From Shimia sagamensis (GTDB taxonomy: Bacteria > Pseudomonadota > Alphaproteobacteria > Rhodobacterales > Rhodobacteraceae): a DNA stretch of 64,000 bases. Both the position numbers and the translations under genes were made by a program. Below are positions 1 through 64,000 of this stretch, in pieces. The stretch is from contig NZ_FXTY01000002.1 of assembly GCF_900182745.1 (NCBI RefSeq), positions 1 through 64,000 on the forward strand, in the 5' to 3' direction. The notes under the pieces were generated by a model. It was not told the origin of the DNA. It saw only the letters and a program-made list of their open reading frames with translations, and made no database searches. Position 1 is the first letter of the stretch. Every line of letters begins with the position of its first letter.

Positions 1-38
1 GCGCATGAATACCGATTGTGCATGAAGGGGCTGACCTG

Positions 39-329
39 ATGCCAAGCGCGCGGTTCCTGCTGGCGGTGGTGGCCCTTGTTCTGATCGCGAGCGGTGGGGC
101 TGGTTGGGTTGGCTACACCAAAGGCATCGCCAAGGCTGAGGCCGCCCACAATCAAGAACTGCTCGACCAGATCGCCAAAGGCCAGGAGGCCGATCAGAAA
201 CGCCGTGCCGCGGAGCAAGAGCGCGCCCGCATGGCCGAAGAGTTGGAGGCTGCTGCCTATGCAGAACCTGTTGTTGTTGAGCGCTGTCTTGGCCCTAACC
301 GCGTGCAGCGGCTCAACGCCCTACGTTAA
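39..329 (+). CDS. Phage inner-membrane spanin (Rz-like)
   Basis: A 96-residue protein with an N-terminal membrane segment (about residues 4-28, rich in Leu, Val and Ala) followed by a charged Glu/Gln/Arg/Ala helix (about 30-75) that looks like a coiled coil. This is the layout of Rz-type i-spanins, which join an outer-membrane partner to disrupt the envelope at the end of phage lysis. I chose ATG 39 because GAAGGGG lies 8 bases upstream; a GTG at 18 in the same frame has no ribosome site. A short frame ending in TGA at 23-25 may be the tail of the preceding phage gene. The partner gene starts inside this one in another frame. Function is inferred from architecture, not sequence identity. Confidence 0.6.
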   Translation: MPSARFLLAVVALVLIASGGAGWVGYTKGIAKAEAAHNQELLDQIAKGQEADQKRRAAEQERARMAEELEAAAYAEPVVVERCLGPNRVQRLNALR

Positions 330-477
330 GAGCGCTGATCCTTGCACTCGTCCGGTGCAAATCCCTTCGGGTTGGATCAGTGACCGGCAGATCGAGGTGC
401 TTTGGTCTCGGGACCGGCGTGAGCTGCTGGATTGTGCTGGCAAAGTTGAGGTGCTGAGCGGGCGTGATGCTGTTTGA
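259..477 (+). CDS. Phage outer-membrane spanin lipoprotein (Rz1-like), embedded in the i-spanin gene
   Basis: A 72-residue small lipoprotein whose first 71 bases overlap the i-spanin gene in a different frame. It has a short hydrophobic signal ending in a lipobox (Leu-Thr-Ala-Cys at residues 13-16), so the mature protein should be lipid-anchored. The embedded start is typical of Rz/Rz1 pairs, in which the o-spanin lies on the outer membrane and binds the i-spanin across the periplasm. Its 3' end is overlapped on the other strand by the tail of the VOC-family frame (377-477), which suggests that the phage element ends here. The nested arrangement plus lipobox makes this more secure than either gene alone. 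Confidence 0.6.
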   Translation: MQNLLLLSAVLALTACSGSTPYVKSADPCTRPVQIPSGWISDRQIEVLWSRDRRELLDCAGKVEVLSGRDAV

Positions 478-1348
478 ACACCAGAAAGGGGTGCGAACAT
501 GAGAAAGGAAAAACAATCGCCTGGCTCTGATGGTCCTGAACTTCAATTCCTGAATTTTTCAGACAGCACACCGTTGCAGCAATATCCGCAACCTCAAAAA
601 CCAGCCCAACGTGCCTGCACACGGTTTCCAATGGAGAGACATGAACGCCAAACCGCTCAACAACAACATGTGGCTGCATTACCGTGTGTCGCGCGTTGCT
701 TAGCAACACTGCAAGTGAACCTGGCAAGCTTCTACCAGCCTGCACCCGATAAACCGTTTCAAGAAAAGAAGTCAGATCGGCCGGGTCAGATGCAACTGTG
801 ACAACTTCAACCAGGTGTAGTGCCCCGTTCGAGTGGTCCAAAATCTCCGAAGCTATTGAGTTGGGGGCTTCTTTGTCTTCGCAAGAAGACCAATAGGCGC
901 CTTTTGAGTTCTTTGGTGTTGCGAACGCAAGTTTTGCCGAAATCTTCTCTGTTCTGTTGTCTGGGTGAGTAAAATCACGACTGAACGCGACAACAGAGCC
1001 ACCTGAAATGCCTGCGTCTAAGAACGCCTGGTGATCAGCTGATGCGTCCGTTGTGTTGACGACAATCTGGGAGATACCTTGTTGCCAGACAAATGCGCGA
1101 AACTCGGCGTCATTTTTCGTAAATGTGTTCTGTTCGTTTGCAGATAGGCGGTAGAGACTTGGGTCATCGACGGCGAGCAACTCAATCATAAGCCCATTCC
1201 TAAAATAGATGTTTGCGTTGTGCGTACCGAAGGGATGCACTCCCCTTGGCGCAACGGAAAACCCAAGCCTTTCGAAAGTGCTATGCGCGGTCTCCAAGTC
1301 GTCTACGGCGAAAACGGCGTGGTCCAATGATCTAGTACCCATGATCAT
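377..1348 (-). CDS. VOC-family (glyoxalase-like) protein with an anomalous C-terminal tail
   Basis: A 323-residue protein of the vicinal oxygen chelate superfamily. The N-terminal third (Leu-Asp-His-Ala-Val at residues 8-12, then a Phe-x-x-Leu-Gly-Phe turn and an Ile-Glu-Leu-Leu strand) is the glyoxalase-like fold, and a second repeat starts near residue 165. Substrate cannot be read from sequence. The last 30 or so codons (377-470) are Pro/Ala/His-rich, have no fold-like pattern, and run antisense into the o-spanin gene. The native gene probably ended near 470-480, with the present stop acquired at the element junction. It is translationally coupled to the regulator upstream (ATGA overlap at 1345-1348), so the two form a regulator/enzyme operon. 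Confidence 0.65.
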   Translation of the reverse strand: MIMGTRSLDHAVFAVDDLETAHSTFERLGFSVAPRGVHPFGTHNANIYFRNGLMIELLAVDDPSLYRLSANEQNTFTKNDAEFRAFVWQQGISQIVVNTTDASADHQAFLDAGISGGSVVAFSRDFTHPDNRTEKISAKLAFATPKNSKGAYWSSCEDKEAPNSIASEILDHSNGALHLVEVVTVASDPADLTSFLETVYRVQAGRSLPGSLAVLLSNARHTVMQPHVVVERFGVHVSPLETVCRHVGLVFEVADIAATVCCLKNSGIEVQDHQSQAIVFPFSCSHPFLVFKQHHARSAPQLCQHNPAAHAGPETKAPRSAGH

Positions 1349-1959
1349 CCAACTTCCTGTTGTGAATTAATCAGCAACTCTCGAATTGAAGCTGCGATTT
1401 CGTTGGTCTGGTGGCAGTTAACTAACGCAGGTTTCGATTGCAGAACTACTTTTCGACCAGATGGTTCCTTATGTCTTTCCAGTATCTCCCGCGAGCACAA
1501 GTCATCGACGCTATCGCCATTGATCCTAACAATGCAATCCAGCTCCCCATTCCAAACGAGCGCTGGATCCGCATCGTGTACCACGTCCCTTACCGCGTGC
1601 CGGAGGCCATTTGTGGACCGGGCCCATCCTTTTGGAAGCAGATCATACAACTCAGAGCACAGACCAACGCTAAATTTACGCCCGTTGTGATCAGGGGCAA
1701 CTTCATCTGTCGCATCTGTGAGGAGTTCGAAGATTCCGGCAATGCGATGGAAATACTTTTCGCCGTCTGGTGTCAAAATTAGGCCATTAGTAAACCTCGT
1801 GAACAACTCGATAGAGAGAGCCAGCTCCAACTTCTTCACGAGTTGACTGACGGCACCAGAGGTAACCCCAAGTTCACTCGCAGCAGCCTTGAAACTTCTG
1901 TTGCGAGCGGCGGCTTCGAAGGCCTTAAGGCTATTTAGTGGTGGTAGGCGATATGTCAT
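1345..1959 (-). CDS. Short LysR-type transcriptional regulator
   Basis: A 204-residue LysR-family protein. Residues 1-65 hold the complete winged helix-turn-helix of the GcvA/AmpR kind (Leu-Lys-Ala-Phe-Glu-Ala-Ala-Ala, then the recognition helix Ser-Gly-Ala-Val-Ser-Gln). The effector domain is only about 115 residues, against about 200 in normal family members, so one lobe of the periplasmic-binding-like fold seems to be missing. It overlaps the VOC gene by four bases and probably controls it. Either it is a degraded regulator that still binds DNA, or a compact variant. Confidence is high for the family and low for effector sensing. Confidence 0.75.
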   Translation of the reverse strand: MTYRLPPLNSLKAFEAAARNRSFKAAASELGVTSGAVSQLVKKLELALSIELFTRFTNGLILTPDGEKYFHRIAGIFELLTDATDEVAPDHNGRKFSVGLCSELYDLLPKGWARSTNGLRHAVRDVVHDADPALVWNGELDCIVRINGDSVDDLCSREILERHKEPSGRKVVLQSKPALVNCHQTNEIAASIRELLINSQQEVG

Positions 1960-2612
1960 GCAAACTTCCTTTTGGGTACTGATCGCACAGGATGCCTCGT
2001 GGGCTGAGATAGATTTTCTCAGTCGCCTCGATGGGGGGACTTCGTTACCTATTACTATTAGTTTGCATGGTGCTAGAGGCGTAGCGTGAGAGGCTGAATG
2101 TAACCAGTAACAACACTGAACGTACTAGAAGGATCATCCGGTTTTCGAAGCACAAACACTCGTAAATTCGCCAATGAAGAACGCTAAGCCTAGGCCAAGC
2201 CAATCCAAATTAGTGAAGCAAGGGACGTTGTTCATCACCATAGAAACCTATCTTAGCCGCGTGTCCTGGAATCCACTGGAGCCTGGCGGTGCATACGGAG
2301 GTCGGCTCTCAGCCCGAAGCGGCCAACTAGAATTGACTTGGAGCGAGCATGCTGCAACTGCAATCTATGAATCTCACGTTCCTTAAAACAGACGTTCCAG
2401 AGGCCTACAGCCGATTTTTGCGATCAATGACCGGATTGAGCCCAAACTGACTGATGCTGCTCCTGGCTCGAACGGCAGCAATACGCAGGTACTGGACTTT
2501 GCAAAGTTTCGTGAACGGCCCACAGCGGACATTCAAGCCCTTCAAGTGAACGGCAGCTTTAAGCATTGATTGGGGTCAGTCTTCGGAACTTAGAATCATC
2601 CGCCAAGCCAGC
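1960..2612 (+). other. Gene-poor intergenic region
   Basis: About 650 bases between the short lysR and the porin gene. The left part must hold the lysR promoter. A 70-codon frame at 2174-2386 has no ribosome site or recognisable sequence and I do not call it. From about 2400 to 2570 the sequence carries degenerate elements that recur elsewhere in the first 10 kb (see the repeats at 2431 and 6674), including GCGGACATT at 2534 that recurs near 10053. Confidence 0.5.
2431..2460 (+). repeat. Dispersed degenerate repeat A, copy 1
   Basis: CCGGATTGAG followed by CCCAAA and, after six variable bases, GATGCTGC. It matches the copy at 6674-6703 at 24 of 30 positions without gaps. Both copies are in gene-poor gaps. 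Confidence 0.5.
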
Positions 2613-3794
2613 TCAAAACACGATGCGAGTTCGCAGCCCGATCAAGAAGATATCGTCTTGCCCCACCGTGAGCAGAGGATTGGAAATATATTGGATCGAA
2701 GGGGTGATATGCAGGCCGGGCGAAATAGAAAACCTGTAGAACGCTTCTGCGGTGAATTGTGTGGCGTCATTGCCATTGGCCTGCGCCCAGTTCAATCCAA
2801 GACCGGCGGCGTCAGTGTTGCGCCCGTAGTAGGCAATCCCGGCAGAGAGCGATTTGTCATAGAGGGCGGCGGTGCCTTCACTCACGCCAGCGCGGACAAA
2901 TGGAATCCATTTATTGTCCACAAACCAGGCCGCTGAGAACGATGCACCATAATCCTCCGCGCGGCTGCCGTCATTTGCGGCGTCTGCATGCCAGAGGGTC
3001 AGGTGTATGTTGTCAAAATAGATACGGTCCAAACCGCTGGTGTAACCAAGTTCCAAACTTTTGAAGAGATTACCGTCGGAAAAAACGTTCAAGTCAGGTG
3101 ACGTTGGATCGGCATTGGCATCAGCAATGCTGCCAATCGCATAGAAGTTTTCACCCAGCTTCACACCACCTGCAAGTCCCAACCCCGGATTTGGGGTGTT
3201 GATTGTTGGGTTGGTGTTAAATGCCAGATTCTGAAACGCCGAATACGGGCTGACCGCGCCGTAGATATCGAGAAAATCTGTGACGTCGATCTGCCCGAAT
3301 TGCAACGTCCATGAAGCATCCGGCGCCCGCTGGCTCCAGAACAGGTTCGTAAGCATCGCGCCATTGTCGTTAAAGGCTGTGCCAGTGATCGCCAAAGCGC
3401 CACCGTCGAGCCCCAGAAACTGGGGCGCAACGGCCGTATAAGCATGGCGGTGTTCCAGCTTGAAGGTCAGTGAACCATGTTCGGTTGGCTGCCAGTTGCC
3501 ATAGACCCGGAAAATACCACTGGCTGCGTTGCCTTCGCCAAGATTTGCATTGGAGGATTGTCCAAGCGTCAGATAGTCCAGATTGAACCGAAAGCCCTTC
3601 TCGGCAAGTCCATCTTTCCATGAAAACCAACCCGGAGCGATGTTGCGCGGGAAGTCCGAGCGTAGTTGAGGGTCTGTTAACCCATCTCCGGGTGACAGAT
3701 CACCTTCCACCGACGACGGGCCAGACAGTCCCTGTGCGGCTGCGTTGCCGACAAGACCAATTGCCAACACGCAACTCAAAATCAAAGGCTTCAT
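2613..3794 (-). CDS. OprB-type carbohydrate-selective porin
   Basis: A 393-residue outer-membrane protein. Residues 1-20 from Met at 3794 form a signal peptide (Met-Lys-Pro, hydrophobic core, Ala-Ala-Ala-Gln cleavage region). The rest alternates aromatic and polar residues as in a beta barrel and ends in Arg-Ile-Val-Phe, the C-terminal aromatic that BAM recognises. Motifs such as Gly-Asn-Trp, a Leu-Glu-His-Arg strand and Phe-Gly-Gln-Ile-Asp match OprB-family porins, which pass sugars or other small solutes. A longer frame starts at 3815, but Met-Lys at 3794 gives the better signal peptide. It lies 92 bases after the M19 gene on the same strand and may be transcribed with it, which suggests uptake of a peptide or sugar conjugate. 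The substrate is unknown. Confidence 0.75.
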   Translation of the reverse strand: MKPLILSCVLAIGLVGNAAAQGLSGPSSVEGDLSPGDGLTDPQLRSDFPRNIAPGWFSWKDGLAEKGFRFNLDYLTLGQSSNANLGEGNAASGIFRVYGNWQPTEHGSLTFKLEHRHAYTAVAPQFLGLDGGALAITGTAFNDNGAMLTNLFWSQRAPDASWTLQFGQIDVTDFLDIYGAVSPYSAFQNLAFNTNPTINTPNPGLGLAGGVKLGENFYAIGSIADANADPTSPDLNVFSDGNLFKSLELGYTSGLDRIYFDNIHLTLWHADAANDGSRAEDYGASFSAAWFVDNKWIPFVRAGVSEGTAALYDKSLSAGIAYYGRNTDAAGLGLNWAQANGNDATQFTAEAFYRFSISPGLHITPSIQYISNPLLTVGQDDIFLIGLRTRIVF

Positions 3795-3886
3795 GCCAAT
3801 TTCCATGACGTACACTCAACTACTGGAATGCATTGCTGCCCGTCTGAATGTTCGTGCGGGCAGCACAGAGGCTTAAGACGGGTCAC

Positions 3887-5128
3887 TTACCGAGAATAGA
3901 AATACTCTCGCAGCTCCTTGCGCATAGCTTTTCGCTTAGGCAAGTCTTCGGCAAACTGTTCAGACGAAACCCCTTCCCAAAGTTGCGACCATACCCGCAT
4001 TTTGTTGCCACCATAAACCTTGGCCAAATCTTCATTGGTGTAGCCGCGAGCCCAAAGATCATCGGTGATTGCGGCCAGGATCTTGGAGAGCTCACCTGCG
4101 CCAGTTGCACCTTTGTCGAAAGCATTCGTCATGTAGCCGTCATCGGCATAAACATCTGCATTGGCAGTTGCAAAAGCGACGATCAATTCCTCGCTGAACA
4201 TATCGTCGGTGGCGATAGCGACATGATCAACGCCTACCAGTTTGACATAGTAGTCGATCATATCGGCGGCCTGTTTGGGGCTAATATCATCGGGCCAAAT
4301 GCCATCCATCATCCATTCAGTGAACGTCGGCGACACATACCCGCCTGACTGGGCGGCACGGATTGCCTCTTCATCGGTGATGTTGCGATAACAGCCTTTT
4401 GGCGTCGCGTTCGGCTCGTCTTTATAGAGACCGGCCGGAATCGAATGGGTATAACCGAACGGAACGCCCGGATAATTCCCTTCCATGTAGTCCATTGCGT
4501 CTGAGGCTGTTTGGTATCCGGTGTGACTGAGATCAAGCATGATGCCATAGCGCACCATTTCATCAATTACATCCTCACCCCAAGGCGTCAGGCCAAGCAC
4601 CGTTCCATTAAACTCGGCCAATCCCCCAGACCCGGTCCGAAACACATCGTTGTAGGCAAGGATCATGCTCTTGATGCCCATGTCGGCGATAATTGCCATC
4701 TTGCGCAGATCACCATCCAAAATCGTTGCAGTCTGGCTATTCCAGATCACCGCTGTCTTGCCGTGCAAATGCGCAGACTCGATGTCGCTGATGCTGTTGA
4801 CGAACTGATAGTTCTCCGGCTGTTCGGCCATTGCAGATCTGTAGTGGTAGTGCTGAGTGATCAAGTCGTTGAAGGTCATGCTGGCCGCAGTTAACGTCAT
4901 CTCGTGGCCGGTGATACCGTTCTCACGGGCAAGGGCAAAATAATCCAGAAGCTGTTCGTTTTCCGTCCAGCCTGTGCCGTAGGGGCTCGCCAGCATTCCA
5001 ATGACGATTGTGTCTTTCACAAACTGCTTGGCCTCATCTGAGGCGGGCCAAGTTTTTGAGTTGTCGCTGCTGTAGGCGGACCCTGCAAAACCCGCAGACA
5101 AGGCCAGTGCCAATAATGTTTTCTTCAT
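3887..5128 (-). CDS. Secreted peptidase M19 (membrane dipeptidase-like) protein, metal site incomplete
   Basis: A 413-residue protein with an N-terminal signal peptide (Met-Lys-Lys-Thr start, Ala-Tyr-Ser cleavage region). Family M19 features are clear in the second half: Asp-Leu-Ser-His-Thr, Tyr-Thr-His-Ser and Asp-His-Val-Ala-Ile-Ala-Thr-Asp-Asp correspond to the His, His and Asp ligands of renal dipeptidase. The N-terminal His-x-Asp ligand pair expected after the first strand reads Ile-Gly-Met-Leu-Ala-Ser-Pro, and the bridging Glu position reads Trp-Asn-Ser. It may therefore be inactive as a classical dipeptidase, or use a different site. Start at 5128 was chosen for the signal peptide. It is upstream of the porin on the same strand and divergent from the AraC regulator. 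Confidence 0.7.
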
Positions 5129-5368
5129 CACAAACTCCAATACGTGCTTTCACCGCATAGCGGTCCCACCGGACAAATTCGAGCAGTGCTCCAAGCAGAT
5201 AACCTGACAACCCAAATGAGGTTTCTAAGAGCCACTCCGCGCCCTGTGGATCACGTTAAGGGAGATCGCACCTCGAAATTCTGAATTTTCCATTCATTTG
5301 GATAGTTGAATCACGATTGTTCTTCTATAATGACAGAAATTGATGTTTTCTGTCCTTGGTGGTGTCCA

Positions 5369-6361
5369 ATGAAAAATCCTTTGGTTCCAGCGATGAGTGT
5401 CGCGTTTCTCCAGCCGTTCTTTGAAGAACTGCTCAGGCGCGGCGTCAGCAAAACCAAGTTGGCTGCGCGCGTCAATTTGAAAGAAGAGGCATTGTTTGAC
5501 CCGGCGATTTCCTTGCCTGCGAATACTGTCTACGCGTTATTGGCATGGGTCGCACGCAGCACCAATGATCCGCTGATCTGCGCCTGCATCGGTCAACGCA
5601 TGGCGAGCGGTGCGTGGGCGCCTTTGCTGCCACTCATGGTCTCGGCAACATCTGTCGGCGATTTCTTCTTCAAGTTTAGCATGATGTCCTCGGAAACAAG
5701 CCGCGCTGCTACCTACAAGCTGGAAACCGAAGGCCAGGTAAGTTTGTGGCGCCTGCAACGCGCGGATGGAGCGAGCAATGACGCCTGTTATGCTGATGCA
5801 GTTGCGGTTGGGTTCTTTGTCGGAATTCTGAAGTCTGCGGCGGGAACGGACTGGGAGCCGTCAAAAGTCATCGCTGCCCTACCCGATACCTCGATAGTTC
5901 CACAGGGCATGCTGCCATCCTCTTCCGTCCTATCCGGTCAGGACGGTCTGATCCTCAGATTCCCCACTGCTTATCTTACATTGAATATGCCGAGCATGTC
6001 GCCACCCCCTGATCTGCTGAAGCTAAAAGTGCCGAACGAACTGGATACACCGCTTTCTGAGATAGTCCGCCGACTGATTGAACACCGGATCGCGGAACCC
6101 GGTCTTTGCGTTGACGACATTGCGCGTGATTTGACTATGTCCCGTTGGAAACTGCAGTCTTTGCTCAAGGAGGAAGGATGGACCTTTTCGGACATCAAAG
6201 AAGAGGTACGTCAAAGGTTGGCATTGGAGGAAGTTGGACGCACTAAGGCCTCCGTCGCCTCAATCGCTTCAAGTTTAGGATACACTAACAGTTCAAATTT
6301 TACGCGGGCGTTTCGAGGATGGACTGGAAAAGCACCAAGGGATTACCGGAAAACTTGCTAA
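5369..6361 (+). CDS. AraC-family transcriptional regulator
   Basis: A 330-residue regulator. The N-terminal part (about residues 15-200) resembles the arabinose-binding-like domain of OruR/ArgR-type AraC proteins, and the last 90 or so residues hold two helix-turn-helix units, including Ser-Val-Ala-Ser-Ile-Ala-Ser-Ser-Leu-Gly-Tyr and Ser-Asn-Phe-Thr-Arg-Ala-Phe, the family signature. ATG 5369 follows GGTGGTGTCC; an in-frame start at 5306 would add a Cys/Trp-rich leader unlike the family. It is divergent from the M19/porin genes across about 240 bases and probably regulates them in response to a ligand I cannot name. Confidence 0.8.
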   Translation: MKNPLVPAMSVAFLQPFFEELLRRGVSKTKLAARVNLKEEALFDPAISLPANTVYALLAWVARSTNDPLICACIGQRMASGAWAPLLPLMVSATSVGDFFFKFSMMSSETSRAATYKLETEGQVSLWRLQRADGASNDACYADAVAVGFFVGILKSAAGTDWEPSKVIAALPDTSIVPQGMLPSSSVLSGQDGLILRFPTAYLTLNMPSMSPPPDLLKLKVPNELDTPLSEIVRRLIEHRIAEPGLCVDDIARDLTMSRWKLQSLLKEEGWTFSDIKEEVRQRLALEEVGRTKASVASIASSLGYTNSSNFTRAFRGWTGKAPRDYRKTC

Positions 6362-6553
6362 AAGGCCGCGGTGCATTTTCTCACCTATCGAACGTAATCT
6401 GACCGATCAAAACAGATGCCATTTTCCTGTCGGTCTGGAGTGGCTTTTATCAATCACAATTTAAGATCGGCAAAGGCCGCCGCAAGCGCAATACTGCCTT
6501 TGGTAGGGACTGTGCAGCGAAAGACCGTTTCCTGCCCTCACTGTAGAAAGGTC

Positions 6554-6580
6554 ATGTCGGCTTTGGGCTGGATAGCCGCC
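6554..6580 (+). repeat. Dispersed degenerate repeat B, copy 1
   Basis: ATGTCGGCTTTGGGCTG, then GATAGCCGCC. The core TGTCnGCTTTGGGCTG recurs at 7532 with one mismatch. It lies about 100 bases from a copy of repeat A. Confidence 0.45.
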
Positions 6581-6673
6581 GTTAGCCGCTGAACGACTTA
6601 CGGCAGCTTCGTCCGCTCAGCCGTCCTTGGGACCTGACAGCAGCGAGTTTGGCGGTCAGGGATTGCCTGATGT

Positions 6674-6703
6674 CCGGATTGAGTCCAAAACAATGGATGC
6701 TGC
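6674..6703 (+). repeat. Dispersed degenerate repeat A, copy 2
   Basis: CCGGATTGAGTCCAAA, six variable bases, then GATGCTGC; it pairs with the copy at 2431-2460. Confidence 0.5.
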
Positions 6704-6803
6704 GCTACGAATGAAGGTCTCCAACAAGTTTTAATGTCTGCTTTAGTGAACAGCGATGGGTGGCGCGTACATTGGCGCCAGCCAAATGGATCTAGAAAAA
6801 GTT

Positions 6804-7226
6804 ATGCCTGTAGAATTTAAAATCTTCCCAAAACGCGGCCTTGTTGTAGTTCGATACTCTGGCTACGCCACTGTCAACGAAACGTTAAATGCAACAGAAG
6901 CCTATGTTTCGCATCCAGACTATGTTGCGGGCCAAAAACAACTGGTCAATATGACCGAGGTCACTGGTTTCGAAAAAGACTATGTTCAGTTTATGGGTAT
7001 GCAGGCCCGATTAACAGAACGGCTTGTTCGATCTGATTTGCAATCGCTTGTCGTATACATCGCACCTACGAACATAAGTCGAGACTTGAGTGCTATGTTC
7101 GTACGGTCCTGGATTGACATAGGTTCTGTTGTACCGCTGGTCCAAGATTCTGAATCCGAGGGGCTCGCGCTTTTGGGGCAGCCAGAAGAAACACTTGATG
7201 TTCTGCTGGCAACATTGGCGAATTGA
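6804..7226 (+). CDS. Hypothetical protein with STAS/SpoIIAA-like pattern
   Basis: A 140-residue cytoplasmic protein with no signal peptide or membrane segment. It opens with a beta pattern around Gly-Leu-Val-Val-Val-Arg-Tyr, then a helix (Thr-Val-Asn-Glu-Thr-Leu), then a Gln-Leu-Val-Asn-Met-Thr strand, an order seen in small STAS/SpoIIAA-like proteins. That fold assignment is inference. Three in-frame ATGs exist (6756, 6786, 6804). I chose 6804 because the conserved-looking fold starts there; none has a strong ribosome site. It is flanked by gene-poor gaps and is probably monocistronic. Confidence 0.5.
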   Translation: MPVEFKIFPKRGLVVVRYSGYATVNETLNATEAYVSHPDYVAGQKQLVNMTEVTGFEKDYVQFMGMQARLTERLVRSDLQSLVVYIAPTNISRDLSAMFVRSWIDIGSVVPLVQDSESEGLALLGQPEETLDVLLATLAN

Positions 7227-7724
7227 TCCAAATTTGACAGAAGTTCAATTCACGGCGTTTTGACCACGCGCTGATGAATGGCGCGGTCGTCCCGGAAGCA
7301 GACCTTCAATGCGACGCTTTAAAAGGCGAGTTTGTCCAGCACAGCTGCACTCAACCCCCGAATTTCGCTGCAACTCTCATCAATGACCGCTTTTCATGCG
7401 GCAACGCAGCTATCGAGAGCTATGTTCCCTGGCCGAAGGGCGGACTTTGCAAAGGTCGCAATCTGCGCATCGCTGCCATTGGTTCATACCGCGGCGAATG
7501 ACCGTTGTCCGCCCGAAGTGCTAGAACGTCTTGTCCGCTTTGGGCTGACTGCCGCCGCCGGCAACCGCGTCGATCGCCAGCCAGATGTAGGACAGTGACG
7601 TTGCAACGCCGCATGGAAAACGCCACATGCTGCACCACGCACGAATGACGGCGAAGCGCGAACAAAAGCCGACATCTGACCTGTGTCTGCACAGCTGTTT
7701 AGGTTTTTCAGGCGGTTACAAGGG
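7227..7724 (+). other. Gene-poor intergenic region with degenerate repeat
   Basis: About 500 bases. Short overlapping open frames in several phases lack ribosome sites and family-like sequence. A copy of repeat B lies at 7531-7556. The catB-like gene ends at 7725 from the right. Nothing else is supportable. Confidence 0.45.
7531..7556 (+). repeat. Dispersed degenerate repeat B, copy 2
   Basis: TTGTCCGCTTTGGGCTGACT then GCCGCC; partner of 6554-6580. Confidence 0.45.
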
Positions 7725-8360
7725 TCATTTCGGTCTGACGTGATCGTTCCAGTAATGATAGAGCCCTTGCACGTCCCCACTTGTCAGAACGTGAATGGCT
7801 GCCGGAAATTGCGTGTCCGCCCAATCCCACCAGGAAATCTCGAGAAGCAATGAGATTTCCTTGTCTGAGAACCTGCTGCGAATGGTACGCGCTGGGTTTC
7901 CACCAACGATGGTATAGGGGTCCACGTCTTTCGTCACGACCGAACGCGCCGCGATCACGGCACCATGTCCGACGGAAACACCGGCCATGATCATCGCTTC
8001 TGACCCGATCCACACGTCGCTTCCAATGACGGTATCACCCGCTGGATGAAACGCGTCGGGAGCATCGGCAAAGCCTGGCCCATCCGGCCAGTAGTGAAAC
8101 GGAAATGTACTGATCCAATCGGTACGATGTCCTTGGTTTCCCGCCATAATGAAGGCTGCCCCAGTCCCAATGGAACAAAAGCTGCCGATAATCAGCCTGT
8201 CGGCTCCGGCATCGGAACTGAGAAACCGCGCACATTCATCGAACTTATGACGATGATAAAAGCCAGAATAGTAGCTGTAACGTCCAACGATGATGTTGGG
8301 GTTGGTGACTTGCTGGTCCAGCGGAATACCCCGAAATGGGCTTTCAAAGTAGTTATCCAT
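7725..8360 (-). CDS. catB: CatB/Vat-type xenobiotic acetyltransferase
   Basis: A 211-residue left-handed beta-helix acetyltransferase of the type B chloramphenicol/virginiamycin family. The start (Met-Asp-Asn-Tyr-Phe-Glu-Ser-Pro-Phe), the Gly-Arg-Tyr-Ser-Tyr-Tyr-Ser-Gly strand, the His-Arg-Thr-Asp-Trp motif, the hexapeptide coils (Val-Ile-Gly-Ser-Asp-Val-Trp-Ile-Gly) and the Gly-Gly-Asn-Pro-Ala turn are all present, and the length matches the usual 210 or so residues. Such enzymes move acetyl from acetyl-CoA to a hydroxyl of chloramphenicol or streptogramins. Many chromosomal members have unknown natural substrates, so resistance should not be assumed. It is a single gene flanked by gene-poor DNA. 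Confidence 0.85.
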
Positions 8361-8664
8361 TGATGTTCCTTGATGCCTCTCACCTTATTTTTGGGCGCGC
8401 GTCAGGCATGGTAACATGGGGCGATGAATTCATTAATTGTCAGCCATCTAAAAGATACAGCAACATTCTTTCGTTTCTCAAATGCAATGCGCTTCTTTTT
8501 CGCCGCGAAGCAAACAAAGCTGATCTTGGCGTGGGCCATTTGCATGGCAGCTTCATCCGCATTGCGGACCTCTGTCAAGGCGTCGATGTTGCAGGCGCAG
8601 CGAATGGCCGGTTCGGAGAATCTGCGATTGAATGAATGTCCGTTTTCTGGTCGTGAATACCTAG
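8361..8664 (+). other. Intergenic region between two minus-strand genes
   Basis: About 300 bases that must contain the catB promoter on the minus strand. The right half (8575-8640) has GCAGCGAATGGCCGG and GAATGTCCG, reminiscent of the degenerate elements in nearby gaps. A longer plus-strand frame from 8424 runs antisense through the lysR gene and is not called. Confidence 0.4.
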
Positions 8665-9549
8665 TCAGTCGATCGACTTCAGGAACTCCAAAAGGGCTCG
8701 GACTCTCGATACTAATTGCCGGCCAGGTTGTATCAAGGCTGTTAAAGGTTGCTCCGTCGTATCATGGACCTTGGTCAAGATTGGAACAAGCTGACCTGAA
8801 GCCAATGAACTGGCACCGAGGAAATCACCAAGTCGAATTATGCCTGCACCGGATACCGCAGCGTGCAAAAGCGTCTCGACGTTGTCGGATGTCAGCCTGC
8901 CTTTCACTTGCACTCTCATCGCTTGACCATTTTCGTGAAACGGCCAAGCTGCCTGATGTGGAAAGCCATTTAACAGAAGGCAATTATGATTCCGTAGATC
9001 TTGGGCTGTTTGCGGTTCTCCATACTGTGCCAAGTAACCCGGACTCGCGGCGATGACGCGCGACACTGTTCCCATAGGGATGGCTATAAGGCTGCTGTCA
9101 TCGAGATCACCCACACGGACTGTAACGTCCGCTTGGTCAGAGACCGGATCGACGCGTTGATCCGTGACAGAAATGTCGAGCGAGATATGCGGATACAACT
9201 CACTAAATTTTGTCAATTGAGGTGCAAGTTTGTGATTGGCGAAAGCAGAACCACAATTCAGACGTATATGTCCGTGAGGGTTCGCCGAGGCATCGGAAAA
9301 CTCAGCACTGGCAATCTCGATAGTCTCCAGAATGGACCGTGCTCGAGGCAGGAACGCCTCTCCTTCTGGAGTGAGAGACAGTCGCCGTGTTGATCGAAAG
9401 AAAAGTTTCGTTCCGAGATTTTCTTCCAATCTCGTTATCATACGGGAAATGCCAGACGACGTGTATCCAGTATCGGTTGCCACCGAAACGAACGTGCCGC
9501 GTTCCACCACACGGATAAAAGCTGCGATCTCAGGGGCAAGGTGCGACAT
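8665..9549 (-). CDS. LysR-family transcriptional regulator
   Basis: A full-length (294-residue) LysR protein. The N-terminal winged helix has Phe-Ile-Arg-Val-Val-Glu-Arg-Gly-Thr-Phe, Ser-Gly-Ile-Ser-Arg-Met-Ile-Thr-Arg-Leu-Glu, and Leu-Phe-Phe-Arg-Ser-Thr-Arg-Arg-Leu-Ser-Leu-Thr. The effector domain (about 90-290) contains Asp-Val-Thr-Val-Arg-Val-Gly and Ser-Gly-Ala-Gly-Ile-Ile-Arg-Leu, as in the CrgA/DmlR-like subgroup. It is divergent from the tautomerase gene with about 110 bases between starts, the classical arrangement in which the regulator controls its neighbour and itself. Confidence 0.9.
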   Translation of the reverse strand: MSHLAPEIAAFIRVVERGTFVSVATDTGYTSSGISRMITRLEENLGTKLFFRSTRRLSLTPEGEAFLPRARSILETIEIASAEFSDASANPHGHIRLNCGSAFANHKLAPQLTKFSELYPHISLDISVTDQRVDPVSDQADVTVRVGDLDDSSLIAIPMGTVSRVIAASPGYLAQYGEPQTAQDLRNHNCLLLNGFPHQAAWPFHENGQAMRVQVKGRLTSDNVETLLHAAVSGAGIIRLGDFLGASSLASGQLVPILTKVHDTTEQPLTALIQPGRQLVSRVRALLEFLKSID

Positions 9550-9659
9550 TTATTAGAGACTCAGAATCAAGACAGATGTGCAAAAGGTCACCTTTTTCTG
9601 CCTTTAGATCAACAATAGGGTCGCTGAAGTCGCTACCACTAGATCAAAGGATCGAGATT

Positions 9660-10049
9660 ATGCCACTTAACAAGCTGCATGTGCCGCAAAACTTGCCTGT
9701 CGCAACATGCCATCAAATAAACGACTTGCTCCATGATAGCCTTGTGGAAACCTGCGCCGTTAATCCAAAGGACTACTTCTGCATTGTTGCCCGTTACGGG
9801 CAGGGCGACATGATCCTGCATCCAACCTACTTGGGGATACGTGATGTTGCTGCGACTATCATCATAGACATCACCTTGTTGGCGGGACGCACAGATGAAC
9901 AGAAAGAAGCCCTATACGTTGATGTCAGAAAGCGGCTGGACGCAATAGGTTTCCCGCCTGGTAATTCAATCATCTATTTGACGGAAAATGGCCCGGTCGA
10001 CTGGTCTTTCAGTGAGCAAGGCTCTGTGAAAAAAGTTCTTGGTTTTTAG
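9660..10049 (+). CDS. Tautomerase-family protein
   Basis: A 129-residue protein of the tautomerase/MIF superfamily. The start at 9660 gives Met-Pro, so Met removal leaves the N-terminal proline that is the catalytic base in this superfamily; the in-frame start at 9576 would bury it. The core Ile-Ile-Ile-Asp-Ile-Thr-Leu-Leu-Ala-Gly-Arg-Thr-x-Glu-Gln-Lys strand-turn-helix fits two-repeat tautomerases. The C-terminal Glu-Asn-Gly-Pro-Val-Asp-Trp-Ser-Phe motif matches members often found beside LysR regulators. The substrate is unknown. It is probably activated by the divergent LysR. Confidence 0.8.
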   Translation: MPLNKLHVPQNLPVATCHQINDLLHDSLVETCAVNPKDYFCIVARYGQGDMILHPTYLGIRDVAATIIIDITLLAGRTDEQKEALYVDVRKRLDAIGFPPGNSIIYLTENGPVDWSFSEQGSVKKVLGF

Positions 10050-10423
10050 CGAGCGGACATTGGCGAAAAAGCGGAGAAAGGTGACCTTGTCCGCGCTCCT
10101 TCCGTGCCGGCGCGCCCAGTTGATGCATTTGCGGCGAAAGGCGTCTTTTGCTAGTACGCACGCCGCATAAGTGTTCCATCAATCCCTCAGATCTCGTGAC
10201 TTTGAAATGTCGCTATCTTCGCATAGCGATCTATTTTGACTTGTGGTCTTGGTCCTTGCGTGCCGGTTAATGAGCCAAAGTGCCTTTTCACGCTTTCCCT
10301 TTTTGTTTCCGATTTGGCCTGTGAAATATACAGGCCAAAGTATTGGAGCGACGAAATCGTCGCTAGATTTAGGTTCTGGCGCGGGCTGAGGTGGCGGAGT
10401 CGGCGTGGCAGAGGTCGCGCTTT

Positions 10424-10459
10424 TTGGGTTACAAATTGGGTTACAAACTGGGTTACAGG
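10424..10459 (+). repeat. 12-bp tandem repeat, three units
   Basis: TTGGGTTACAAA occurs twice in a row (10424-10435, 10436-10447) and a third diverged unit, CTGGGTTACAGG, follows directly (10448-10459). The surrounding DNA is gene-poor. Confidence 0.85.
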
Positions 10460-10565
10460 GTCCCTAATGGATTTTCGAAAAATAGTTTAAGTCATTGTTA
10501 TATATTAATTTAGGTGCAAATTTTGGTTGAGTAAATGTTCGGTTTATCCCTACCGCCGGAGCCAT

Positions 10566-10602
10566 AAAAAGCCTCTAACCTTAACGGGTTGGGGGCTTTT
10601 TT
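10566..10602 (+). terminator. Strong hairpin with T-tract (bidirectional terminator-like)
   Basis: A 15-base arm AAAAAGCCTCTAACC (10566-10580) pairs with GGTTGGGGGCTTTTT (10587-10601) through two G-T wobbles, with a 6-base loop. The right arm ends in T6, and the left A5 gives a T-tract on the other strand. It follows immediately after a tRNA-3'-like CCGGAGCCA string. Confidence 0.7.
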
Positions 10603-10927
10603 GCTTTTGGAAAGCGAATCTATTGCCTCACAATCGAATGATCAGAACCAGGTAGGTAGGCAGCATTTGCCGTGGTCGAAAATGTTCTCTGTGGAGCCGG
10701 CCGTGAGTGGTTTTTGGCACGGGCATGGCGAACGGAGTGCGGGCCTTTGACCTCCACAAAACTCTATACAGTCCAACTATTTGCGCTGTATTCTCAGCCG
10801 CAGATGTCTGAACCTCTCAATTGATGCGCACAGAACACCGCCAGAGAACACAACGAAAATTAATTGTACGTCCCCAATCAAGACGATTGGGTATTTCCCA
10901 GAAAACCACAATGAAAGTGAATTGATT

Positions 10928-11770
10928 ATGTCGATCTGGAAAGAACCATTTTTGCATTTTGCATTGTTGGGTGCCGCAATATTCGGTTGGTTTTTTGTTC
11001 TGAACCCTGATGCGGGTGGTCGACCTGAAGTAGATGAAATTGTGGTGTCGGAGCGGGTTTTTGAAGGGTTATCGGCTCGTTTTTTTGCCCAAATGAAGCG
11101 GGTTCCCACACCTGAAGAAGCGCAGGTTATGGTGGATCAATTTGTCAGAGATGAAGTTCTTGTGCGTGAAGCGCAGTCGCTTGGATTAGATCAGGGCGAC
11201 GGCGTTGTGCGCAATCGCCTGGTGCAGAAAATGGCCTTTCTAATTGCATCCGCCGCGCAGTCAGCCATGCCGGACGACGCGGTGCTGGACCAGCATTTGC
11301 AGGAGAACCCGGAGACTTTCAAAACACCTGCATTGATCAGCTTTGAACAGATAGGGTTGGCGCCTGGAACAGATGCGGCGCAGATCGAACATGTGCTGTC
11401 AGATCTGAACGCCGGAAACGCTACCCAGGACGAGATGTCGTCGTCGTTGCTGCACAGGTCCATGTCCAAGGCAACTTGGGTGCAAGTGGATGGCAATTTT
11501 GGGCGCGGGACCTTTGCCCAGTTGGAAACCTTACCTGTTGGTCAGTGGAGTGGGCCGGTTACGTCTGGCTATGGCCTGCACGCTGTTCGGGTCCTGGAAT
11601 ATCAAGCCTCTGAGTTGCCAAGTTTGGATATGGTGCGCGAACGGGTTTTAGCTGATTGGCGTAGCAGTCTGGCAGATGACCTAAGGACAGCGCAAGAAGC
11701 GGCGTTGTTGCAGGCCTATCAGGTGTCGCAACCAACCCAAGACACGCTTAAAAGCTGGATTGGCCAATGA
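10928..11770 (+). CDS. Membrane-anchored PpiC-type peptidylprolyl isomerase
   Basis: A 280-residue protein with a short cytoplasmic N-terminus, one membrane segment (about residues 9-27, with Phe-Ala-Leu-Leu-Gly-Ala-Ala-Ile-Phe), and a periplasmic part with a SurA-like helical linker (Val-Asp-Gln-Phe-Val-Arg-Asp-Glu-Val-Leu-Val-Arg-Glu-Ala) and a parvulin-like domain (about 135-245, ending Gly-Tyr-Gly-Leu-His-Ala-Val-Arg-Val). It should help fold periplasmic or membrane proteins. ATG 10928 was chosen because the membrane segment follows at once; an in-frame extension to 10781 is unlike the family. It overlaps the HupE-like gene by four bases, so the two are translationally coupled. Confidence 0.8.
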   Translation: MSIWKEPFLHFALLGAAIFGWFFVLNPDAGGRPEVDEIVVSERVFEGLSARFFAQMKRVPTPEEAQVMVDQFVRDEVLVREAQSLGLDQGDGVVRNRLVQKMAFLIASAAQSAMPDDAVLDQHLQENPETFKTPALISFEQIGLAPGTDAAQIEHVLSDLNAGNATQDEMSSSLLHRSMSKATWVQVDGNFGRGTFAQLETLPVGQWSGPVTSGYGLHAVRVLEYQASELPSLDMVRERVLADWRSSLADDLRTAQEAALLQAYQVSQPTQDTLKSWIGQ

Positions 11771-12777
11771 GTTGGCTGCGGGGGATATTATTAGGCTGTT
11801 GTGCGATTTTTATGGCGTTTTCGGCGGCTGCCCATGAGCTTGATCCCGGGTATCTAGATATTCGGGAGATCGAAACCAATACGTATCAAGTGTTTTGGCG
11901 CAAGCCTGATGTGCGTGGCAGGCCGATGCCAATTGAGGTTCGTCTACCGGAGAATTGCACGCCACAGTCCGGCCCGGATTCAGTGTCGGACGGCACTGCT
12001 TGGCAATCACATTGGGTCGCAATTTGTGATCATGGGTTGTCCGGACGGTACCTGTCTGTGGATGGGTTGGCGTATCAGAAAACGGATGTTCTGATACGCT
12101 TACAGGCGTTGGATGCGTCGCCCGTGACCAAACGGTTAACCTCAACCCAGACGACGCTGCTGATACCGGAAAAGCAAAGCTTACTGCAAGTCGGGTGGAC
12201 TTATGCAGTTCTGGGATTTGAGCATATTTTGGAAGGATGGGATCATCTTCTCTTTGTGTTTGCTCTGGTTCTCTTGATCCGCAGCAAACGGCGCCTTATC
12301 GGTGCGATCACAGCCTTCACTGTGGCCCATAGCATCACGTTGGCGCTTGCGGCTTTGGGGCACGTATCGATCCCCGGTCCACCGGTTGAGGCGATCATTG
12401 CCCTATCTGTTGTGTTCCTGGCAATCGAAATTCTTAAGCGGGAAGAGGCGAAGTTGCGGCTGTCTGAACGCGCACCCTGGATGGTGGCTTTTGCCTTTGG
12501 GCTGTTGCATGGGCTTGGATTTGCTGGAGCATTGCAGGACATCGGTCTTCCCGAAGTTGACATTGCGATGGCGCTCTTGGCATTTAATCTGGGCGTAGAG
12601 GCCGGACAGCTGGCCTTTGTCGGCGTGGTTTTGGCGGCGGGGTATGTTCTTAAGGGAGGGCTGTCCTGGCTGAATATGTTGTCCGTTAGGTTGTTGAGTA
12701 ATGCTAATCTGGTTGCGGGTTACCTCATTGGAACTGTTGCGACATTTTGGGTGGCGGAGCGAATTTATGGGTTCTGA
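11767..12777 (+). CDS. HupE/UreJ-family membrane protein
   Basis: A 336-residue protein with a signal peptide (Ala-Ala-Ala-His-Glu cleavage region), an extracytoplasmic beta-rich domain of about 130 residues, and then six or so membrane segments. The HupE/UreJ signature is seen as Phe-Glu-His-Ile-Leu-Glu-Gly-Trp-Asp-His-Leu-Leu-Phe-Val, Val-Ala-His-Ser-Ile-Thr-Leu, and Gly-Leu-Leu-His-Gly-Leu-Gly-Phe-Ala-Gly. Classical HupE/UreJ proteins move nickel; this longer form with a periplasmic domain is not proven to. No hydrogenase or urease genes are in the window. It sits between the PpiC gene (4-base overlap) and the secreted unknown (11-base overlap). Confidence 0.8.
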   Translation: MSWLRGILLGCCAIFMAFSAAAHELDPGYLDIREIETNTYQVFWRKPDVRGRPMPIEVRLPENCTPQSGPDSVSDGTAWQSHWVAICDHGLSGRYLSVDGLAYQKTDVLIRLQALDASPVTKRLTSTQTTLLIPEKQSLLQVGWTYAVLGFEHILEGWDHLLFVFALVLLIRSKRRLIGAITAFTVAHSITLALAALGHVSIPGPPVEAIIALSVVFLAIEILKREEAKLRLSERAPWMVAFAFGLLHGLGFAGALQDIGLPEVDIAMALLAFNLGVEAGQLAFVGVVLAAGYVLKGGLSWLNMLSVRLLSNANLVAGYLIGTVATFWVAERIYGF

Positions 12778-13804
12778 GCTGCCGCAATTTTTGGGGTTTC
12801 GGCGGGTGTTATGGGCGAGCGTGTGCCTGTTGTTTGTGGCAACACCTGCGGTGCCGTGCGCCTTTCACGGGTATCAGCCAAAGCCCACAATGGTGGAGCG
12901 ACTTTTGGAGGCAGACAGTATTGTTTTGGTGCGCCCCAGCGCGGCTGATCCGTTTCATTTTGAAGTCACCCAGCACCTGAAGGGCAATCAGAACGTCGTC
13001 GGTCCACCCTTTCTGGTCGACAGTACCACCCGGCGGTTGATGCAGCTTGCACCTCGAAATCAAGTCTTGTTTGCGCGTAACGCCGAGACTGGAGATTGGC
13101 ATCGGTTGGTCACTGTGGACTCAGAGTTTGATCCGATCTTGCGGGACATTTTGGAGTCTTTGTCAGAGTGGCGAGACAGTCCCTCGTCCCGGGCAGAGTT
13201 TTTTGCCAATTTCCTGGGGCATACAACACCGGGTGTCCGTGAGCTTGCTCTACGCGAACTGGATTTGGCATCCTACGCGACGCTTCAAGCGCTTAATCTA
13301 CAGGTAAATTCACCGCGATTGCGAGCCAAACTAGATGTGCTGACCCAAATGGATCTACGTGCGATCCGTATCCTACTTTTGGGGTTCAGTGCGCAAGATC
13401 CGGAGCTCAGCAAGTTTTTACGTCACAGACTCTCTCAAAGCGTAAAGAACGATGGTGATATGCTGGGGGCCTATGCGCTGAGCCTGGTTGAGCTAGACGG
13501 GCAGGCGGGCGTGAAATGGTTGGCGGAGGTCCATCTGAGAAATCAAGCCTATGCCTACAACACTCGCAGCGCGCTGGTGCAGGCCTTTGCCATGCATTTC
13601 CAAACTGGCGACGTCGCAACACGGGAACTGATCTCCCAAACTCTGTCCGCGCTTGTGCTGTTCGATGTTGATTTGGCTTACATCGTGACACTGCAATTTG
13701 GGGCTTTGGCACCAGTGGGCGCCAACGATGAAATTGATGAAGCGGGCGAAGATGACACTTTGGCGGCGTTGCGTTTGTTGGCGGTGGGCGCCCAAACAGA
13801 CTAA
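12767..13804 (+). CDS. Secreted protein of unknown function, HupE-operon partner
   Basis: A 345-residue protein that I do not recognise by family. The N-terminus has a signal peptide (hydrophobic stretch Val-Leu-Trp-Ala-Ser-Val-Cys-Leu-Leu-Phe-Val) followed by Cys-Ala-Phe-His-Gly-Tyr at the predicted start of the mature protein. A beta-rich section around Asp-Ser-Ile-Val-Leu-Val-Arg-Pro comes next, then helical repeats that resemble HEAT-like or alpha-solenoid structure (about 150-330), with an acidic tail. ATG 12767 lies inside the end of the HupE-like gene, so it is likely co-translated. The first cysteine could be a ligand or lipid site, though no clear lipobox precedes it. Its strict coupling to HupE suggests a shared role. 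Confidence 0.6.
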   Translation: MGSELPQFLGFRRVLWASVCLLFVATPAVPCAFHGYQPKPTMVERLLEADSIVLVRPSAADPFHFEVTQHLKGNQNVVGPPFLVDSTTRRLMQLAPRNQVLFARNAETGDWHRLVTVDSEFDPILRDILESLSEWRDSPSSRAEFFANFLGHTTPGVRELALRELDLASYATLQALNLQVNSPRLRAKLDVLTQMDLRAIRILLLGFSAQDPELSKFLRHRLSQSVKNDGDMLGAYALSLVELDGQAGVKWLAEVHLRNQAYAYNTRSALVQAFAMHFQTGDVATRELISQTLSALVLFDVDLAYIVTLQFGALAPVGANDEIDEAGEDDTLAALRLLAVGAQTD

Positions 13805-13851
13805 GTGAAGCGCTTGTTCTTGCAGTGGAATTTAACTCTACTTAGAACCCC

Positions 13852-14184
13852 TTAGAGTGACGGGTTAATGTAGCTCATGATTGACGTCATGCGGATCATG
13901 ACCTTGCGAATGACATGTGTGGCCTGAACGTTGTTGGTATAAATGGCAAAAGTGCCTGCGGCACCCGGTGGCAGTTTTGCGGCCGTGTCGGGATTGTCCA
14001 AGCGAACTCGAATGAGAAATGGATCGGCACGGGTTTGTCCGCTTGCAAGCACGTTTCCAGACACGTCCGCCTGGCCTTGTGACGAGAGGTCCATCAAGCA
14101 ATCTACAGTGCTCGTCAAAATTTGACCCGGCATGGTTATGATCGCTATTTCAACGGGTTGGCCACCTCTGGTTCCGCGACTTTG
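13852..14184 (-). pseudogene. Remnant of HlyD/YiaV-like membrane fusion protein (C-terminal end only)
   Basis: About 110 codons that read as the C-terminal end of an HlyD-family secretion protein: Gly-Gln-Pro-Val-Glu-Ile-Ala, Met-Pro-Gly-Gln-Ile-Leu-x-x-x-Val-Asp, Ser-Gln-Gly-Gln-Ala-Asp-x-Ser-Gly, then Gly-Ala-Ala-Gly-Thr-Phe-Ala-Ile-Tyr-Thr and His-Val-Ile-Arg-Lys-Val-Met-Ile-Arg-Met-Thr-Ser at the end. In YiaV-like proteins these motifs are the last third of a protein of about 350-380 residues. The lipoyl and coiled-coil parts are missing, and the frame is open only from about 14184. It directly abuts a broken DUF3302 gene, its usual partner, which points to one deletion across both. Confidence 0.7.
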
Positions 14185-14352
14185 GCTTTTGTTCCGTCTT
14201 CTGTGATGGCTTTTTCATAAGGATGCTGACGCTGTTTCGCAATTTTGCGGGGCTACTTCTCTAGAATGAGAAAGACCGTTATGGCGGTGATCACAAGCAC
14301 GATCAAAACCACCCAGGCTATGATGTCCAATCCATTCAAAATGTGCTTCACG
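14185..14352 (-). pseudogene. Remnant of DUF3302 (YiaW-like) inner-membrane protein with in-frame stop
   Basis: Reading right to left, the frame gives Leu-Asp-Ile-Ile-Ala-Trp and a membrane segment to Leu-Glu-Lys, then TAG at 14253-14255, then in the same frame Lys-Ile-Ala-Lys-Gln-Arg-Gln-His-Pro-Tyr-Glu-Lys-Ala-Ile, which is the DUF3302 loop motif. A sense codon mutated to TAG would explain the stop. The rest of the protein is gone, and HlyD-like sequence in another frame follows. YiaW/YiaV-type pairs normally sit next to each other, so this is one decayed operon. Confidence 0.65.
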
Positions 14353-14542
14353 AAAGTGAAAGGCGACCATTTGTTCGTGGCAGAAAATTGCGCTGCTACG
14401 ACGTAATTTATCTGAACAAGTTGAGCGGAGTATGTCCACGAGAATCCGTACCACAGAGGCTGGGAGCTTGGTGTACCACCATCCAAAGACGCAGCGCATT
14501 CCTGACGACGGATCAAAGCAACATTTCGGGATCAAGGGTATA

Positions 14543-14632
14543 TGGCGGAGAGACAGGGATTCGAACCCTGGGTCCCCGTGAAGGGACAACGGTTTTCGAG
14601 ACCGCCCCGTTCGACCACTCCGGCACCTCTCC
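14543..14632 (-). tRNA. tRNA-Ser(CGA)
   Basis: On the minus strand the sequence starts GGAGAGGTGCCGGAGTGGTC and ends TCTCTCCGCCA with an encoded CCA. The anticodon loop is CTCGAAA (anticodon CGA), flanked by GCGGT and ACCGT. A long variable arm (GTCCCTTCACGGGGAC region) and the GGTTCGAATCC T-arm are as expected for a class II serine tRNA of 90 nt. It reads UCG codons. Confidence 0.95.
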
Positions 14633-14737
14633 GTCCGATAGACCGTGGTCTTTGTGGGGCGTCGTTTAATCGGGATTGTGATGTGGCGCAAGTGGGATTT
14701 GCATTGTTTTGTGCAACAAATGATTTAGCTTAGCCCT

Positions 14738-15607
14738 ATGCAAAAGACTTCTGCCCGCGTGGCCCCGTTTGCCCACATCAAAAACCAACTTCTTGTCTTG
14801 GTGCTGTCCGTATTGACTGGCTTGGTTGCCGTTGTGTCATGGGCACAGGCTGCAGACCGGGACAATGTCGCTGCGTTTCTAAGTATCACAGGCTTTGATG
14901 TGGCGATCGATTCCATTGCGCTGTCGGCGACCTCCGCGCCGGATCTGCTTGGGATGAACCAAGGAGATTTTGGTGCACAGTGGACTGCTGTGGCAGAGGA
15001 CGTTTTTGACACCGAACTGATGCAAAACCGTGCACTCAATATTTTGGAAGCCACGCTTGACGACGAGTTATTGGCCCATGCTGCTTCGTTTTACGCGTCA
15101 GACTTGGGACAGCGGTTGGTTCAAGTTGAAAACGACAGCCACATGGCAGATGACGACGAAAAAAATCTCGTGGGCAATGCCATGCTTTCGGACATGCAGG
15201 AGAGCGAAGATCCACGCATTGACCTGTTTCGCCGCATGAGTGTGGCGATTGATCCAAATGATATTGGTCCGCAGGCGATGACGGAAATACAGGTGCGCTT
15301 TATTCTTGCGGCGTCTTACGCAGGGGTGATTGACCTGCGTACCGACGAGGATGGGCTGCGTGCGCTTTTGAATGAGAACGCTGAAGAAATGGCCGATGCA
15401 ATTGAGACGTCTTCGCTGGCCAATGCAGCCTATACTTATCGCGACTTCTCGCTTGAGGAGTTGGTGGCATACACCGAAGCTCTGGAACATCCCGATATGA
15501 TGACGGTCTATGAGCTAATGAATGCGGTGCACTTTGAGGTGATGTCGAACCGCTTTGAAGCTCTGGCGCTGCGCATGGGCGACATCCAGCCGGTTCAGGA
15601 CCTGTAA
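14738..15607 (+). CDS. DUF2059-domain exported protein
   Basis: A 289-residue protein with an N-terminal signal or membrane segment (about residues 17-38, ending Ala-Gln-Ala-Ala). The two halves have related helical patterns around Leu-Ala-His-Ala-Ala-Ser-Phe-Tyr-Ala-Ser-Asp-Leu-Gly and Leu-Glu-Glu-Leu-Val-Ala-Tyr-Thr-Glu-Ala-Leu-Glu-His-Pro. The "Tyr-x-(Ser/Glu)-x-x-Leu-Gly" type motifs are those of DUF2059. It is probably periplasmic and its role is unknown. It lies just after the tRNA and 195 bases before rplU and seems to be its own unit. Confidence 0.65.
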   Translation: MQKTSARVAPFAHIKNQLLVLVLSVLTGLVAVVSWAQAADRDNVAAFLSITGFDVAIDSIALSATSAPDLLGMNQGDFGAQWTAVAEDVFDTELMQNRALNILEATLDDELLAHAASFYASDLGQRLVQVENDSHMADDDEKNLVGNAMLSDMQESEDPRIDLFRRMSVAIDPNDIGPQAMTEIQVRFILAASYAGVIDLRTDEDGLRALLNENAEEMADAIETSSLANAAYTYRDFSLEELVAYTEALEHPDMMTVYELMNAVHFEVMSNRFEALALRMGDIQPVQDL

Positions 15608-15802
15608 GCCCTTTAAAAACGGCTTGACTTGAACAGTTTTCCACAGGATAAGCGCCCATCTGGCGTGAAGTATGCACTTTGCGCCTGATTTTTTGTAACA
15701 CAGCCCATACCAGGGCGCGCTGTTTGAGGTGGCATTCGCCAAAAACGCCAAAGCTCTCGGGCTGCGGGACCAAAGGACGCGATAAGATCGAAGGAATAGG
15801 AC

Positions 15803-16405
15803 ATGTTCGCAGTCCTGAAGACCGGCGGCAAACAGTATAAAGTACAGGCAGGCGACGTCCTGCGTGTCGAAAAACTGGCTGCAGACGCTGGCGAAAAGAT
15901 TCAATTCAACGACGTGCTTATGGTTGGCGGTGACACCACCGTTGTTGGCGCGCCTTTCGTTGAAGGTGCCGCTGTACAAGCCGACGTGATCGACCAGATC
16001 AAAGGCGAAAAGCTGATCAAATTTGTGAAGCGTCGTCGTAAGCACAGCTCCAAGCGCACCGTGGGCCACCGTCAGAAACTGACTCTGGTTCGCATCACCG
16101 ACATTCTGGCCACTGGCGCAGACAAATCCGGCGTTAAAGCTGCCATTGGTTCGGGTTCCGTATCCGCACCTGCGGCCGCAGCTCCGGCGAAACCTGCCAA
16201 AGCAGCCAAGAAAGCCGAAGCACCTGCCGCAGCCGCAGCTGACGACCTGACCGCCATCACTGGTGTTGGTCCGGCCGCAGCGAAAAAGCTGGCAGACGCA
16301 GGCATCACTTCTTACGCTCAGCTGGCAGCAGTTGACGTAGAAAGCTTTGATGCGGTTAAAGTGAAGCCTGAGTGGGTTGCGCAAGCAGCCGAACTCGCGA
16401 AGTAA
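15803..16405 (+). CDS. rplU: 50S ribosomal protein L21 with C-terminal helix-hairpin-helix extension
   Basis: Residues 1-103 are a normal L21 (Met-Phe-Ala-Val-Leu-Lys-Thr-Gly-Gly-Lys-Gln-Tyr start; Lys-Arg-Arg-Arg-Lys-His and Gly-His-Arg-Gln motifs). The total length is 200 against about 103 in E. coli. The extra part is an Ala/Lys/Pro linker (about 115-148) followed by about 50 residues with Ile-Thr-Gly-Val-Gly-Pro-Ala-Ala-Ala-Lys-Lys-Leu, a helix-hairpin-helix motif of the kind that binds nucleic acid. Such extensions are known in Rhodobacterales L21. Ribosome site AAGGAATAGG precedes the start. It is in an operon with rpmA 23 bases downstream. Confidence 0.95.
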   Translation: MFAVLKTGGKQYKVQAGDVLRVEKLAADAGEKIQFNDVLMVGGDTTVVGAPFVEGAAVQADVIDQIKGEKLIKFVKRRRKHSSKRTVGHRQKLTLVRITDILATGADKSGVKAAIGSGSVSAPAAAAPAKPAKAAKKAEAPAAAAADDLTAITGVGPAAAKKLADAGITSYAQLAAVDVESFDAVKVKPEWVAQAAELAK

Positions 16406-16428
16406 GCGAAGTATAGGAGAGCAACGAT

Positions 16429-16698
16429 ATGGCACATAAAAAAGCTGGTGGTAGTTCCCGTAACGGTCGCGACTCCGCGGGTCGTCGTCTAGGCGTGAAA
16501 AAATACGGTGGCGAAAACGTCATTTCTGGCAACATCATCCTGCGTCAGCGCGGCACAAAGATGTGGCCAGGTGAAGGCGTCGGCATGGGCAAAGATCACA
16601 CAATCTTTGCAACCGTCGAAGGCAACGTGAAGTTCCACAAAGGCCTCAAGGGCCGCACCTTTATTTCGGTCCTGCCAGTGGCGGAGGCCGCAGAGTAA
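16429..16698 (+). CDS. rpmA: 50S ribosomal protein L27
   Basis: An 89-residue L27 with the standard start [16 protein letters not shown] and Gly-x-x-Val-x-x-Gly-x-Ile-x-x-Arg-Gln-Arg-Gly. The N-terminus reaches the peptidyl-transferase centre and, unlike in Firmicutes, needs no processing. It is second gene of the rplU-rpmA operon, followed by a strong terminator. Confidence 0.97.
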
Positions 16699-16726
16699 GC
16701 CGACCTTAAGGTAATGACACATTTAG

Positions 16727-16755
16727 GGGGCCGGCTGACACAGCCGGCCCTTTTT
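16727..16755 (+). terminator. Rho-independent terminator after rplU-rpmA
   Basis: GGGCCGGCTG pairs perfectly with CAGCCGGCCC across a 3-base loop, followed by TTTTT. It ends the ribosomal operon 30 bases after rpmA. Confidence 0.92.
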
Positions 16756-16779
16756 CATTTTTGAGAGTTGAGACACGCC

Positions 16780-17373
16780 ATGAGCGTCGCCATGATCAGT
16801 TTTAGCATCTTTGCCGCAAGTCAGGTGGGCACACCTGGTCCTGCGAACATGGCGCTATTGGCCACTGGAGCTCGCTTTGGATTTCGGGCGGCGCTGCCTT
16901 TTGTGGCGGGCGTGGCCCTGGGCAAACAGCTGATCATCTGGCCGATTGGGTTTGGCTTGATGGGGGTGGCGGAGACGGTGCCATCGGTGTTTGTTGCGTT
17001 GAAATGGATCAGCGCAGCCTACATTTGCTGGCTGGCCTGGAAAGTTGCCAATTTGCGGCTCTCACCTGACAGCAAGGAAGGCGACGCTCCCCCTGGATTT
17101 GCCGCCGGACTGCTGGTGCATCCGCTCAACCCAAAGGCCTGGGCGATGATTGTTGCTGGCTTTACAAATTTTGTCACACCTGGGACAGCCGCCTTGCAAG
17201 CAACAGCGACCATCGCCATCTGCCTACTGGCCGCACAGGCTGTTTTCCATCCGATCTGGACCCTCGCCGGAGACCGGATCGCCCGCACTGTTGCTGGCAA
17301 GCCCGCGGAAAAATATTTGATGCGCACTTTGGCCGCTTTGACGGTGGCCTCGGTGCTTTATGTGGTTCTTTGA
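16780..17373 (+). CDS. LysE/RhtB-family amino-acid exporter
   Basis: A 197-residue membrane protein with about six hydrophobic segments. The family motif Gly-Thr-Pro-Gly-Pro-Ala-Asn near residue 19 and the later His-Pro-Leu-Asn-Pro-Lys-Ala are the LysE/RhtB signatures. It should export amino acids or related metabolites; the substrate is not predictable. ATG 16780 was chosen over an in-frame TTG at 16768. It is 13 bases upstream of the GNAT gene and probably co-transcribed with it. Confidence 0.88.
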   Translation: MSVAMISFSIFAASQVGTPGPANMALLATGARFGFRAALPFVAGVALGKQLIIWPIGFGLMGVAETVPSVFVALKWISAAYICWLAWKVANLRLSPDSKEGDAPPGFAAGLLVHPLNPKAWAMIVAGFTNFVTPGTAALQATATIAICLLAAQAVFHPIWTLAGDRIARTVAGKPAEKYLMRTLAALTVASVLYVVL

Positions 17374-17386
17374 GGAGGAGACCGCG

Positions 17387-17926
17387 ATGAAATTGGACAC
17401 CATCGTTAATCAGCCTGTGATTGAAGCAGAGCGTTTTGTTTTGCGTCCGTTGCGTCGGTCTGACCAAGGGCTTATCGAGATGCACACTGCAGATCGGGAA
17501 TTGGCGCGAATGACCACGCGTATTCCACACCCGGTGCCACCGGGTTCGATTGAAGCCTTTATCAATCGTGCACAATCGAGCGATCGTGTTGAAGATGTTT
17601 GGTCTTTTGACGGCAGCGCACAGGGCCAGCCGGAAGTTATGGGTATCATCGGGCTGACCCGTATTGACGAAGGCCAGGTTGAGGTCGGCTACTGGATTGG
17701 CAAAGCTTTTCGCAACACAGGCCTGGCTTCCGAGGCCGTGCGCGCGCTGATCGCAGCCAACCCGCTTGTCAGCAGCACCATCTTTGCCTCGGTGTTTCAG
17801 GATAACCCGGCCTCGGCTCGTGTGCTGACAAATTGTGGGTTTCAGTATCTTGGGGATGCGGAAAGCTTCTCGGTGGCCCGCGACGCCGCAGTGCCCACAT
17901 GGACATATAGTTTGAAACTGGATTGA
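17387..17926 (+). CDS. GNAT-family N-acetyltransferase (RimJ/RimL-like)
   Basis: A 179-residue acetyltransferase. Signature strands include Arg-Phe-Val-Leu-Arg-Pro-Leu, Val-Glu-Val-Gly-Tyr-Trp-Ile-Gly and Phe-Arg-Asn-Thr-Gly-Leu-Ala-Ser-Glu-Ala, the last containing the acetyl-CoA pyrophosphate loop. Asp-Asn-Pro-Ala-Ser-Ala-Arg-Val-Leu follows, as in RimJ/RimL-type enzymes that modify ribosomal proteins or small amines. ATG 17387 follows GGAGGAG. It is upstream of obgE but separated by 55 bases. Confidence 0.85.
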   Translation: MKLDTIVNQPVIEAERFVLRPLRRSDQGLIEMHTADRELARMTTRIPHPVPPGSIEAFINRAQSSDRVEDVWSFDGSAQGQPEVMGIIGLTRIDEGQVEVGYWIGKAFRNTGLASEAVRALIAANPLVSSTIFASVFQDNPASARVLTNCGFQYLGDAESFSVARDAAVPTWTYSLKLD

Positions 17927-17948
17927 GCCTTGCCGTCTGGCAAGGTAA

Positions 17949-20128
<2,180 letters not shown>

Positions 20129-20141
20129 GTTTCTTCTGACT

Positions 20142-20162
20142 AAAATACCCTCGCCGAAGGCG
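20142..20162 (+). repeat. Dispersed intergenic motif C, copy 1 (proB-proA gap)
   Basis: AAAATACCCTCGCCGAAGGC; matches the copy at 48558-48577 at 19 of 20 positions. It lies between proB and proA. Confidence 0.65.
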
Positions 20163-20194
20163 ACATTTTCCAACCTTAGCAAAGGACTGAACCG

Positions 20195-21460
20195 ATGAAA
20201 GACATCGCAGACATCCCCGCCCTGATGGCGCAGATTGGCACACAGGCCAAAGCTGCAAGCGCAGAGCTGGCCTTTGCTCCACCGGATATCAAACGCGCCG
20301 CGCTAGAGGCCGCTGCAGACGCGGTCTGGGCGCGCCGCACGGAGATCGTCGAGGCCAATAAAAAGGACCTCGACTTTGGCCGCAACAAAAGCCTGTCGGA
20401 CGCCATGATGGACCGCCTGATGCTGGACGAAGACCGCATCCAGAGCATTGTCACTGGTCTGCGCACTGTGGCTGCGCAGGATGATCCCGTTGGCGAAGTG
20501 CTCACTGAATGGGACATGCCTTCGGGTCTCAACATCCGCCGGGTGCGCACACCTTTGGGTGTGGTTGGCGTGATTTACGAAAGCCGACCAAATGTGACAG
20601 CCGACGCTGGCGCGCTTTGTCTAAAGTCCGGCAATGCGGTGATCCTCCGCGGCGGCTCCGAGAGCTTCCACAGTTCATCTGCGATCCATGCATGTTTGGT
20701 AGACGGTTTGAAATCTGTCGGCCTGCCCGAAGCAGCAATCCAACTGGTTCCCACCCGAGATCGTGCAGCCGTGCAAGAACTGCTAACCATGATTGATACC
20801 GTGGATGTGATTGTGCCACGCGGTGGAAAAGGCCTTGTTGGGCTTGTTCAGCGCGAAGCCCGTGTGCCGGTTTTTGCCCATCTTGAGGGCATTGTGCATG
20901 TCTATGTGGATGCCGCTGCTGATCCCCAGAAAGCCATGGATGTGGTAATGAATGCCAAAACCCGACGGACCGGGATTTGTGGCGCGGCGGAGTGTTTGCT
21001 GATCCACGAAAGCCTGGTCGAGAGCTTGGGAACAGCGCTGGTCCAGATGTTGCTCGACGCAGGTGTGCGTGTGCATGCGGATGAAACGCTGGCCAAAATC
21101 GCTGGGACCACTGCCGCCACTGCTGAGGATTGGGGCAAGGAGTATCTCGACATGGATATTGCGGCTAAAGTGGTGCCAGACGTCGATGCCGCCATTGCTC
21201 ACATCCGTCAATACGGCTCCAACCACACTGATTGCATTCTGACCGAAGATGATGGCACTGCTGCACGTTTCTTTGAACGCCTCGACAGCGCCATTCTAAT
21301 GCGCAACGCTTCTACGCAGTTTGCCGACGGCGGCGAGTTTGGTATGGGGGCCGAAATTGGCATTGCGACGGGTAAGATGCACGCACGCGGACCAGTAGGG
21401 GCCGCTCAGCTGACCAGCTTTAAATACCTGGTTGAAGGTAACGGCGTCACGCGCACTTAG
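20195..21460 (+). CDS. proA: Gamma-glutamyl phosphate reductase
   Basis: A 421-residue ProA that reduces glutamyl-5-phosphate with NADPH, the second step of proline synthesis. The motifs [11 protein letters not shown], Leu-Arg-Gly-Gly-Ser-Glu, Val-Pro-Arg-Gly-Gly and the catalytic-cysteine region [10 protein letters not shown] are seen. It is the last gene of the obgE-proB-proA run, ended by a terminator about 25 bases later. Confidence 0.97.
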
Positions 21461-21482
21461 GGCAACCCATTCCGTAATGAAG

Positions 21483-21512
21483 AAAGGCGCCTGCTAAGGC
21501 GCCTTTTTGTTT
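21483..21512 (+). terminator. Rho-independent terminator after proA
   Basis: AAAGGCGCC pairs with GGCGCCTTT across a short loop (TGCTAA region), followed by a T-tract. It also lies at the 3' end of the convergent chpT gene. Confidence 0.88.
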
Positions 21513-22107
21513 AGAAAGTCACTTCCAAACTGACATCAGTGATCTGTACTGACAAGTCACGCTCCAGCAACCCTGCGCCCTGCGGCAACAGGCCGAACTG
21601 CACCTGTGCCGGGGCAAGGTCGGCCGGAATGTCGCCTTTGGAGACAGGGTCCCAAAGAGCGGTATCCGCGCGCAGTTTTTCCGTTTCCGCCAGAAGAAGC
21701 CATTTGTCGCCCTCTTTGGTCACGGTCACAGTACCGCCAAATGGCATCGACGTGTCAAAGCACATCATGGCCAAAAATGCGAGGCGCAGCTCTGAGCGAG
21801 ACACAGCACCTTCGACTTCCCAATAAGTCGATACCCGCGAGCTTGGGGCTAGACCTTGAATGATGGATTGAATTTCCGCTTCTCCAACCATCTGTGCGTC
21901 GCTGGGTTGGCCAAAGGCCACGCGGAACAGGCGAATACGCGCATTAGCGTTGTTCACACTGTCGGAGATCATTTCCATCTCCGGACCTTTTGCGTCGCCG
22001 GTCAACCCAATCAATTCCAACCCGTTGCCAATGGCGCCAACTGGGCTGATCAAGTCGTGGCAGATCCGAGACCCTACCAATGCTGCGAAATCCGTATTAT
22101 GTGACAT
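21511..22107 (-). CDS. chpT: Histidine phosphotransferase ChpT
   Basis: A 198-residue protein of the ChpT family. In the alphaproteobacterial cell-cycle relay it passes phosphate from CckA to CtrA and CpdR. The phosphoacceptor helix is visible as Ser-Arg-Ile-Cys-His-Asp-Leu-Ile-Ser-Pro-Val-Gly-Ala-Ile-Gly-Asn-Gly (His near residue 17). The rest is a degenerate HATPase-like domain that does not bind ATP. Start at 22107 is chosen for its AAAGGAA ribosome site; an upstream in-frame Met at 22149 would extend into the divergent gene. In Rhodobacterales the CckA-ChpT-CtrA path controls motility and gene-transfer agents more than viability. Confidence 0.88.
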   Translation of the reverse strand: MSHNTDFAALVGSRICHDLISPVGAIGNGLELIGLTGDAKGPEMEMISDSVNNANARIRLFRVAFGQPSDAQMVGEAEIQSIIQGLAPSSRVSTYWEVEGAVSRSELRLAFLAMMCFDTSMPFGGTVTVTKEGDKWLLLAETEKLRADTALWDPVSKGDIPADLAPAQVQFGLLPQGAGLLERDLSVQITDVSLEVTF

Positions 22108-22136
22108 GCAACTTTCCTTTACTGCATGAGCGCCTG

Positions 22137-22331
22137 ATGAGCGATCCAAATTTTGACCTCAACGCCTTCCTCGAACCTGGTATGTTGGTAACCCATCCCA
22201 CGCAACCCGATTGGGGGCTTGGTCAGGTTCAGTCCAACATCCGCGGCAAAATAACCGTGAACTTCCGAGAGACCGGCAAAGTTGTGATTGATGGATCACG
22301 TGTCCTGTTGATGCCCGCCACTGAGACGTAA
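22137..22331 (+). CDS. DUF3553 small protein
   Basis: A 64-residue soluble protein with Phe-Leu-Glu-Pro-Gly-Met-Leu-Val-x-His-Pro, Asp-Trp-Gly-Leu-Gly-Gln-Val-Gln-Ser, Lys-Ile-Thr-Val-Asn-Phe and a Gly-Lys-Val-Val-Ile strand, the small beta-barrel pattern of DUF3553, which is related to the CarD/UvrD-tail Tudor-like fold. Its start is only 29 bases from the divergent chpT start, so its promoter must lie in or antisense to chpT. No function is established. Confidence 0.75.
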   Translation: MSDPNFDLNAFLEPGMLVTHPTQPDWGLGQVQSNIRGKITVNFRETGKVVIDGSRVLLMPATET

Positions 22332-22453
22332 TTTGATTAACAAATAGTGCACGAGTGTTGGAAATCGTCAACAGATCAGTTGCTTGGCAAGTGGTTGATT
22401 TTCGCTGATGCGCCGCCTAAAACGCCAGCAAACAAAGAGGAACCGACCTCCGA

Positions 22454-23233
22454 ATGAGCGCGCATACCCCAAAATTTAAAGTTAAGCTTGCTGCAAGTGC
22501 AGAAGAGCTGCAGGCGGCTCAACGCTTAAGGTATCGCGTGTTTGTCGAAGAATTGGGCGGCTCGGGCCCCTTGGTGGATCACGATGCGCGGCTGGAGAAA
22601 GATCAGTTTGATCCACATTTCGACCACCTTATTCTGATTGATTCCGCGCTCGACGCCATGCCGGTGGATCAGGTTGTCGGGGTCTACCGTGTGCTGCGGG
22701 ACGATGCGGCGGCCAAGATCGGGCGATTTTACTCGGAAGATGAGTATGACCTCAGAGTGTTGAAAGCCTCTGGCCGCAAGTTGTTGGAATTGGGCCGATC
22801 GTGCCTGCACAAAGAGTACCGCGGCGGCGCGGCCATGTTCCACCTTTGGAACGCGTTGGCGAACTATGTGGCTGAACATGAGATTGAGGTCCTGTTTGGC
22901 GTCGCCAGCTTCCACGGCACTGATGTAGACGCCCTGGCGCAACCCCTGTCGCTGCTGCACAACCGCCACCTTGCCCCCGCAGACATCCGAACCTGTGCAC
23001 AGCCGGATGTGTTCCAACCCATGAACTTGATCTCCAAGGATAAAATTGACCGTCGTGCTGCCATGTTGGCCGTACCACCACTGATCAAAGCTTACCTGCG
23101 TCTCGGCGGTTTTGTGGGCGAGGGGGCGTACTTGGATCATGCGTTTAACACCACTGACGTTTGTCTGATACTTGACACCGCCCGGATGAATGAGAAAAAC
23201 CGCGCCCTCTACACAAAGGAGCGCAGCCTGTGA
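22454..23233 (+). CDS. olsB: L-ornithine N(alpha)-acyltransferase OlsB
   Basis: A 259-residue protein of the OlsB/hemolysin-like acyltransferase group. It attaches a 3-hydroxyacyl chain from acyl-ACP to ornithine, giving lyso-ornithine lipid. Motifs are Arg-Tyr-Arg-Val-Phe-Val-Glu-Glu-Leu-Gly, Asp-x-x-Asp-His-Leu, Gly-Arg-Phe-Tyr-Ser-Glu, and Glu-Leu-Gly-Arg-Ser-Cys-Leu-His. It overlaps olsA by four bases, and together they make ornithine lipids, phosphate-free membrane lipids used when phosphate is scarce. No Pho box was identified upstream. Confidence 0.88.
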   Translation: MSAHTPKFKVKLAASAEELQAAQRLRYRVFVEELGGSGPLVDHDARLEKDQFDPHFDHLILIDSALDAMPVDQVVGVYRVLRDDAAAKIGRFYSEDEYDLRVLKASGRKLLELGRSCLHKEYRGGAAMFHLWNALANYVAEHEIEVLFGVASFHGTDVDALAQPLSLLHNRHLAPADIRTCAQPDVFQPMNLISKDKIDRRAAMLAVPPLIKAYLRLGGFVGEGAYLDHAFNTTDVCLILDTARMNEKNRALYTKERSL

Positions 23234-24057
23234 GTGTCTGGGAAAGTGAAGATGGCTATCCTCAACCGCTGAAACTAGGCGTCGGTGGCATTGTGCGGAT
23301 CATTCTGCGAGGTTTGCCTTTGGCCGTACTGGTGTTTGGATGCTTGATGCTTTTGCTGATACTGCGTCTCGTTGAAAAGCCGATCTTTGGCCTACGTCGC
23401 CCGTGGACGCCTTACATCACACAGTTTGTTTGCCGTACCGCTTTCCGTCTGATGGGAGTCCGCTTTGTTGTGCAGGGCACGCCAATTCGTGATCGCGGCG
23501 CCGTGGTTGCGAACCACTCTTCCTGGCTGGACATCTTTTCTCTCAATGCGGCACAGCAAGTCTACTTCGTGTCCAAGGCGGAAGTGGCCAAATGGCCCGG
23601 CATCGGCTGGTTGGCCAAGGCTACCGGCACGGTGTTTATCCGTCGTGACCGTCGTGAAGCCCTCGCGCAGAAAAAGATTTTCGAAGATCGGCTTCTCGCG
23701 GGCCACCAGTTGTTGTTCTTTCCAGAAGGCACAAGCAGTGACAGTTTGCGGGTTTTGCCGTTCAAAACAACGCTTTTTGAGGCGTTTTTTGATCCTCGAC
23801 TGAAGGACTATATGCTGATTCAGCCCGTCACGGTCCATTATCAAGCTCCCAAGGGCGCAGAAGCCCGCTTTTATGGGTGGTGGGGGGATATGGAGTTTGG
23901 TCCTCACCTTCTGACCACTTTGGCCGCACCGCGCCAGGGCCGGGTAGAAGTTGTTTACCATCCGCCTTTGAAGGTGGCAGAATTCACAAATCGCAAGGTT
24001 TTGGCCAAATCCGCCGAAGACCAAATCCGCGCCAGCCTGAAAGCCCGGTTAGACTAA
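23230..24057 (+). CDS. olsA: Lyso-ornithine lipid O-acyltransferase OlsA
   Basis: A 275-residue PlsC-like acyltransferase with a GTG start overlapping the olsB stop. An N-terminal membrane segment (about 28-48) precedes the four family blocks: Asn-His-Ser-Ser-Trp-Leu-Asp (the HX4D site), Gly-Thr-Val-Phe-Ile-Arg-Arg, Phe-Phe-Pro-Glu-Gly-Thr-Ser-Ser and a later Pro-Val-Thr-Val. It adds the second acyl chain to lyso-ornithine lipid. Coupling to olsB supports this over a general PlsC role. Confidence 0.88.
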   Translation: MSVWESEDGYPQPLKLGVGGIVRIILRGLPLAVLVFGCLMLLLILRLVEKPIFGLRRPWTPYITQFVCRTAFRLMGVRFVVQGTPIRDRGAVVANHSSWLDIFSLNAAQQVYFVSKAEVAKWPGIGWLAKATGTVFIRRDRREALAQKKIFEDRLLAGHQLLFFPEGTSSDSLRVLPFKTTLFEAFFDPRLKDYMLIQPVTVHYQAPKGAEARFYGWWGDMEFGPHLLTTLAAPRQGRVEVVYHPPLKVAEFTNRKVLAKSAEDQIRASLKARLD

Positions 24058-24246
24058 ATGTCTCTGCGCTGCGTTTTGTAGGCTCTCCCCCCTTGCGCAC
24101 CAGTATTTCCTACTGTAGACGCGCGACATTCAAACCCGCAGGCGGGGTTTGGGTCGGGCAGGGGAGACATCCCTGTCAATCCGCCGGTTGGAGCATCCGC
24201 TCTCACTTCACCCCGCCAAGGCGTAAACCGGAAAAGGAAATACAAC

Positions 24247-25017
24247 ATGGCTCTTCCTGAGTTCTCCATGCGTCAGCTGCTTGAAGCTGGTGTTCACTTT
24301 GGTCACCAAACACAGCGCTGGAATCCACGCATGGGCCCGTTCATCTACGGTTCCCGCAACGGCATCCACATCATGGACCTGACCCAGACTGTTCCAATGC
24401 TGGACGCAGCTCTGAACGCAGTGCGTGACACCGTTGCAAAAGGCGGCCGCGTTCTCTTCGTTGGCACCAAGCGTCAGGCCGCTGCGCCGATCGCAGACGC
24501 CGCAGAGAAATCCGCGCAGTACTACATGAACCACCGCTGGCTCGGCGGCACGCTGACCAACTGGAAAACTGTGTCCCAGTCCATCAACCGTCTGAAAGAG
24601 ATCGACGAGAAGCTGGCAACTGGTGCCGAAGGCCTGACCAAGAAAGAGCGTCTGGGCATCGAGCGTGACCAGGAGAAGCTGCAAGCGTCTCTCGGCGGTA
24701 TCCGTGACATGGGCGGCGTTCCTGACCTGCTGTTCGTCATCGACGTGAAAAAAGAAGCACTGGCCATCGCCGAAGCCAACAAACTGGGTATCCCAGTTGT
24801 GGCGATCGTTGACACCAACTGCTCCCCAGACGGCGTTGACTACATCATCCCAGGCAACGACGACGCATCCCGCGCCATCGCTCTGTACTGTGATCTGGCG
24901 TCCCGCGCCGCTCTGGACGGCATGACCGCACAGCTTGGCGCCGCAGGCGTGGATCTGGGCGAATTTGAAGCACCGGTTGAAGAAGCCGTTGCCGAAGAAG
25001 CCGCTGCAGGCGCGTAA
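24247..25017 (+). CDS. rpsB: 30S ribosomal protein S2
   Basis: A 256-residue S2 with the standard start ([20 protein letters not shown]), Trp-Asn-Pro-x-Met and Val-Asp-Thr-Asn-Cys-Ser-Pro. The acidic Ala/Glu C-terminal tail is common in the group. A 190-base leader precedes it with no gene; autoregulation through such a leader is known in other bacteria, but I see no defined structure. tsf follows after 72 bases. Confidence 0.98.
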
Positions 25018-25089
25018 GCGTTTCAAGACTGACTTGGGGGCAGGGTAGGCCCGCCCCCACATTCCCAATTCTGACGAGGAGAGCCTAAG

Positions 25090-25965
25090 ATGGCGATCAC
25101 AGCAGCAATGGTTAAAGAACTGCGCGAAATGACTGGCGCAGGCATGATGGACGCAAAAAAAGCGTTGACCGAAACCAATGGCGACGCAGACGCAGCAATC
25201 GATTGGCTGCGCACCAAAGGTCTCGCCAAAGCGGCGAAAAAATCTGGCCGTACCGCAGCCGAAGGCCTGGTGGCCGTAAAGGTTGACGGTGGCAAAGGTG
25301 TTGCCGTTGAGGTGAACTCCGAAACCGACTTTGTTGGCAAAAACGCTGACTTCCAGGCAATGGTGTCTTCCATCGCAGGCGCGGCACTGACCGTGTCCGA
25401 TGTCGACGCGCTGAAAGCCGCGGATCTGGGCGGCAAGACCGTTGAAGAAACCGTGACTGCAGCCGTGGCCACGATCGGCGAAAACATGTCTGTGCGTCGC
25501 ATGGCCTCTGTTGAAGGCGACGTTGTCACGTCTTACGTGCACAACCCGGCGACCGATGGCATGGGCAAAATCGGTGTTCTTGTGGCGCTGAAAGGCGGCG
25601 ACGAAGGCTTTGCCAAGCAGGTTGCGATGCACATCGCAGCAGCCAACCCACAGTCCCTGTCTGAAGCTGACCTGGACGCGGCCGTTGTTGAGAAAGAGCG
25701 CAACGTTCAGATCGAAATCGCACGTGAATCCGGCAAGCCGGAGCAGGTGATCGAGAAGATGATCGTTGGTCGTATGAAGAAATTCTTGGCCGAAGTAACC
25801 CTGCTGGGTCAGAACTTCGTGATCAACCCGGATCTGACAGTTGCAGCTGCAGCAAAAGAAGCCGGTGCCGAGATCGTTGCATACGTCCGCATGGAAGTGG
25901 GCGAAGGCATCGAGAAGAAAGAAGAAGACTTCGCAGCAGAAGTGGCCAAAGCCGCTCAGGGCTAA
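25090..25965 (+). CDS. tsf: Translation elongation factor Ts
   Basis: A 291-residue EF-Ts, the nucleotide-exchange factor for EF-Tu. The N-terminal domain has [19 protein letters not shown], and Asn-Ser-Glu-Thr-Asp-Phe-Val holds the key EF-Tu contacts (Thr-Asp-Phe). GAGGAGAG precedes the start. It is the second gene of rpsB-tsf and is followed by a strong terminator. Confidence 0.98.
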
Positions 25966-25986
25966 GCCCAATCGCTGACAAATTGG

Positions 25987-26023
25987 AACGCCGCTCAGTC
26001 ATTTGATTGGGCGGCGTTTTTTG
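25987..26023 (+). terminator. Rho-independent terminator after tsf
   Basis: AACGCCGC pairs with GCGGCGTT, with a loop around TCAGTCATTTGATTGG, followed by TTTTT. It is 21 bases after tsf. Confidence 0.9.
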
Positions 26024-26043
26024 TGCCGCTGTGCCAATGATTG

Positions 26044-26211
26044 CGGTGCCCATCACAATAAGGGCACCGTGAAGGCGGTTGCAATTTCACGAAAAAACGA
26101 CGCCACCCGAAGATGACGTCGTCCTTTTTTCAGGTCTCCAAAACATGGGGATGGGGAGACCACCGAAAAATGTCAGTTCCCGGCCCAAATAAACCGATCA
26201 CCGACACCGGG
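26044..26211 (+). other. Intergenic cluster of four inverted repeats
   Basis: Four perfect or near-perfect inverted repeats in 170 bases: GGTGCCC/GGGCACC (26045-26068), ACGACG/CGTCGT with A6 and T6 outside (26092-26130, which would terminate both the plus strand and the incoming luxR transcript), GGTCTCC/GGAGACC (26133-26161), and CAG..CCGG/CCGG.CTG (26172-26215 region). This may be a bidirectional terminator plus a structured small RNA, or processed 3' UTR. No coding frame is credible here. The remaining DNA to 26366 shows nothing. Confidence 0.5.
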
Positions 26212-26366
26212 CTGATTACCGGACGACCCCGAGAGCTTCGATATTGCGAAGGTCAAAGTCGATATGTTCCAAAGGCCAAAGCCACCACTCACGGAACAAT
26301 GCCATTTTGACATTCTGACACTTAACCAACAAGTCAGGGATACCATACTAGTGACGCTATTATGCG

Positions 26367-27131
26367 TCAGTTCGGGCCTTCTAGCAAGTAAATTTGCTTC
26401 ATGAAGGACGCCTTGAGCAACGCTTGCGCGGTTGTCTCCACGTTCATCGCATCCCGCGCAAGGCGCAAATGTTTCTCAACAGTGGCTGGCGTCCGCCCAA
26501 TTAGGAGCGCAATATCCTGAATTGTCTTCCCGTCTCCAACCCATTCCAACACCTCGCGCTGGCGATTGGTCAATTCGCGCTCTGGGTTGGCGTAGGGCAG
26601 GGATTGAATTTTTAGGTGCGCCACATTGTTGATCATGGTGATTTCTCGCCCACGTTTTTCCCAAAGCGCATCAAGGGCTTCTTGCGTCACTCCTTCGCGA
26701 GCGCCCAAAGAGATTGCGCCTTTGGTGCGCGAAGACACAGTTGGAAAGCTCACGGTATAACCGGCCACAAGGCCATATGCCTGGTTAAACTCAAACACCG
26801 CACGTTGTTTCTCGGTCAACTCGTCCGCCTCATAGGCTTCGCGTGCAAGTCGCCAGCTTTGTGCGCCTGTGTTTTCCAGAGTCCACTTCATCATGGGGCC
26901 GTTAAAGTACAGGCCGCCGCCAATAAACTGGTCTATGTAGTCACGGTCATAGGTCGAAAGAATAAAGAAATCCGCCACATCTCCCAGCGACATGCCGCTG
27001 CGATAATTTGTATAGCCGTAAATAATTTTATCAAAGCCAAGGGTGCTCAATTTGGCACAATGCAAATCCCAAAGCGCCTCAAGGCTTGTTTGGTTCATGA
27101 CTTCTTCGATGTAGTCGATCGTGTCGTCCAT
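26367..27131 (-). CDS. LuxR-family autoinducer-binding-type regulator (solo)
   Basis: A 254-residue protein with an N-terminal autoinducer-binding-like domain (about 15-165) and a C-terminal LuxR helix-turn-helix (about 185-245: Leu-Thr-Asn-Arg-Gln-Arg-Glu-Val-Leu-Glu-Trp, then Ala-Thr-Val-Glu-Lys-His-Leu). No acyl-homoserine-lactone synthase is in the window. The usual Asp-Pro in the ligand pocket reads Gly-Pro (Phe-Asn-Gly-Pro-Met-Met-Lys-Trp), so the ligand may differ or be absent. The gene stands alone between the rpsB-tsf and pho operons, with a long (533-base) upstream region. It resembles VjbR/SinR-type regulators in general layout only. Confidence 0.85.
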   Translation of the reverse strand: MDDTIDYIEEVMNQTSLEALWDLHCAKLSTLGFDKIIYGYTNYRSGMSLGDVADFFILSTYDRDYIDQFIGGGLYFNGPMMKWTLENTGAQSWRLAREAYEADELTEKQRAVFEFNQAYGLVAGYTVSFPTVSSRTKGAISLGAREGVTQEALDALWEKRGREITMINNVAHLKIQSLPYANPERELTNRQREVLEWVGDGKTIQDIALLIGRTPATVEKHLRLARDAMNVETTAQALLKASFMKQIYLLEGPN

Positions 27132-27664
27132 CGTGACCTTCTTTTAAACATAACACTGACCTGCTCAGCCAGAAGTGGCAGATCCGAAACAGAACATTTT
27201 GGGGTATCTTAACATTCAGCTCATCCCCATGAACTGCCTCTGACGTTACCGTAAACACGTGGGAGATGTCTATAGGTGTGGGCACTGTCTCTATCCGGTA
27301 GAAGACGCACAAAATTTGGGGCTTTGCCTGATTGTGTGCACGAAAATCTCCGCATTTTTGCGGTTTGAGTCATATGCCCTCAGTGTGGTTTACTGGGTTG
27401 GGTCAAAATCGCTTCTATATGCCGCAATAAAACAACATAATACTTATTATGCGCGTTGTATTTGGTGAGATTTCGTATCCCACGCACAAGAATTTTGACA
27501 AACACGGACAATCTGTTGGAAGGTTTTACGCTTCTATGTGAACCCACTTGAAATGGATTTGACGTTCCCGTCGGGTGATATTGGACAAGGCCTTGTAGAC
27601 CATGTCCAATCTCGAGAGTGAAAAGGAGTTGAGAAATGACTCCTAAGCCGTTGTGGTGAAAGAA
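27132..27664 (+). other. 533-base region upstream of luxR
   Basis: Contains no supportable gene. Notable are the palindrome CATAATA-CT-TATTATG (27436-27451), an 8-bp inverted repeat ATTGGACA/TGTCCAAT (27579-27610), and AGGAGT/ACTCCT (27624-27645). The luxR promoter must be here on the minus strand. A seven-codon frame with a good ribosome site at 27636 is too short to call. A lux-box is not evident. Confidence 0.45.
27436..27451. promoter_or_regulatory. AT-rich palindrome upstream of luxR
   Basis: A perfect 7-base inverted repeat CATAATA/TATTATG with a 2-base centre, about 305 bases before the luxR start. It could be an operator for an unknown dimeric regulator. Only symmetry supports this. 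Confidence 0.35.
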
Positions 27665-28354
27665 CTAACCCAGAGCATATCCTGCGCCACGCACTGTCCT
27701 CAATGGATCGTCACCGCCATGCACGCACAACGCTTTCCGCAAACGCCCGATGTGCACGTCTACCGTACGACTGTCGACGTAAATATCCCTGCCCCATACA
27801 CGGTCTAGCAACTGCTCCCGGCTCCAAACGCGGCCTGGCTTCTCCATAAAAGTAGTCAACAGACGGAATTCAGTAGGCCCAAGCTTTAATGCGTTTTCAC
27901 CTCGCGCTACGCGGTGTGTCTCCGCGTCCAGCACGATATCCTCATAGGTCAACGTCTGACCAACTGACGACGGACGGACACGTCGCAGCTGGTTGCGCAC
28001 CCGCGCCATCATTTCCATCACAGAATACGGTTTCACAACATAGTCGTCCGCCCCGGTTTCCAGGCCCCGGACGCGGTCCACTTCTTCAGAGCGCGCGGAC
28101 AACATAATCACCGGAATGTTTTGTGTCTCGGTGCGGGTCTTAAGGCGCCGGCAGATTTCAATGCCGGACGTTCCGGGTAGCATCCAGTCGAGCACAATAA
28201 TGTCTGGTTGCACTTCTTGTACCATCATCAATGCAGTGTCGCCGTCTGCTGCAGATTCCACATCAATGCCTTCGGCCTGCAGGTTGTAGATGAGAACCTC
28301 GCGCTGCGCCGGTTCGTCTTCAACGACAAGAACGGTGGGGTGATCTTTTGCCAT
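27665..28354 (-). CDS. phoB: Phosphate regulon response regulator PhoB
   Basis: A 229-residue OmpR/PhoB-type response regulator. The receiver domain has Val-Glu-Asp-Glu-Pro near residue 11-15, the phosphorylation site in Ile-Val-Leu-Asp-Trp-Met-Leu-Pro-Gly (Asp about 56), and Lys-Pro-Tyr-Ser. The C-terminal winged helix ends Thr-Val-Asp-Val-His-Ile-Gly-Arg-Leu-Arg-Lys-Ala-Leu. It is last of the minus-strand run phoR, pstSCAB, phoU, phoB; the kinase sits at the head of the same block. Confidence 0.96.
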   Translation of the reverse strand: MAKDHPTVLVVEDEPAQREVLIYNLQAEGIDVESAADGDTALMMVQEVQPDIIVLDWMLPGTSGIEICRRLKTRTETQNIPVIMLSARSEEVDRVRGLETGADDYVVKPYSVMEMMARVRNQLRRVRPSSVGQTLTYEDIVLDAETHRVARGENALKLGPTEFRLLTTFMEKPGRVWSREQLLDRVWGRDIYVDSRTVDVHIGRLRKALCVHGGDDPLRTVRGAGYALG

Positions 28355-28377
28355 TGTTTACTCCTTAATCTGCGCCG

Positions 28378-29073
28378 TTAAACGTCAAGCCGCGTTGCTT
28401 TGGGGCGGGCTTCTTCGGGCACGTTTCCGGTCACCACATAGACCACCTGTTCGGCAATTGCGGTGACATGGTCGCCCATCCGTTCAGTGTTTTTGGCCAT
28501 AAAATGCAGGTGCATACAGGGCGTGATGTAGCGTGGATCTTCCATCATGAAGGTTAGGAATTCGCGGAACAAGGCATTATACATCTGATCCACGCCTTCG
28601 TCGCGCTCCAGCACGTCCCGCGCCACATCCACGTCGCGTTGAATAAATGCATCCAGTACATCTTTCAGCATCAACTGAACTTCATGCGCCATACGTTTGA
28701 GCGACGCATGTGCGCCTTCAACTTGCTCCATATGCACCAGTACCGAAGTTCTCTTGGCCATGTTTTTTGCATAGTCGCCAATACGTTCCAGGTTGCCGGC
28801 GATCTTCATCACCGACAGCACCACACGCAAGTCCACTGCGGCCGGCGCCCGCAGAGCAATCAAATTTGCGCAACGCTCATTGATCAATTCTTCGAGCGCA
28901 TCGATGGCTTTGTCTGCCGCCCTCACCTGCTCTGCTAGCTCTTGATCTCGGGCCACCATCGCATTCGCAGCCTCGCCAATAGCGGCTTCTACAAGCCCAC
29001 CCATTTTCATCACATGGGCTTGAATGCCTTCCAGGTCACGGTCAAAGGCGGACACAATATGCTGGTCGTTCAT
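28378..29073 (-). CDS. phoU: Phosphate signalling protein PhoU
   Basis: A 231-residue protein made of two three-helix bundles, each with a Glu/Asp-rich metal-binding pattern (for example Ala-Xaa-Xaa-Leu-Glu-Arg-Ile-Gly-Asp-Tyr-Ala and Asn-Thr-Glu-Arg-Met-Gly-Asp-His). PhoU links the Pst transporter to PhoR and keeps the regulon off when phosphate is plentiful. It lies 11 bases after pstB and 23 bases before phoB. Confidence 0.95.
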   Translation of the reverse strand: MNDQHIVSAFDRDLEGIQAHVMKMGGLVEAAIGEAANAMVARDQELAEQVRAADKAIDALEELINERCANLIALRAPAAVDLRVVLSVMKIAGNLERIGDYAKNMAKRTSVLVHMEQVEGAHASLKRMAHEVQLMLKDVLDAFIQRDVDVARDVLERDEGVDQMYNALFREFLTFMMEDPRYITPCMHLHFMAKNTERMGDHVTAIAEQVVYVVTGNVPEEARPKATRLDV

Positions 29074-29084
29074 AGTCTCTCTCC

Positions 29085-29882
29085 TCAGCCGATCCGGCCA
29101 GTGATGTAGCTTTCGGTGCGCTCATCTTGTGGGGTGGTAAAAATCTGGGACGTGTCGCCGTATTCCACCAAATTGCCGAGGTGGAAGAAGGCAGTTTTTT
29201 GGCTCACTCGCGCGGCCTGCTGCATCGAGTGGGTCACAATCACCACGGAATATTGGTCGCGCAGCTCGTCGATCAGCTCCTCGACTTGTGCTGTGGCAAT
29301 CGGGTCCAGCGCGGAGCACGGCTCGTCCATCAGCAGCACTTCAGGCTCGGTTGCCACAGCGCGGGCGATGCACAGACGTTGCTGCTGACCACCAGACAGC
29401 CCGGTGCCAGGCGCGTGCAAACGGTCCTTCACTTCGTTCCAGATCGCCCCACGTCGCAGGGATTTCTCTACGATCTCATCCAAATCGGCTTTGTTCTTTG
29501 CCAAACCATGGATACGTGGCCCATAGGCAATATTGTCGTAGATCGACTTCGGGAACGGGTTTGGCTTTTGAAACACCATACCCACTTTGGCGCGGAGCTG
29601 CACGGGATCGACGCGTTTGTCATAGATGTCTTCGCCGTCGATTTTGATGTCACCTTCAACGCGACACACATCAATTGTGTCGTTCATCCGATTGATACAG
29701 CGTAAGAAAGTGGATTTGCCGCATCCTGAAGGGCCAATGAAGGCCGTGACGGCTTTGGCATCGATATCCACGTTCACATCTTTGATCGCGTGGGTGTCAC
29801 CATAGTACACCTGAACATTGCGGGCGGAAATTTTGGTTTCAGTCTGGTTCACGTCTGTCGCCAGTTTTTCAGTGTCATACAT
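29085..29882 (-). CDS. pstB: Phosphate ABC transporter ATP-binding protein PstB
   Basis: A 265-residue ATPase of the high-affinity phosphate importer. Walker A is Gly-Pro-Ser-Gly-Cys-Gly-Lys-Ser-Thr, the signature is Leu-Ser-Gly-Gly-Gln-Gln-Gln-Arg, and Walker B is Leu-Leu-Met-Asp-Glu-Pro. Asn-Val-Gln-Val-Tyr-Tyr-Gly precedes Walker A. I use the Met at 29882 with AAGGAA upstream, since the longer frame from 29939 would overlap pstA by 41 bases. Confidence 0.97.
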
Positions 29883-29898
29883 GAGAGAGTTCCTTCGC

Positions 29899-31248
29899 TT
29901 ACCAACGGCGTTCAAACCGGCGGCGCAGGAGTACTGCAAGAGTGTTCATAGAGATGAGGAAGATCAAGAGAATGATGATCCCGCCCCAAGCGCGTTCGTA
30001 AAAGGCCGGATCGGCCCGTTTGGCCCATTCGTAGATCTGGGCTGGCATGGCGGAGTTTGGCGACAGCAGCCCCTCGCCAACGGTTTCGGGCATGTTGGAG
30101 GCAATAAAGCCGATCATCCCGATCAACAGAAGTGGCGCGGTTTCCCCAAGCGCTTGCGCGAGGCCAATGATGGTGCCGGTCAGGATGCCAGGTGCGGCCA
30201 GTGGCAACACGTGATGGAACACCGCCTGCATTTTGGAGGCCCCTACCCCCAGCGCCGCATCGCGGATGCTTGGCGGCACCGCTTTGAGCGCAGCCCGGGT
30301 AGAGATGATGATGGTTGGTAAGGTCATCAGGGTTAGCACCAGACCACCAACCAGCGGCGCAGATTGCGGCAGGTGCATGTAGTTGATGAAAACCGCCAAG
30401 CCCAGAATACCAAACACAATCGACGGCACCGCGGCGAGGTTGGAGATATTCACCTCAATAATGTCGGTGATCCAGTTCTTTGGTGCAAATTCCTCAAGAT
30501 AGATCGAGGCCGCGACACCAATAGGCAAAGCCAACGCCAACACCACAAGCATCATGAACAGTGAGCCCATCATAGCGACGCCAATCCCGGCGGCTTCCGG
30601 ACGCTGATCTGACGCATCGGCGCCAATGATGAAATCAATGTTGAAGGTCTTCTTGAGCGCGCCAACCGCGATCAACTGATCCACAAAATCGAGCTGTGCC
30701 GGCGTGATGTTCTTGTCATTGGCAATGCTGTCCCGCGTCACGCGCCCCTTCATGTAGCCGTCCACACGGCTATTGGCGAGAAAGCGGAACTCGATGGTCT
30801 GACCAATCTGATCTGGATTGGCGATCACATAGTTGCGCAGTTGGCTTGCAGCCGATTTTGACAGGATCTTTGCCATGGCTTTGGACTTAAGGTCGGTCTC
30901 TATACCATGGGCTTCCACGGTTTTTTCAAACGCCGTTTTGATCAGCGGAGCGTAACCGAAGGTGGTGACTTTCTTGATCTTCTCCAGATCACGCGCGCCG
31001 GTTTTGTCCAGCTTGGTCTCCAGCAGCTCAACTTCCATTGTCACAAAGGTCTGCGTAAACGCACCGGTGCCTTTGGACAGGATGGTGGTGAGAAGCGTCA
31101 CCAGCATCAGTAGGCCAATGCCAATCGCAACCATGCCATAGAACTTGAAGCGGCTTTCAGCGGCATTGCGGCGCTTGGTGCGCGCATCCAGCGTGTGCAG
31201 CGAGCTTTTGGGCGCAACGGCGCCTGTATTTTGCGTCGCGTCGGTCAT
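29899..31248 (-). CDS. pstA: Phosphate ABC transporter permease PstA (with N-terminal DUF3333-like extension)
   Basis: A 449-residue permease, against about 296 in E. coli. The first membrane segment lies near residues 35-60 and is followed by a long extracytoplasmic insert (about 70-210), the DUF3333-type region common in alphaproteobacteria. The core permease has the EAA-like loop Ala-Ala-Leu-Gly-Val-Gly-Ala-Ser-Lys and five more membrane segments. It overlaps pstC by four bases. Confidence 0.93.
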
Positions 31249-32717
31249 TCGTATTGCTCCCGATATTTGCGCACGATGTAGAGCGCCAGCACATTGAGGC
31301 CGAGGGTCAGAACAAAGAGGGAGAGGCCAAGGGCAAAGGCCACCAGCGTTTCCGGGCTGGCAAAATCGCCGTCTCCGGTCAATTGGCTCACAATCCGGGT
31401 GGTGATTGTGGTCATGCTTTCAAACGGGTTGGCCGAAAACTTGGCAATCGCCCCTGCCCCCATCACCACAATCATGGTCTCGCCAATTGCGCGCGAAGCG
31501 GCCAACAGGATGGCTCCCACGATGCCAGGCAAAGCCGCCGGGATCACAACCTGACGGATGGTTTCGCTGGGGGTCGCGCCAAGGCCAAGTGAGCCGTCGC
31601 GCATCGTCTGTGGCACCGCGTTTATTATGTCGTCTGACAGGGAGCTGACAAAGGGAATGAGCATGATGCCCATCACAATGCCTGCGGTTAAAACAGAGGT
31701 GGCCCCGCTCATCCAGCCAAGGCCCAGCGAGCCGCTTTGGCCAAACATATTCACCAGCAAAGGCCCCACTGTCAGCAGCGCAAACAGACCGTAAACAATG
31801 GTTGGGATCCCAGCGAGAATTTCCAAAAGCGGCTTGGCGATAGCGCGTGTCTTTGGCCCAGCGTATTCAGAGAGGTAAATCGCCGCAAACAAGCCAATTG
31901 GTACCGCCACCAAAAGCGCGATGAAAGAGATGTAAAGCGTGCCCCACAACAGTGGCAGGATCGAAAGCTCACTGTCGCCGCGGAAGTTTGGCGCCCAAGT
32001 GGTGCCAAAGAAGAAGTCGCGCCAGTTGTGCAGGCCAAAGAAGTTGATGGTCTCAAACAGCATCGACAGCACAATGCCCACGGTGGTGAGGATCGCCAGC
32101 GAGGCCGCCGCCATGAGCAAGGCCAGCACCGCGCGTTCCACCACGTTCCGGGCACGATAGTCAGGCTTGGTTTTGCTGAAGGAAATGCCAAAGCCAACCA
32201 CGGCCAGTGCCAGAACAATCAAAGTGCGCAACGTGTTGCCGGTCACTGCGGCGCTGCGATAGGACTTCGCGGCTGCCAGAACTTCGGGGCGCACATTTTG
32301 TCCCAAAGCCACGCCCAGCTCACCCAGACGCGCACGCACATCCACAACGGTGGCGTCCATGGCTTCGACTTCGGCCAAGCTCATCGCGCCACCGGCAATC
32401 GCTGTGTTCAGGCCGTCGGCGACGCGGCGCACGTCTGACATCACCAGGTTCAGGTTGGAGCCTTCCGGAATCATCTCCGGCGCAATCATGCCGGACACAG
32501 ACCGCTCAATCAGTGTTGGTTGGACCAACAGCCACACCATTACCACTACCAGTGCAGGTACCGCCGTGCTCAGCGCGACATTGGTGCCGTAGTAGATCGG
32601 CAAGCTGTGCAGAGCGCGTACATCGCCCCCCGCCAATTTCAAAACACGTATCCGTCCAACAAAATACCCCGCTGTTGCGAGGGCGAGGACCAATAGGACT
32701 AGCCAGGAAAGTGGCAT
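31245..32717 (-). CDS. pstC: Phosphate ABC transporter permease PstC
   Basis: A 490-residue permease with an N-terminal extra membrane/periplasmic part (about 1-190) before the usual PstC core. The core contains Trp-Ala-Pro-Asn-Phe, Pro-Ile-Gly-Leu-Phe-Ala-Ala-Ile-Tyr-Leu-Ser-Glu-Tyr-Ala and Leu-Gly-Leu-Gly-Ala-Thr-Pro-Ser-Glu-Thr, the coupling loop. Met 32717 was chosen; a frame to 32762 would run through the hairpin upstream. Overlaps pstA by four bases. Confidence 0.93.
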   Translation of the reverse strand: MPLSWLVLLVLALATAGYFVGRIRVLKLAGGDVRALHSLPIYYGTNVALSTAVPALVVVMVWLLVQPTLIERSVSGMIAPEMIPEGSNLNLVMSDVRRVADGLNTAIAGGAMSLAEVEAMDATVVDVRARLGELGVALGQNVRPEVLAAAKSYRSAAVTGNTLRTLIVLALAVVGFGISFSKTKPDYRARNVVERAVLALLMAAASLAILTTVGIVLSMLFETINFFGLHNWRDFFFGTTWAPNFRGDSELSILPLLWGTLYISFIALLVAVPIGLFAAIYLSEYAGPKTRAIAKPLLEILAGIPTIVYGLFALLTVGPLLVNMFGQSGSLGLGWMSGATSVLTAGIVMGIMLIPFVSSLSDDIINAVPQTMRDGSLGLGATPSETIRQVVIPAALPGIVGAILLAASRAIGETMIVVMGAGAIAKFSANPFESMTTITTRIVSQLTGDGDFASPETLVAFALGLSLFVLTLGLNVLALYIVRKYREQYE

Positions 32718-32746
32718 CTGTGGGCGCCTTTGTTCAGGAAACAACC

Positions 32747-32772
32747 GGGCGGCACGTACCATCGTGCCGCCC
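32747..32772 (-). other. Intercistronic hairpin between pstS and pstC
   Basis: GGGCGGCACG and CGTGCCGCCC form a perfect 10-bp stem with a 6-base loop in the pstS-pstC gap. There is no T-tract, so it is more likely an mRNA-stabilising or attenuating element that lets more PstS than permease be made. Confidence 0.65.
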
Positions 32773-32786
32773 GATCAAGGGAGTGA

Positions 32787-33839
32787 TTACATGTTGGAGC
32801 CGAGCACGGCTTCGTCTGCCACTGCGGTCTGGGTGTCGGCCAGCTCTGGGTCAGACACGAGGCCGTATTCCGCCAGAGGACCATCTTCACCGGCAATTTC
32901 GTCCGCGATGAAGAATTCTGCGTATTCTTTCAGGCCTGGGATCACGCCGATGTGCGCCTTCTTCACGTAGAAGAACAGCGGACGAGACACTGGGTACTCA
33001 CCGGTTGCGATGCTCTCGGTGGACGGTACGATGCCGGACATGGTCGCAACCTGGAGCTTGTCGGTGTTGTTCTCATAGAACGCCAGACCAAAGACGCCGA
33101 TGCCGTCTTTGTTGCTTTCAATGCGCGCCAGGGTCTCGGTGTAGTCGCCGTCAATGTCCACGGACACACCATCGGTGCGCAGGGAGATACAAGCCTTTTC
33201 CGCGGCTTTGTGCTTGGCTTTGTCGGTGGCGCCTTCGGCCGCCGCCAGCAGCACGTCAAATGCCCCGGTGGCTTCACAGCCCGCCAGGATCACCTTGTCT
33301 TCAAACACTTCACGGGTGCCGTGCTTGGTGCCTGGGATAAACGCCTGCAGCGCCTGCGCCGGGAAGTTTGCGTTCACGTCCGCCCAGGTTTTGTTTGGGT
33401 TGGCAACCATTTTGCCATCAACCAGAATTTCGTTGGACAGCGCCAAGAACCAATCGGTTGGAGTGTATTCAAAACCGCTGCCGTTGATGTCAGAGGCAAA
33501 CACGATGCCATCATAGCCAATGCGCACTTCGATGATGTCGGTCACACCAGCCTCAGCACAGGCTTTGATCTCTTTGTCTTTGATCTTGCGCGATGCGTTG
33601 GCCACATCGATGGTGTTTTCGCCAACACCTTCACAGAACCGCTTCAGACCTGCAGAAGAGCCACCGGACTCAACAACCGGGGTTGGGAAGTCAAAGTTTT
33701 CACCAAAAGCTTCTGCCACGATGGAGGCATAGGGCAGAACGGTGGAAGAACCGGCGACCTGTACTTGGTCACGTGCGGCGGCGGAAGTGGCGGCAACGGC
33801 CGTGATGGCCAGAGCAGAGGCAGTCAGTTTGACGGACAT
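32787..33839 (-). CDS. pstS: Phosphate-binding periplasmic protein PstS
   Basis: A 350-residue substrate-binding protein with a signal peptide from Met 33839 (Ala-Ala-Ala-Arg cleavage region) and Gln-Val-Ala-Gly-Ser-Ser-Thr-Val near the mature N-terminus, the phosphate-binding loop; Glu-Ser-Gly-Gly-Ser-Ser-Ala-Gly is the second binding region. The upstream in-frame Met at 33944 would include the Pho box and is rejected. It is the first gene after the Pho box and should be strongly induced under phosphate limitation. Confidence 0.95.
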   Translation of the reverse strand: MSVKLTASALAITAVAATSAAARDQVQVAGSSTVLPYASIVAEAFGENFDFPTPVVESGGSSAGLKRFCEGVGENTIDVANASRKIKDKEIKACAEAGVTDIIEVRIGYDGIVFASDINGSGFEYTPTDWFLALSNEILVDGKMVANPNKTWADVNANFPAQALQAFIPGTKHGTREVFEDKVILAGCEATGAFDVLLAAAEGATDKAKHKAAEKACISLRTDGVSVDIDGDYTETLARIESNKDGIGVFGLAFYENNTDKLQVATMSGIVPSTESIATGEYPVSRPLFFYVKKAHIGVIPGLKEYAEFFIADEIAGEDGPLAEYGLVSDPELADTQTAVADEAVLGSNM

Positions 33840-33910
33840 AAGTGTAACTCCATTTGATCCAGACTGTGTTGTCTCAGTCTTGAGCCGCTGTCTAAGGCGT
33901 CTGATCAAAG

Positions 33911-33943
33911 CTTTTGTGACACGTATGTAACAGCCGTGTGACA
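33911..33943 (-). promoter_or_regulatory. Pho box (three 11-bp direct repeats)
   Basis: Read on the minus strand, three units follow at 11-base spacing: TGTCACACGGC, TGTTACATACG, TGTCACAAAAG. This is the tandem layout bound by PhoB, and the unit core TGTCAC matches the known CTGTCAT-type half-site. It lies about 70 bases upstream of the pstS start and points toward pstS, so PhoB should activate pstSCAB-phoU-phoB. Confidence 0.8.
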
Positions 33944-33978
33944 TGTCCTCTCTTTTGTGGCAGTTTTATAAAGTGCGT

Positions 33979-35049
33979 TCAGACTACGGGCAATATCACG
34001 CTGAAAACACTACCTTTTCCCAAGGCGCTTTCAATTTTGAGCCGTCCGCGATGGCGATTGATGATGTGTTTCACAATGGCCAGGCCAAGCCCAGTGCCCC
34101 CCATTTCTCGCGATCTGTGAGAATCGATTCTGTAAAACCGTTCCGTCAGGCGGGCGATATGTATGTGATCAATGCCAGGGCCGTTGTCTTTGACCGCGAT
34201 TTTATACCCGTCACCCTTGAGACCACCCCGTCCACTTACACATTCCAACGAAATTTCCACATGCGTGTTCTCGCCGCCATACTTCAAAGCGTTTTCGACA
34301 AGGTTTGTGACAACCTGCAAAAGTTGATCCGCGTCCCCTGAAACTGTGGCCGTGCTTAGTTGTTCGGCGTAGGACACAGTGCTCGCACTTGCTTCACTTA
34401 CTGAAGAGAGATTGCGGATCACGGCACGAATGATTTGGTCCAAATCCACAGGATCAGTTGGCCGCATTCGAGAGACTTCTTCTACCCGGCTTAAAGAAAG
34501 CAAATCGCCCACCAGCCGGTTCATGCGATTGGCTTCATCTGACATGATACCCAAAAAGCGCTCACTGGCTTTCGGATCGTTTCGAGCGGGGCCTTGAAGC
34601 GTTTCCACAAACCCCAAGATGGCAGTTAGGGGCGTGCGTAACTCATGGCTCACGTTGGACACAAACTCACGCCGCATTTGATCCAGTTGTTGCACCTCAG
34701 TAACGTCCTGAAAACAGATCATCACCCCTTTAGAGGCCGCTGGTGCCGCCTGCCCGCGTGACACCGATGCCAAGTCAACCGGTGACACTGTGGCATCAAA
34801 CCGGTGCTCTTGTGGCCCGTCACTGTGTGCATAGATCGCCTTGTGGCTTTTGCCGTCACGCAAACAATCGTCCACCGCGCTGTTCAGGCTAGGCTGGCGA
34901 AACACCAGGATCAAAGGCCGGTCATTGTCCGCATGCGGGTTGAGTTTTACCGCAGCCTCATTGCCTGCCAGAATGCGCGCTTCCGCATCCACCAGCACCG
35001 CTGGCAGCGGCACCGCCTCTAGATAGCTTTTGTAAAACCCCTTCGGCAT
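33979..35049 (-). CDS. phoR: PhoR-like sensor histidine kinase (no membrane segment)
   Basis: A 356-residue kinase. A PAS domain (about 10-110) is followed by the dimerisation/phosphoacceptor helix (Phe-Val-Ser-Asn-Val-Ser-His-Glu-Leu-Arg-Thr-Pro-Leu-Thr, His about 147) and the ATPase domain with N box (Asn-Leu-Val-Glu-Asn-Ala-Leu-Lys-Tyr), Asp-Asn-Gly-Pro-Gly-Ile and Gly-Gly-Thr-Gly-Leu-Gly-Leu-Ala-Ile. E. coli PhoR has an N-terminal membrane anchor; here I see none. It heads the pho block, upstream of the Pho box, on the same strand. Confidence 0.88.
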   Translation of the reverse strand: MPKGFYKSYLEAVPLPAVLVDAEARILAGNEAAVKLNPHADNDRPLILVFRQPSLNSAVDDCLRDGKSHKAIYAHSDGPQEHRFDATVSPVDLASVSRGQAAPAASKGVMICFQDVTEVQQLDQMRREFVSNVSHELRTPLTAILGFVETLQGPARNDPKASERFLGIMSDEANRMNRLVGDLLSLSRVEEVSRMRPTDPVDLDQIIRAVIRNLSSVSEASASTVSYAEQLSTATVSGDADQLLQVVTNLVENALKYGGENTHVEISLECVSGRGGLKGDGYKIAVKDNGPGIDHIHIARLTERFYRIDSHRSREMGGTGLGLAIVKHIINRHRGRLKIESALGKGSVFSVILPVV

Positions 35050-35170
35050 CGCCCTGCTCCTGTCCGTTCCGTTCTGCGCAGCCCGTTAGAGCGCACTTTA
35101 ACCCCACGGCTCAAACCGCTTTATTGTAACGGTTTTATGACGGAGGACGCCAAGCCGCGCAAAACCAGTG

Positions 35171-35692
35171 TCAAACTTCGCGCAGGCCCGCTTTGAAGCG
35201 TTTGGCGTTCTCTTGATAGTGCTTCGCTGACATCGTCAAACCAGTGATCGCCGCCTCATCCAACTGACGCACCACCTTACCCGGCGCGCCCATCACCAGA
35301 CTGCCATCTGGGATTTCCTTGCCTTCAGTGATCAACGCCCCTGCCCCAATCAGGCAGTTTTTGCCAATCTTGGCTCCGTTTAGCACCGTCGCGCCCATGC
35401 CAATCAGGCTGTTGTCTCCAATGGTGCAGCCATGCAGCATCGCCTTATGACCAATGGTACAATTTTTCCCGATGGTCAGTGCGTAACCCGGATCGGTGTG
35501 CATCACTGTGTTCTCTTGCACGTTGGAACCCGCGCCCACGGTGATGGTCTCATTGTCGCCACGCAGGGTGCAGCCAAACCATACCGAGGTATCCGCCTCA
35601 AGCACCACATTGCCAATCACATTGGTATCCGGCGCCACCCAGCTGCTGTCGTCCTGCTTTGGCGCAACACCGTCCAACTCGTACATCGGCAT
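35171..35692 (-). CDS. Gamma-carbonic anhydrase family protein
   Basis: A 173-residue left-handed beta-helix protein with hexapeptide repeats. The metal-ligand histidine positions are present: Val-Met-His-Thr-Asp, [10 protein letters not shown]. The C-terminal helix follows Gly-Ala-Pro-Gly-Lys-Val-Val-Arg. Members include YrdA/PaaY/CaiE-like proteins and true carbonic anhydrases, so activity is uncertain. Its start overlaps the gmk stop by a single base, making it last in yicC-gmk-this. Confidence 0.85.
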
Positions 35693-36333
35693 TACGACAT
35701 CTCCTGAAATTCACTTTGCAGCCCATTCACATGCCCCTGCAGGGCCGGTTGCTGCTCGCGGCGCATGCGTTCGGCGGCAATAATGGTCTTAAGCTGCGCT
35801 TCAGTGGCGTCCAGATCATCATTCACCAGCACATAATCATAGGAATGCCAGTGGCTGATCTCATCCCAGCTTTTCTGCATCCGCTTATCAATCACATCAT
35901 CGCTGTCCTGCGCGCGGCTCACCAAGCGGCGGTGTAGCTCTTTGATCGACGGCGGCAAAATGAAGATCGACAGCGCATGTTTGCCCAGATCTGAGTTGCG
36001 GATTTGTGCTTCGCCTTGCCAATCCACATCAAACAAAACGTCATTGCCGTTCTCAATGGTTTCGCGCACTGGCCCGGCTGGGGAGCCGTAGAAGTTGCCA
36101 AACACGTGCGCGTGCTCAAGCATTTCTCCGTCGATCACTTGCCCTTTGAACGCGTCCTCAGAGAGAAAGTAATACTCGCGTCCGTGTTCTTCGCCAAGAC
36201 GTGGAGACCGTGTGGTGGCCGAAACGGAAAAACTCAAACCCGGATCCCATTCCATCAACCGCCGCGCGAGAGTCGATTTCCCCGCGCCGGAAGGAGAAGA
36301 CAAAATGATGAGCAGGCCACGTCGCTGAGTCAT
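35692..36333 (-). CDS. gmk: Guanylate kinase
   Basis: A 213-residue GMP kinase. P-loop [10 protein letters not shown] near residue 12-21, then [10 protein letters not shown] and Gly-Arg-Glu-Tyr-Tyr-Phe, which bind GMP. It phosphorylates GMP to GDP. It lies four bases after yicC and is the middle gene of the operon. Confidence 0.97.
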
Positions 36334-36337
36334 GTGA

Positions 36338-37228
36338 TTATTCCACGTTTTGAACTTGCTCTCTCATCTGGTCGATCACAGCCTTGAGGTCCAGTCCTAT
36401 CCTAGTCAAATCCACCGACTGTGCCTTGGAGCACAGCGTGTTGGCCTCGCGATTGAACTCCTGCATCAGGAAATCAAGCTTGCGTCCAACAGGGCTTCCT
36501 TTGGCAATTAACTCTCGCGCAGCCGAGACATGCGCCCGCAGCCGGTCCAATTCCTCCATCACGTCAGCTTTTACCGCCAACATTGCCAGCTCCTGTGCTA
36601 CGCGTCCTTCATCCACCCCGTCTGTGTTCTCTAAAACGCGCGCGAGGTTGGATTTCAAGGTGTCAGCTACTTCCTCTCGCCGCGCCTCAGCCGCTTCCGC
36701 TGCCTGTTGCGTCAGGTCTGACACCTGTTCCAATTGGTCGCTCATCACGGCTTCCAGCGCCGTACCCTCTGTGATGCGCATGTCTTTGAAACTGGCCAGG
36801 AGCTCCGGCAGTTGCGCCGTGATCGCCGCCAAAAGCGCCTTGCTGTCGGTCTCATCAACCGCCTGTTCCATCACGCCTCGGTGGGTCAATAAATCGCTGG
36901 CCTTGGACGGCGCTAGCGAAATGCCTTTGTGCATCGCAAGCTCTTCCACGGCATGCAATGCCGCCAGCACAGCTTCCACCTGCGCTACATTCACCGCTAA
37001 GGCCCCGGTTTCATCATCGCGGCTCACGCGCAAGGACAGGTTCACCGATCCGCGCGCCATGCCTTTGGCCAAAGCCCCGCGCACCGCAGGTTCCAGTCCT
37101 TCGATCCAGTCCGGCACCCGCAGGCGTAAATCCAGCCCCTTGGCATTCACACTGCGCAGATCCCACGTCCAGCTGTGTCCCTGCCCCTCGCCCTTAAGGC
37201 TTGCATATCCGGTCATCGACTCCAGCAC
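36338..37228 (-). CDS. YicC/YloC-family endoribonuclease
   Basis: A 296-residue YicC-like protein: start Met-Leu-Glu-Ser-Met-Thr-Gly-Tyr-Ala, then [12 protein letters not shown] and the C-terminal [14 protein letters not shown] motif. E. coli YicC has endoribonuclease activity with effects on small RNAs. It is first in the operon with gmk, a common pairing. Confidence 0.93.
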
Positions 37229-37353
37229 GGGACGTCCTCCTGCAATTCCAATTGCGTAACAGCTAAATCTATTCCTGCGCGAAGAGCAATGTTAACGGCG
37301 CAACCGGTTAACCATTGAAATCATTTTTTATCGCAAATCCGATAAAATGTGAG

Positions 37354-37373
37354 ATAACTGATTCATAAGTTAT
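37354..37373. promoter_or_regulatory. Inverted repeat containing a GANTC site
   Basis: ATAACT and AGTTAT flank GATTCATA. The GATTC inside matches the CcrM methylation motif. It lies about 100 bases upstream of the PAS gene, in the yicC/PAS divergent promoter. A GTTAAC pair (37291 and 37307) is nearby. Role is speculative. Confidence 0.35.
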
Positions 37374-37469
37374 TTACGACTTTGAGCCAACGCACAAAAA
37401 AATAAGGCTCTGAGTTGCGGGTGTGGGTACGAAGTTCAGACATAGAGTTTTTTCCTTGGGGGGAAGAGC

Positions 37470-38168
37470 ATGAGAATTTTTGGTGACGGAAAATCCAGCG
37501 CGGCTAAGGTGCACAGCATCGCCGTGATGCAGGATGTAAAAGCTTACTGGGACGGTCTGCGTGACGGTCACCCGGTGCCCTATCGCAGCGACGTGGATCC
37601 ACGCCAAATTCAAAAGGTGCTCAAGCACGCGTTCATTCTTGAACGCATCGCGCCGGGAATGGCACGCCTTCGGGTGTCCTGCAACACACTCACCGACGTG
37701 ATGGGTATGGACATGCGCGGCATGCCGATGTCTGCGCTGATCAACGAAGCGTCGCGTGACAGCTTTGGCCAGGCTTTAGAAAAGGTTTTTGCGGCACCAG
37801 CCATTGGTCGACTTGAGATGACCACAAACCGTGGTTTCCGCCGCAGTGGTCTAAACGCCGAAATGATGTTGCTGCCGCTGCGTTCTGACAGTGGCGAAGT
37901 GAACCGAATTCTCGGAGCGATCACCGTAGACGGCGATCTGGGGCGTGCGCCACAGCGATTTGACCTGGAAGGCAGCTTCTTGCGCCGGATCGATATGCCA
38001 AGCACAAATGCGCTTTCTGAAACCATGGCTGTACCGCAACTTCAGAAAGTTGAAATCACCACACCGGCTGGGTTTCAGCCTGTGCAGGACCGCGCCAAAA
38101 CACCGGCCACGTCGCGCACTGTACCCACAAAGCACTCGCATCTGCGGTTGGTCGTGTCGGACGACTAG
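37470..38168 (+). CDS. PAS-domain protein (PAS_5 type)
   Basis: A 232-residue cytoplasmic protein with a single PAS-like domain (about 30-155) of the alphaproteobacterial PAS_5 type: Tyr-Trp-x-x-Leu-Arg, Pro-Tyr-Arg-Ser-Asp-Val-Asp-Pro, Phe-Ile-Leu-Glu-Arg-Ile, and Asn-Arg-Ile-Leu-Gly-Ala-Ile. A basic, disordered tail follows. No output domain is seen, so it may act by protein-protein contact. GGGGGGAAGAG precedes the start. It is monocistronic and ends in a strong terminator. Confidence 0.8.
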   Translation: MRIFGDGKSSAAKVHSIAVMQDVKAYWDGLRDGHPVPYRSDVDPRQIQKVLKHAFILERIAPGMARLRVSCNTLTDVMGMDMRGMPMSALINEASRDSFGQALEKVFAAPAIGRLEMTTNRGFRRSGLNAEMMLLPLRSDSGEVNRILGAITVDGDLGRAPQRFDLEGSFLRRIDMPSTNALSETMAVPQLQKVEITTPAGFQPVQDRAKTPATSRTVPTKHSHLRLVVSDD

Positions 38169-38192
38169 AAGAGTTCATTCTGGTCTTACAAT

Positions 38193-38232
38193 GAAGGCGG
38201 GGTCTACTGGACATGGCACCCCGCCTTTTTTT
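38193..38232 (+). terminator. Rho-independent terminator after the PAS gene
   Basis: AAGGCGGGGT pairs perfectly with ACCCCGCCTT across a CTACTGGACATGGC loop, followed by a run of T. Confidence 0.92.
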
Positions 38233-38314
38233 GTGCCCACACATCAAATACAAAAAGGCCGCAGGTGAACGACGTCAGCCTTTAAATGTTTTGCAACTTC
38301 AAGACGAGAAGTCT

Positions 38315-39034
38315 CTAGCCGTCTAAGTGCAGATACACCCGCCGGTTTTGCTTTCCTTTTTTCTCTATCTTGCCAATCCGTACGTGGCCAATCTCGCGTG
38401 TGCTGGCCACATGAGTACCGCCGCACGGTTGCAGATCAACCTGCTCGTCCTCAGTGCCAATCCGCACGAGCCGCACCTTGCCTGCGCCTTTCGGTGGTGC
38501 CACCGACATGGTTTTCACCAACCCCGGATTGTCGGCCAATTCCGCATCGGTGATCCAGTCCTCCGTGACAGCCAAATCGCGGTCAATCAACGCATTCAGA
38601 GCATCACTCAAGGCCTGTTTGTCCTCAGGTGCTGAGGGCATGTCAAAATCCAACCGGCCTTTTTCTGCGCCTATTGATCCGCCGGTTACCGGCAAAGGAA
38701 TAACCACAGACAACAGATGCAGCGCTGTGTGTACGCGCATATGGCGATGCCGCCTGCTCCAATCCAAAACCTGTGTCACGTCGGTGCCAATCGGCGGCAA
38801 TTCTTCCGGCGCAGAGGGTACCAAAGCAATCCCACCGTCCAACGTTTTCACCGTTGTCGCGATCTCTGTCCGATGGTCGTCCCACTCCAAATGGCCGCTG
38901 TCCCCCGGTTGTCCCCCGCTGGTGGCGTAAAATAAGGGTGCATCCAGCACGATCCCGCCTTCGGGTGTGTGTCCAATCACCACGCCGATCGCTTCTTTTT
39001 GATAGGCGTCTTCCAAAAACAGCAGCTTGCTCAT
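38315..39034 (-). CDS. Alanyl-tRNA editing protein AlaX
   Basis: A 239-residue free-standing editing domain related to the C-terminal part of AlaRS. Zinc ligands are His-Thr-Ala-Leu-His (HxxxH) and Cys-Gly-Gly-Thr-His. Phe-Tyr-Ala-Thr-Ser-Gly-Gly-Gln-Pro-Gly-Asp is the substrate loop. It hydrolyses mischarged Ser- or Gly-tRNA(Ala). I use Met at 39034, whose ATG overlaps the mscS stop (ATGA); the long frame to 39193 is read-through of the mscS 3' end. Confidence 0.88.
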   Translation of the reverse strand: MSKLLFLEDAYQKEAIGVVIGHTPEGGIVLDAPLFYATSGGQPGDSGHLEWDDHRTEIATTVKTLDGGIALVPSAPEELPPIGTDVTQVLDWSRRHRHMRVHTALHLLSVVIPLPVTGGSIGAEKGRLDFDMPSAPEDKQALSDALNALIDRDLAVTEDWITDAELADNPGLVKTMSVAPPKGAGKVRLVRIGTEDEQVDLQPCGGTHVASTREIGHVRIGKIEKKGKQNRRVYLHLDG

Positions 39035-41466
39035 CGTCCGTCTCCGTCCCCATCTGAATCTGATCCGTCCATATCGTCGATGTCCGGTGGTGTTGGTGTG
39101 CCGCTCGCAGGCGCGAATGCTTGAGAAACCGGAGGTACAGAGGCTTTGGCTGCGGGTGCCTCCCCGCGCAAGGCTTCGGGGTTGCGCAACCACAGGTCGC
39201 GCTGTGCAAACGGAATTTCGATGCCTTCTGCCACAAACCGCCGCGCGATTTCGTGGTTCAGGTCACTTTTCACCGTCAACATCCAGTTTACATCGCGCAA
39301 AATGGCGCGGATTTCGAAATCGAGCGAGTCTGCGCCGAACCCCTGAAACACCACCGATGGAGCTGGGTTGGCCAAAACCATCGGATGAGATTCTGCAATT
39401 TCGCGCAAGATGCCCTCAACCCATCGCGTATCCGTGCCATAGGCCACCCCCACAGGCACAATCACCCGACCCACAGTGTTGCCACGCGTGTAGTTGGTCA
39501 CCGTACCAGCAATAAGATCACTGTTTGGGATGACCACATCCGTGCGATCAAACGTTTCGATACGGGTGGAGCGAACTGAAATATCGCGTACATAGCCCAT
39601 TTGGCCATTCACATCGATCCAATCACCTTCGCTCACCGGTCGTTCGATCAAAAGAATGATGCCACTGACAAAGTTTGACACAATGTTCTGTAGGCCAAAA
39701 CCAATGCCAACCGACAACGCACCAGCAAACAGCGCGATGTTGCCAAGATTGATCCCGGCCACACTCAAAGCGATGAGGGCTGCCAGAAAAATCCCGATAT
39801 ATCCCGCACCGGACACAACCGCAGTCTGACCGCCAGAATCCAAGCTTGTCTTTGGCAAGATATTGTCACGCAGGAAACTTTGCGACAGGCGTGTCACCCC
39901 ATGTCCAAACGCGTAAACGACCACCAACAACAAAATGGTTTCCGGAGACAGAACCAGGTCGCCAAACGTCAAGCCGTCGGCAATGTTGCGCCAGATTTGG
40001 TGCAGGTCGGACACCTGTGCGCCCCAGCTCATCAAGAAGACCGGCAGCGACAGGATTACAATGCCAATTCCTGCCAAAACAGCCGCCAGAGGGCTATCTT
40101 CGTCATCCCGCCCACTTAGGGCCGAGAATATTTTCTGAATAACCCGCTGCGCCACCAGCAAGAAAGCCACAAGGAAAACGGTACGTGTGCTGGAAAAGAC
40201 TAGATAGCTCGCGCCTCGTGTTAGGCCGATGGTGGCAAGCACGCTGCCAATCACCGAGACAACAACCGTGTAGCGACCCAGCAGCGAAACCAACTGCCCA
40301 ACTGCGGTTAGAGGTCCTTCCTCTTCGGCACGCATCGAACCAGCATGGCGCGTGACAAGGCGACCAAGCAGTCCAAGGAAATAGGCGGCAGTCACTGTGA
40401 TAACAAAGAACACCACCGATTCAGTGCCCAGCGTCCAGCTTTCATAGCGGGCCAGTTCTACAAACAGAGAACTCAACGCCAGCATTGCGCCCAGCACGGT
40501 ACTGGCCCGTCGCCCCTTGCGTTTTTCCGTTTCGGTTAGGTTCACCAGCAGCAAAGGTCGGTCATTGCGTGAGAACACCCGCTCGCCCAACCAGCGTGCG
40601 GTCAAAAGCTCAAACGTCATCAAAGGTAAAATGGACAACACCACGTCGCCGCGCAGCCCTGGCAAATCGGTGGCATAAACCGCCTTGGAGAAAGCAAGCA
40701 CCCCCAACATTGGCAGCACGACCTGCCCGTAAGACAGCAAGAAAACTGCAATCCAGCGTGTTGCGGATAAATGGTGGCGATCTCGGATCATGCCCTGCAA
40801 AACACGGTCCGTCCACCGCATCCCGCGTGTTAGTAAAATGAGTGCAATCGCGAGGAAAAATAGCATCCGCGGCAACGAGGACCGCAATTCATTGCGCTGC
40901 TTTTCGTGCACCCAACCGGTTTGGAACTCCAAAGCAACAAGCCGGAATGTCTCAGTCAATTCCCGCAGTGCTGGTCCCCAAAGCTCCGGCTTGAGAGGGA
41001 AAGGCCCCGGTTCCAACAAGATCTGTGTCTGCCGCTCGCGTAACAACACGTCGATAGACCGGATCAACTCCCCTGCTTCGGTTAGAGCCAAGTCTGCCCG
41101 CCGTACCGGCGCAGTTGCCTCTGACAACGACAGTTCCAACTGCCGTCGCTCATTGGCAACATCCTCCGCCTCGCCGCCCTCTGGGACCGGTCCCAGCCGC
41201 TCCAGCTGAGCTTCCAGCGTAATGACGGAAATCCGCGACCGAGAACTTTCTGAGGAAAAATCTTCGCTCCACAGCGACAACTGATCACGCAGCGTGTCCA
41301 TGGCCGCTTCAGAAGCGCGATCATTGTCGATGGCTTCGGCGGCGCGGTCCGCAACCCGCCGCCATTCTCCGTAGTCCGGTGGCAATGTGCCCTGCGCCCA
41401 GGCCGCCGTTACCCAAACGGTCAGGACCGTGACCGCTACACTCAGAAACTTGGCCAGTGGGCGCAT
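39031..41466 (-). CDS. MscS-family mechanosensitive channel with DUF3772 periplasmic domain
   Basis: An 811-residue protein. A signal peptide (to about 24) is followed by a periplasmic helical domain of the DUF3772 type (about 30-200), then eleven or so membrane segments, then the MscS core near 560-760 with Gly-Phe-Gly-Leu-Gln-Asn-Ile-Val-Ser-Asn-Phe-Val-Ser-Gly (pore helix) and Gly-Asp-Trp-Ile-Asp-Val-Asn-Gly. It is a large MscK/YbdG-type channel that opens under membrane tension. The tail is acidic and low-complexity. It lies 12 bases after cysK, and its stop overlaps alaX. Confidence 0.9.
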   Translation of the reverse strand: MRPLAKFLSVAVTVLTVWVTAAWAQGTLPPDYGEWRRVADRAAEAIDNDRASEAAMDTLRDQLSLWSEDFSSESSRSRISVITLEAQLERLGPVPEGGEAEDVANERRQLELSLSEATAPVRRADLALTEAGELIRSIDVLLRERQTQILLEPGPFPLKPELWGPALRELTETFRLVALEFQTGWVHEKQRNELRSSLPRMLFFLAIALILLTRGMRWTDRVLQGMIRDRHHLSATRWIAVFLLSYGQVVLPMLGVLAFSKAVYATDLPGLRGDVVLSILPLMTFELLTARWLGERVFSRNDRPLLLVNLTETEKRKGRRASTVLGAMLALSSLFVELARYESWTLGTESVVFFVITVTAAYFLGLLGRLVTRHAGSMRAEEEGPLTAVGQLVSLLGRYTVVVSVIGSVLATIGLTRGASYLVFSSTRTVFLVAFLLVAQRVIQKIFSALSGRDDEDSPLAAVLAGIGIVILSLPVFLMSWGAQVSDLHQIWRNIADGLTFGDLVLSPETILLLVVVYAFGHGVTRLSQSFLRDNILPKTSLDSGGQTAVVSGAGYIGIFLAALIALSVAGINLGNIALFAGALSVGIGFGLQNIVSNFVSGIILLIERPVSEGDWIDVNGQMGYVRDISVRSTRIETFDRTDVVIPNSDLIAGTVTNYTRGNTVGRVIVPVGVAYGTDTRWVEGILREIAESHPMVLANPAPSVVFQGFGADSLDFEIRAILRDVNWMLTVKSDLNHEIARRFVAEGIEIPFAQRDLWLRNPEALRGEAPAAKASVPPVSQAFAPASGTPTPPDIDDMDGSDSDGDGDGR

Positions 41467-41478
41467 TATGGGACTGCC

Positions 41479-42516
41479 TTATACGTCTTCGAAGACACCT
41501 GGAATGCTGCTTGGGCCCTTGTTGCCCAGCCACGCAGGGGTTGGCAGGCCTTTTTCCTTTAGGAATTCCGGGTTGAACAGCTTGGATTGATAGCGCGTGC
41601 CGTAGTCACAAAGGATCGTGACAATTGTATTTCCAGGCCCCATTTCTTTTGCCATGCGCACCGCACCGGCCACGTTTACGCCGGACGACCCACCAAGGCA
41701 AAGGCCTTCGTTCTCCAGCAGGTCAAACACATACGGCAGCGCCTCTTCGTCTGAAATTTGGTAGCTCATGTCCGGGGTGAAGCCTTCGAGGTTTGCGGTG
41801 ATACGCCCCTGCCCGATGCCTTCGGTGATGGAGCCACCCTCGGATTTCAATTCGCCGCTGGTGTAAAAGCTATGCAGCGCAGCGCCCATCGGATCCGCGA
41901 GGCCAATTTTCACGCCTTTTGGCTGCAAAGCTTCGGCAACGCCCGCCAAAGTACCGCCCGATCCAACGGCACAGGTGAAGGCGTCCACTTTGCCACCGGT
42001 CTGTTCCCAGATTTCAGGACCTGTGGTTTCCACGTGGCTCTGTCGGTTGGCTACGTTGTCAAACTGGTTGGCCCAGATCGCACCGTTTGGCTCTGTCTTC
42101 GCCAGCTCGGCGGCGAGACGGCCTGAGTAGCGCACATAGTTGTTTGGGTTTTTGTACGGCGCGGCTGGCACCTGAACCAACTCGGCGCCGGCAAGCCGCA
42201 GCATGTCTTTCTTTTCCTGAGACTGCGTCTCAGGGATCACAATCACAGTTTTGAAACCCATGGAGGCACCCACAAGCGCCAGACCAATACCGGTGTTGCC
42301 TGCGGTGCCTTCAACGATGGTGCCACCAGGTTTCAACTCACCCCGCGCAATGGCATCTTTGATGATATACAACGCGGCCCGATCTTTGACGGATTGTCCG
42401 GGGTTCATAAACTCCGCCTTGCCAAAAATCTCACACCCCGTTTCATCGCTGACTTTGTTCAGGCGGATCAAAGGGGTGTTGCCAATCGCTTGGGCCAGAT
42501 CACGGGCGATATGCAT
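41479..42516 (-). CDS. cysK: Cysteine synthase A
   Basis: A 345-residue PLP enzyme making L-cysteine from O-acetylserine and sulfide. Lys in Gly-Gln-Ser-Val-Lys-Asp-Arg-Ala-Ala (near residue 45) binds PLP; Glu-Gly-Thr-Ala-Gly-Asn-Thr-Gly is the substrate-loop motif, and Gly-Ser-Gly-Gly-Thr-Leu binds the PLP phosphate. It is a few residues longer than most CysK, with an extended C-terminus. Met 42516 is chosen for family fit; the frame opens to 42567. Confidence 0.92.
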   Translation of the reverse strand: MHIARDLAQAIGNTPLIRLNKVSDETGCEIFGKAEFMNPGQSVKDRAALYIIKDAIARGELKPGGTIVEGTAGNTGIGLALVGASMGFKTVIVIPETQSQEKKDMLRLAGAELVQVPAAPYKNPNNYVRYSGRLAAELAKTEPNGAIWANQFDNVANRQSHVETTGPEIWEQTGGKVDAFTCAVGSGGTLAGVAEALQPKGVKIGLADPMGAALHSFYTSGELKSEGGSITEGIGQGRITANLEGFTPDMSYQISDEEALPYVFDLLENEGLCLGGSSGVNVAGAVRMAKEMGPGNTIVTILCDYGTRYQSKLFNPEFLKEKGLPTPAWLGNKGPSSIPGVFEDV

Positions 42517-42573
42517 GTTGCGCGGTCCTTTATAGATGTCTGAAATCCTGTGTAGGCAAGCCGTCAAGCAAAC

Positions 42574-43698
42574 TCAAGCGGTCCCGCGCAGGCGGTCGCG
42601 ATGTCGTGCCAACCAAAGTGCCGCCAAAACTAGCGGCGCATTCACCACTTGCTTGTTGTCGACCATCTGCATCAGCTGATCATAGCTGTAGACATAAGAA
42701 CAAATGTCTTCCGCCTCATGCGCCAATCCAGACACGCCAACCACCTCATCAGGAAGGTCAGCCAAGCCTAGGTAAATGTTGTAAAATTCCGTACTGCATC
42801 CCGGCGATGCGTAGCAATTTGCCACCTCATGAAGAGTTGCCAAATCAAGCCCTGCCTCCTCCTGAGCCTCGCGACGAGCACAGGTTTCCGGCGACTCGTC
42901 AGCATCTAAGCGTCCAGCGATTGGCTCCAGTTGCCAAGGCAATTCATCACCACGCGCCAAAGGTCCGGGTCGGAATTGTTCGATCAATAAAACGCGATCC
43001 CGCACCGGATCATACGGCAGCACAATCACGGCATCTGTGGCCACAAACACCGCACGTTTGACCATATCGCTTCGCGCGCCGTCATAGCGGCGAAACGTCA
43101 GATCATATTCTTCCATAGTGAAAAAATCGGCATATGGTCGCGTCAAAGTGACATCACTCACATCTGCACGTGTCATTCCACTTGGACTCACCGCATCATT
43201 GCGCCGCTGTGCCTGCATTTTGGCGGTGGCGCGTGCCTTAATCATGGGCAACATGCGGTCCACCACAGCCCGACTCCGGTGACCAAAATATGTCATTTCT
43301 TCCACAGCTCTGAGGACAGTGACCTCGCCAAACCGCTGCGCCCAGCTGTCAAGTGACCATGCACCATCAGGAACCCAGCCAGAGTTGTCACTTTTGAAAA
43401 CCTGCGCCGGGTGTGACTGACCATCAACTTCCACAGAAACGTCTGTCAAATCATAGTCGTAGCTGCCTTCATAATACCGAAGGCGCTCAACGCCATCCTC
43501 ACTTAACCCACCAATGAACAAGCCGTATGCTTGGTTGTCAGACGGCTTTAGGATTGGAAAGTCCTGCCCCTGCACCGCAAACACCGCGTGGTCAGGCAAT
43601 TCCGCTGGTCTCAAGTTCAGCTCACTGGCTGCTTTCCCAAGCACAGCTTCTAGCAGCGGCACGTGCCGCAACGTGCCATACACAAATACATTTTTCAT
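42574..43698 (-). CDS. AIG2/gamma-glutamylcyclotransferase-NUDIX fusion protein
   Basis: A 374-residue two-domain protein. Residues 1-115 are AIG2-like (Val-Phe-Val-Tyr-Gly-Thr-Leu-Arg at the start is the family P-loop-like motif). From about 190 a NUDIX hydrolase follows, with the full Nudix box in Gly-Arg-Leu-Asp-Ala-Asp-Glu...Arg-Glu-Ala-Gln-Glu-Glu-Ala-Gly (GX5EX7REUXEEXGU). It resembles ADP-ribose pyrophosphatases of the TrgB type. Its neighbour is trgA; a trgA-trgB pairing is known from Rhodobacter tellurite work, so this may be a TrgB-like protein. It sits 3 bases after trgA. Confidence 0.85.
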   Translation of the reverse strand: MKNVFVYGTLRHVPLLEAVLGKAASELNLRPAELPDHAVFAVQGQDFPILKPSDNQAYGLFIGGLSEDGVERLRYYEGSYDYDLTDVSVEVDGQSHPAQVFKSDNSGWVPDGAWSLDSWAQRFGEVTVLRAVEEMTYFGHRSRAVVDRMLPMIKARATAKMQAQRRNDAVSPSGMTRADVSDVTLTRPYADFFTMEEYDLTFRRYDGARSDMVKRAVFVATDAVIVLPYDPVRDRVLLIEQFRPGPLARGDELPWQLEPIAGRLDADESPETCARREAQEEAGLDLATLHEVANCYASPGCSTEFYNIYLGLADLPDEVVGVSGLAHEAEDICSYVYSYDQLMQMVDNKQVVNAPLVLAALWLARHRDRLRGTA

Positions 43699-43701
43699 GA
43701 T

Positions 43702-44136
43702 TTAGCCCCAGCGTCTCGCTGCAAAATTTGTAAAATGGCCGCTCACCACGGCGCTCACCGCAAGTGTCACCAGGACGGTAGGGTGCAGCAGATACAGCCC
43801 ATATTCCATTGAAACAGTGATTGCACGCTCCAAAGCTTCCACCGGCTCGTCCAAGCGTCGCCGCATCGCCAGGCGCAACATCTCTATGAGGCCAAACATC
43901 AACAATCCCCAAAACACCATCGAGACCACACCAACAAGCCCCAGTTCGACCGCACCACTGCGCCCCGCGCGACGTCCCATCACGCGCCAGCCAACAACCA
44001 GCCCGATCCCGGCACTGATCATTGTCATCTGGCCAGGATTGGATCCCTCTGGCATTTGCGGTTTCACAAATTCCGCCACCAAACCGCCTGAGATGGCAAG
44101 GCAGATGGCGGCAACTAACTTATTGGATGAAATCAT
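43702..44136 (-). CDS. trgA: TrgA-family membrane protein
   Basis: A 144-residue integral membrane protein with about four hydrophobic segments and a Met-Pro-Glu-Gly-Ser-Asn-Pro-Gly loop after the first, matching TrgA from the Rhodobacter sphaeroides tellurite-resistance locus (about 146 residues). Its molecular role is unknown. ATG 44136 overlaps the cfa-like stop by four bases. It is followed by the NUDIX fusion, then cysK, an order similar to the original trgAB-cysK locus. Confidence 0.8.
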   Translation of the reverse strand: MISSNKLVAAICLAISGGLVAEFVKPQMPEGSNPGQMTMISAGIGLVVGWRVMGRRAGRSGAVELGLVGVVSMVFWGLLMFGLIEMLRLAMRRRLDEPVEALERAITVSMEYGLYLLHPTVLVTLAVSAVVSGHFTNFAARRWG

Positions 44137-45344
44137 ATACCGGGCTTTTCGATCGTGATTTGAGTCACGTCGCAGCTTCCACTGCGAAACGCCGCAGCAC
44201 AAGAGGTCAGATAAAAATTCCACATACGGCGAAACCGTTCATCAAAACCCATGCCCTGGATACGATCCCAGTGGGCGTTGAATGTTTCGTGCCATCGGCG
44301 CAACGTCTGGCTGTAGCTGTCGCCAAATTCAATTGACCCAGCCACCGTCAACCCAACCTTATTGACCTCTTCGCGCAGGGCGGTTGGGCTGGGCAACATC
44401 CCACCGGGGAAGATGTATTTTTGTATGAAATCAACGCCCTTACGATATTGTTCAAACCGGGCATCCGTCAGAGTGATAATCTGCAATGTGGCCTTGCCAC
44501 CAGGTTTCAAGCGATCCCGAACCGCTTCAAAATACACGGGCCAATATTTCTCGCCTACCGCCTCAAACATCTCGATACTGGCGATCCCGTCATAAATCGC
44601 AGTTTCTTCGCGATAGTCTTGCAACTTGAAGTTCACCATGTGAGAAAGCCCTGCATTCTCAATGCGTTCCTTGGCAAACTTCAACTGTTCTTCTGAGATG
44701 GTGAGGCCGGTAACCTTTAGACCACGCTCTTTGGCAGCATATTCTGCAAAGCCCCCCCACCCACAGCCAATCTCCAACACATGGTCGCCAGATTTCACGC
44801 CCATCTGATCAACCATACTGGCGTATTTGGCGATTTGAGCGTCTTCCATGCTCTCTTGGCCGGTTTCAAAAATGGCGGACGAATAAGTCATCGTGTCATC
44901 CAGCCACAGTCTGTAAAACGCATTGCCTAAGTCATAATGGTAACTGATGTTTTTCTTAGCCTGGGTTTTGGTATTGGTGTTCATCCAATGGCGCAGCCGT
45001 TCAAACGCGCGGATAAAATACATGCCCGGAAACCCGTCATACAGCGCGTCATTGTCGTGGCGCAGGAAATCACAAAACGCCTGTAAGTCTGGACTGCTCC
45101 ACCACCCTTCGAGGTAGGCTTCACAAAACCCCAATTCCCCTTCACGCATCAATCGCGCGAAGGTGTTTCCTTTGTGCACGTGCATCTCACAGACCGGCCC
45201 TGCCTCTGCGCCTTGTGCCCGAAACCTGCGCCCGTCTTGCAGGACAAAATCAATCTGTCCGTTGTTGATCTTTTGCGCCGTGTCAAACACCGCAGAAAAA
45301 TAGCGCGGCAGGTTTGCTTCACCTTTGGTCGACGTCAGGTACAT
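44133..45344 (-). CDS. cfa: Cyclopropane-fatty-acyl-phospholipid synthase-like methyltransferase
   Basis: A 403-residue SAM-dependent methyltransferase of the CFA synthase family. Ile-Ser-Tyr-His-Tyr-Asp-Leu-Gly-Asn-x-Phe-Tyr, Met-Thr-Tyr-Ser-Ser-Ala-Ile-Phe, Val-Leu-Glu-Ile-Gly-Cys-Gly-Trp-Gly-Gly (SAM binding), and Ser-Ile-Glu-Met-Phe-Glu-Ala-Val-Gly are all present. It methylenates unsaturated acyl chains in membranes. Met 45344 fits the family length; the frame opens further upstream without similarity. First gene of the run cfa-trgA-NUDIX-cysK-mscS-alaX. Confidence 0.88.
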   Translation of the reverse strand: MYLTSTKGEANLPRYFSAVFDTAQKINNGQIDFVLQDGRRFRAQGAEAGPVCEMHVHKGNTFARLMREGELGFCEAYLEGWWSSPDLQAFCDFLRHDNDALYDGFPGMYFIRAFERLRHWMNTNTKTQAKKNISYHYDLGNAFYRLWLDDTMTYSSAIFETGQESMEDAQIAKYASMVDQMGVKSGDHVLEIGCGWGGFAEYAAKERGLKVTGLTISEEQLKFAKERIENAGLSHMVNFKLQDYREETAIYDGIASIEMFEAVGEKYWPVYFEAVRDRLKPGGKATLQIITLTDARFEQYRKGVDFIQKYIFPGGMLPSPTALREEVNKVGLTVAGSIEFGDSYSQTLRRWHETFNAHWDRIQGMGFDERFRRMWNFYLTSCAAAFRSGSCDVTQITIEKPGI

Positions 45345-45720
45345 CCAGGTCCCCCCTCTTCCTTGTGTGATCCAAATGCTAGGCGGGACCAGTGTCTTAC
45401 GGCAAGTAATAATTGTGGTCCAAAGAGGCACCTTGTCACAGAATCGGGTGCATCCCCTGCACCTCACGATCCTGCGACAAGGCTCCCAGTAGCAGCGATC
45501 AACACGAATTGTCGCTGCTCTGAGGGTTTCACATATGGGGATGCGCGCGCACCGCGGCAAGTCGACGTCACTCTTTGTCGCCGACGTCTATCTTGAAGAA
45601 TTAACCGGCGAAGCGTCTAAGTGTGGTCTCAATATGAACTGTGCTGACTCTGTAATGTCTTTGGCCTCCGTCCGCCCATAGTGTCCTTTCAAACACTTAC
45701 AGAGGTGCTGATCTCTTGGA
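45345..45720 (+). other. Intergenic region upstream of cfa
   Basis: About 375 bases between the minus-strand cfa gene and the downstream end of the aminotransferase gene. It must hold the promoter of the six-gene run. No gene, strong hairpin or clear -35/-10 pair was recognised. Confidence 0.45.
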
Positions 45721-46941
45721 TTACAAAACCGAGTCGAGCGCCGAAATCAATTTTTGCACTTCAGACTCGGTGGTGTAATGCACAAAGCTGACCCTCAAAA
45801 CACCGTGAGTGGCGTCTACATTCATGCCCTCCAGCGCCCGTAGCGCATAAAAGTCACCCCCACCGGCCATCACCCCGTGGGGGGCCAATTGCGCAGCCAG
45901 TGTTTCCCCAGGCGTGTTGGTCACCAACGCTACTGTTGGCGCTCGTTTTGCCGCCTCTGTAGGTCCAATCAGCCGCACGGAGTTCTTTGACGTCGCATAA
46001 TCCAACAAGGGCTGAAGCAGCTTTTCTTCGTGGTCGCGCATCAAATCATGCACTGCCGCGCCCGTCGCCACGGGTGTCTCCCCAAGGAGTCCATGATGCG
46101 CCGCCAGAGCCTCGATATAGTCCACCATGCCGGCACTGGCCGCAACTTGTGCGTGGTCCGGTCCGGCTGGCGTGAACCGTTTATACAGACTGTCACCGTT
46201 GAAATAATGCCCTTGGTTGGGCAGCATTTCCCCAATATTGCGTCGGACAACCATGATGCCTTGGTGTGGACCGTATGTTTTATAGGCGGAGAACATGTAA
46301 ATGTCCGCTCCCATCCCACCAACATCCGGCAACCCATGTGGCGCATAGCTCACGCCATCCACACAGACAAAGGCTCCTGCGGCATGTGCCAGCGCAGTGA
46401 TTTTGGCCACCGGATTGATTTCACCCACCACGTTGGAACAATGGGGAAAACATACCAACCGCACGCGATCGTCGAGCAGCTCCATAAGCTTCTCGGGGTC
46501 CAGGTGTCCAGTGTCGGGATCAATTGTCCACTCGCGCACTTCGATGCCTTCGTCGGCCAATCGGCGCCACGGGCCTGAATTGGCCTCGTGATCCTGATTG
46601 GTCACAATAATGGCATCACCTGGATCCATCCACTGACGAAACGCTTGCGCCAATACATAGGTGTTTTGCGTGGTTGAGGGGCCGAAAGACACCTCATCGC
46701 TGCCCACGCCCAACAAGCCTGCCAACCGGGCTCGCGCCTCATCCATCTCCGCCCCAGCCAGCTCCGAGGCCCGATACGGCGCATACGGTTGCACTTTGCG
46801 TTCGCGATAAAATCGGGTCAGCCGGTCAATCACCTGCGCGGAGGTATAGCTGCCGCCTGCATTTTCAAAGAACGCTTGTCCCTCAAGCGATTGTTCTGAG
46901 AACGCTGGAAATTGGCTGCGGACAAAATCTACATCAAGCAT
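45721..46941 (-). CDS. Class V aminotransferase (cysteine desulfurase-like)
   Basis: A 406-residue PLP enzyme. Ala-Gly-Gly-Ser-Tyr near the N-terminus, Phe-Gly-Pro-Ser-Thr-Thr-Gln-Asn, Glu-Ala-Asn-Ser-Gly-Pro-Trp, Val-Cys-Val-Asp-Gly-Val-Ser-Tyr-Ala-Pro-His and the PLP lysine in Phe-Ser-Ala-Tyr-Lys-Thr-Tyr-Gly are typical of the class V group that includes CsdA-like desulfurases. A clear mobile-loop active-site cysteine is not obvious, so it may be another lyase or aminotransferase. Met 46941 fits the family; the frame opens to 46971. Confidence 0.85.
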   Translation of the reverse strand: MLDVDFVRSQFPAFSEQSLEGQAFFENAGGSYTSAQVIDRLTRFYRERKVQPYAPYRASELAGAEMDEARARLAGLLGVGSDEVSFGPSTTQNTYVLAQAFRQWMDPGDAIIVTNQDHEANSGPWRRLADEGIEVREWTIDPDTGHLDPEKLMELLDDRVRLVCFPHCSNVVGEINPVAKITALAHAAGAFVCVDGVSYAPHGLPDVGGMGADIYMFSAYKTYGPHQGIMVVRRNIGEMLPNQGHYFNGDSLYKRFTPAGPDHAQVAASAGMVDYIEALAAHHGLLGETPVATGAAVHDLMRDHEEKLLQPLLDYATSKNSVRLIGPTEAAKRAPTVALVTNTPGETLAAQLAPHGVMAGGGDFYALRALEGMNVDATHGVLRVSFVHYTTESEVQKLISALDSVL

Positions 46942-47024
46942 TGGATACCTCCCCTTAGTTGCCTCGCACAAAACCGCCGTTTTCGGGCAGGGTCAAGTCG
47001 GGAAACAACACCAAAACGCGACGT

Positions 47025-47441
47025 TTACACCATCACAGCGCGGATTTTATCTGCCAGTTCCTTGAGCACAGCAAAGTCCGCCATGGTGCCCGGCGGGCGC
47101 AACTTCACGCCATCATGGCGCGGCAACACGTGGTAATGCAGGTGAAAAACTTCCTGTCCGCCAGCTGCTTCGTTGAACTGCTGTACTGTCACGCCGTCAG
47201 CGCCAAATGCCTGCATAACCGCATGTCCCATTTTCTGAACCGTCTTCAGACACGCGGTCAGCTGTTCCGGCGTCGCGTCCAGCATATTACGGCATTGCGT
47301 CTTGGGAATGATCAGACAATGGCCATCCGCGCGAGGCATGATGTCCATAAATACGTAGGTGTCTTCATCCTCATAGAGCTTCTCGCTCGGGATCTCGCCC
47401 CGCAGGATTTTTGCGAAAATATTGTCGGTGTCATACGCCAC
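47025..47441 (-). CDS. HIT-family hydrolase
   Basis: A 138-residue histidine-triad protein. The triad reads His-Leu-His-Tyr-His-Val-Leu-Pro-Arg (HxHxHxx), and the N-terminal Phe-Ala-Lys-Ile-Leu-Arg-Gly-Glu-Ile-Pro motif is the Hint/HinT branch, nucleoside phosphoramidases. It lies 76 bases after acuI on the same strand and 83 bases before the aminotransferase. Confidence 0.92.
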   Translation of the reverse strand: MAYDTDNIFAKILRGEIPSEKLYEDEDTYVFMDIMPRADGHCLIIPKTQCRNMLDATPEQLTACLKTVQKMGHAVMQAFGADGVTVQQFNEAAGGQEVFHLHYHVLPRHDGVKLRPPGTMADFAVLKELADKIRAVMV

Positions 47442-47517
47442 GGCGGATTAGCTCCTTTAGACATGCAACAGGCGGGCAAGTTGCCTCACCCGCCTGTTTC
47501 ACCGTGTTTTCGCTCTC

Positions 47518-48510
47518 TTAAGCGTTCACGTCAACCACAACGCGCCCCTGGACTTGGCCTTGTAGGATGTCTGCTCCCAATTGCGGCAGATCAGAAAGCG
47601 TGGCTGGTTTCACCATAGCTTCCAGCTTGTCCATCGGCAGGTCTTTGGCAATCCGCTGCCATGCGCGCAGACGGTTGTCATAGGGTTGCATCACGGAATC
47701 GATGCCCAAGAGGTTCACACCACGCAGCAGGAACGGGATCACGGTGGCTGGCAACGCAGCACCTCCAGCCAGACCTACCGCAGCAACGGAACCACCATAT
47801 TTCATCTGCCCCAGAACACGCGCCAGCATCGCGCCGCCAACCGCATCAACGCACCCTGCCCAGTTTTCGCTTTCCAGCGGGCGTTTGACCGTCTCGTTGA
47901 GCTCTTCACGCGCCACAATCTGCGTCGCGCCGAGCGATTTCAGGTAGTCCCCGCTCTCCGGCCGTCCGGTTACACCGGCCACTTCGTAGCCAAGGTTTGC
48001 CAGGATTGCGACCGCCACCGAACCCACACCACCAGCAGCACCGGTCACCAGCACAGGCCCGTTGCCGGGCTTCAATCCATGATCTTCCAACGCCATCACT
48101 GACAGCATCGACGTAAATCCAGCAGTGCCAACAGCCATTGCCTGCTGCGGTGTCAGGCCCTCAGGCAATGGCACCAGCCAATCGGCCTTTACCCGTGCCT
48201 TCTGGCCATATCCGCCCCAATGTGCTTCCCCCACACGCCAGCCAGTCAGCACAACCTTGTCGCCCGGCTTGTACCGGTCATCGTCAGACGCCTCGACCGT
48301 GCCGGCAAAATCGATGCCCGGGATATGTGGGTATTTGCGCACAAGCCCGCCGCCTTTGGCGGACAGGCACAATCCGTCTTTGTAGTTCACCGTAGAGTAT
48401 TCCACCGCCACAGTGACCTCAGCGTTGGGCAGATCGTCCAGCGTCAAATCTTTAATTGACGCGCTTGCCAGACCGTCGTTGTTTTGGTCCATCACCAGTG
48501 CTTTGAACAT
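47518..48510 (-). CDS. acuI: Acrylyl-CoA reductase (NADPH) AcuI
   Basis: A 330-residue medium-chain dehydrogenase of the YhdH/AcuI group. Tyr-Ser-x-Val-Asn-Tyr-Lys-Asp-Gly-Leu, His-Ile-Pro-Gly-Ile-Asp-Phe-Ala-Gly-Thr-Val, and Val-Thr-Gly-Ala-Ala-Gly-Gly-Val-Gly-Ser (NADPH-binding) are seen; zinc ligands are absent, as expected. It reduces acryloyl-CoA to propionyl-CoA, which removes toxic acrylate made from DMSP. It follows dmdA on the same strand, as in Ruegeria pomeroyi, with an 88-base gap that contains dispersed motif C. Confidence 0.92.
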   Translation of the reverse strand: MFKALVMDQNNDGLASASIKDLTLDDLPNAEVTVAVEYSTVNYKDGLCLSAKGGGLVRKYPHIPGIDFAGTVEASDDDRYKPGDKVVLTGWRVGEAHWGGYGQKARVKADWLVPLPEGLTPQQAMAVGTAGFTSMLSVMALEDHGLKPGNGPVLVTGAAGGVGSVAVAILANLGYEVAGVTGRPESGDYLKSLGATQIVAREELNETVKRPLESENWAGCVDAVGGAMLARVLGQMKYGGSVAAVGLAGGAALPATVIPFLLRGVNLLGIDSVMQPYDNRLRAWQRIAKDLPMDKLEAMVKPATLSDLPQLGADILQGQVQGRVVVDVNA

Positions 48511-48557
48511 CTCATCTCTCCTCTCGCGCCAGGCTGCCGCCCAGCATTCGCATTCCC

Positions 48558-48578
48558 AAAATATCCTCGCCGAAGGCT
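48558..48578 (+). repeat. Dispersed intergenic motif C, copy 2 (dmdA-acuI gap)
   Basis: AAAATATCCTCGCCGAAGGC; differs from the copy at 20142 at one base. Both copies are in short gaps between genes of one pathway. Confidence 0.65.
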
Positions 48579-48598
48579 ACCGCCCTCAACCGCATTCG

Positions 48599-49702
48599 CT
48601 ATTGCCAAAAGGCTTCATAGACCGTGGCAGGCCGCACGCCTTCAGGCGTCACCACATCCAGCTCTGACCCCGATTTCCAATGTGTCATCCGCACCATGCC
48701 TATCGCCACATTGGTGTTGAAATCCGGTGACCAGGCTGCGCTACTGATGTTGCCCACATGGTCTTCGCCATCCATAATCGGCCACAGCTGGTCGCAGGGC
48801 GGCACTGTGCCGCCGTGAATTTCTACAGGGCGAATCTGCCGTACAGGTCCTTCTTGAGCGACGCGCAAAAGTGCATCCCGACCAACGCAGCCTATGGCCG
48901 TGTTCGTATTGCAAAACCGGCCCAGTCCGCACTCGTGAGGCGTGTTGTCGTCAGTCATGTCATTGCCATAGCTCAACAACCCTCCCTCGATGCGCTCGAT
49001 CAGGTTTGGACAGCCTGCGTGAACATCCAAATCTTTGCCTGCCTCCATCAGCACGTTCCAAAGCGGCATGCCGAGGTCGCCGCCCTCCACATAGATTTCG
49101 AACCCGCCTTGCTTGGAGTATCCAGACCGCGCCACAACAAGACTACGTCCCTGAAATTCAAACCAACCAAATCGGAAAAACCGGATATCGCGTACTTGCT
49201 CGCCAAACACGCGTACCATCAACTCATCAGATTTCGGGCCCTGCACCGCCAAAGGGCTCACATCAGGTTCATCCACCAACACATCCAGTCGATAGCCGTA
49301 GGCAATGCCCTTGACCCACAACAGCAAATCACTGTCAGCGATCGAAATCCACCACCGGTCTTCGGCCAATTTCACCGCAACCGGATCGTTCAACATACCG
49401 CCCGTTTCATCGACAATGGGCACGTAGTAACACTGTCCTGGTAACATACCGCGCAGGTCTCGAGGCGTGAGCATCTGCATCAGCTTGCTGGCATCCGGCC
49501 CGCGCACCTCAACCTGACGCTCCACGGACACATCCCAGATCTGCACTGCCCTTTTTAGGTGATGGTAGTCCTCTTCGACGGACCGAAACACTGTTGGCAA
49601 AAGCATTCGGTTATAAACCGTGTAACCTTTTACGCCTGCGGCTTCGACGCCGGCTGAAAACGGAGTTCGCCGAACCCGCCGCGAGGTAGAAATTACAGCC
49701 AT
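48599..49702 (-). CDS. dmdA: Dimethylsulfoniopropionate demethylase DmdA
   Basis: A 367-residue member of the GcvT fold. DmdA moves a methyl group from DMSP to tetrahydrofolate, giving methylmercaptopropionate. N-terminal Arg-Thr-Pro-Phe-Ser-x-Gly-Val-Glu, Lys-Gly-Tyr-Thr-Val-Tyr-Asn, Val-Trp/Ile-Trp-Asp-Val, Met-Leu-Thr-Pro-Arg-Asp, Cys-Tyr-Tyr-Val-Pro, Leu-Asn-Asp-Pro-Val-Ala, and the Gly-Cys-Pro-Asn-x-Ile-Glu-Arg-Ile-Glu motif fit DmdA rather than aminomethyltransferase. The acuI gene downstream supports this strongly. It overlaps the DinB-like gene by 10 bases, so it is translationally linked to that unusual neighbour. Confidence 0.93.
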   Translation of the reverse strand: MAVISTSRRVRRTPFSAGVEAAGVKGYTVYNRMLLPTVFRSVEEDYHHLKRAVQIWDVSVERQVEVRGPDASKLMQMLTPRDLRGMLPGQCYYVPIVDETGGMLNDPVAVKLAEDRWWISIADSDLLLWVKGIAYGYRLDVLVDEPDVSPLAVQGPKSDELMVRVFGEQVRDIRFFRFGWFEFQGRSLVVARSGYSKQGGFEIYVEGGDLGMPLWNVLMEAGKDLDVHAGCPNLIERIEGGLLSYGNDMTDDNTPHECGLGRFCNTNTAIGCVGRDALLRVAQEGPVRQIRPVEIHGGTVPPCDQLWPIMDGEDHVGNISSAAWSPDFNTNVAIGMVRMTHWKSGSELDVVTPEGVRPATVYEAFWQ

Positions 49703-50214
49703 GATGTCTCCTCCGGCATCAATACCAAATCCGTATTGTCCGTTTTACGTCCAAACCCGGTCAGCATGGCATGCACCTGCCCGCGATGATGGGTCTGGTG
49801 ATTGAACAAACCCACGACACATTGCGCCATCGGTTTCCGCATATCTTTGTCCAGCATCTGTGCATGCCAGCTCAGATATCCACTTAAGCTCCCAACTGTA
49901 ATGCTTTCTGCCCACTGCACAATCCGATGATCCATGCGCTGGCGCTCCTGCGACCAAATCGCAAAGGTTGCGCACAGTTCACTGTGCTCCTTCGCTGGTT
50001 TGGACGGCCCATCCCCGCCGTCCAAACGACTCATCCAAAGGAAATCCCCCCAAAGGATGTGGTTGATCGTCGCCATAACCGAGCCAAAGAACGCACCACG
50101 ATCGGCCCGCAACTCCGCCTCGGTCAAGGTTTCACACGCCCCATGCATCTGCCTGTTCTGCCAGGCATTATACCGCGCCATCATCTGACAATACTCGGGC
50201 GTGATCATCGACAT
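49693..50214 (-). CDS. DinB-family protein
   Basis: A 173-residue four-helix protein of the DinB/YfiT group. A putative metal triad is visible: His in Thr-Ile-Asn-His-Ile-Leu-Trp, and two in Asn-His-Gln-Thr-His-His-Arg-Gly-Gln-Val-His. Members include damage-inducible proteins and thiol-dependent transferases such as bacillithiol or mycothiol S-transferases. The 10-base overlap with dmdA suggests a role in DMSP metabolism, perhaps handling methanethiol or acrylate. That is inference. Confidence 0.8.
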   Translation of the reverse strand: MSMITPEYCQMMARYNAWQNRQMHGACETLTEAELRADRGAFFGSVMATINHILWGDFLWMSRLDGGDGPSKPAKEHSELCATFAIWSQERQRMDHRIVQWAESITVGSLSGYLSWHAQMLDKDMRKPMAQCVVGLFNHQTHHRGQVHAMLTGFGRKTDNTDLVLMPEETSWL

Positions 50215-50220
50215 GGCCGC

Positions 50221-50913
50221 TTACCGTGGCCCGTGCCAGTCGATCTGACAAATTTCAGCGGAGCGTCCGTCAAAATCCCACACCCGGCCAAAGGCCCGCA
50301 CACGACCCTTGGAGGCCGTCGCCACTGTGATGTCCGGCCCCATCCAGTATTTGGTGTTTTTGATCACGATCTCTTCGTCTTTGTCCTTGCCCTCGACTGG
50401 ATAAACCACACCTTCAATCTTGCGACCCACGGTAATGTGACGGGTTTTGCCGTCCTCGGAGGTTTCATACCCCACCGGCTGACGCTCCACGCCAATGATC
50501 TCGCCCACCAAAACCTTGAACAGACCTGTGGTGCCTTTTGCCTTGCCGCTGAAGATATCGATCAGTGCATTATAGGCCTCAGGGCTGGCGCGATCATCAA
50601 TGAACAGCGCCACTTTCCAGTTGCCGCGGCTCATCATGCCCGGAATTTCGATCAGCAGGCCAATGTTCAGACCGGACAGGTCGACGTCGCCATACTGACC
50701 TTCATCAATGCGCACGCCTCCCCATGTCTGACAGTGGCCTTCGGTTGGCGGATGCAGGCCGAGGCTGACCACACAGGGGCAGAACACTGTACAGTTACAG
50801 TTGAGGATCAACTCGCCTTTGATGGTCCAAGGAATGGTGCCCAACCCTGATTTTGCCGCCTCCGGGTGGCGATTGTCGATCTTGGCCGGTGCCGCGATGT
50901 TGTCCGATGCCAT
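50221..50913 (-). CDS. DUF1326-domain protein
   Basis: A 230-residue soluble protein. The Asn-Cys-Asn-Cys motif after Glu-Leu-Ile-Leu (Cys-Asn-Cys-x-x-Phe-Cys-Pro-Cys) and Trp-Gly-Gly-Val-Arg-Ile are DUF1326 marks; the clustered cysteines suggest a metal or redox role. The family often sits beside DUF2182, as here (24 bases apart). Its biochemical function is unknown. DinB follows after six bases. Confidence 0.85.
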   Translation of the reverse strand: MASDNIAAPAKIDNRHPEAAKSGLGTIPWTIKGELILNCNCTVFCPCVVSLGLHPPTEGHCQTWGGVRIDEGQYGDVDLSGLNIGLLIEIPGMMSRGNWKVALFIDDRASPEAYNALIDIFSGKAKGTTGLFKVLVGEIIGVERQPVGYETSEDGKTRHITVGRKIEGVVYPVEGKDKDEEIVIKNTKYWMGPDITVATASKGRVRAFGRVWDFDGRSAEICQIDWHGPR

Positions 50914-50937
50914 GGTGTGTTCCTCCTTAAGTGTTCG

Positions 50938-51708
50938 TCACAGGGCATACGCCGCCATAAAGGCCGCACTACACAACAGCACGAGCCCCAGCGGTTTTGT
51001 CACCCAACGCCCGATATCGGGCAGTTTCTCAAAAATCATGATCAGCGTGGCCAGCCCCATAAAGGCGATGTTCATCACGCCGCCCACAAAAGCCAAAAGC
51101 ATCAACGCCCAGCAGCAGCCCAGACAGGTCAGCCCGAGACGCAACCCGTTTCTCCACGGCCCTTCGTCCCAATGCTGCATAAAAAACGTCATCGGCATGC
51201 GGCACTTGGACAGGCAGGCCTCTTTCATCGGGGAGAACTGATACAGCCCCGCCACCACCAAAAGAAACGCAGAGAAAAAGCCGGAGCGGCTGTCACCCAA
51301 GGCGCCCAGTAGCCCCACTTGAAACAACACCATCTGAAGCGCTGCGGCCAGTATGGAAAACCCGATCCACACCGCGAGGTAGCCGCTGACCAGCGCGGAA
51401 AACTTCGCGCCCGGCGCCTGTCGCGCCAGATCATCATAGGTGGCAAAGGCGGGCAAGGCCGTGGGCGCCATCATTGCCGCGCTCATCACAACCCACATCA
51501 AAAGCACGCGCGCAAAGCCACTCGCGTCTGGTGTGATGGTGCACAGCGAAACCCAAAAGTCCGCGCCGTAGATCGCATTCAGCTCCCGCATCTCCGCCGG
51601 AATGGCCATCAAAAACAGAATGGTCCATGCAGCCAAGATGCCACAAAACAGCGCCAGCCAATGGAACCCCGACATAGAACGAATGCGATCGGCGATCATC
51701 GTCGACAT
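50938..51708 (-). CDS. DUF2182-domain integral membrane protein
   Basis: A 256-residue membrane protein with about seven hydrophobic segments. The family motifs are Met-Trp-Val-Val-Met-Ser-Ala-Ala-Met-Met-Ala-Pro, Tyr-Gln-Phe-Ser-Pro-Met-Lys-x-x-Cys-Leu-x-x-Cys, and Gly-Leu-Thr-Cys-Leu-Gly-Cys-Cys-Trp. The conserved Met and Cys residues suggest copper or another soft metal. It is the first gene of the run to acuI. Met 51708 was chosen; an alternative is Met 51699. It is divergent from the GntR-type gene across 81 bases filled by operator-like repeats. Confidence 0.85.
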   Translation of the reverse strand: MSTMIADRIRSMSGFHWLALFCGILAAWTILFLMAIPAEMRELNAIYGADFWVSLCTITPDASGFARVLLMWVVMSAAMMAPTALPAFATYDDLARQAPGAKFSALVSGYLAVWIGFSILAAALQMVLFQVGLLGALGDSRSGFFSAFLLVVAGLYQFSPMKEACLSKCRMPMTFFMQHWDEGPWRNGLRLGLTCLGCCWALMLLAFVGGVMNIAFMGLATLIMIFEKLPDIGRWVTKPLGLVLLCSAAFMAAYAL

Positions 51709-51743
51709 TCCTCCTCTTGCCACGACTCACAACTTGCTGTCTA

Positions 51744-51791
51744 AAATGTCAGACAATTAAACGCGCAGCAAACACTAAATGTCAGACAATT
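51744..51791. promoter_or_regulatory. Paired GntR/FadR-type operator repeats
   Basis: AAATGTCAGACAATT occurs at 51744-51758 and again at 51777-51791, exactly 33 bases (about three helical turns) apart. Each copy holds the inverted repeat TGTC-A-GACA, which is the TnGTCnnACnA-like pattern seen in FadR-subfamily operators. The second copy covers the TTG start codon of the regulator gene. This arrangement predicts autorepression and control of the divergent DUF2182-to-acuI run. Confidence 0.75.
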
Positions 51792-52518
51792 GAAAATAGA
51801 CCCCAAAAACAAAGCCGACCTTTCGGCGCAAATCGCCAAAGCCATCCGCGATGCGATCATTTCCGGTGACATGAACGTCGACGAACGCCTGCCATCTGAA
51901 TCGGAGTTGGCAGATCAATTTGAGGTGTCGCGTTCCACAGTACGCGAGGCGCTCAAGCGTTTGGCGGCACAAAACTTGATCCGCACCCAACGCGGCGCAA
52001 CTGGCGGCGCCTTTGTGCGGCGCCTGTCGTATGACGAGGCCTACGCGCAACATATCACCACCAGCACGCTCTTGCTGTCGATGAATGCGGTGGACTTTGA
52101 AACTGCCTGTGAAGCCCGCTTTGCTTTGGAACGCGCCTGTGCACCCTTGTCGTCCGCCCGGCGGACCCCAGATCATCTCGCCACCATGCGGGCTGAAATT
52201 CACCGCCAAGCCCAGCCAGGTCTCTCGGACGAGCGCTTCTGTGACAGTGACGTGGCCTTCCACCGTGCATTGGTTGATGGCGCAGGCAATCCGGTGCTGT
52301 CTTATCAGCTCGCAGGCGCCGTGGAGGCCATGCAGCCCCTGATGAACATGATCACCTTCACGCAGCGCAACCGCGACGTGATCATCGGCCTGCACACCCG
52401 CATTGCTGACGCGCTGGAAATGCAAAACAGCGCCGATGCGGACACTGCCTTGGCGGAGCTAACAGCCTACACGCTCACATTGGGCGAAGAGGCCATGGAG
52501 GCCCGCGCACGGCGATAA
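51790..52518 (+). CDS. FadR/GntR-family transcriptional regulator
   Basis: A 242-residue regulator with an N-terminal GntR winged helix (Leu-Pro-Ser-Glu-Ser-Glu-Leu-Ala-x-x-Phe-x-Val-Ser-Arg-Ser-Thr-Val-Arg-Glu-Ala-Leu) and a C-terminal FCD domain with Asp-Val-Ala-Phe-His and Leu-His-Thr-Arg-Ile, candidate metal and effector ligands. TTG at 51790 is the only possible start in this frame before an upstream stop, and there is no ribosome site ahead of it. A GntR gene next to dmdA is known in Ruegeria pomeroyi; here three genes lie between. Its ligand may be acrylate or a DMSP product; unproven. Confidence 0.88.
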   Translation: MKIDPKNKADLSAQIAKAIRDAIISGDMNVDERLPSESELADQFEVSRSTVREALKRLAAQNLIRTQRGATGGAFVRRLSYDEAYAQHITTSTLLLSMNAVDFETACEARFALERACAPLSSARRTPDHLATMRAEIHRQAQPGLSDERFCDSDVAFHRALVDGAGNPVLSYQLAGAVEAMQPLMNMITFTQRNRDVIIGLHTRIADALEMQNSADADTALAELTAYTLTLGEEAMEARARR

Positions 52519-52604
52519 AAGCCAACAATCGCCTTGCACCTCCTGCGCAATCTGCGTTTTCTCCGCGCAAACCGGCCTTAAGAGCCGTGCAACAGGAGAC
52601 TCAC

Positions 52605-53258
52605 ATGCGCCCCACTGATCATCTGCGCACCCTTGCGGGTGACGACTGGATTGCTGCGACCACGCATCCGTTTTGCACCGAGCTGGCGGAGGGCACCCTG
52701 CCGTTAAGCAAAATGCGTTGGTATCTGGCGCAAGATTACCAATTTGTCGGCAACTTCGTGCGTCTGCTCGCAAGCGCCATCGCGCACGCGCCGACATTGG
52801 CCGACTCAGTCCCAGCAGCACAGTTCCTCGCTTTGGTCACCGGCCCGGAAAACACCTACTTCCTGCGCTCCTTTGAGGCGCTCGACATGAGTGCGGCAGA
52901 GCAAAACGCGCCACCTGCCCCGCCCACCGAAGGGTTCAACGCCCTTATGGCTGAAGCCGCCGCCTCCGGTCGCTATGAATTGATGCTGGCAGTGCTGGTT
53001 GTCGCGGAATGGGTCTATCTGAGCTGGGCCACCCCCGTGAACCCACCCAAAGACGACCTGCCGTTCTATTTTGCCGAATGGATCACCCTGCACGCGGGGG
53101 ACGGCTTTGAAGGCGTGGTTGCGTATCTGCGCGGTCAGCTGGATGCTGTTTGGCCAACTTTAAGGGCAGATGCCCAAGGCGAGGTTGAGGCTCTCTTCTT
53201 GCGAGCCGTGAAGTTGGAACGTGATTTCTGGGACGCTTCATACGCAGATCATGCCTAA
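52605..53258 (+). CDS. TenA-family protein (TenA_E-like)
   Basis: A 217-residue all-helical protein of the TenA/PqqC superfamily. Pro-Phe-Cys-Thr-Glu-Leu, Met-Arg-Trp-Tyr-Leu-Ala-Gln-Asp-Tyr, and Tyr-Phe-Ala-Glu-Trp-Ile match. Thiaminase II enzymes use a cysteine in a Cys-Tyr-Trp motif; here that site reads Ala-Glu-Trp (Val-Val-Ala-Glu-Trp-Val-Tyr), so this is the glutamate (TenA_E) class, whose members salvage thiamine precursors or have other roles. CAGGAGAC precedes ATG 52605. It is 87 bases after the GntR gene. Confidence 0.8.
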   Translation: MRPTDHLRTLAGDDWIAATTHPFCTELAEGTLPLSKMRWYLAQDYQFVGNFVRLLASAIAHAPTLADSVPAAQFLALVTGPENTYFLRSFEALDMSAAEQNAPPAPPTEGFNALMAEAAASGRYELMLAVLVVAEWVYLSWATPVNPPKDDLPFYFAEWITLHAGDGFEGVVAYLRGQLDAVWPTLRADAQGEVEALFLRAVKLERDFWDASYADHA

Positions 53259-53387
53259 CGAGGATTAACGGTTTTTCGGCGCAACGCGCGGTCTGATAAT
53301 CTGTTTCGGACCGCCACACACCGCACCGCTGCAAAACAGCCGTGATACAGACGTGTTACCGACGCGCCAAAATTTGATTAACGCCGC

Positions 53388-53416
53388 TTGCACCTCCCCC
53401 GCAACAAGCTTATCTA
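53388..53416 (+). promoter_or_regulatory. ssrA promoter (-35/-10)
   Basis: TTGCAC, a 17-base spacer, then TATCTA just ahead of the tmRNA gene. The fit is good for a housekeeping sigma factor. Confidence 0.6.
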
Positions 53417-53424
53417 TAGTGTGT

Positions 53425-53745
53425 TCCTTCGGGGACTATGGACATAAACGCGCTTGCAATAAACGGATCGGACCCGGGGGCGGTACCCGGCGTCTCCACC
53501 AAACATCCTTCATTTGGGGATCATGGGGACGAAACAGGATCGACGGACGTCTAAAGAAGTTAGCTTTGTTTCGGCTGTCTGCCACCGTTATCGGCGAAAA
53601 CTGTACAATTGCAAATGACAATCGTGCTCCGGCAATGGCAGTTGCAGCGTAAGCTGTAAATGTCGCCGAAACTAACTCCTTGGGTTTAGCGACCTAAGGC
53701 GGGGTCCGCAGGAACCTGGCAACAGAATCCTGCACTTTCCACTCC
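53425..53745 (+). ncRNA. ssrA: Two-piece (circularly permuted) tmRNA
   Basis: The upstream piece ends in a T-arm-like GGGGGCGGTACCCGG and CGTCTCCACCA (CCA at 53499-53501), the aminoacyl acceptor end. A loop of about 23 bases, removed on maturation, follows. The downstream piece starts GGGGACGAAACAGGATCGAC at 53525, the 5' acceptor strand that pairs with TCTCC. The tag frame at 53611-53652 encodes ANDNRAPAMAVAA and ends TAA. This permuted order is the alphaproteobacterial form. It rescues stalled ribosomes and marks the nascent protein for ClpXP. Outer limits are approximate (within 10-20 bases). Confidence 0.93.
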
Positions 53746-53964
53746 CATTTCCTAAATTAACCGAGTCGCGCAGATGTCGCTGAAGGTGTTAATTTTTCTG
53801 CGAAAAGTGGTTAATTTGAGACTCGGCATTAATACTTCAGGTCCAAAATTGCTTTATTTGTTAAAAATCCCAATTTCGCCACGATTTGACCTTTTTTTTT
53901 AACCTTTCACTTACTCTTTGGACCGTAGCGTCTGCTTTGGGGATACAACTGGAAGGCACTCAAA

Positions 53965-54396
53965 ATGTCTGTAGATAAACAACAAGTAATCGAAGATTGG
54001 TTCCGGCGTGTTTGGGTAGAAGCCGATATGGATGCGATTGACGAGATGTTCCGTCAAGACAGTAAGGCTGAAGGTGTATTGCCTGGCTTTGATGTTGGAC
54101 CGGACGATTTCCGTGAAATGGCAAGCATGTACTTGGCCTTGGTCGAAGATCCAATTGTCTGCGTCGAGAAGGTGATGGTTGACGGGGATTGGGCCGCTGC
54201 ACTCTGGACCATGAGCATTCTTAATCCGGTCAGTGGTGAACGCATCACAGGTTTTGGTCAGCTTTTTGTCCGTTTCGAAGGATCAATCATGGTTGAAGCC
54301 TATAACAACTTTGATTTGGTTGCATTTTTTGAAAAAATGGGCTTCTTGCCGGAGCAGACCATGGCCATGTGTCTGACTGGGCAAAAGGTCGCCTAA
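53965..54396 (+). CDS. SnoaL-like/NTF2-family protein
   Basis: A 143-residue cone-shaped fold protein. Ile-Glu-Asp-Trp-Phe-Arg-Arg-Val-Trp, an Asp-Ala-Ile-Asp-Glu-Met-Phe strand-helix and Phe-Glu-Gly-Ser-Ile-Met-Val-Glu-Ala-Tyr-Asn-Asn-Phe-Asp fit SnoaL-like ester-cyclase relatives. The catalytic set of polyketide cyclases is not obvious; the ligand is unknown. A 220-base AT-rich leader after ssrA has no gene. Confidence 0.75.
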   Translation: MSVDKQQVIEDWFRRVWVEADMDAIDEMFRQDSKAEGVLPGFDVGPDDFREMASMYLALVEDPIVCVEKVMVDGDWAAALWTMSILNPVSGERITGFGQLFVRFEGSIMVEAYNNFDLVAFFEKMGFLPEQTMAMCLTGQKVA

Positions 54397-54446
54397 ACCG
54401 CGTAAAACACCTTGCATCCGGGGCGTCGTGCGCTAGCCATTGAGCT

Positions 54447-55703
54447 ATGACGCAGATGCCCACCCTATCCGAATTGCTGCGCGTCTTCGGGCGTATTGGT
54501 CTCATGTCTTTTGGCGGACCCGCTGCACAAATTGGATTGATGCACCAAGAGCTTGTCAACCGCACGGGTTGGCTGAAAGAGAAAGAATTTCTCGGCGCCC
54601 TCTCCTTTTGTATGCTGTTACCCGGCCCCGAAGCGATGCAACTTGCTACGTTTTGTGGCTGGAAGCTGCGCGGTACACTTGGCGGGGTTCTCGCAGGGGC
54701 ACTCTTTGTGTTGCCCGGTGCCGCACTCATATTCTGTCTCGTCGCTGGTTATGCCGCTTTTGGCGATCTCCCATTGGTCGCCTCGGCCTTCCTGGGTGTA
54801 AAAGCGGCCGTTGTCGCAATAATCGTACAAGCGTTGCTAGGTCTTTCCCGCAAAGTATTGACAACAAGGTCAAATATTCTTGTTTCCCTCCTGAGTTTTA
54901 TCGCTTTGTACACTGGGTTAATGCCGTTCCCTGCAGTGATCGTTATCGCTGGCGTATTTGGTTTTGTGTGCTCGCCATCACCGGATGAAAGTAAGCCAGA
55001 CGTCAAACGTGTGCAGAGTGCAAACGCATGGAAGCAAACGTTCAAGTCCACTTTGATCTGGGGGACTCTTTGGCTGGTTCCTGTGTCTTTTGCAGTTTTG
55101 GCAGGCGGCTTTCTCAAAGACGTTGCTCTGTTCTTTTCGCAATTGGCTGTCGTCACCTTTGGCGGTGCTTATGCCGTGCTTGCCTATATGGTGCAGGCCG
55201 TGGTGCATGACTTTGGCTGGCTCACCACCGATCAAATGATGGACGCCTTGGGGCTTGCTGAAACCACGCCCGGCCCGCTGATTCTTGTGACGCAGTTTGT
55301 CGCCACATTGGCGGGGCACATTCAAGGCGGTGCATCGCTTGCAATCACTGCCGGGCTGCTTGCCTTATGGTGCACGTTTATTCCCTGTTTTCTTTGGATT
55401 TTCGCAGGCGCCCCTCATGTCTCTCGAATCCTTGCAAACCCACGCCTTAACGCCGCGCTCAATTTGATTTCTGCGGCTGTCCTGGGCGTGATTGCCAACC
55501 TCAGCCTGTGGTTCACCATCAACTTGTTGTTTTCGGAAACATCGGCAAGTTCATTTGGCAGCCTCCCAATTCTCCACACCTTTGACGCCATCGCAGGCCT
55601 TCTCACGGCGGCGGCACTCCTCGCGATGCTAAGGTTTCGCGCACCCCTACTTGGCGTGTTAGCACTGTCTGCAATGGGTTCGATGGCAATTGGTCTGCTT
55701 TAG
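54447..55703 (+). CDS. chrA: Chromate transporter ChrA
   Basis: A 418-residue two-domain CHR transporter with ten or so membrane segments. Each half starts with the signature: Met-Ser-Phe-Gly-Gly-Pro-Ala-Ala-Gln-Ile-Gly in the N half and Val-Thr-Phe-Gly-Gly-Ala-Tyr-Ala-Val-Leu-Ala-Tyr in the C half, plus Glu-Thr-Thr-Pro-Gly-Pro-Leu-Ile-Leu. It exports chromate in known members. The C-half lacks the second Gly-Gly-Pro (Ala instead of Pro). It lies alone on the plus strand. Confidence 0.9.
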   Translation: MTQMPTLSELLRVFGRIGLMSFGGPAAQIGLMHQELVNRTGWLKEKEFLGALSFCMLLPGPEAMQLATFCGWKLRGTLGGVLAGALFVLPGAALIFCLVAGYAAFGDLPLVASAFLGVKAAVVAIIVQALLGLSRKVLTTRSNILVSLLSFIALYTGLMPFPAVIVIAGVFGFVCSPSPDESKPDVKRVQSANAWKQTFKSTLIWGTLWLVPVSFAVLAGGFLKDVALFFSQLAVVTFGGAYAVLAYMVQAVVHDFGWLTTDQMMDALGLAETTPGPLILVTQFVATLAGHIQGGASLAITAGLLALWCTFIPCFLWIFAGAPHVSRILANPRLNAALNLISAAVLGVIANLSLWFTINLLFSETSASSFGSLPILHTFDAIAGLLTAAALLAMLRFRAPLLGVLALSAMGSMAIGLL

Positions 55704-55783
55704 CCTAACTTTTTGCGCTGGATCATCTTTCGTTTCCCGCGCAATGGTCTATTGTTGAAACAACAGACTATCGGAGCACTTAT

Positions 55784-56254
55784 ATGTCCGGGACCATCGA
55801 CTACGGAAATCTCATGCATCGCGCGATGCGCAGCCTGATTCAGACGGTTTTGACCGATGTTCAAAAGGACGGCTTGCCGGGTGAGCATCATTTCTTCATC
55901 ACTTTTGATACACAACACCCAGATGTCGAAATCGCGGAATGGCTGGCGGATCGTTACCCCGGTGAAATGACCGTTGTCATGCAGCATTGGTACGACAATC
56001 TGACGGTCACGGATGAGGGTTTTGCGGTTACTCTGAATTTTGGGGATGCCCCGGAACCTCTTTATATCCCTTACAATTCGATCAAAACCTTCGTGGACCC
56101 TTCGGTGGAATTTGGCCTTCGTTTTGAAACGCAGGACGAAGAGGAAGAAGACGAGGTTCTCGACGAATTGCCGGATGAAATTAATCTCGAAGAGATAGTC
56201 GAAGAGCCGCGCAAAGATGCCGAAGTGGTGTCTCTGGACAGCTTTCGTAAGTAA
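55784..56254 (+). CDS. sspB: SspB-family ClpXP adaptor
   Basis: A 156-residue protein of the alphaproteobacterial SspB type. The folded part (about 1-115) has Leu-Pro-Gly-Glu-His-His-Phe-Phe-Ile-Thr-Phe, Pro-x-Val-Glu-Ile and Val-Met-Gln-His-Trp-Tyr, which bind the ssrA tag. A very acidic linker (Glu-Glu-Glu-Glu-Asp) leads to the C-terminal ClpX-binding segment. It delivers tmRNA-tagged proteins to ClpXP, and ssrA is only 2 kb away. Confidence 0.9.
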   Translation: MSGTIDYGNLMHRAMRSLIQTVLTDVQKDGLPGEHHFFITFDTQHPDVEIAEWLADRYPGEMTVVMQHWYDNLTVTDEGFAVTLNFGDAPEPLYIPYNSIKTFVDPSVEFGLRFETQDEEEEDEVLDELPDEINLEEIVEEPRKDAEVVSLDSFRK

Positions 56255-56386
56255 CTGGTCGCTACCGTTCGATCGCCACTTGTCTTCTTGCTTGATGTCG
56301 GCTCCGGAGGTGTCTGTCTCGTAAGACTTGAGATATTTCAGGGCCATTTGCCGCGCCTTGTTAGCGGTATCCCACGGTATACAGTA

Positions 56387-56414
56387 TTGCACTTTGGCCC
56401 ACGTGCGCTATGAC
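56387..56414 (+). promoter_or_regulatory. Possible fumC promoter
   Basis: TTGCAC, a 16-base spacer, then TATGAC, 30 bases before the fumC start. Confidence 0.4.
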
Positions 56415-56443
56415 ACTCCTGACATATTTTACCGGAGGTCGTC

Positions 56444-57838
56444 ATGGCAGATACCCGTACAGAAACCGATAGCTTTGGCCCGCTTGAGGTCCCTTCCGAC
56501 AAGTATTGGGGCGCACAGACCCAGCGCTCGATCATGAACTTCCCGATCGGCTGGGAAAAACAGCCTGTGGCCATCGTGCGCGCCCTTGGCGTGATCAAGC
56601 AAGCCTGTGCCATTCAGAACAAAGCCACCGGCAACATGGACGCCAAAATCGCTGACGCAGTGATCGAAGCCGCCTCAGAAGTGGTCGCCGGTAAATTTGA
56701 CGACAACTTCCCATTGGTTGTGTGGCAGACCGGATCGGGCACCCAGTCCAACATGAACTCCAATGAGGTGATTGCGAACCGCGCGATCGAAATCCTTGGC
56801 GGCGTGATTGGCTCCAAGGACCCTGTGCATCCGAACGACCACTGCAACATGGGGCAGTCTTCAAACGACACTTTCCCGACCGCCATGCACATTGGCGCTG
56901 CAATGACCGTGCGGGATGTGCTGCTGCCTGGCCTGACCAAACTTGCTGAAGGTTTGGAAGCGAAGTCTGAAGAGTTCAAGGACATCATCAAGATCGGTCG
57001 GACCCATACGCAAGACGCCACGCCATTGACCCTTGGGCAAGAATTTGGCGGCTATGCGCACCAGATTCGCCAGGGCATCGCCCGTGTTGAGGCCGCCCTG
57101 CCCGGCATTTATGAATTGGCGCAAGGCGGCACTGCCGTCGGCACCGGTCTGAATACCCAACCTGGTTGGGGCGAAGCAGTGGCAGGCCATATGGCAGACA
57201 TCACCGGCCTGCCCTTCGTAACCGCGCCCAACAAGTTCGAAGCACTTGCGGCACATGACGCGATGGTCTTCATGTCCGGCGCCCTCGCGACTGTAGCTGG
57301 CGCCATGTACAAAGTGGCCAACGACATTCGCTTCTTGGGATCTGGTCCGCGCTCCGGCCTTGGCGAGCTTATCTTGCCGGAAAACGAACCAGGCTCGTCA
57401 ATTATGCCAGGCAAGGTGAACCCAACTCAAGCCGAAGCCATGACCCAGGTCGCGGCGCACGTTATGGGCAACAACGCCGCCATGACATTTGCCGGTTCCC
57501 AAGGCCACTTTGAGCTGAACGTCTACAACCCGATGATGTCTTACAACCTGCTGCAGTCCATGCAGCTACTGGGCGACGTCGCAGACAGCTTCACCGAGCG
57601 TATGTTGAACGGCATCAAAGCCAATGAGCCGCGCATCGATAAGTTGATGAAAGAAAGCCTGATGCTGGTCACAGCTTTGGCACCCACTATCGGGTACGAT
57701 AACGCGACCAAAGTGGCCAAGACAGCCCACAAAAACGGCACCACTTTGAAAGAGGAAGCGGTCGCACTTGGTTTTGTGGATGAAGACACGTTTGACGCCG
57801 TAGTGCGTCCAGAGCAGATGATTGGTCCAAAGGCGTAA
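56444..57838 (+). CDS. fumC: Fumarate hydratase class II
   Basis: A 464-residue FumC, the iron-independent fumarase that interconverts fumarate and malate. Thr-Glu-Thr-Asp-Ser-Phe-Gly at the start, Gly-Ser-Gly-Thr-Gln-Ser-Asn-Met-Asn, His-Pro-Asn-Asp-His-Cys-Asn, Gly-Arg-Thr-His-Thr-Gln-Asp-Ala, and [11 protein letters not shown] (the superfamily signature with the catalytic serine) are all seen. Ribosome site GGAGG precedes the start. A terminator follows. Confidence 0.97.
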
Positions 57839-57858
57839 TCTCGGCACTTCAACAGGTT

Positions 57859-57893
57859 GAAAAGGCGGTTCATTGCGGGCCGCCTTTTCTTTT
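57859..57893 (+). terminator. Rho-independent terminator after fumC
   Basis: AAAAGGCGG pairs with CCGCCTTTT across a TTCATTGCGGG loop, followed by a T-rich tract. Confidence 0.88.
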
Positions 57894-57954
57894 TCGACGG
57901 AAAAACCGCATTTTTACATTTGAAATTTGAAGGCATCAACCCTAGGTAAATCCA

Positions 57955-58089
57955 ATGAAAAAGCAACGCATACACCCACTTCACCTGGTTCTTATTCTCT
58001 GTCTTGGCGGCCTATCTCTCGCGTCGTCACCAGTTTTCGCCATGGTGATTGAAGAGATTACTGCCTGCGAAAAAGTCGAAGAGCTGTGA
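57955..58089 (+). CDS. Small secreted peptide (44 codons)
   Basis: A 44-residue frame missed by length cut-offs. Met-Lys-Lys-Gln-Arg at the start, a hydrophobic core (Leu-Val-Leu-Ile-Leu-Cys-Leu-Gly-Gly-Leu), then an Ala-Ser-Ser-Pro-Val-Phe-Ala cleavage region form a signal peptide; the mature part would be about 15 acidic residues with one Cys. A clear Shine-Dalgarno is not obvious (GGTAAATCC). It sits between fumC and DUF4169 on the same strand. It could be spurious, but the signal peptide pattern argues for a gene. Confidence 0.5.
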   Translation: MKKQRIHPLHLVLILCLGGLSLASSPVFAMVIEEITACEKVEEL

Positions 58090-58136
58090 GGCAACAGTTT
58101 CTGGGCAAAGACCTTCAATAGAGGTAGTCTCGCACT

Positions 58137-58307
58137 ATGACAGTTGTGAACCTCAACAAATTCCGCAAAGCCAAAGGCCGTGCAGACAAGCGGGTCGAAG
58201 CTGACAATAACGCCGTTAAATTTGGTCGTACCAAAGCCCAGAAGAAGCTCGAAGCTGCTCAAGCGGACAAGGCGCGTCAAGAGCTCGACGGAAAAGAGCG
58301 CGAATGA
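58137..58307 (+). CDS. DUF4169 small basic protein
   Basis: A 56-residue basic protein: Met-Thr-Val-Val-Asn-Leu-Asn-Lys-Phe-Arg-Lys at the start, then Phe-Gly-Arg-Thr-Lys and a Lys/Ala-rich helix. This is DUF4169, found in Rhodobacterales next to an RHH protein. GAGGTAG precedes the start. It overlaps the RHH gene by four bases (ATGA). Function is unknown. Confidence 0.8.
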   Translation: MTVVNLNKFRKAKGRADKRVEADNNAVKFGRTKAQKKLEAAQADKARQELDGKERE

Positions 58308-58558
58308 GTCGCCCAATCAAACGCTCTCTGACCTTGCGGGGACATCGAACAAGCGTGTCCTTGGAAGATGATTTCTGGCGGGCTTTTCGAGATATTGCTA
58401 ACGAAAAATCGTTGCCAATCAATGCACTTGCAGCCGAAATTGATGCGGAAAGAGACCTGGAGGCGGGCCTTGCTACAGCTATCCGCCTTTATGTTTTAGC
58501 CCACTACCGTGACCAAGCTTGTGGGGTGGCGGATGACCGCTCTGGTCAACGCCTTTAA
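58304..58558 (+). CDS. Ribbon-helix-helix domain protein
   Basis: An 84-residue protein with Lys-Arg-Ser-Leu-Thr-Leu-Arg-Gly-His-Arg-Thr-Ser-Val-Ser-Leu-Glu (the ribbon) and two helices, matching RHH_4-type proteins. It probably binds DNA as a dimer. It is coupled to DUF4169 by a four-base overlap and is convergent with sufE, with four bases of shared 3' end. Its target is unknown. Confidence 0.85.
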   Translation: MSRPIKRSLTLRGHRTSVSLEDDFWRAFRDIANEKSLPINALAAEIDAERDLEAGLATAIRLYVLAHYRDQACGVADDRSGQRL

Positions 58559-58965
58559 GCTGCTTCGCTGACCACAAGACGAATCCGCTCAATCATCGCA
58601 CGCAACCCATTGGATCGTTGCGATGACAGATGTTCATTTAATCCAAGCCGTTCCAGCTCTGCACGGGCATCCACTGACATAACTTCAGCAAGGCTCAACC
58701 CATTGTAAAGTTTTCGCAAAACCGCGATCAACCCGCTCACAATCATTGCGTCACTCGCGCCATCAAAGCGGAACACTCCGCCTTCGATTGTGGGGTGCAA
58801 CCACACTTGGCTGGCGCAGCCGTCCACTTTGGTGGCCGGAACGCACAATGCCTCATCAAGTGCCGGCATGTCCTTGCCTTGTTCAATCACATAGCGATAC
58901 CGATCTTCCCAATCTTCGATGAACTCAAAGTCTTCAACGATGTCTTCAAAGGCTTGGGCGGCCAT
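58555..58965 (-). CDS. sufE: SufE-family sulfur acceptor
   Basis: A 136-residue SufE-like protein that takes sulfur from a cysteine desulfurase. The acceptor cysteine is in Val-Asp-Gly-Cys-Ala-Ser-Gln-Val-Trp, and Trp-Glu-Asp-Arg-Tyr-Arg-Tyr-Val-Ile-Glu-Gln-Gly-Lys precedes it. Met 58965 follows AGGAG at a good distance; the frame opens to 59004. No desulfurase gene lies alongside. Confidence 0.92.
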   Translation of the reverse strand: MAAQAFEDIVEDFEFIEDWEDRYRYVIEQGKDMPALDEALCVPATKVDGCASQVWLHPTIEGGVFRFDGASDAMIVSGLIAVLRKLYNGLSLAEVMSVDARAELERLGLNEHLSSQRSNGLRAMIERIRLVVSEAA

Positions 58966-59112
58966 GGGGGAGCACTCCTGTGACTTGAAACTGCGGTATC
59001 TCACTTATGGTGCGCGATCACAAAGGTCCACCCCTCGCACCACATCCGCATCTGGTGCTTTTCAAGGGGATACGAATAGGTTAACTCATGGACCAAAGAA
59101 TGAGGCCTATCG

Positions 59113-59619
59113 ATGCGCACCCCTGTCTTACTATTGTTGACAACGACACTCGCTTTGTCGGCCTGCCAATCGCGATGGAATCCATCAAACTGGTGGGGCA
59201 AGGATCGTGAAAGTCAGGTGCAAACCGAAACAAACGCATTGATTCCGGAGAAAACGGAAGATGGCCGGTCGTTCTTTCAAAGCCAGGAAACCGCTGAATA
59301 CAGAGGGCTCCCGATCGACAAAGTGACGTCGGTGGAAGTGCACAAAGTGACCGAAGGCCGCTTGATAATGGCTGTGGGCGTGTCTTCCGTGCACGGGACA
59401 TCGGATATCCGATTGATTGTGCCAAAGGAAAACGCTTTTGAGGGTGGCGTCTTGACGTTGGATTTGATGGGACGCCCTCCTATTGAACCTGTCATCGGCG
59501 GCTCTGACCAATCCCGGGAAGTCACCACAGCCGTGGTCTTGACCGAACAGGAAATGGCTGGTGTGCGCACGATCCGCGTAAAAGCGTTAACCAACAGCAT
59601 TGACCGTCGCGCCCGCTGA
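59113..59619 (+). CDS. Hypothetical lipoprotein
   Basis: A 168-residue protein. The signal peptide ends in a lipobox Leu-Ser-Ala-Cys (Cys 18), followed by Trp-rich Trp-Asn-Pro-Ser-Asn-Trp-Trp-Gly. The rest is a beta-rich domain I do not recognise (Thr-Ser-Val-Glu-Val-His-Lys-Val-Thr-Glu-Gly-Arg-Leu-Ile). It should be lipid-anchored in the outer or inner membrane. It lies between sufE (divergent) and a tRNA. Confidence 0.7.
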   Translation: MRTPVLLLLTTTLALSACQSRWNPSNWWGKDRESQVQTETNALIPEKTEDGRSFFQSQETAEYRGLPIDKVTSVEVHKVTEGRLIMAVGVSSVHGTSDIRLIVPKENAFEGGVLTLDLMGRPPIEPVIGGSDQSREVTTAVVLTEQEMAGVRTIRVKALTNSIDRRAR

Positions 59620-59663
59620 GCGGCCTAAGCAATGATCGGCATTGATGAGGTTAAAGGCGGATT

Positions 59664-59740
59664 TGGTAGGCCCGGCAGGACTTGAACCCGCAACCAAAGC
59701 GTTATGAGCGCTCTGCTCTAACCAATTGAGCTACAGGCCC
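59664..59740 (-). tRNA. tRNA-Ile(CAU) (lysidine type)
   Basis: A 77-nt gene with encoded CCA. The minus strand starts GGGCCTGTAGCTCAATTGG and ends CCGGGCCTACCA. The anticodon is CAT in GCGCTCATAACGC; the GGGCCT acceptor and GGTTCAAGTCC T-arm fit the minor isoleucine tRNA whose C34 is made lysidine by TilS, rather than elongator or initiator tRNA-Met. Identity rests on these features only. Confidence 0.85.
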
Positions 59741-59775
59741 GCCATGTGCTTGGTTATGAAATGCCGCCAGCGCCG

Positions 59776-60708
59776 TCAAGCGGTCAGTTTACCTGCCACC
59801 ACTTTGAATTCAGCTTGCCGGCGCAGATCCACCAATTTGTCGACGAAAGCGTTGATCACCAAGTCAATTTTTGACCCGGCTACGGTTTTTGTTGGCGAGA
59901 CCGCAAAGACATCTTTGCTGGGCGCTTCATAACCTGGCAACACCACTTCATAGATCCCTTCATCCAATTCTTTCTGGATCAACATGCGCGCCGCACGGGT
60001 GTACCCCATGCCGGTACTCACGGCTTTGAGGATGATTTCTGGGTCATCCGCTGTAAAACCCACCCGAATAGGTGCCTGATAGGACAGCCCGTCTTTTTGC
60101 ACGTCAAAGAACCCTGCGGTCTTGTCTTCGTGGTGCTGAATAAATTTCAACCGCTTCATGTCGTCCGGAGTTTGCGGGCGTCCCTGCTTGTCCAGATACT
60201 CGGGGGTCGCAAAAAACACGGTCTCTAATGAGGCAATCTTGCGACCGTATCCCGAGGTGTCCCCGAGGCGGCCTGCGCGAATGGCCAAATCAAACCCTTC
60301 CCGCACAACATCCACCAGTCGATCCTCCATTCGCAGAACAATATCAAGGTCTGGATGCGCCTTGCCCATCTCAATAAGTACCGGGCCAAACACCACACGG
60401 CCAAGAAAATTACCTGTGTTGATGCGAACCGTGCCAGACATGTCCGTGTCCAGCACCTCAAGTTCTGCAAGCATCAACTCATAACGTTCCAGAATCTTCT
60501 GGGCATGTTCCTGTACTAGTACCCCTGCCCGGGTGGCGGACACGCCTTGTGGTGAGCGATGTAAAAGCTGCCGGCCAATGTGTGTCTCCAGCTGCCTGAT
60601 TTGTTGACTGACGGCCGATTGAGAAATGCCGCGCTGCTGCCCTGCGCCCGAGAGGCTTCCCTCATTGAGGGCGCTTACAAAGGTCTCCATCAACCCAAGC
60701 CTGTCCAT
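59776..60708 (-). CDS. LysR-family transcriptional regulator
   Basis: A 310-residue LysR protein. Phe-Val-Ser-Ala-Leu-Asn-Glu-Gly-Ser-Leu-Ser-Gly-Ala-Gly, Ser-Gln-Ser-Ala-Val-Ser-Gln-Gln-Ile-Arg-Gln-Leu-Glu and Thr-Arg-Ala-Gly form the winged helix; the effector domain follows from about 95. Met 60708 fits the family; the frame opens to 60744. It is divergent from the MBL hydrolase gene by about 125 bases and probably regulates it. Confidence 0.9.
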   Translation of the reverse strand: MDRLGLMETFVSALNEGSLSGAGQQRGISQSAVSQQIRQLETHIGRQLLHRSPQGVSATRAGVLVQEHAQKILERYELMLAELEVLDTDMSGTVRINTGNFLGRVVFGPVLIEMGKAHPDLDIVLRMEDRLVDVVREGFDLAIRAGRLGDTSGYGRKIASLETVFFATPEYLDKQGRPQTPDDMKRLKFIQHHEDKTAGFFDVQKDGLSYQAPIRVGFTADDPEIILKAVSTGMGYTRAARMLIQKELDEGIYEVVLPGYEAPSKDVFAVSPTKTVAGSKIDLVINAFVDKLVDLRRQAEFKVVAGKLTA

Positions 60709-60832
60709 GATATAAGCTCTCCTTATGCCCCGTATCATCACCACATCGGTACAATCCGAAAAATATCAAGCCTAGATAGCCATTACCAGCAAGTGCTGGA
60801 AACAAAATGCTTCAGGGATATTGGAGACCCTT

Positions 60833-61798
60833 ATGTCGATGAACCGCAGAAACTTCCTTTTTGCCGCCGCCGCCACCCCCGCTTTGGCCACTGCCCCGAA
60901 GCCGGTATTGGCCTCATCCCCGGCCAAAAATTCCTTTCAGGGCACGTACCGGTTTACAGTGGGTGACGCGACAGTGACCGCGCTTTTGGATGGTTACCTT
61001 GATGCGGCACCGCAAATGATCCCGGGCTTTGACGAAGCTACAATTCTCCCAGCTTTGGAGAAAGCCCAACAAAAGCTTTATCCCGGCGGCGTGCGCATCC
61101 CCGTCAATGCCTTCCTTGTGGAGCACAACGGTCAACGCATTTTGATCGATGCAGGCACTTCGTCATTCTTGGGGGATACACTGGGTGACTTGAACAAGGC
61201 ACTCGCCGCCATCAACGTATCAGCTGACACGATTGATGTGATTGCCCTCACACATATTCACCCGGACCATTCCGGCGGCTTGATTGACGCAAACGGACAA
61301 GCTGTATTTGCAAATGCTCAGATTGCTGTAGGTCAAACCGAATATAGTTTTTGGCATGACGACGGGATCATGGCGAGTGTTCCAGAGAGCTCCCGCGGCT
61401 TCTTCCAAATCGCCCGCAACACTGTCGCGCCTTATGCGGATCGCATGATTATGCACAGCGGTGAGCAGGATGTTCTTCCCGGTCTGACCAGCCTCCCTCT
61501 GCCCGGCCACACACCGGGTCATGCTGGATATCTTTTGCAATCTGCACAAGAGCAGCTCCTGTTCTGGGGCGACCTTGTGCACATGACCGCGTTGCAGTTC
61601 GACAATCCAAACTTGACCATCGCCTTTGACACCGATGCCAAACAAACAGTTGCAACACGTCTTGGCATGTTTGATCGGGCAGTTGCCGACAACCTGCTTG
61701 TCACCGGCGCGCACCTTGATTTCCCGGGGCTTGGTAAAGTGCGCAAAGCAGCTGACGGTTACGCCTACCAGCCGGCACCCTGGCAATACGGCGCCTAA
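60833..61798 (+). CDS. Tat-exported MBL-fold metallo-hydrolase
   Basis: A 321-residue protein with a twin-arginine signal (Met-Asn-Arg-Arg-Asn-Phe-Leu-Phe-Ala-Ala-Ala). The metallo-beta-lactamase fold has Thr-His-Ile-His-Pro-Asp-His-Ser-Gly (HxHxDH), Pro-Gly-His-Thr-Pro-Gly-His, Leu-Phe-Trp-Gly-Asp and a final Gly-Ala-His-Leu. It resembles lactonase/hydrolase members exported with metal already bound. Substrate unknown; a lactone such as an AHL is possible but unproven. LysR is divergent upstream. Confidence 0.88.
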   Translation: MSMNRRNFLFAAAATPALATAPKPVLASSPAKNSFQGTYRFTVGDATVTALLDGYLDAAPQMIPGFDEATILPALEKAQQKLYPGGVRIPVNAFLVEHNGQRILIDAGTSSFLGDTLGDLNKALAAINVSADTIDVIALTHIHPDHSGGLIDANGQAVFANAQIAVGQTEYSFWHDDGIMASVPESSRGFFQIARNTVAPYADRMIMHSGEQDVLPGLTSLPLPGHTPGHAGYLLQSAQEQLLFWGDLVHMTALQFDNPNLTIAFDTDAKQTVATRLGMFDRAVADNLLVTGAHLDFPGLGKVRKAADGYAYQPAPWQYGA

Positions 61799-61806
61799 AA
61801 TCACAG

Positions 61807-61836
61807 ATGCACCGCCTGATGACGCAGGCGGTGCAT
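61807..61836 (+). terminator. Strong hairpin after the MBL gene
   Basis: ATGCACCGCCT pairs perfectly with AGGCGGTGCAT (11 bp) around an 8-base loop. There is no T-tract, so it may be a weak or Rho-assisted terminator. Confidence 0.55.
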
Positions 61837-61906
61837 TCCCCGGTTCCCTTTGGGCAATTGATGCAGTAAGGACCTCGCCAAGCATCGGATTGTAAGGACA
61901 TACCCC

Positions 61907-62956
61907 ATGAGCGACGGCAAAAACGGCATCACCTACGCAGATGCAGGTGTGGACATTGACGCAGGCAACGCACTGGTGGAGCGCATCAAGCCCGCCGCCA
62001 AACGCACAAAACGCTCCGGCGTGATGGCAGGTCTGGGCGGCTTTGGCGCTCTGTTTGACCTCAAGGATGCGGGCTACACCGATCCAATCCTCGTCGGCGC
62101 GACCGACGGCGTGGGGACCAAGCTGCGCATTGCCATCGATACCGGCAATGTTGACGGCGTCGGCATCGATCTTGTTGCCATGTGCGTGAACGACCTGGTC
62201 TGCCAAGGTGCAGAGCCGCTGTTTTTCCTCGACTACTTTGCCACCGGCAAACTGGAAACAGAAACCGCCGCACGCATCATCGAAGGCATCGCGGAAGGCT
62301 GTGTTCAGTCTGGCTGTGCTCTGATCGGTGGCGAGACCGCTGAAATGCCCGGCATGTATGAAGCGGGTGATTTTGACCTCGCAGGCTTCTCAGTTGGCGC
62401 TATGGAGCGCGGAGCCGACCTGCCCGCAGGCGTAAAAGCTGGCGACGTGCTGCTTGGTCTTGCCTCCAACGGTGTGCACTCCAACGGCTACAGCCTTGTG
62501 CGCAAGCTGGTCGAAGTCTCCGGCCTCAACTGGGACGACACCTGCCCATGGGATGACAGCCAAACTCTAGGCGCCGCCCTGCTCGCTCCAACACGTCTCT
62601 ATGTGAAGCAATGTCTCGCTGCCGTACGTGCCGAAGGCGTGCACGCGCTCGCCCATATCACTGGCGGCGGTCTCACCGAAAACCTGCCGCGCGTATTGCC
62701 TGAGGGCCTGTCTGGCGCCATTGATCTGAACAGCTGGGATCTGCCTCCAGTGTTCCAATGGCTGGCCAAAACCGGCCACATGGATGAAGCAGAACTGCTC
62801 AAAACCTTCAACTGCGGCGTCGGTATGATCCTGTCTGTTGAAGCGAACCAAGCTGAGGCCCTTACTGCTTTACTGCAAGAGCAAGGTGAAACTGTGTACC
62901 AACTGGGCTCTGTTGCTAATGGTGAGGGTGTCTCCTACACAGGCTCTCTCCTGTGA
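61907..62956 (+). CDS. purM: Phosphoribosylformylglycinamidine cyclo-ligase
   Basis: A 349-residue PurM, fifth step of purine synthesis. [10 protein letters not shown], Gly-Gly-Phe-Gly, Gly-Ala-Thr-Asp-Gly-Val-Gly-Thr-Lys, and [10 protein letters not shown] are the ATP- and substrate-binding motifs. It overlaps purN by four bases (GTGA). Confidence 0.97.
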
Positions 62957-63546
62957 AAAAACGGGTTGCGATCTTCATTTCGGGCGGCGGGTCCAACATG
63001 GTCCGCCTGCTCGAAGACATGGCACTGCCCGGACATGCGGCCGAACCGGTATTGGTGCTGGCCAACAGTGCTGATGCGGCTGGCTTGGCCAAAGCTGAAG
63101 CCATGGGCGTCAAAGCCGTTTCCGTGGATCACCGCCCTTTCAAAGGTGATCGCCCTGCATTTGAGGCTGCCTTGCAGGCAGAACTGGATCAGGTTCAACC
63201 CGATATTCTCTGCCTCGCTGGTTTTATGCGTGTTCTGACTGAAGGCTTTGTGGCCCCGTGGGAAGGTCGGATGCTCAACATTCACCCGTCTCTGCTGCCA
63301 AAATACAAGGGCCTGCACACTCACGCGCGCGCACTCGAAGCCGGTGACAAAGAGCATGGCTGCACGGTTCACCTCGTGACACCGGCGTTGGACGATGGTC
63401 CAATCCTTGGCCAAGCCCGTATCGCAGTTGAACCTGGCGACACGCCAGACAGCCTTGCGTCACGCGTCTTGGTGCAAGAACACAAGCTCTACCCAGCTGT
63501 TTTGCGCCAATTTGCGGTAGGAAATACAACACCCGTCACTCTTTAA
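62953..63546 (+). CDS. purN: Phosphoribosylglycinamide formyltransferase (folate-dependent)
   Basis: A 197-residue PurN. Ile-Ser-Gly-Gly-Gly-Ser-Asn-Met at the start, Leu-Ala-Gly-Phe-Met-Arg, and Asn-Ile-His-Pro-Ser-Leu-Leu-Pro (active-site His) are present, followed by the Gly-Cys-Thr-Val-His motif. GTG 62953 overlaps the purM stop. It moves a formyl group from 10-formyl-THF to GAR. Confidence 0.96.
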
Positions 63547-63631
63547 GGGTTGGTGAATTGCTTTCTCCTAAGATTGTGCTTAGTGCTGTTATCCACAGCT
63601 CCATAGAACTCACCAAGAAGACACGCTGCAT

Positions 63632-64000
63632 ATGAAAACCCTCACGACGACCGAAGAGCTCGCGCAATTTTGTGAAATGGCGCGCAAAGAGCCTTATGTG
63701 ACCATCGACACGGAATTCCTGCGCGAGCGTACCTACTACTCCAAGCTCTGTTTGGTTCAGATGGCTATGCCAGGCGACAGCGACGATAATGCGGTTCTTG
63801 TGGACCCTTTGGTGGATGGCCTGTCGCTGGAGCCAATGTACGAGCTGTTCCGCGACACGAGTGTTGTCAAAGTATTTCATGCTGCGCGTCAGGATTTGGA
63901 AATCTTCTTTGTTGAGGCTGGCGTTTTCCCGGATCCGTTGTTTGACACGCAAGTTGCCGCCATGGTCTGTGGCTTTGGCGAACAGGCGGGTTACGAGACT
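63632..64000 (+). CDS. rnd: Ribonuclease D (N-terminal part, cut by window end)
   Basis: The first 123 codons of an RNase D gene. The DEDD exonuclease motif I (Thr-Ile-Asp-Thr-Glu-Phe-Leu-Arg-Glu) and motif II ([10 protein letters not shown]) are visible, followed by Phe-Asp-Thr-Gln-Val-Ala-Ala. It trims tRNA and other RNA 3' ends. The frame runs off the window at 64000 without a stop. Confidence 0.9.

Follow-up and report, generated by a model that had tools for sequence, protein, structure and literature searches.

The gene run DUF2182-DUF1326-DinB-dmdA-acuI of Shimia sagamensis, with the GntR-type gene divergent from it, is read here as an acrylate/DMSP-responsive operon of the Rhodobacteraceae that would combine protection with catabolism, a soft-metal pair (DUF2182 and DUF1326) and a thiol-conjugating DinB protein being added to the two known enzymes. 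The reading is tentative, with a probability of roughly 0.4. Its regulatory part is strong as a prediction from sequence, and the biochemical roles of DUF2182, DUF1326 and DinB are ones that we infer. The window (the whole stretch analysed) is 64,000 nucleotides long. The sequence-only reading had described the five genes on one strand and the divergent GntR gene correctly, including the gaps of 24, 6, -10 and 88 bases taken from the open reading frame list (Table 1).

Table 1. Features of the dmdA-acuI locus in the window
Feature	Position	Strand	Basis or remark
acuI, acrylyl-CoA reductase family	47518..48510	-	TIGR02823
dmdA, DMSP demethylase	48599..49702	-	NF009133 equivalog, 683 bits
DinB / S-transferase-like protein, 173 aa, His triad H52, H139, H143	49693..50214	-	Pfam, conservation
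DUF1326 protein, 230 aa, Cys cluster C39 C41 C45 C47 C61	50221..50913	-	Pfam, conservation
DUF2182 / PpoB2 integral membrane protein, 256 aa	50938..51708	-	ATG start; ORF list starts at GTG 51723
Predicted GntR operator 1, AATGTCAGACAAT, core TGTCAGACA at 51747-51755	51745..51757		Palindrome conservation, regulator co-presence
Predicted GntR operator 2, AATGTCAGACAAT, core 51780-51788	51778..51790		Palindrome conservation
Divergent GntR/FCD transcriptional regulator	51790..52518	+	TTG start; Pfam

DmdA passes the NF009133 equivalog model (cut-off 410 bits), and THF-dependent DMSP demethylation is predicted; its best PDB match is 3tfh (E 1.4e-107), annotated there as GcvT-like. AcuI passes TIGR02823 (454.6 bits, cut-off 297) and narrowly misses the equivalog NF051456 (434.7 bits, cut-off 440), so that it is assigned to the acrylyl-CoA reductase family only and the name acuI is a label. 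It is found directly 3' of dmdA, across the 88 bp gap, an arrangement known from Ruegeria pomeroyi DSS-3 and further Roseobacter members, for which excerpts of the publication describe the dmdA-acuI genes as being under common control, with acrylate and DMSP as inducers (PMC3338564, Todd et al. 2012). In the window, DUF2182-DUF1326-DinB lie upstream of dmdA; the excerpts make no mention of these three genes. The earlier reading had pointed to 50214-49702 as the place where a promoter and a terminator might divide the run; no promoter-like site is found there, and the one weak terminator-like match (49830-49814) lies within DinB. Across 47400-51900, promoter-like matches number 3 against 2.4 in shuffles, and terminator-like matches 5 against 4.6.

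The same reading had allowed that the gene order might be absent from related genomes, and this is refuted by a neighbourhood comparison that finds the order widely in relatives. Among 149 genomes of the family, the DUF2182-DUF1326 pair is present at 48 of 70 dmdA loci; acuI is within 5 kb and on the same strand at 46 of the 70, and 42 of these 46 carry the pair. The neighbour profiles behind these counts, and behind the count for the named loci below, derive from the family's own loci, with thresholds set by us. DinB is optional (30 of the 70 loci) and its position varies, but it stays within the operon. Partners are missing altogether from 17 dmdA loci; three loci have GntR-dmdA(-acuI) with neither pair nor DinB (L014, L033, L047), and in L006 DinB is present and the pair is missing. 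Since 13 of the 47 loci with pair and dmdA keep the block and have none of 21 common flanking families (3 of the 13 being contig-cut stretches of ∼10 kb or less), the block travels as a unit.

The pair is also found with acuI where dmdA is absent at the level of the locus (21 of 80 named loci). One such locus occurs in the nearest Shimia relative, with less than 100 bp between DinB and acuI, and another dmdA-less locus of this kind retains a 3' dmdA relic. A tie of the upstream genes to dmdA alone is contradicted by the loci that have pair and acuI without dmdA; the upstream trio is not solely a set of dmdA helpers. The set of 31 dmdA-less pair loci (L071-L101) is a hand-picked selection that does not take in every such place. 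L074 has dmdA-like pieces below threshold and is counted among the dmdA-less pair loci, acuI is divergent in L072, and L093 bears an acuI label in one survey and not in the other. L172 is a pair locus beside acuI without dmdA. A pair-acuI link outside the Rhodobacteraceae, first suggested by three loci of one family, was dropped because the scores are only 31-34 bits. In the outside-family survey of 40 loci, one of them from the window's genus, the order is DUF1326-DUF2182 in 27; DUF1326 occurs without DUF2182 in 5, and 3 have no DUF1326 in the locus map.

The regulator has both GntR (71 bits) and FCD (66 bits) domains above the Pfam cut-offs and belongs to the FCD (FadR) subgroup of the GntR superfamily. 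The previous designation FadR/GntR therefore holds for the GntR and FCD parts but not for FadR itself, as the FadR equivalog NF003444 fails at 27.5 bits (cut-off 189). A palindrome, TGTCNGACA, is present in 58 of 64 divergent regions (one exact copy in 44, two in 14, none in 6), compared with a mean of 0.075 in mononucleotide shuffles. The window's own divergent region has two copies, the second 33 bp from the first and extending to the GntR start codon. Sites of at least 10 bits, a threshold set by us (printed scores in the family sample are either at least 17.2 or at most 4.7), are found at 49 of 51 loci with GntR nearby and at 1 of 49 without. The exception, G001, has an unlinked dmdA with the site 52 bp upstream; elsewhere in that genome is a GntR-DUF2182-DUF1326-acuI block with an imperfect 17-bit site. 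In the family sample, none of 23 GntR-free pair loci with DUF2182 first has the site, and as the operator-like sequence is missing there, control probably differs in these versions of the operon. Several of the 149 sampled genomes are the same assemblies as named loci (L184 and G005:C8, for example), so the divergent-region and GntR/site counts are not fully independent. Conserved order, relocation of the block and a site that tracks the regulator all argue for linked expression under the divergent GntR protein, as had been suggested.

The predicted regulon may reach beyond the operon, as the palindrome is also found in relatives upstream of an unlinked dmdA, an acyl-CoA ligase and a GMC oxidoreductase. 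Among 17 genus genomes, 4 have it 92-94 bp ahead of the gene for a PRK08162-type ligase (the other 13 orthologues lack it), and among 12 close orthologues of the oxidoreductase it stands 67-69 bp upstream in 5, one of them in the window's own genome, and is missing from 7. In other genera a ligase cluster adjoins dmdA, and its one identified member is of the same family, with 51% identity. DmdB was considered for these ligases and rejected: both the operator-bearing and the dmdA-adjacent protein are members of NF006020 (acyl-CoA synthetase), scoring 310 and 296 bits against a cut-off of 822 for the 3-(methylthio)propionyl-CoA ligase equivalog. Sites elsewhere were read at 22 loci, 20 of them hand-picked and two belonging to the window's own genome: the site immediately precedes a gene start in 9, the case of L290 is ambiguous, and most of the remaining sites fall inside open reading frames. 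As matches to a reversed control pattern turn up as well, with as many as 3 in a genus genome, single sites carry little weight unless conserved. An acyl-CoA dehydrogenase has the site in two genomes only.

The GntR/FCD protein would bind one or two AWTGTCWGACAWT operators and control its own gene together with DUF2182-DUF1326-DinB-dmdA-acuI. The signal is likely to be acrylate itself or one of its C3 products, given that in R. pomeroyi, according to excerpts of PMC3338564, dmdA-acuI is induced ∼12-14 fold by acrylate and not by MMPA. A parallel is the AcuR system, where, as proposed for the window, an acrylate-responsive regulator acts on acuI and a DMSP gene; as excerpted, that system has a TetR-type AcuR and a DMSP lyase in place of a GntR/FCD regulator and a demethylase (PMC3338564). 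The word GntR is not found in the text of that paper, and no paper on a dedicated GntR regulator of dmdA was found in the open-licence PMC literature.

Within the operon, AcuI would clear acryloyl-CoA, and DinB may be a metal-dependent S-transferase-like enzyme that joins a cell thiol to this electrophile. DinB matches PF05163 (80 bits, cut-off 23), and metal-type histidines are conserved at H52 (100%), H139 (94%) and H143 (94%) among 39 proteins; no PDB relative is detected by sequence at E<=0.1. In excerpts of PMC5815605, BstA-H, the eight members of the DinB family in Bacillus subtilis, are described as metal-dependent thiol transferases with three conserved His, and the S-transferase-like superfamily shares with the window protein the Pfam DinB domain and the three metal-type His. 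Thiol transferase activity of DinB is inferred by this analogy, and the thiol-stress role put forward earlier fits DinB.

DUF2182 matches PF09948 PpoB2 at 205 bits (cut-off 28.7), a family with the Pfam name 'copper chaperone'. In 109 sequences of both gene orders, M80, M85, C174, C200, C203 and C204 are invariant, and M84 and C170 (the latter in 99%) nearly so; residues are numbered from the GTG at 51723, and the Marinomonas mediterranea protein is outside the set. Its structure model (pLDDT 88) has no PDB match at E<=0.001. DUF1326 matches PF07040 (175 bits, cut-off 25), and its C-x-C...C-x-C...C cluster might hold a soft metal, most likely Cu(I), and hand it to the Cys/Met-rich membrane protein. 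Copper freed by the drain of thiols into acryloyl-CoA, or by methanethiol disturbing metal binding, would so be rendered harmless. The suggested soft-metal handling is plausible, given the copper-chaperone family, four invariant Cys with a fifth in 99%, and invariant Met.

Several observations stand against this main reading: the predicted fold of DUF1326 resembles that of an enzyme family, its conserved charged residues are not obviously needed by a pure metal carrier, DinB is at only 30 of 70 dmdA loci, 17 dmdA loci lack partners and GntR-free versions lack the site. In a rather unlikely alternative, operon-type DUF1326 would be an enzyme or ligand sensor whose substrate or ligand is a C3/C4 acid formed when acrylate or DMSP is broken down, with DUF2182 serving as membrane partner or carrier. 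Operon-type proteins conserve E34, R158, R206 and E220, with R210 near-invariant, and the other type does not; the model resembles the acetoacetate-decarboxylase-like fold, but with a Foldseek TM-score of only 0.40, and the feature common to both types is the five-Cys cluster. Acetoacetate decarboxylases use a catalytic Schiff-base lysine, which has no conserved counterpart here, as none of the lysines reaches 85% conservation across 120 DUF1326 proteins. A bolder combination, in which an acetoacetate-decarboxylase-like barrel with a five-Cys soft-metal centre and conserved charged residues forms with DUF2182 a metal-based unit for acrylate/acryloyl-CoA detoxification or sensing, defining the DMSP/acrylate response in a large part of the Roseobacter group, is a long shot.

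Maturation of a specific copper enzyme by the pair is likewise unlikely. The precedent is PpoB2, which delivers copper to tyrosinase (PMC2855505, in excerpts), and copper transfer by DUF2182 would follow by analogy. PpoB2 is the only family member found with a tested role, and there it loads an enzyme and does not protect the cell, a point against the main reading. The M. mediterranea ppoB operon (PpoB1 tyrosinase, PpoB2 copper chaperone) resembles the window in joining a PpoB2-family membrane gene to a metabolic gene; the window has no tyrosinase among its named genes, and has a DUF1326 partner and linkage to DMSP/acrylate enzymes. The obvious client in a DMSP user is the methanethiol oxidase MtoX (SBP56), a Cu-dependent enzyme that is frequently accompanied by the chaperone SCO1 (PMC5739008, as excerpted). 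The mtoX-SCO1-mauG operon also places a copper chaperone gene beside a DMSP-pathway enzyme, but chaperone family and enzyme differ from those of the window. In one relative (L254), a distant PpoB2-family gene lies two genes from mtoX, with a gene judged ferredoxin-like by eye between them. DUF1326 and SBP56 co-occur across 149 genomes (39/40/12/58, p=3e-5; the SBP56 count takes in fragments and a few weak members, and genome lists were hand-compiled from tables). Within 64 dmdA genomes, however, the association loses significance (35/18/5/6, p=0.30), SBP56 is missing in 18 of 53 genomes with dmdA and DUF1326, and there is no copper enzyme among the ten genes named here. MtoX loading in particular is unlikely, as a search of this genome at E<=1e-20 gives no SBP56 match.

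A role of the trio confined to methanethiol, whereby the thiol released downstream of DmdA action is bound or oxidised, is improbable. Methanethiol binds soft metals strongly, and with no SBP56 found in this genome another outlet would be needed; the pair, often with DinB, is nonetheless beside acuI in loci without dmdA (the 21 named loci; L172), which makes acrylate/acryloyl-CoA the better common factor. Already disfavoured, and very improbable, is shared chromosomal order with no common task: conservation across the family extends to much of the flank, including CsdL-like, photolyase and CFA synthase genes, but the relocated loci, the gene overlap and short gaps, the operator-like site and a DinB that shifts place yet stays in the operon all speak against it.

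On the preferred reading, many marine Roseobacter-type bacteria have the pair and DinB in one operon with DMSP/acrylyl-CoA genes, seemingly controlled by a single dedicated regulator. The 42 of 46 sampled dmdA-acuI loci noted above include genes upstream of dmdA with no assigned role in the operon. In the open-licence PMC literature, no paper was found on their place here, none on DUF2182 or DUF1326 under either name, and no tested DUF1326 member. With a predicted operator and a small regulon, control of dmdA becomes directly testable, and DUF1326 would gain a first metabolic setting, acrylate stress and perhaps copper.

The sequence-only reading had placed six genes here with defined gaps, and the ORF calls bear this out. 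Pfam and NCBIfam name them as PpoB2 (DUF2182, 'copper chaperone'), DUF1326, DinB, DMSP demethylase (dmdA), an acrylyl-CoA reductase family gene (acuI) and GntR+FCD. Promoter and terminator scans gave match counts about equal to those of shuffled sequences. In a family sample of 149 genomes, one per genus, dmdA exceeds the cut-off in 64 genomes, at 70 places; PpoB2 is present in 82, DUF1326 in 79, and proteins resembling the window's DinB in 76. Stretches around the 69 dmdA places besides the window were fetched and their neighbours scored with profiles built from family loci. The proposed gene order recurs in relatives, with the DUF2182-DUF1326 pair beside dmdA at 48 of 70 loci. The pair is found at 42 of 46 dmdA loci with acuI within 5 kb, versus 6 of 24 without acuI, and 17 of the 70 carry none of the five partners. 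DinB occurs at 30/70, mostly between DUF1326 and dmdA, but twice between dmdA and acuI. The operon is real and conserved.

The flank is also largely conserved (photolyase, cyclopropane synthase and cysteine-desulfurase-like genes). Nevertheless, 13 of 47 pair-dmdA loci, the window left out, have none of 21 common flanking families, as listed by hand from clusters (in three of these cases a contig end limits the stretch to ∼10 kb or less), which indicates that the block travels as a unit. A BCCT-family transporter, a candidate DMSP/betaine importer, often lies shortly 3′ of acuI (cluster c10, 18 genes at 17 loci, with the family named from L042 only; L-numbers denote compared loci). A second type of dmdA-family locus (L058, L060, L062, L063, L066 and L068) is without acuI, GntR and the pair. 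Upstream it displays an FMN lactate-dehydrogenase-like gene, a TPP (acetolactate-synthase-like) enzyme and, except in L062, a transthyretin/HIUase-like gene, the families being named from L063 only.

Features with coordinates (window positions unless a locus is given)
Feature	Position	Placement	Basis
Predicted operator copies, window	51745-51757 and 51778-51790	33 bp apart	palindrome match
Predicted operator, this genome	L260:1501 (contig C3, 125835)	61 bp before choline-dehydrogenase-like GMC oxidoreductase	strict-site match
TenA/THI-4/PQQC-family gene	52587-53258 (+)	same strand as GntR, 68 bp 3′ of it	below thiaminase II cut-off (68.8 vs 130)
Short 3′ relic of dmdA	L226:2367-2513	between DUF1326 and acuI	
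mtoX (SBP56), ferredoxin-like gene, distant PpoB2-family gene	L254:6144-8742	in a row, in one relative	ferredoxin-like gene by eye
BCCT-family transporter	L042:9850-11574	3′ of acuI	

A palindrome, TGTCNGACA (consensus AWTGTCWGACAWT), lies between GntR and DUF2182 at 58 of 64 loci (63 named and the window), compared with a mean of 0.075/64 in mononucleotide shuffles. Two exact copies are present at 14 of the 58, and two exact copies spaced 33 bp apart in 13 of 16 genus genomes searched. A matrix scan of the family sample, which scored 100 of 101 stretches and shares some genomes with the matrix, detected the site before DUF2182 (or dmdA) at 49 of the 51 loci that have GntR close by, versus 1 of the 49 that do not. 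The two failing loci are L006 and L072; L006 has two sites before DinB, outside the scanned region. The sole positive without GntR nearby, genome G001, has a lone dmdA with a site 52 bp upstream and, elsewhere, a GntR-DUF2182-DUF1326-acuI block with an imperfect site, so that dmdA and the pair seem to be under common control in trans. The operon is very probably regulated as a unit. The neighbourhood of GntR and the TenA-family gene is also found in L014 and L048.

Strict sites occur at four places in this genome: two at the operon, one inside an ORF and one before the GMC oxidoreductase, where a site at 67-69 bp is kept in 5 of 12 close orthologues from genus relatives. Full-score sites also lie 92-94 bp before a PRK08162-type acyl-CoA ligase in 4 of 17 genomes, and in two genomes an acyl-CoA dehydrogenase has the site; orthologues outside these subgroups mostly are without it. 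A ligase cluster adjoins dmdA at 10 other loci, and its L039 member belongs to the same NCBIfam family as the site-bearing ligase (51% identical). The putative regulon points to DMSP and C3 acyl-CoA metabolism.

The upstream genes had been tied to DMSP use. The link with dmdA stands, but not as an exclusive one: a DUF1326 search of the named genome collection gave 582 relatives, and of the best 80 of these, 21 have the pair and acuI without dmdA. In all 80, DUF2182 is directly upstream of DUF1326 (in L247 with a DinB label between); dmdA and/or acuI is found in 74, and the sequence of the remaining six stops no more than 1.7 kb from DUF1326. Of the six with the closest DUF1326 (L172-L177), four are Shimia. 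The closest among the 80, L172 (99%), reads DUF2182-DUF1326-DinB-acuI; less than 100 bp separates DinB from acuI, and the locus gave no match to dmdA. The relic in L226, like L172 a metagenome-assembled genome, points to loss of dmdA from an operon that kept its neighbours. The genes are therefore retained where the operon has lost dmdA, with acrylate/acryloyl-CoA as the common factor; this fits the published induction of dmdA-acuI in R. pomeroyi by acrylate and not by MMPA (PMC3338564). Among 31 further pair loci without dmdA over threshold, a hand-picked subset of such places, acuI adjoins the pair at 17 (divergently at one of these), and eight display a stand-alone DUF1326-DUF2182 order. 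This reverse-order two-gene unit (L094-L101 and other loci) is widespread in the phylum sample, with varying neighbours.

A less likely alternative is that the pair loads methanethiol oxidase with copper. That client predicts SBP56 in this genome, where no match was found (E<=1e-20), and although SBP56 and DUF1326 co-occur over the 149 genomes, their association within dmdA genomes is not significant (p=0.30). In L254, the distant PpoB2-family gene is possibly a copper chaperone for methanethiol oxidase that replaces SCO1, and this run keeps the idea alive for other lineages.

The dmdA-acuI operon is already known; its usual leading genes, operator and regulon were not found in print among open-licence PMC papers. 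The operon as a whole might protect the cell in response to acrylate, by way of soft-metal and thiol functions, a tentative reading given a probability of about 0.4 because we infer the biochemistry.
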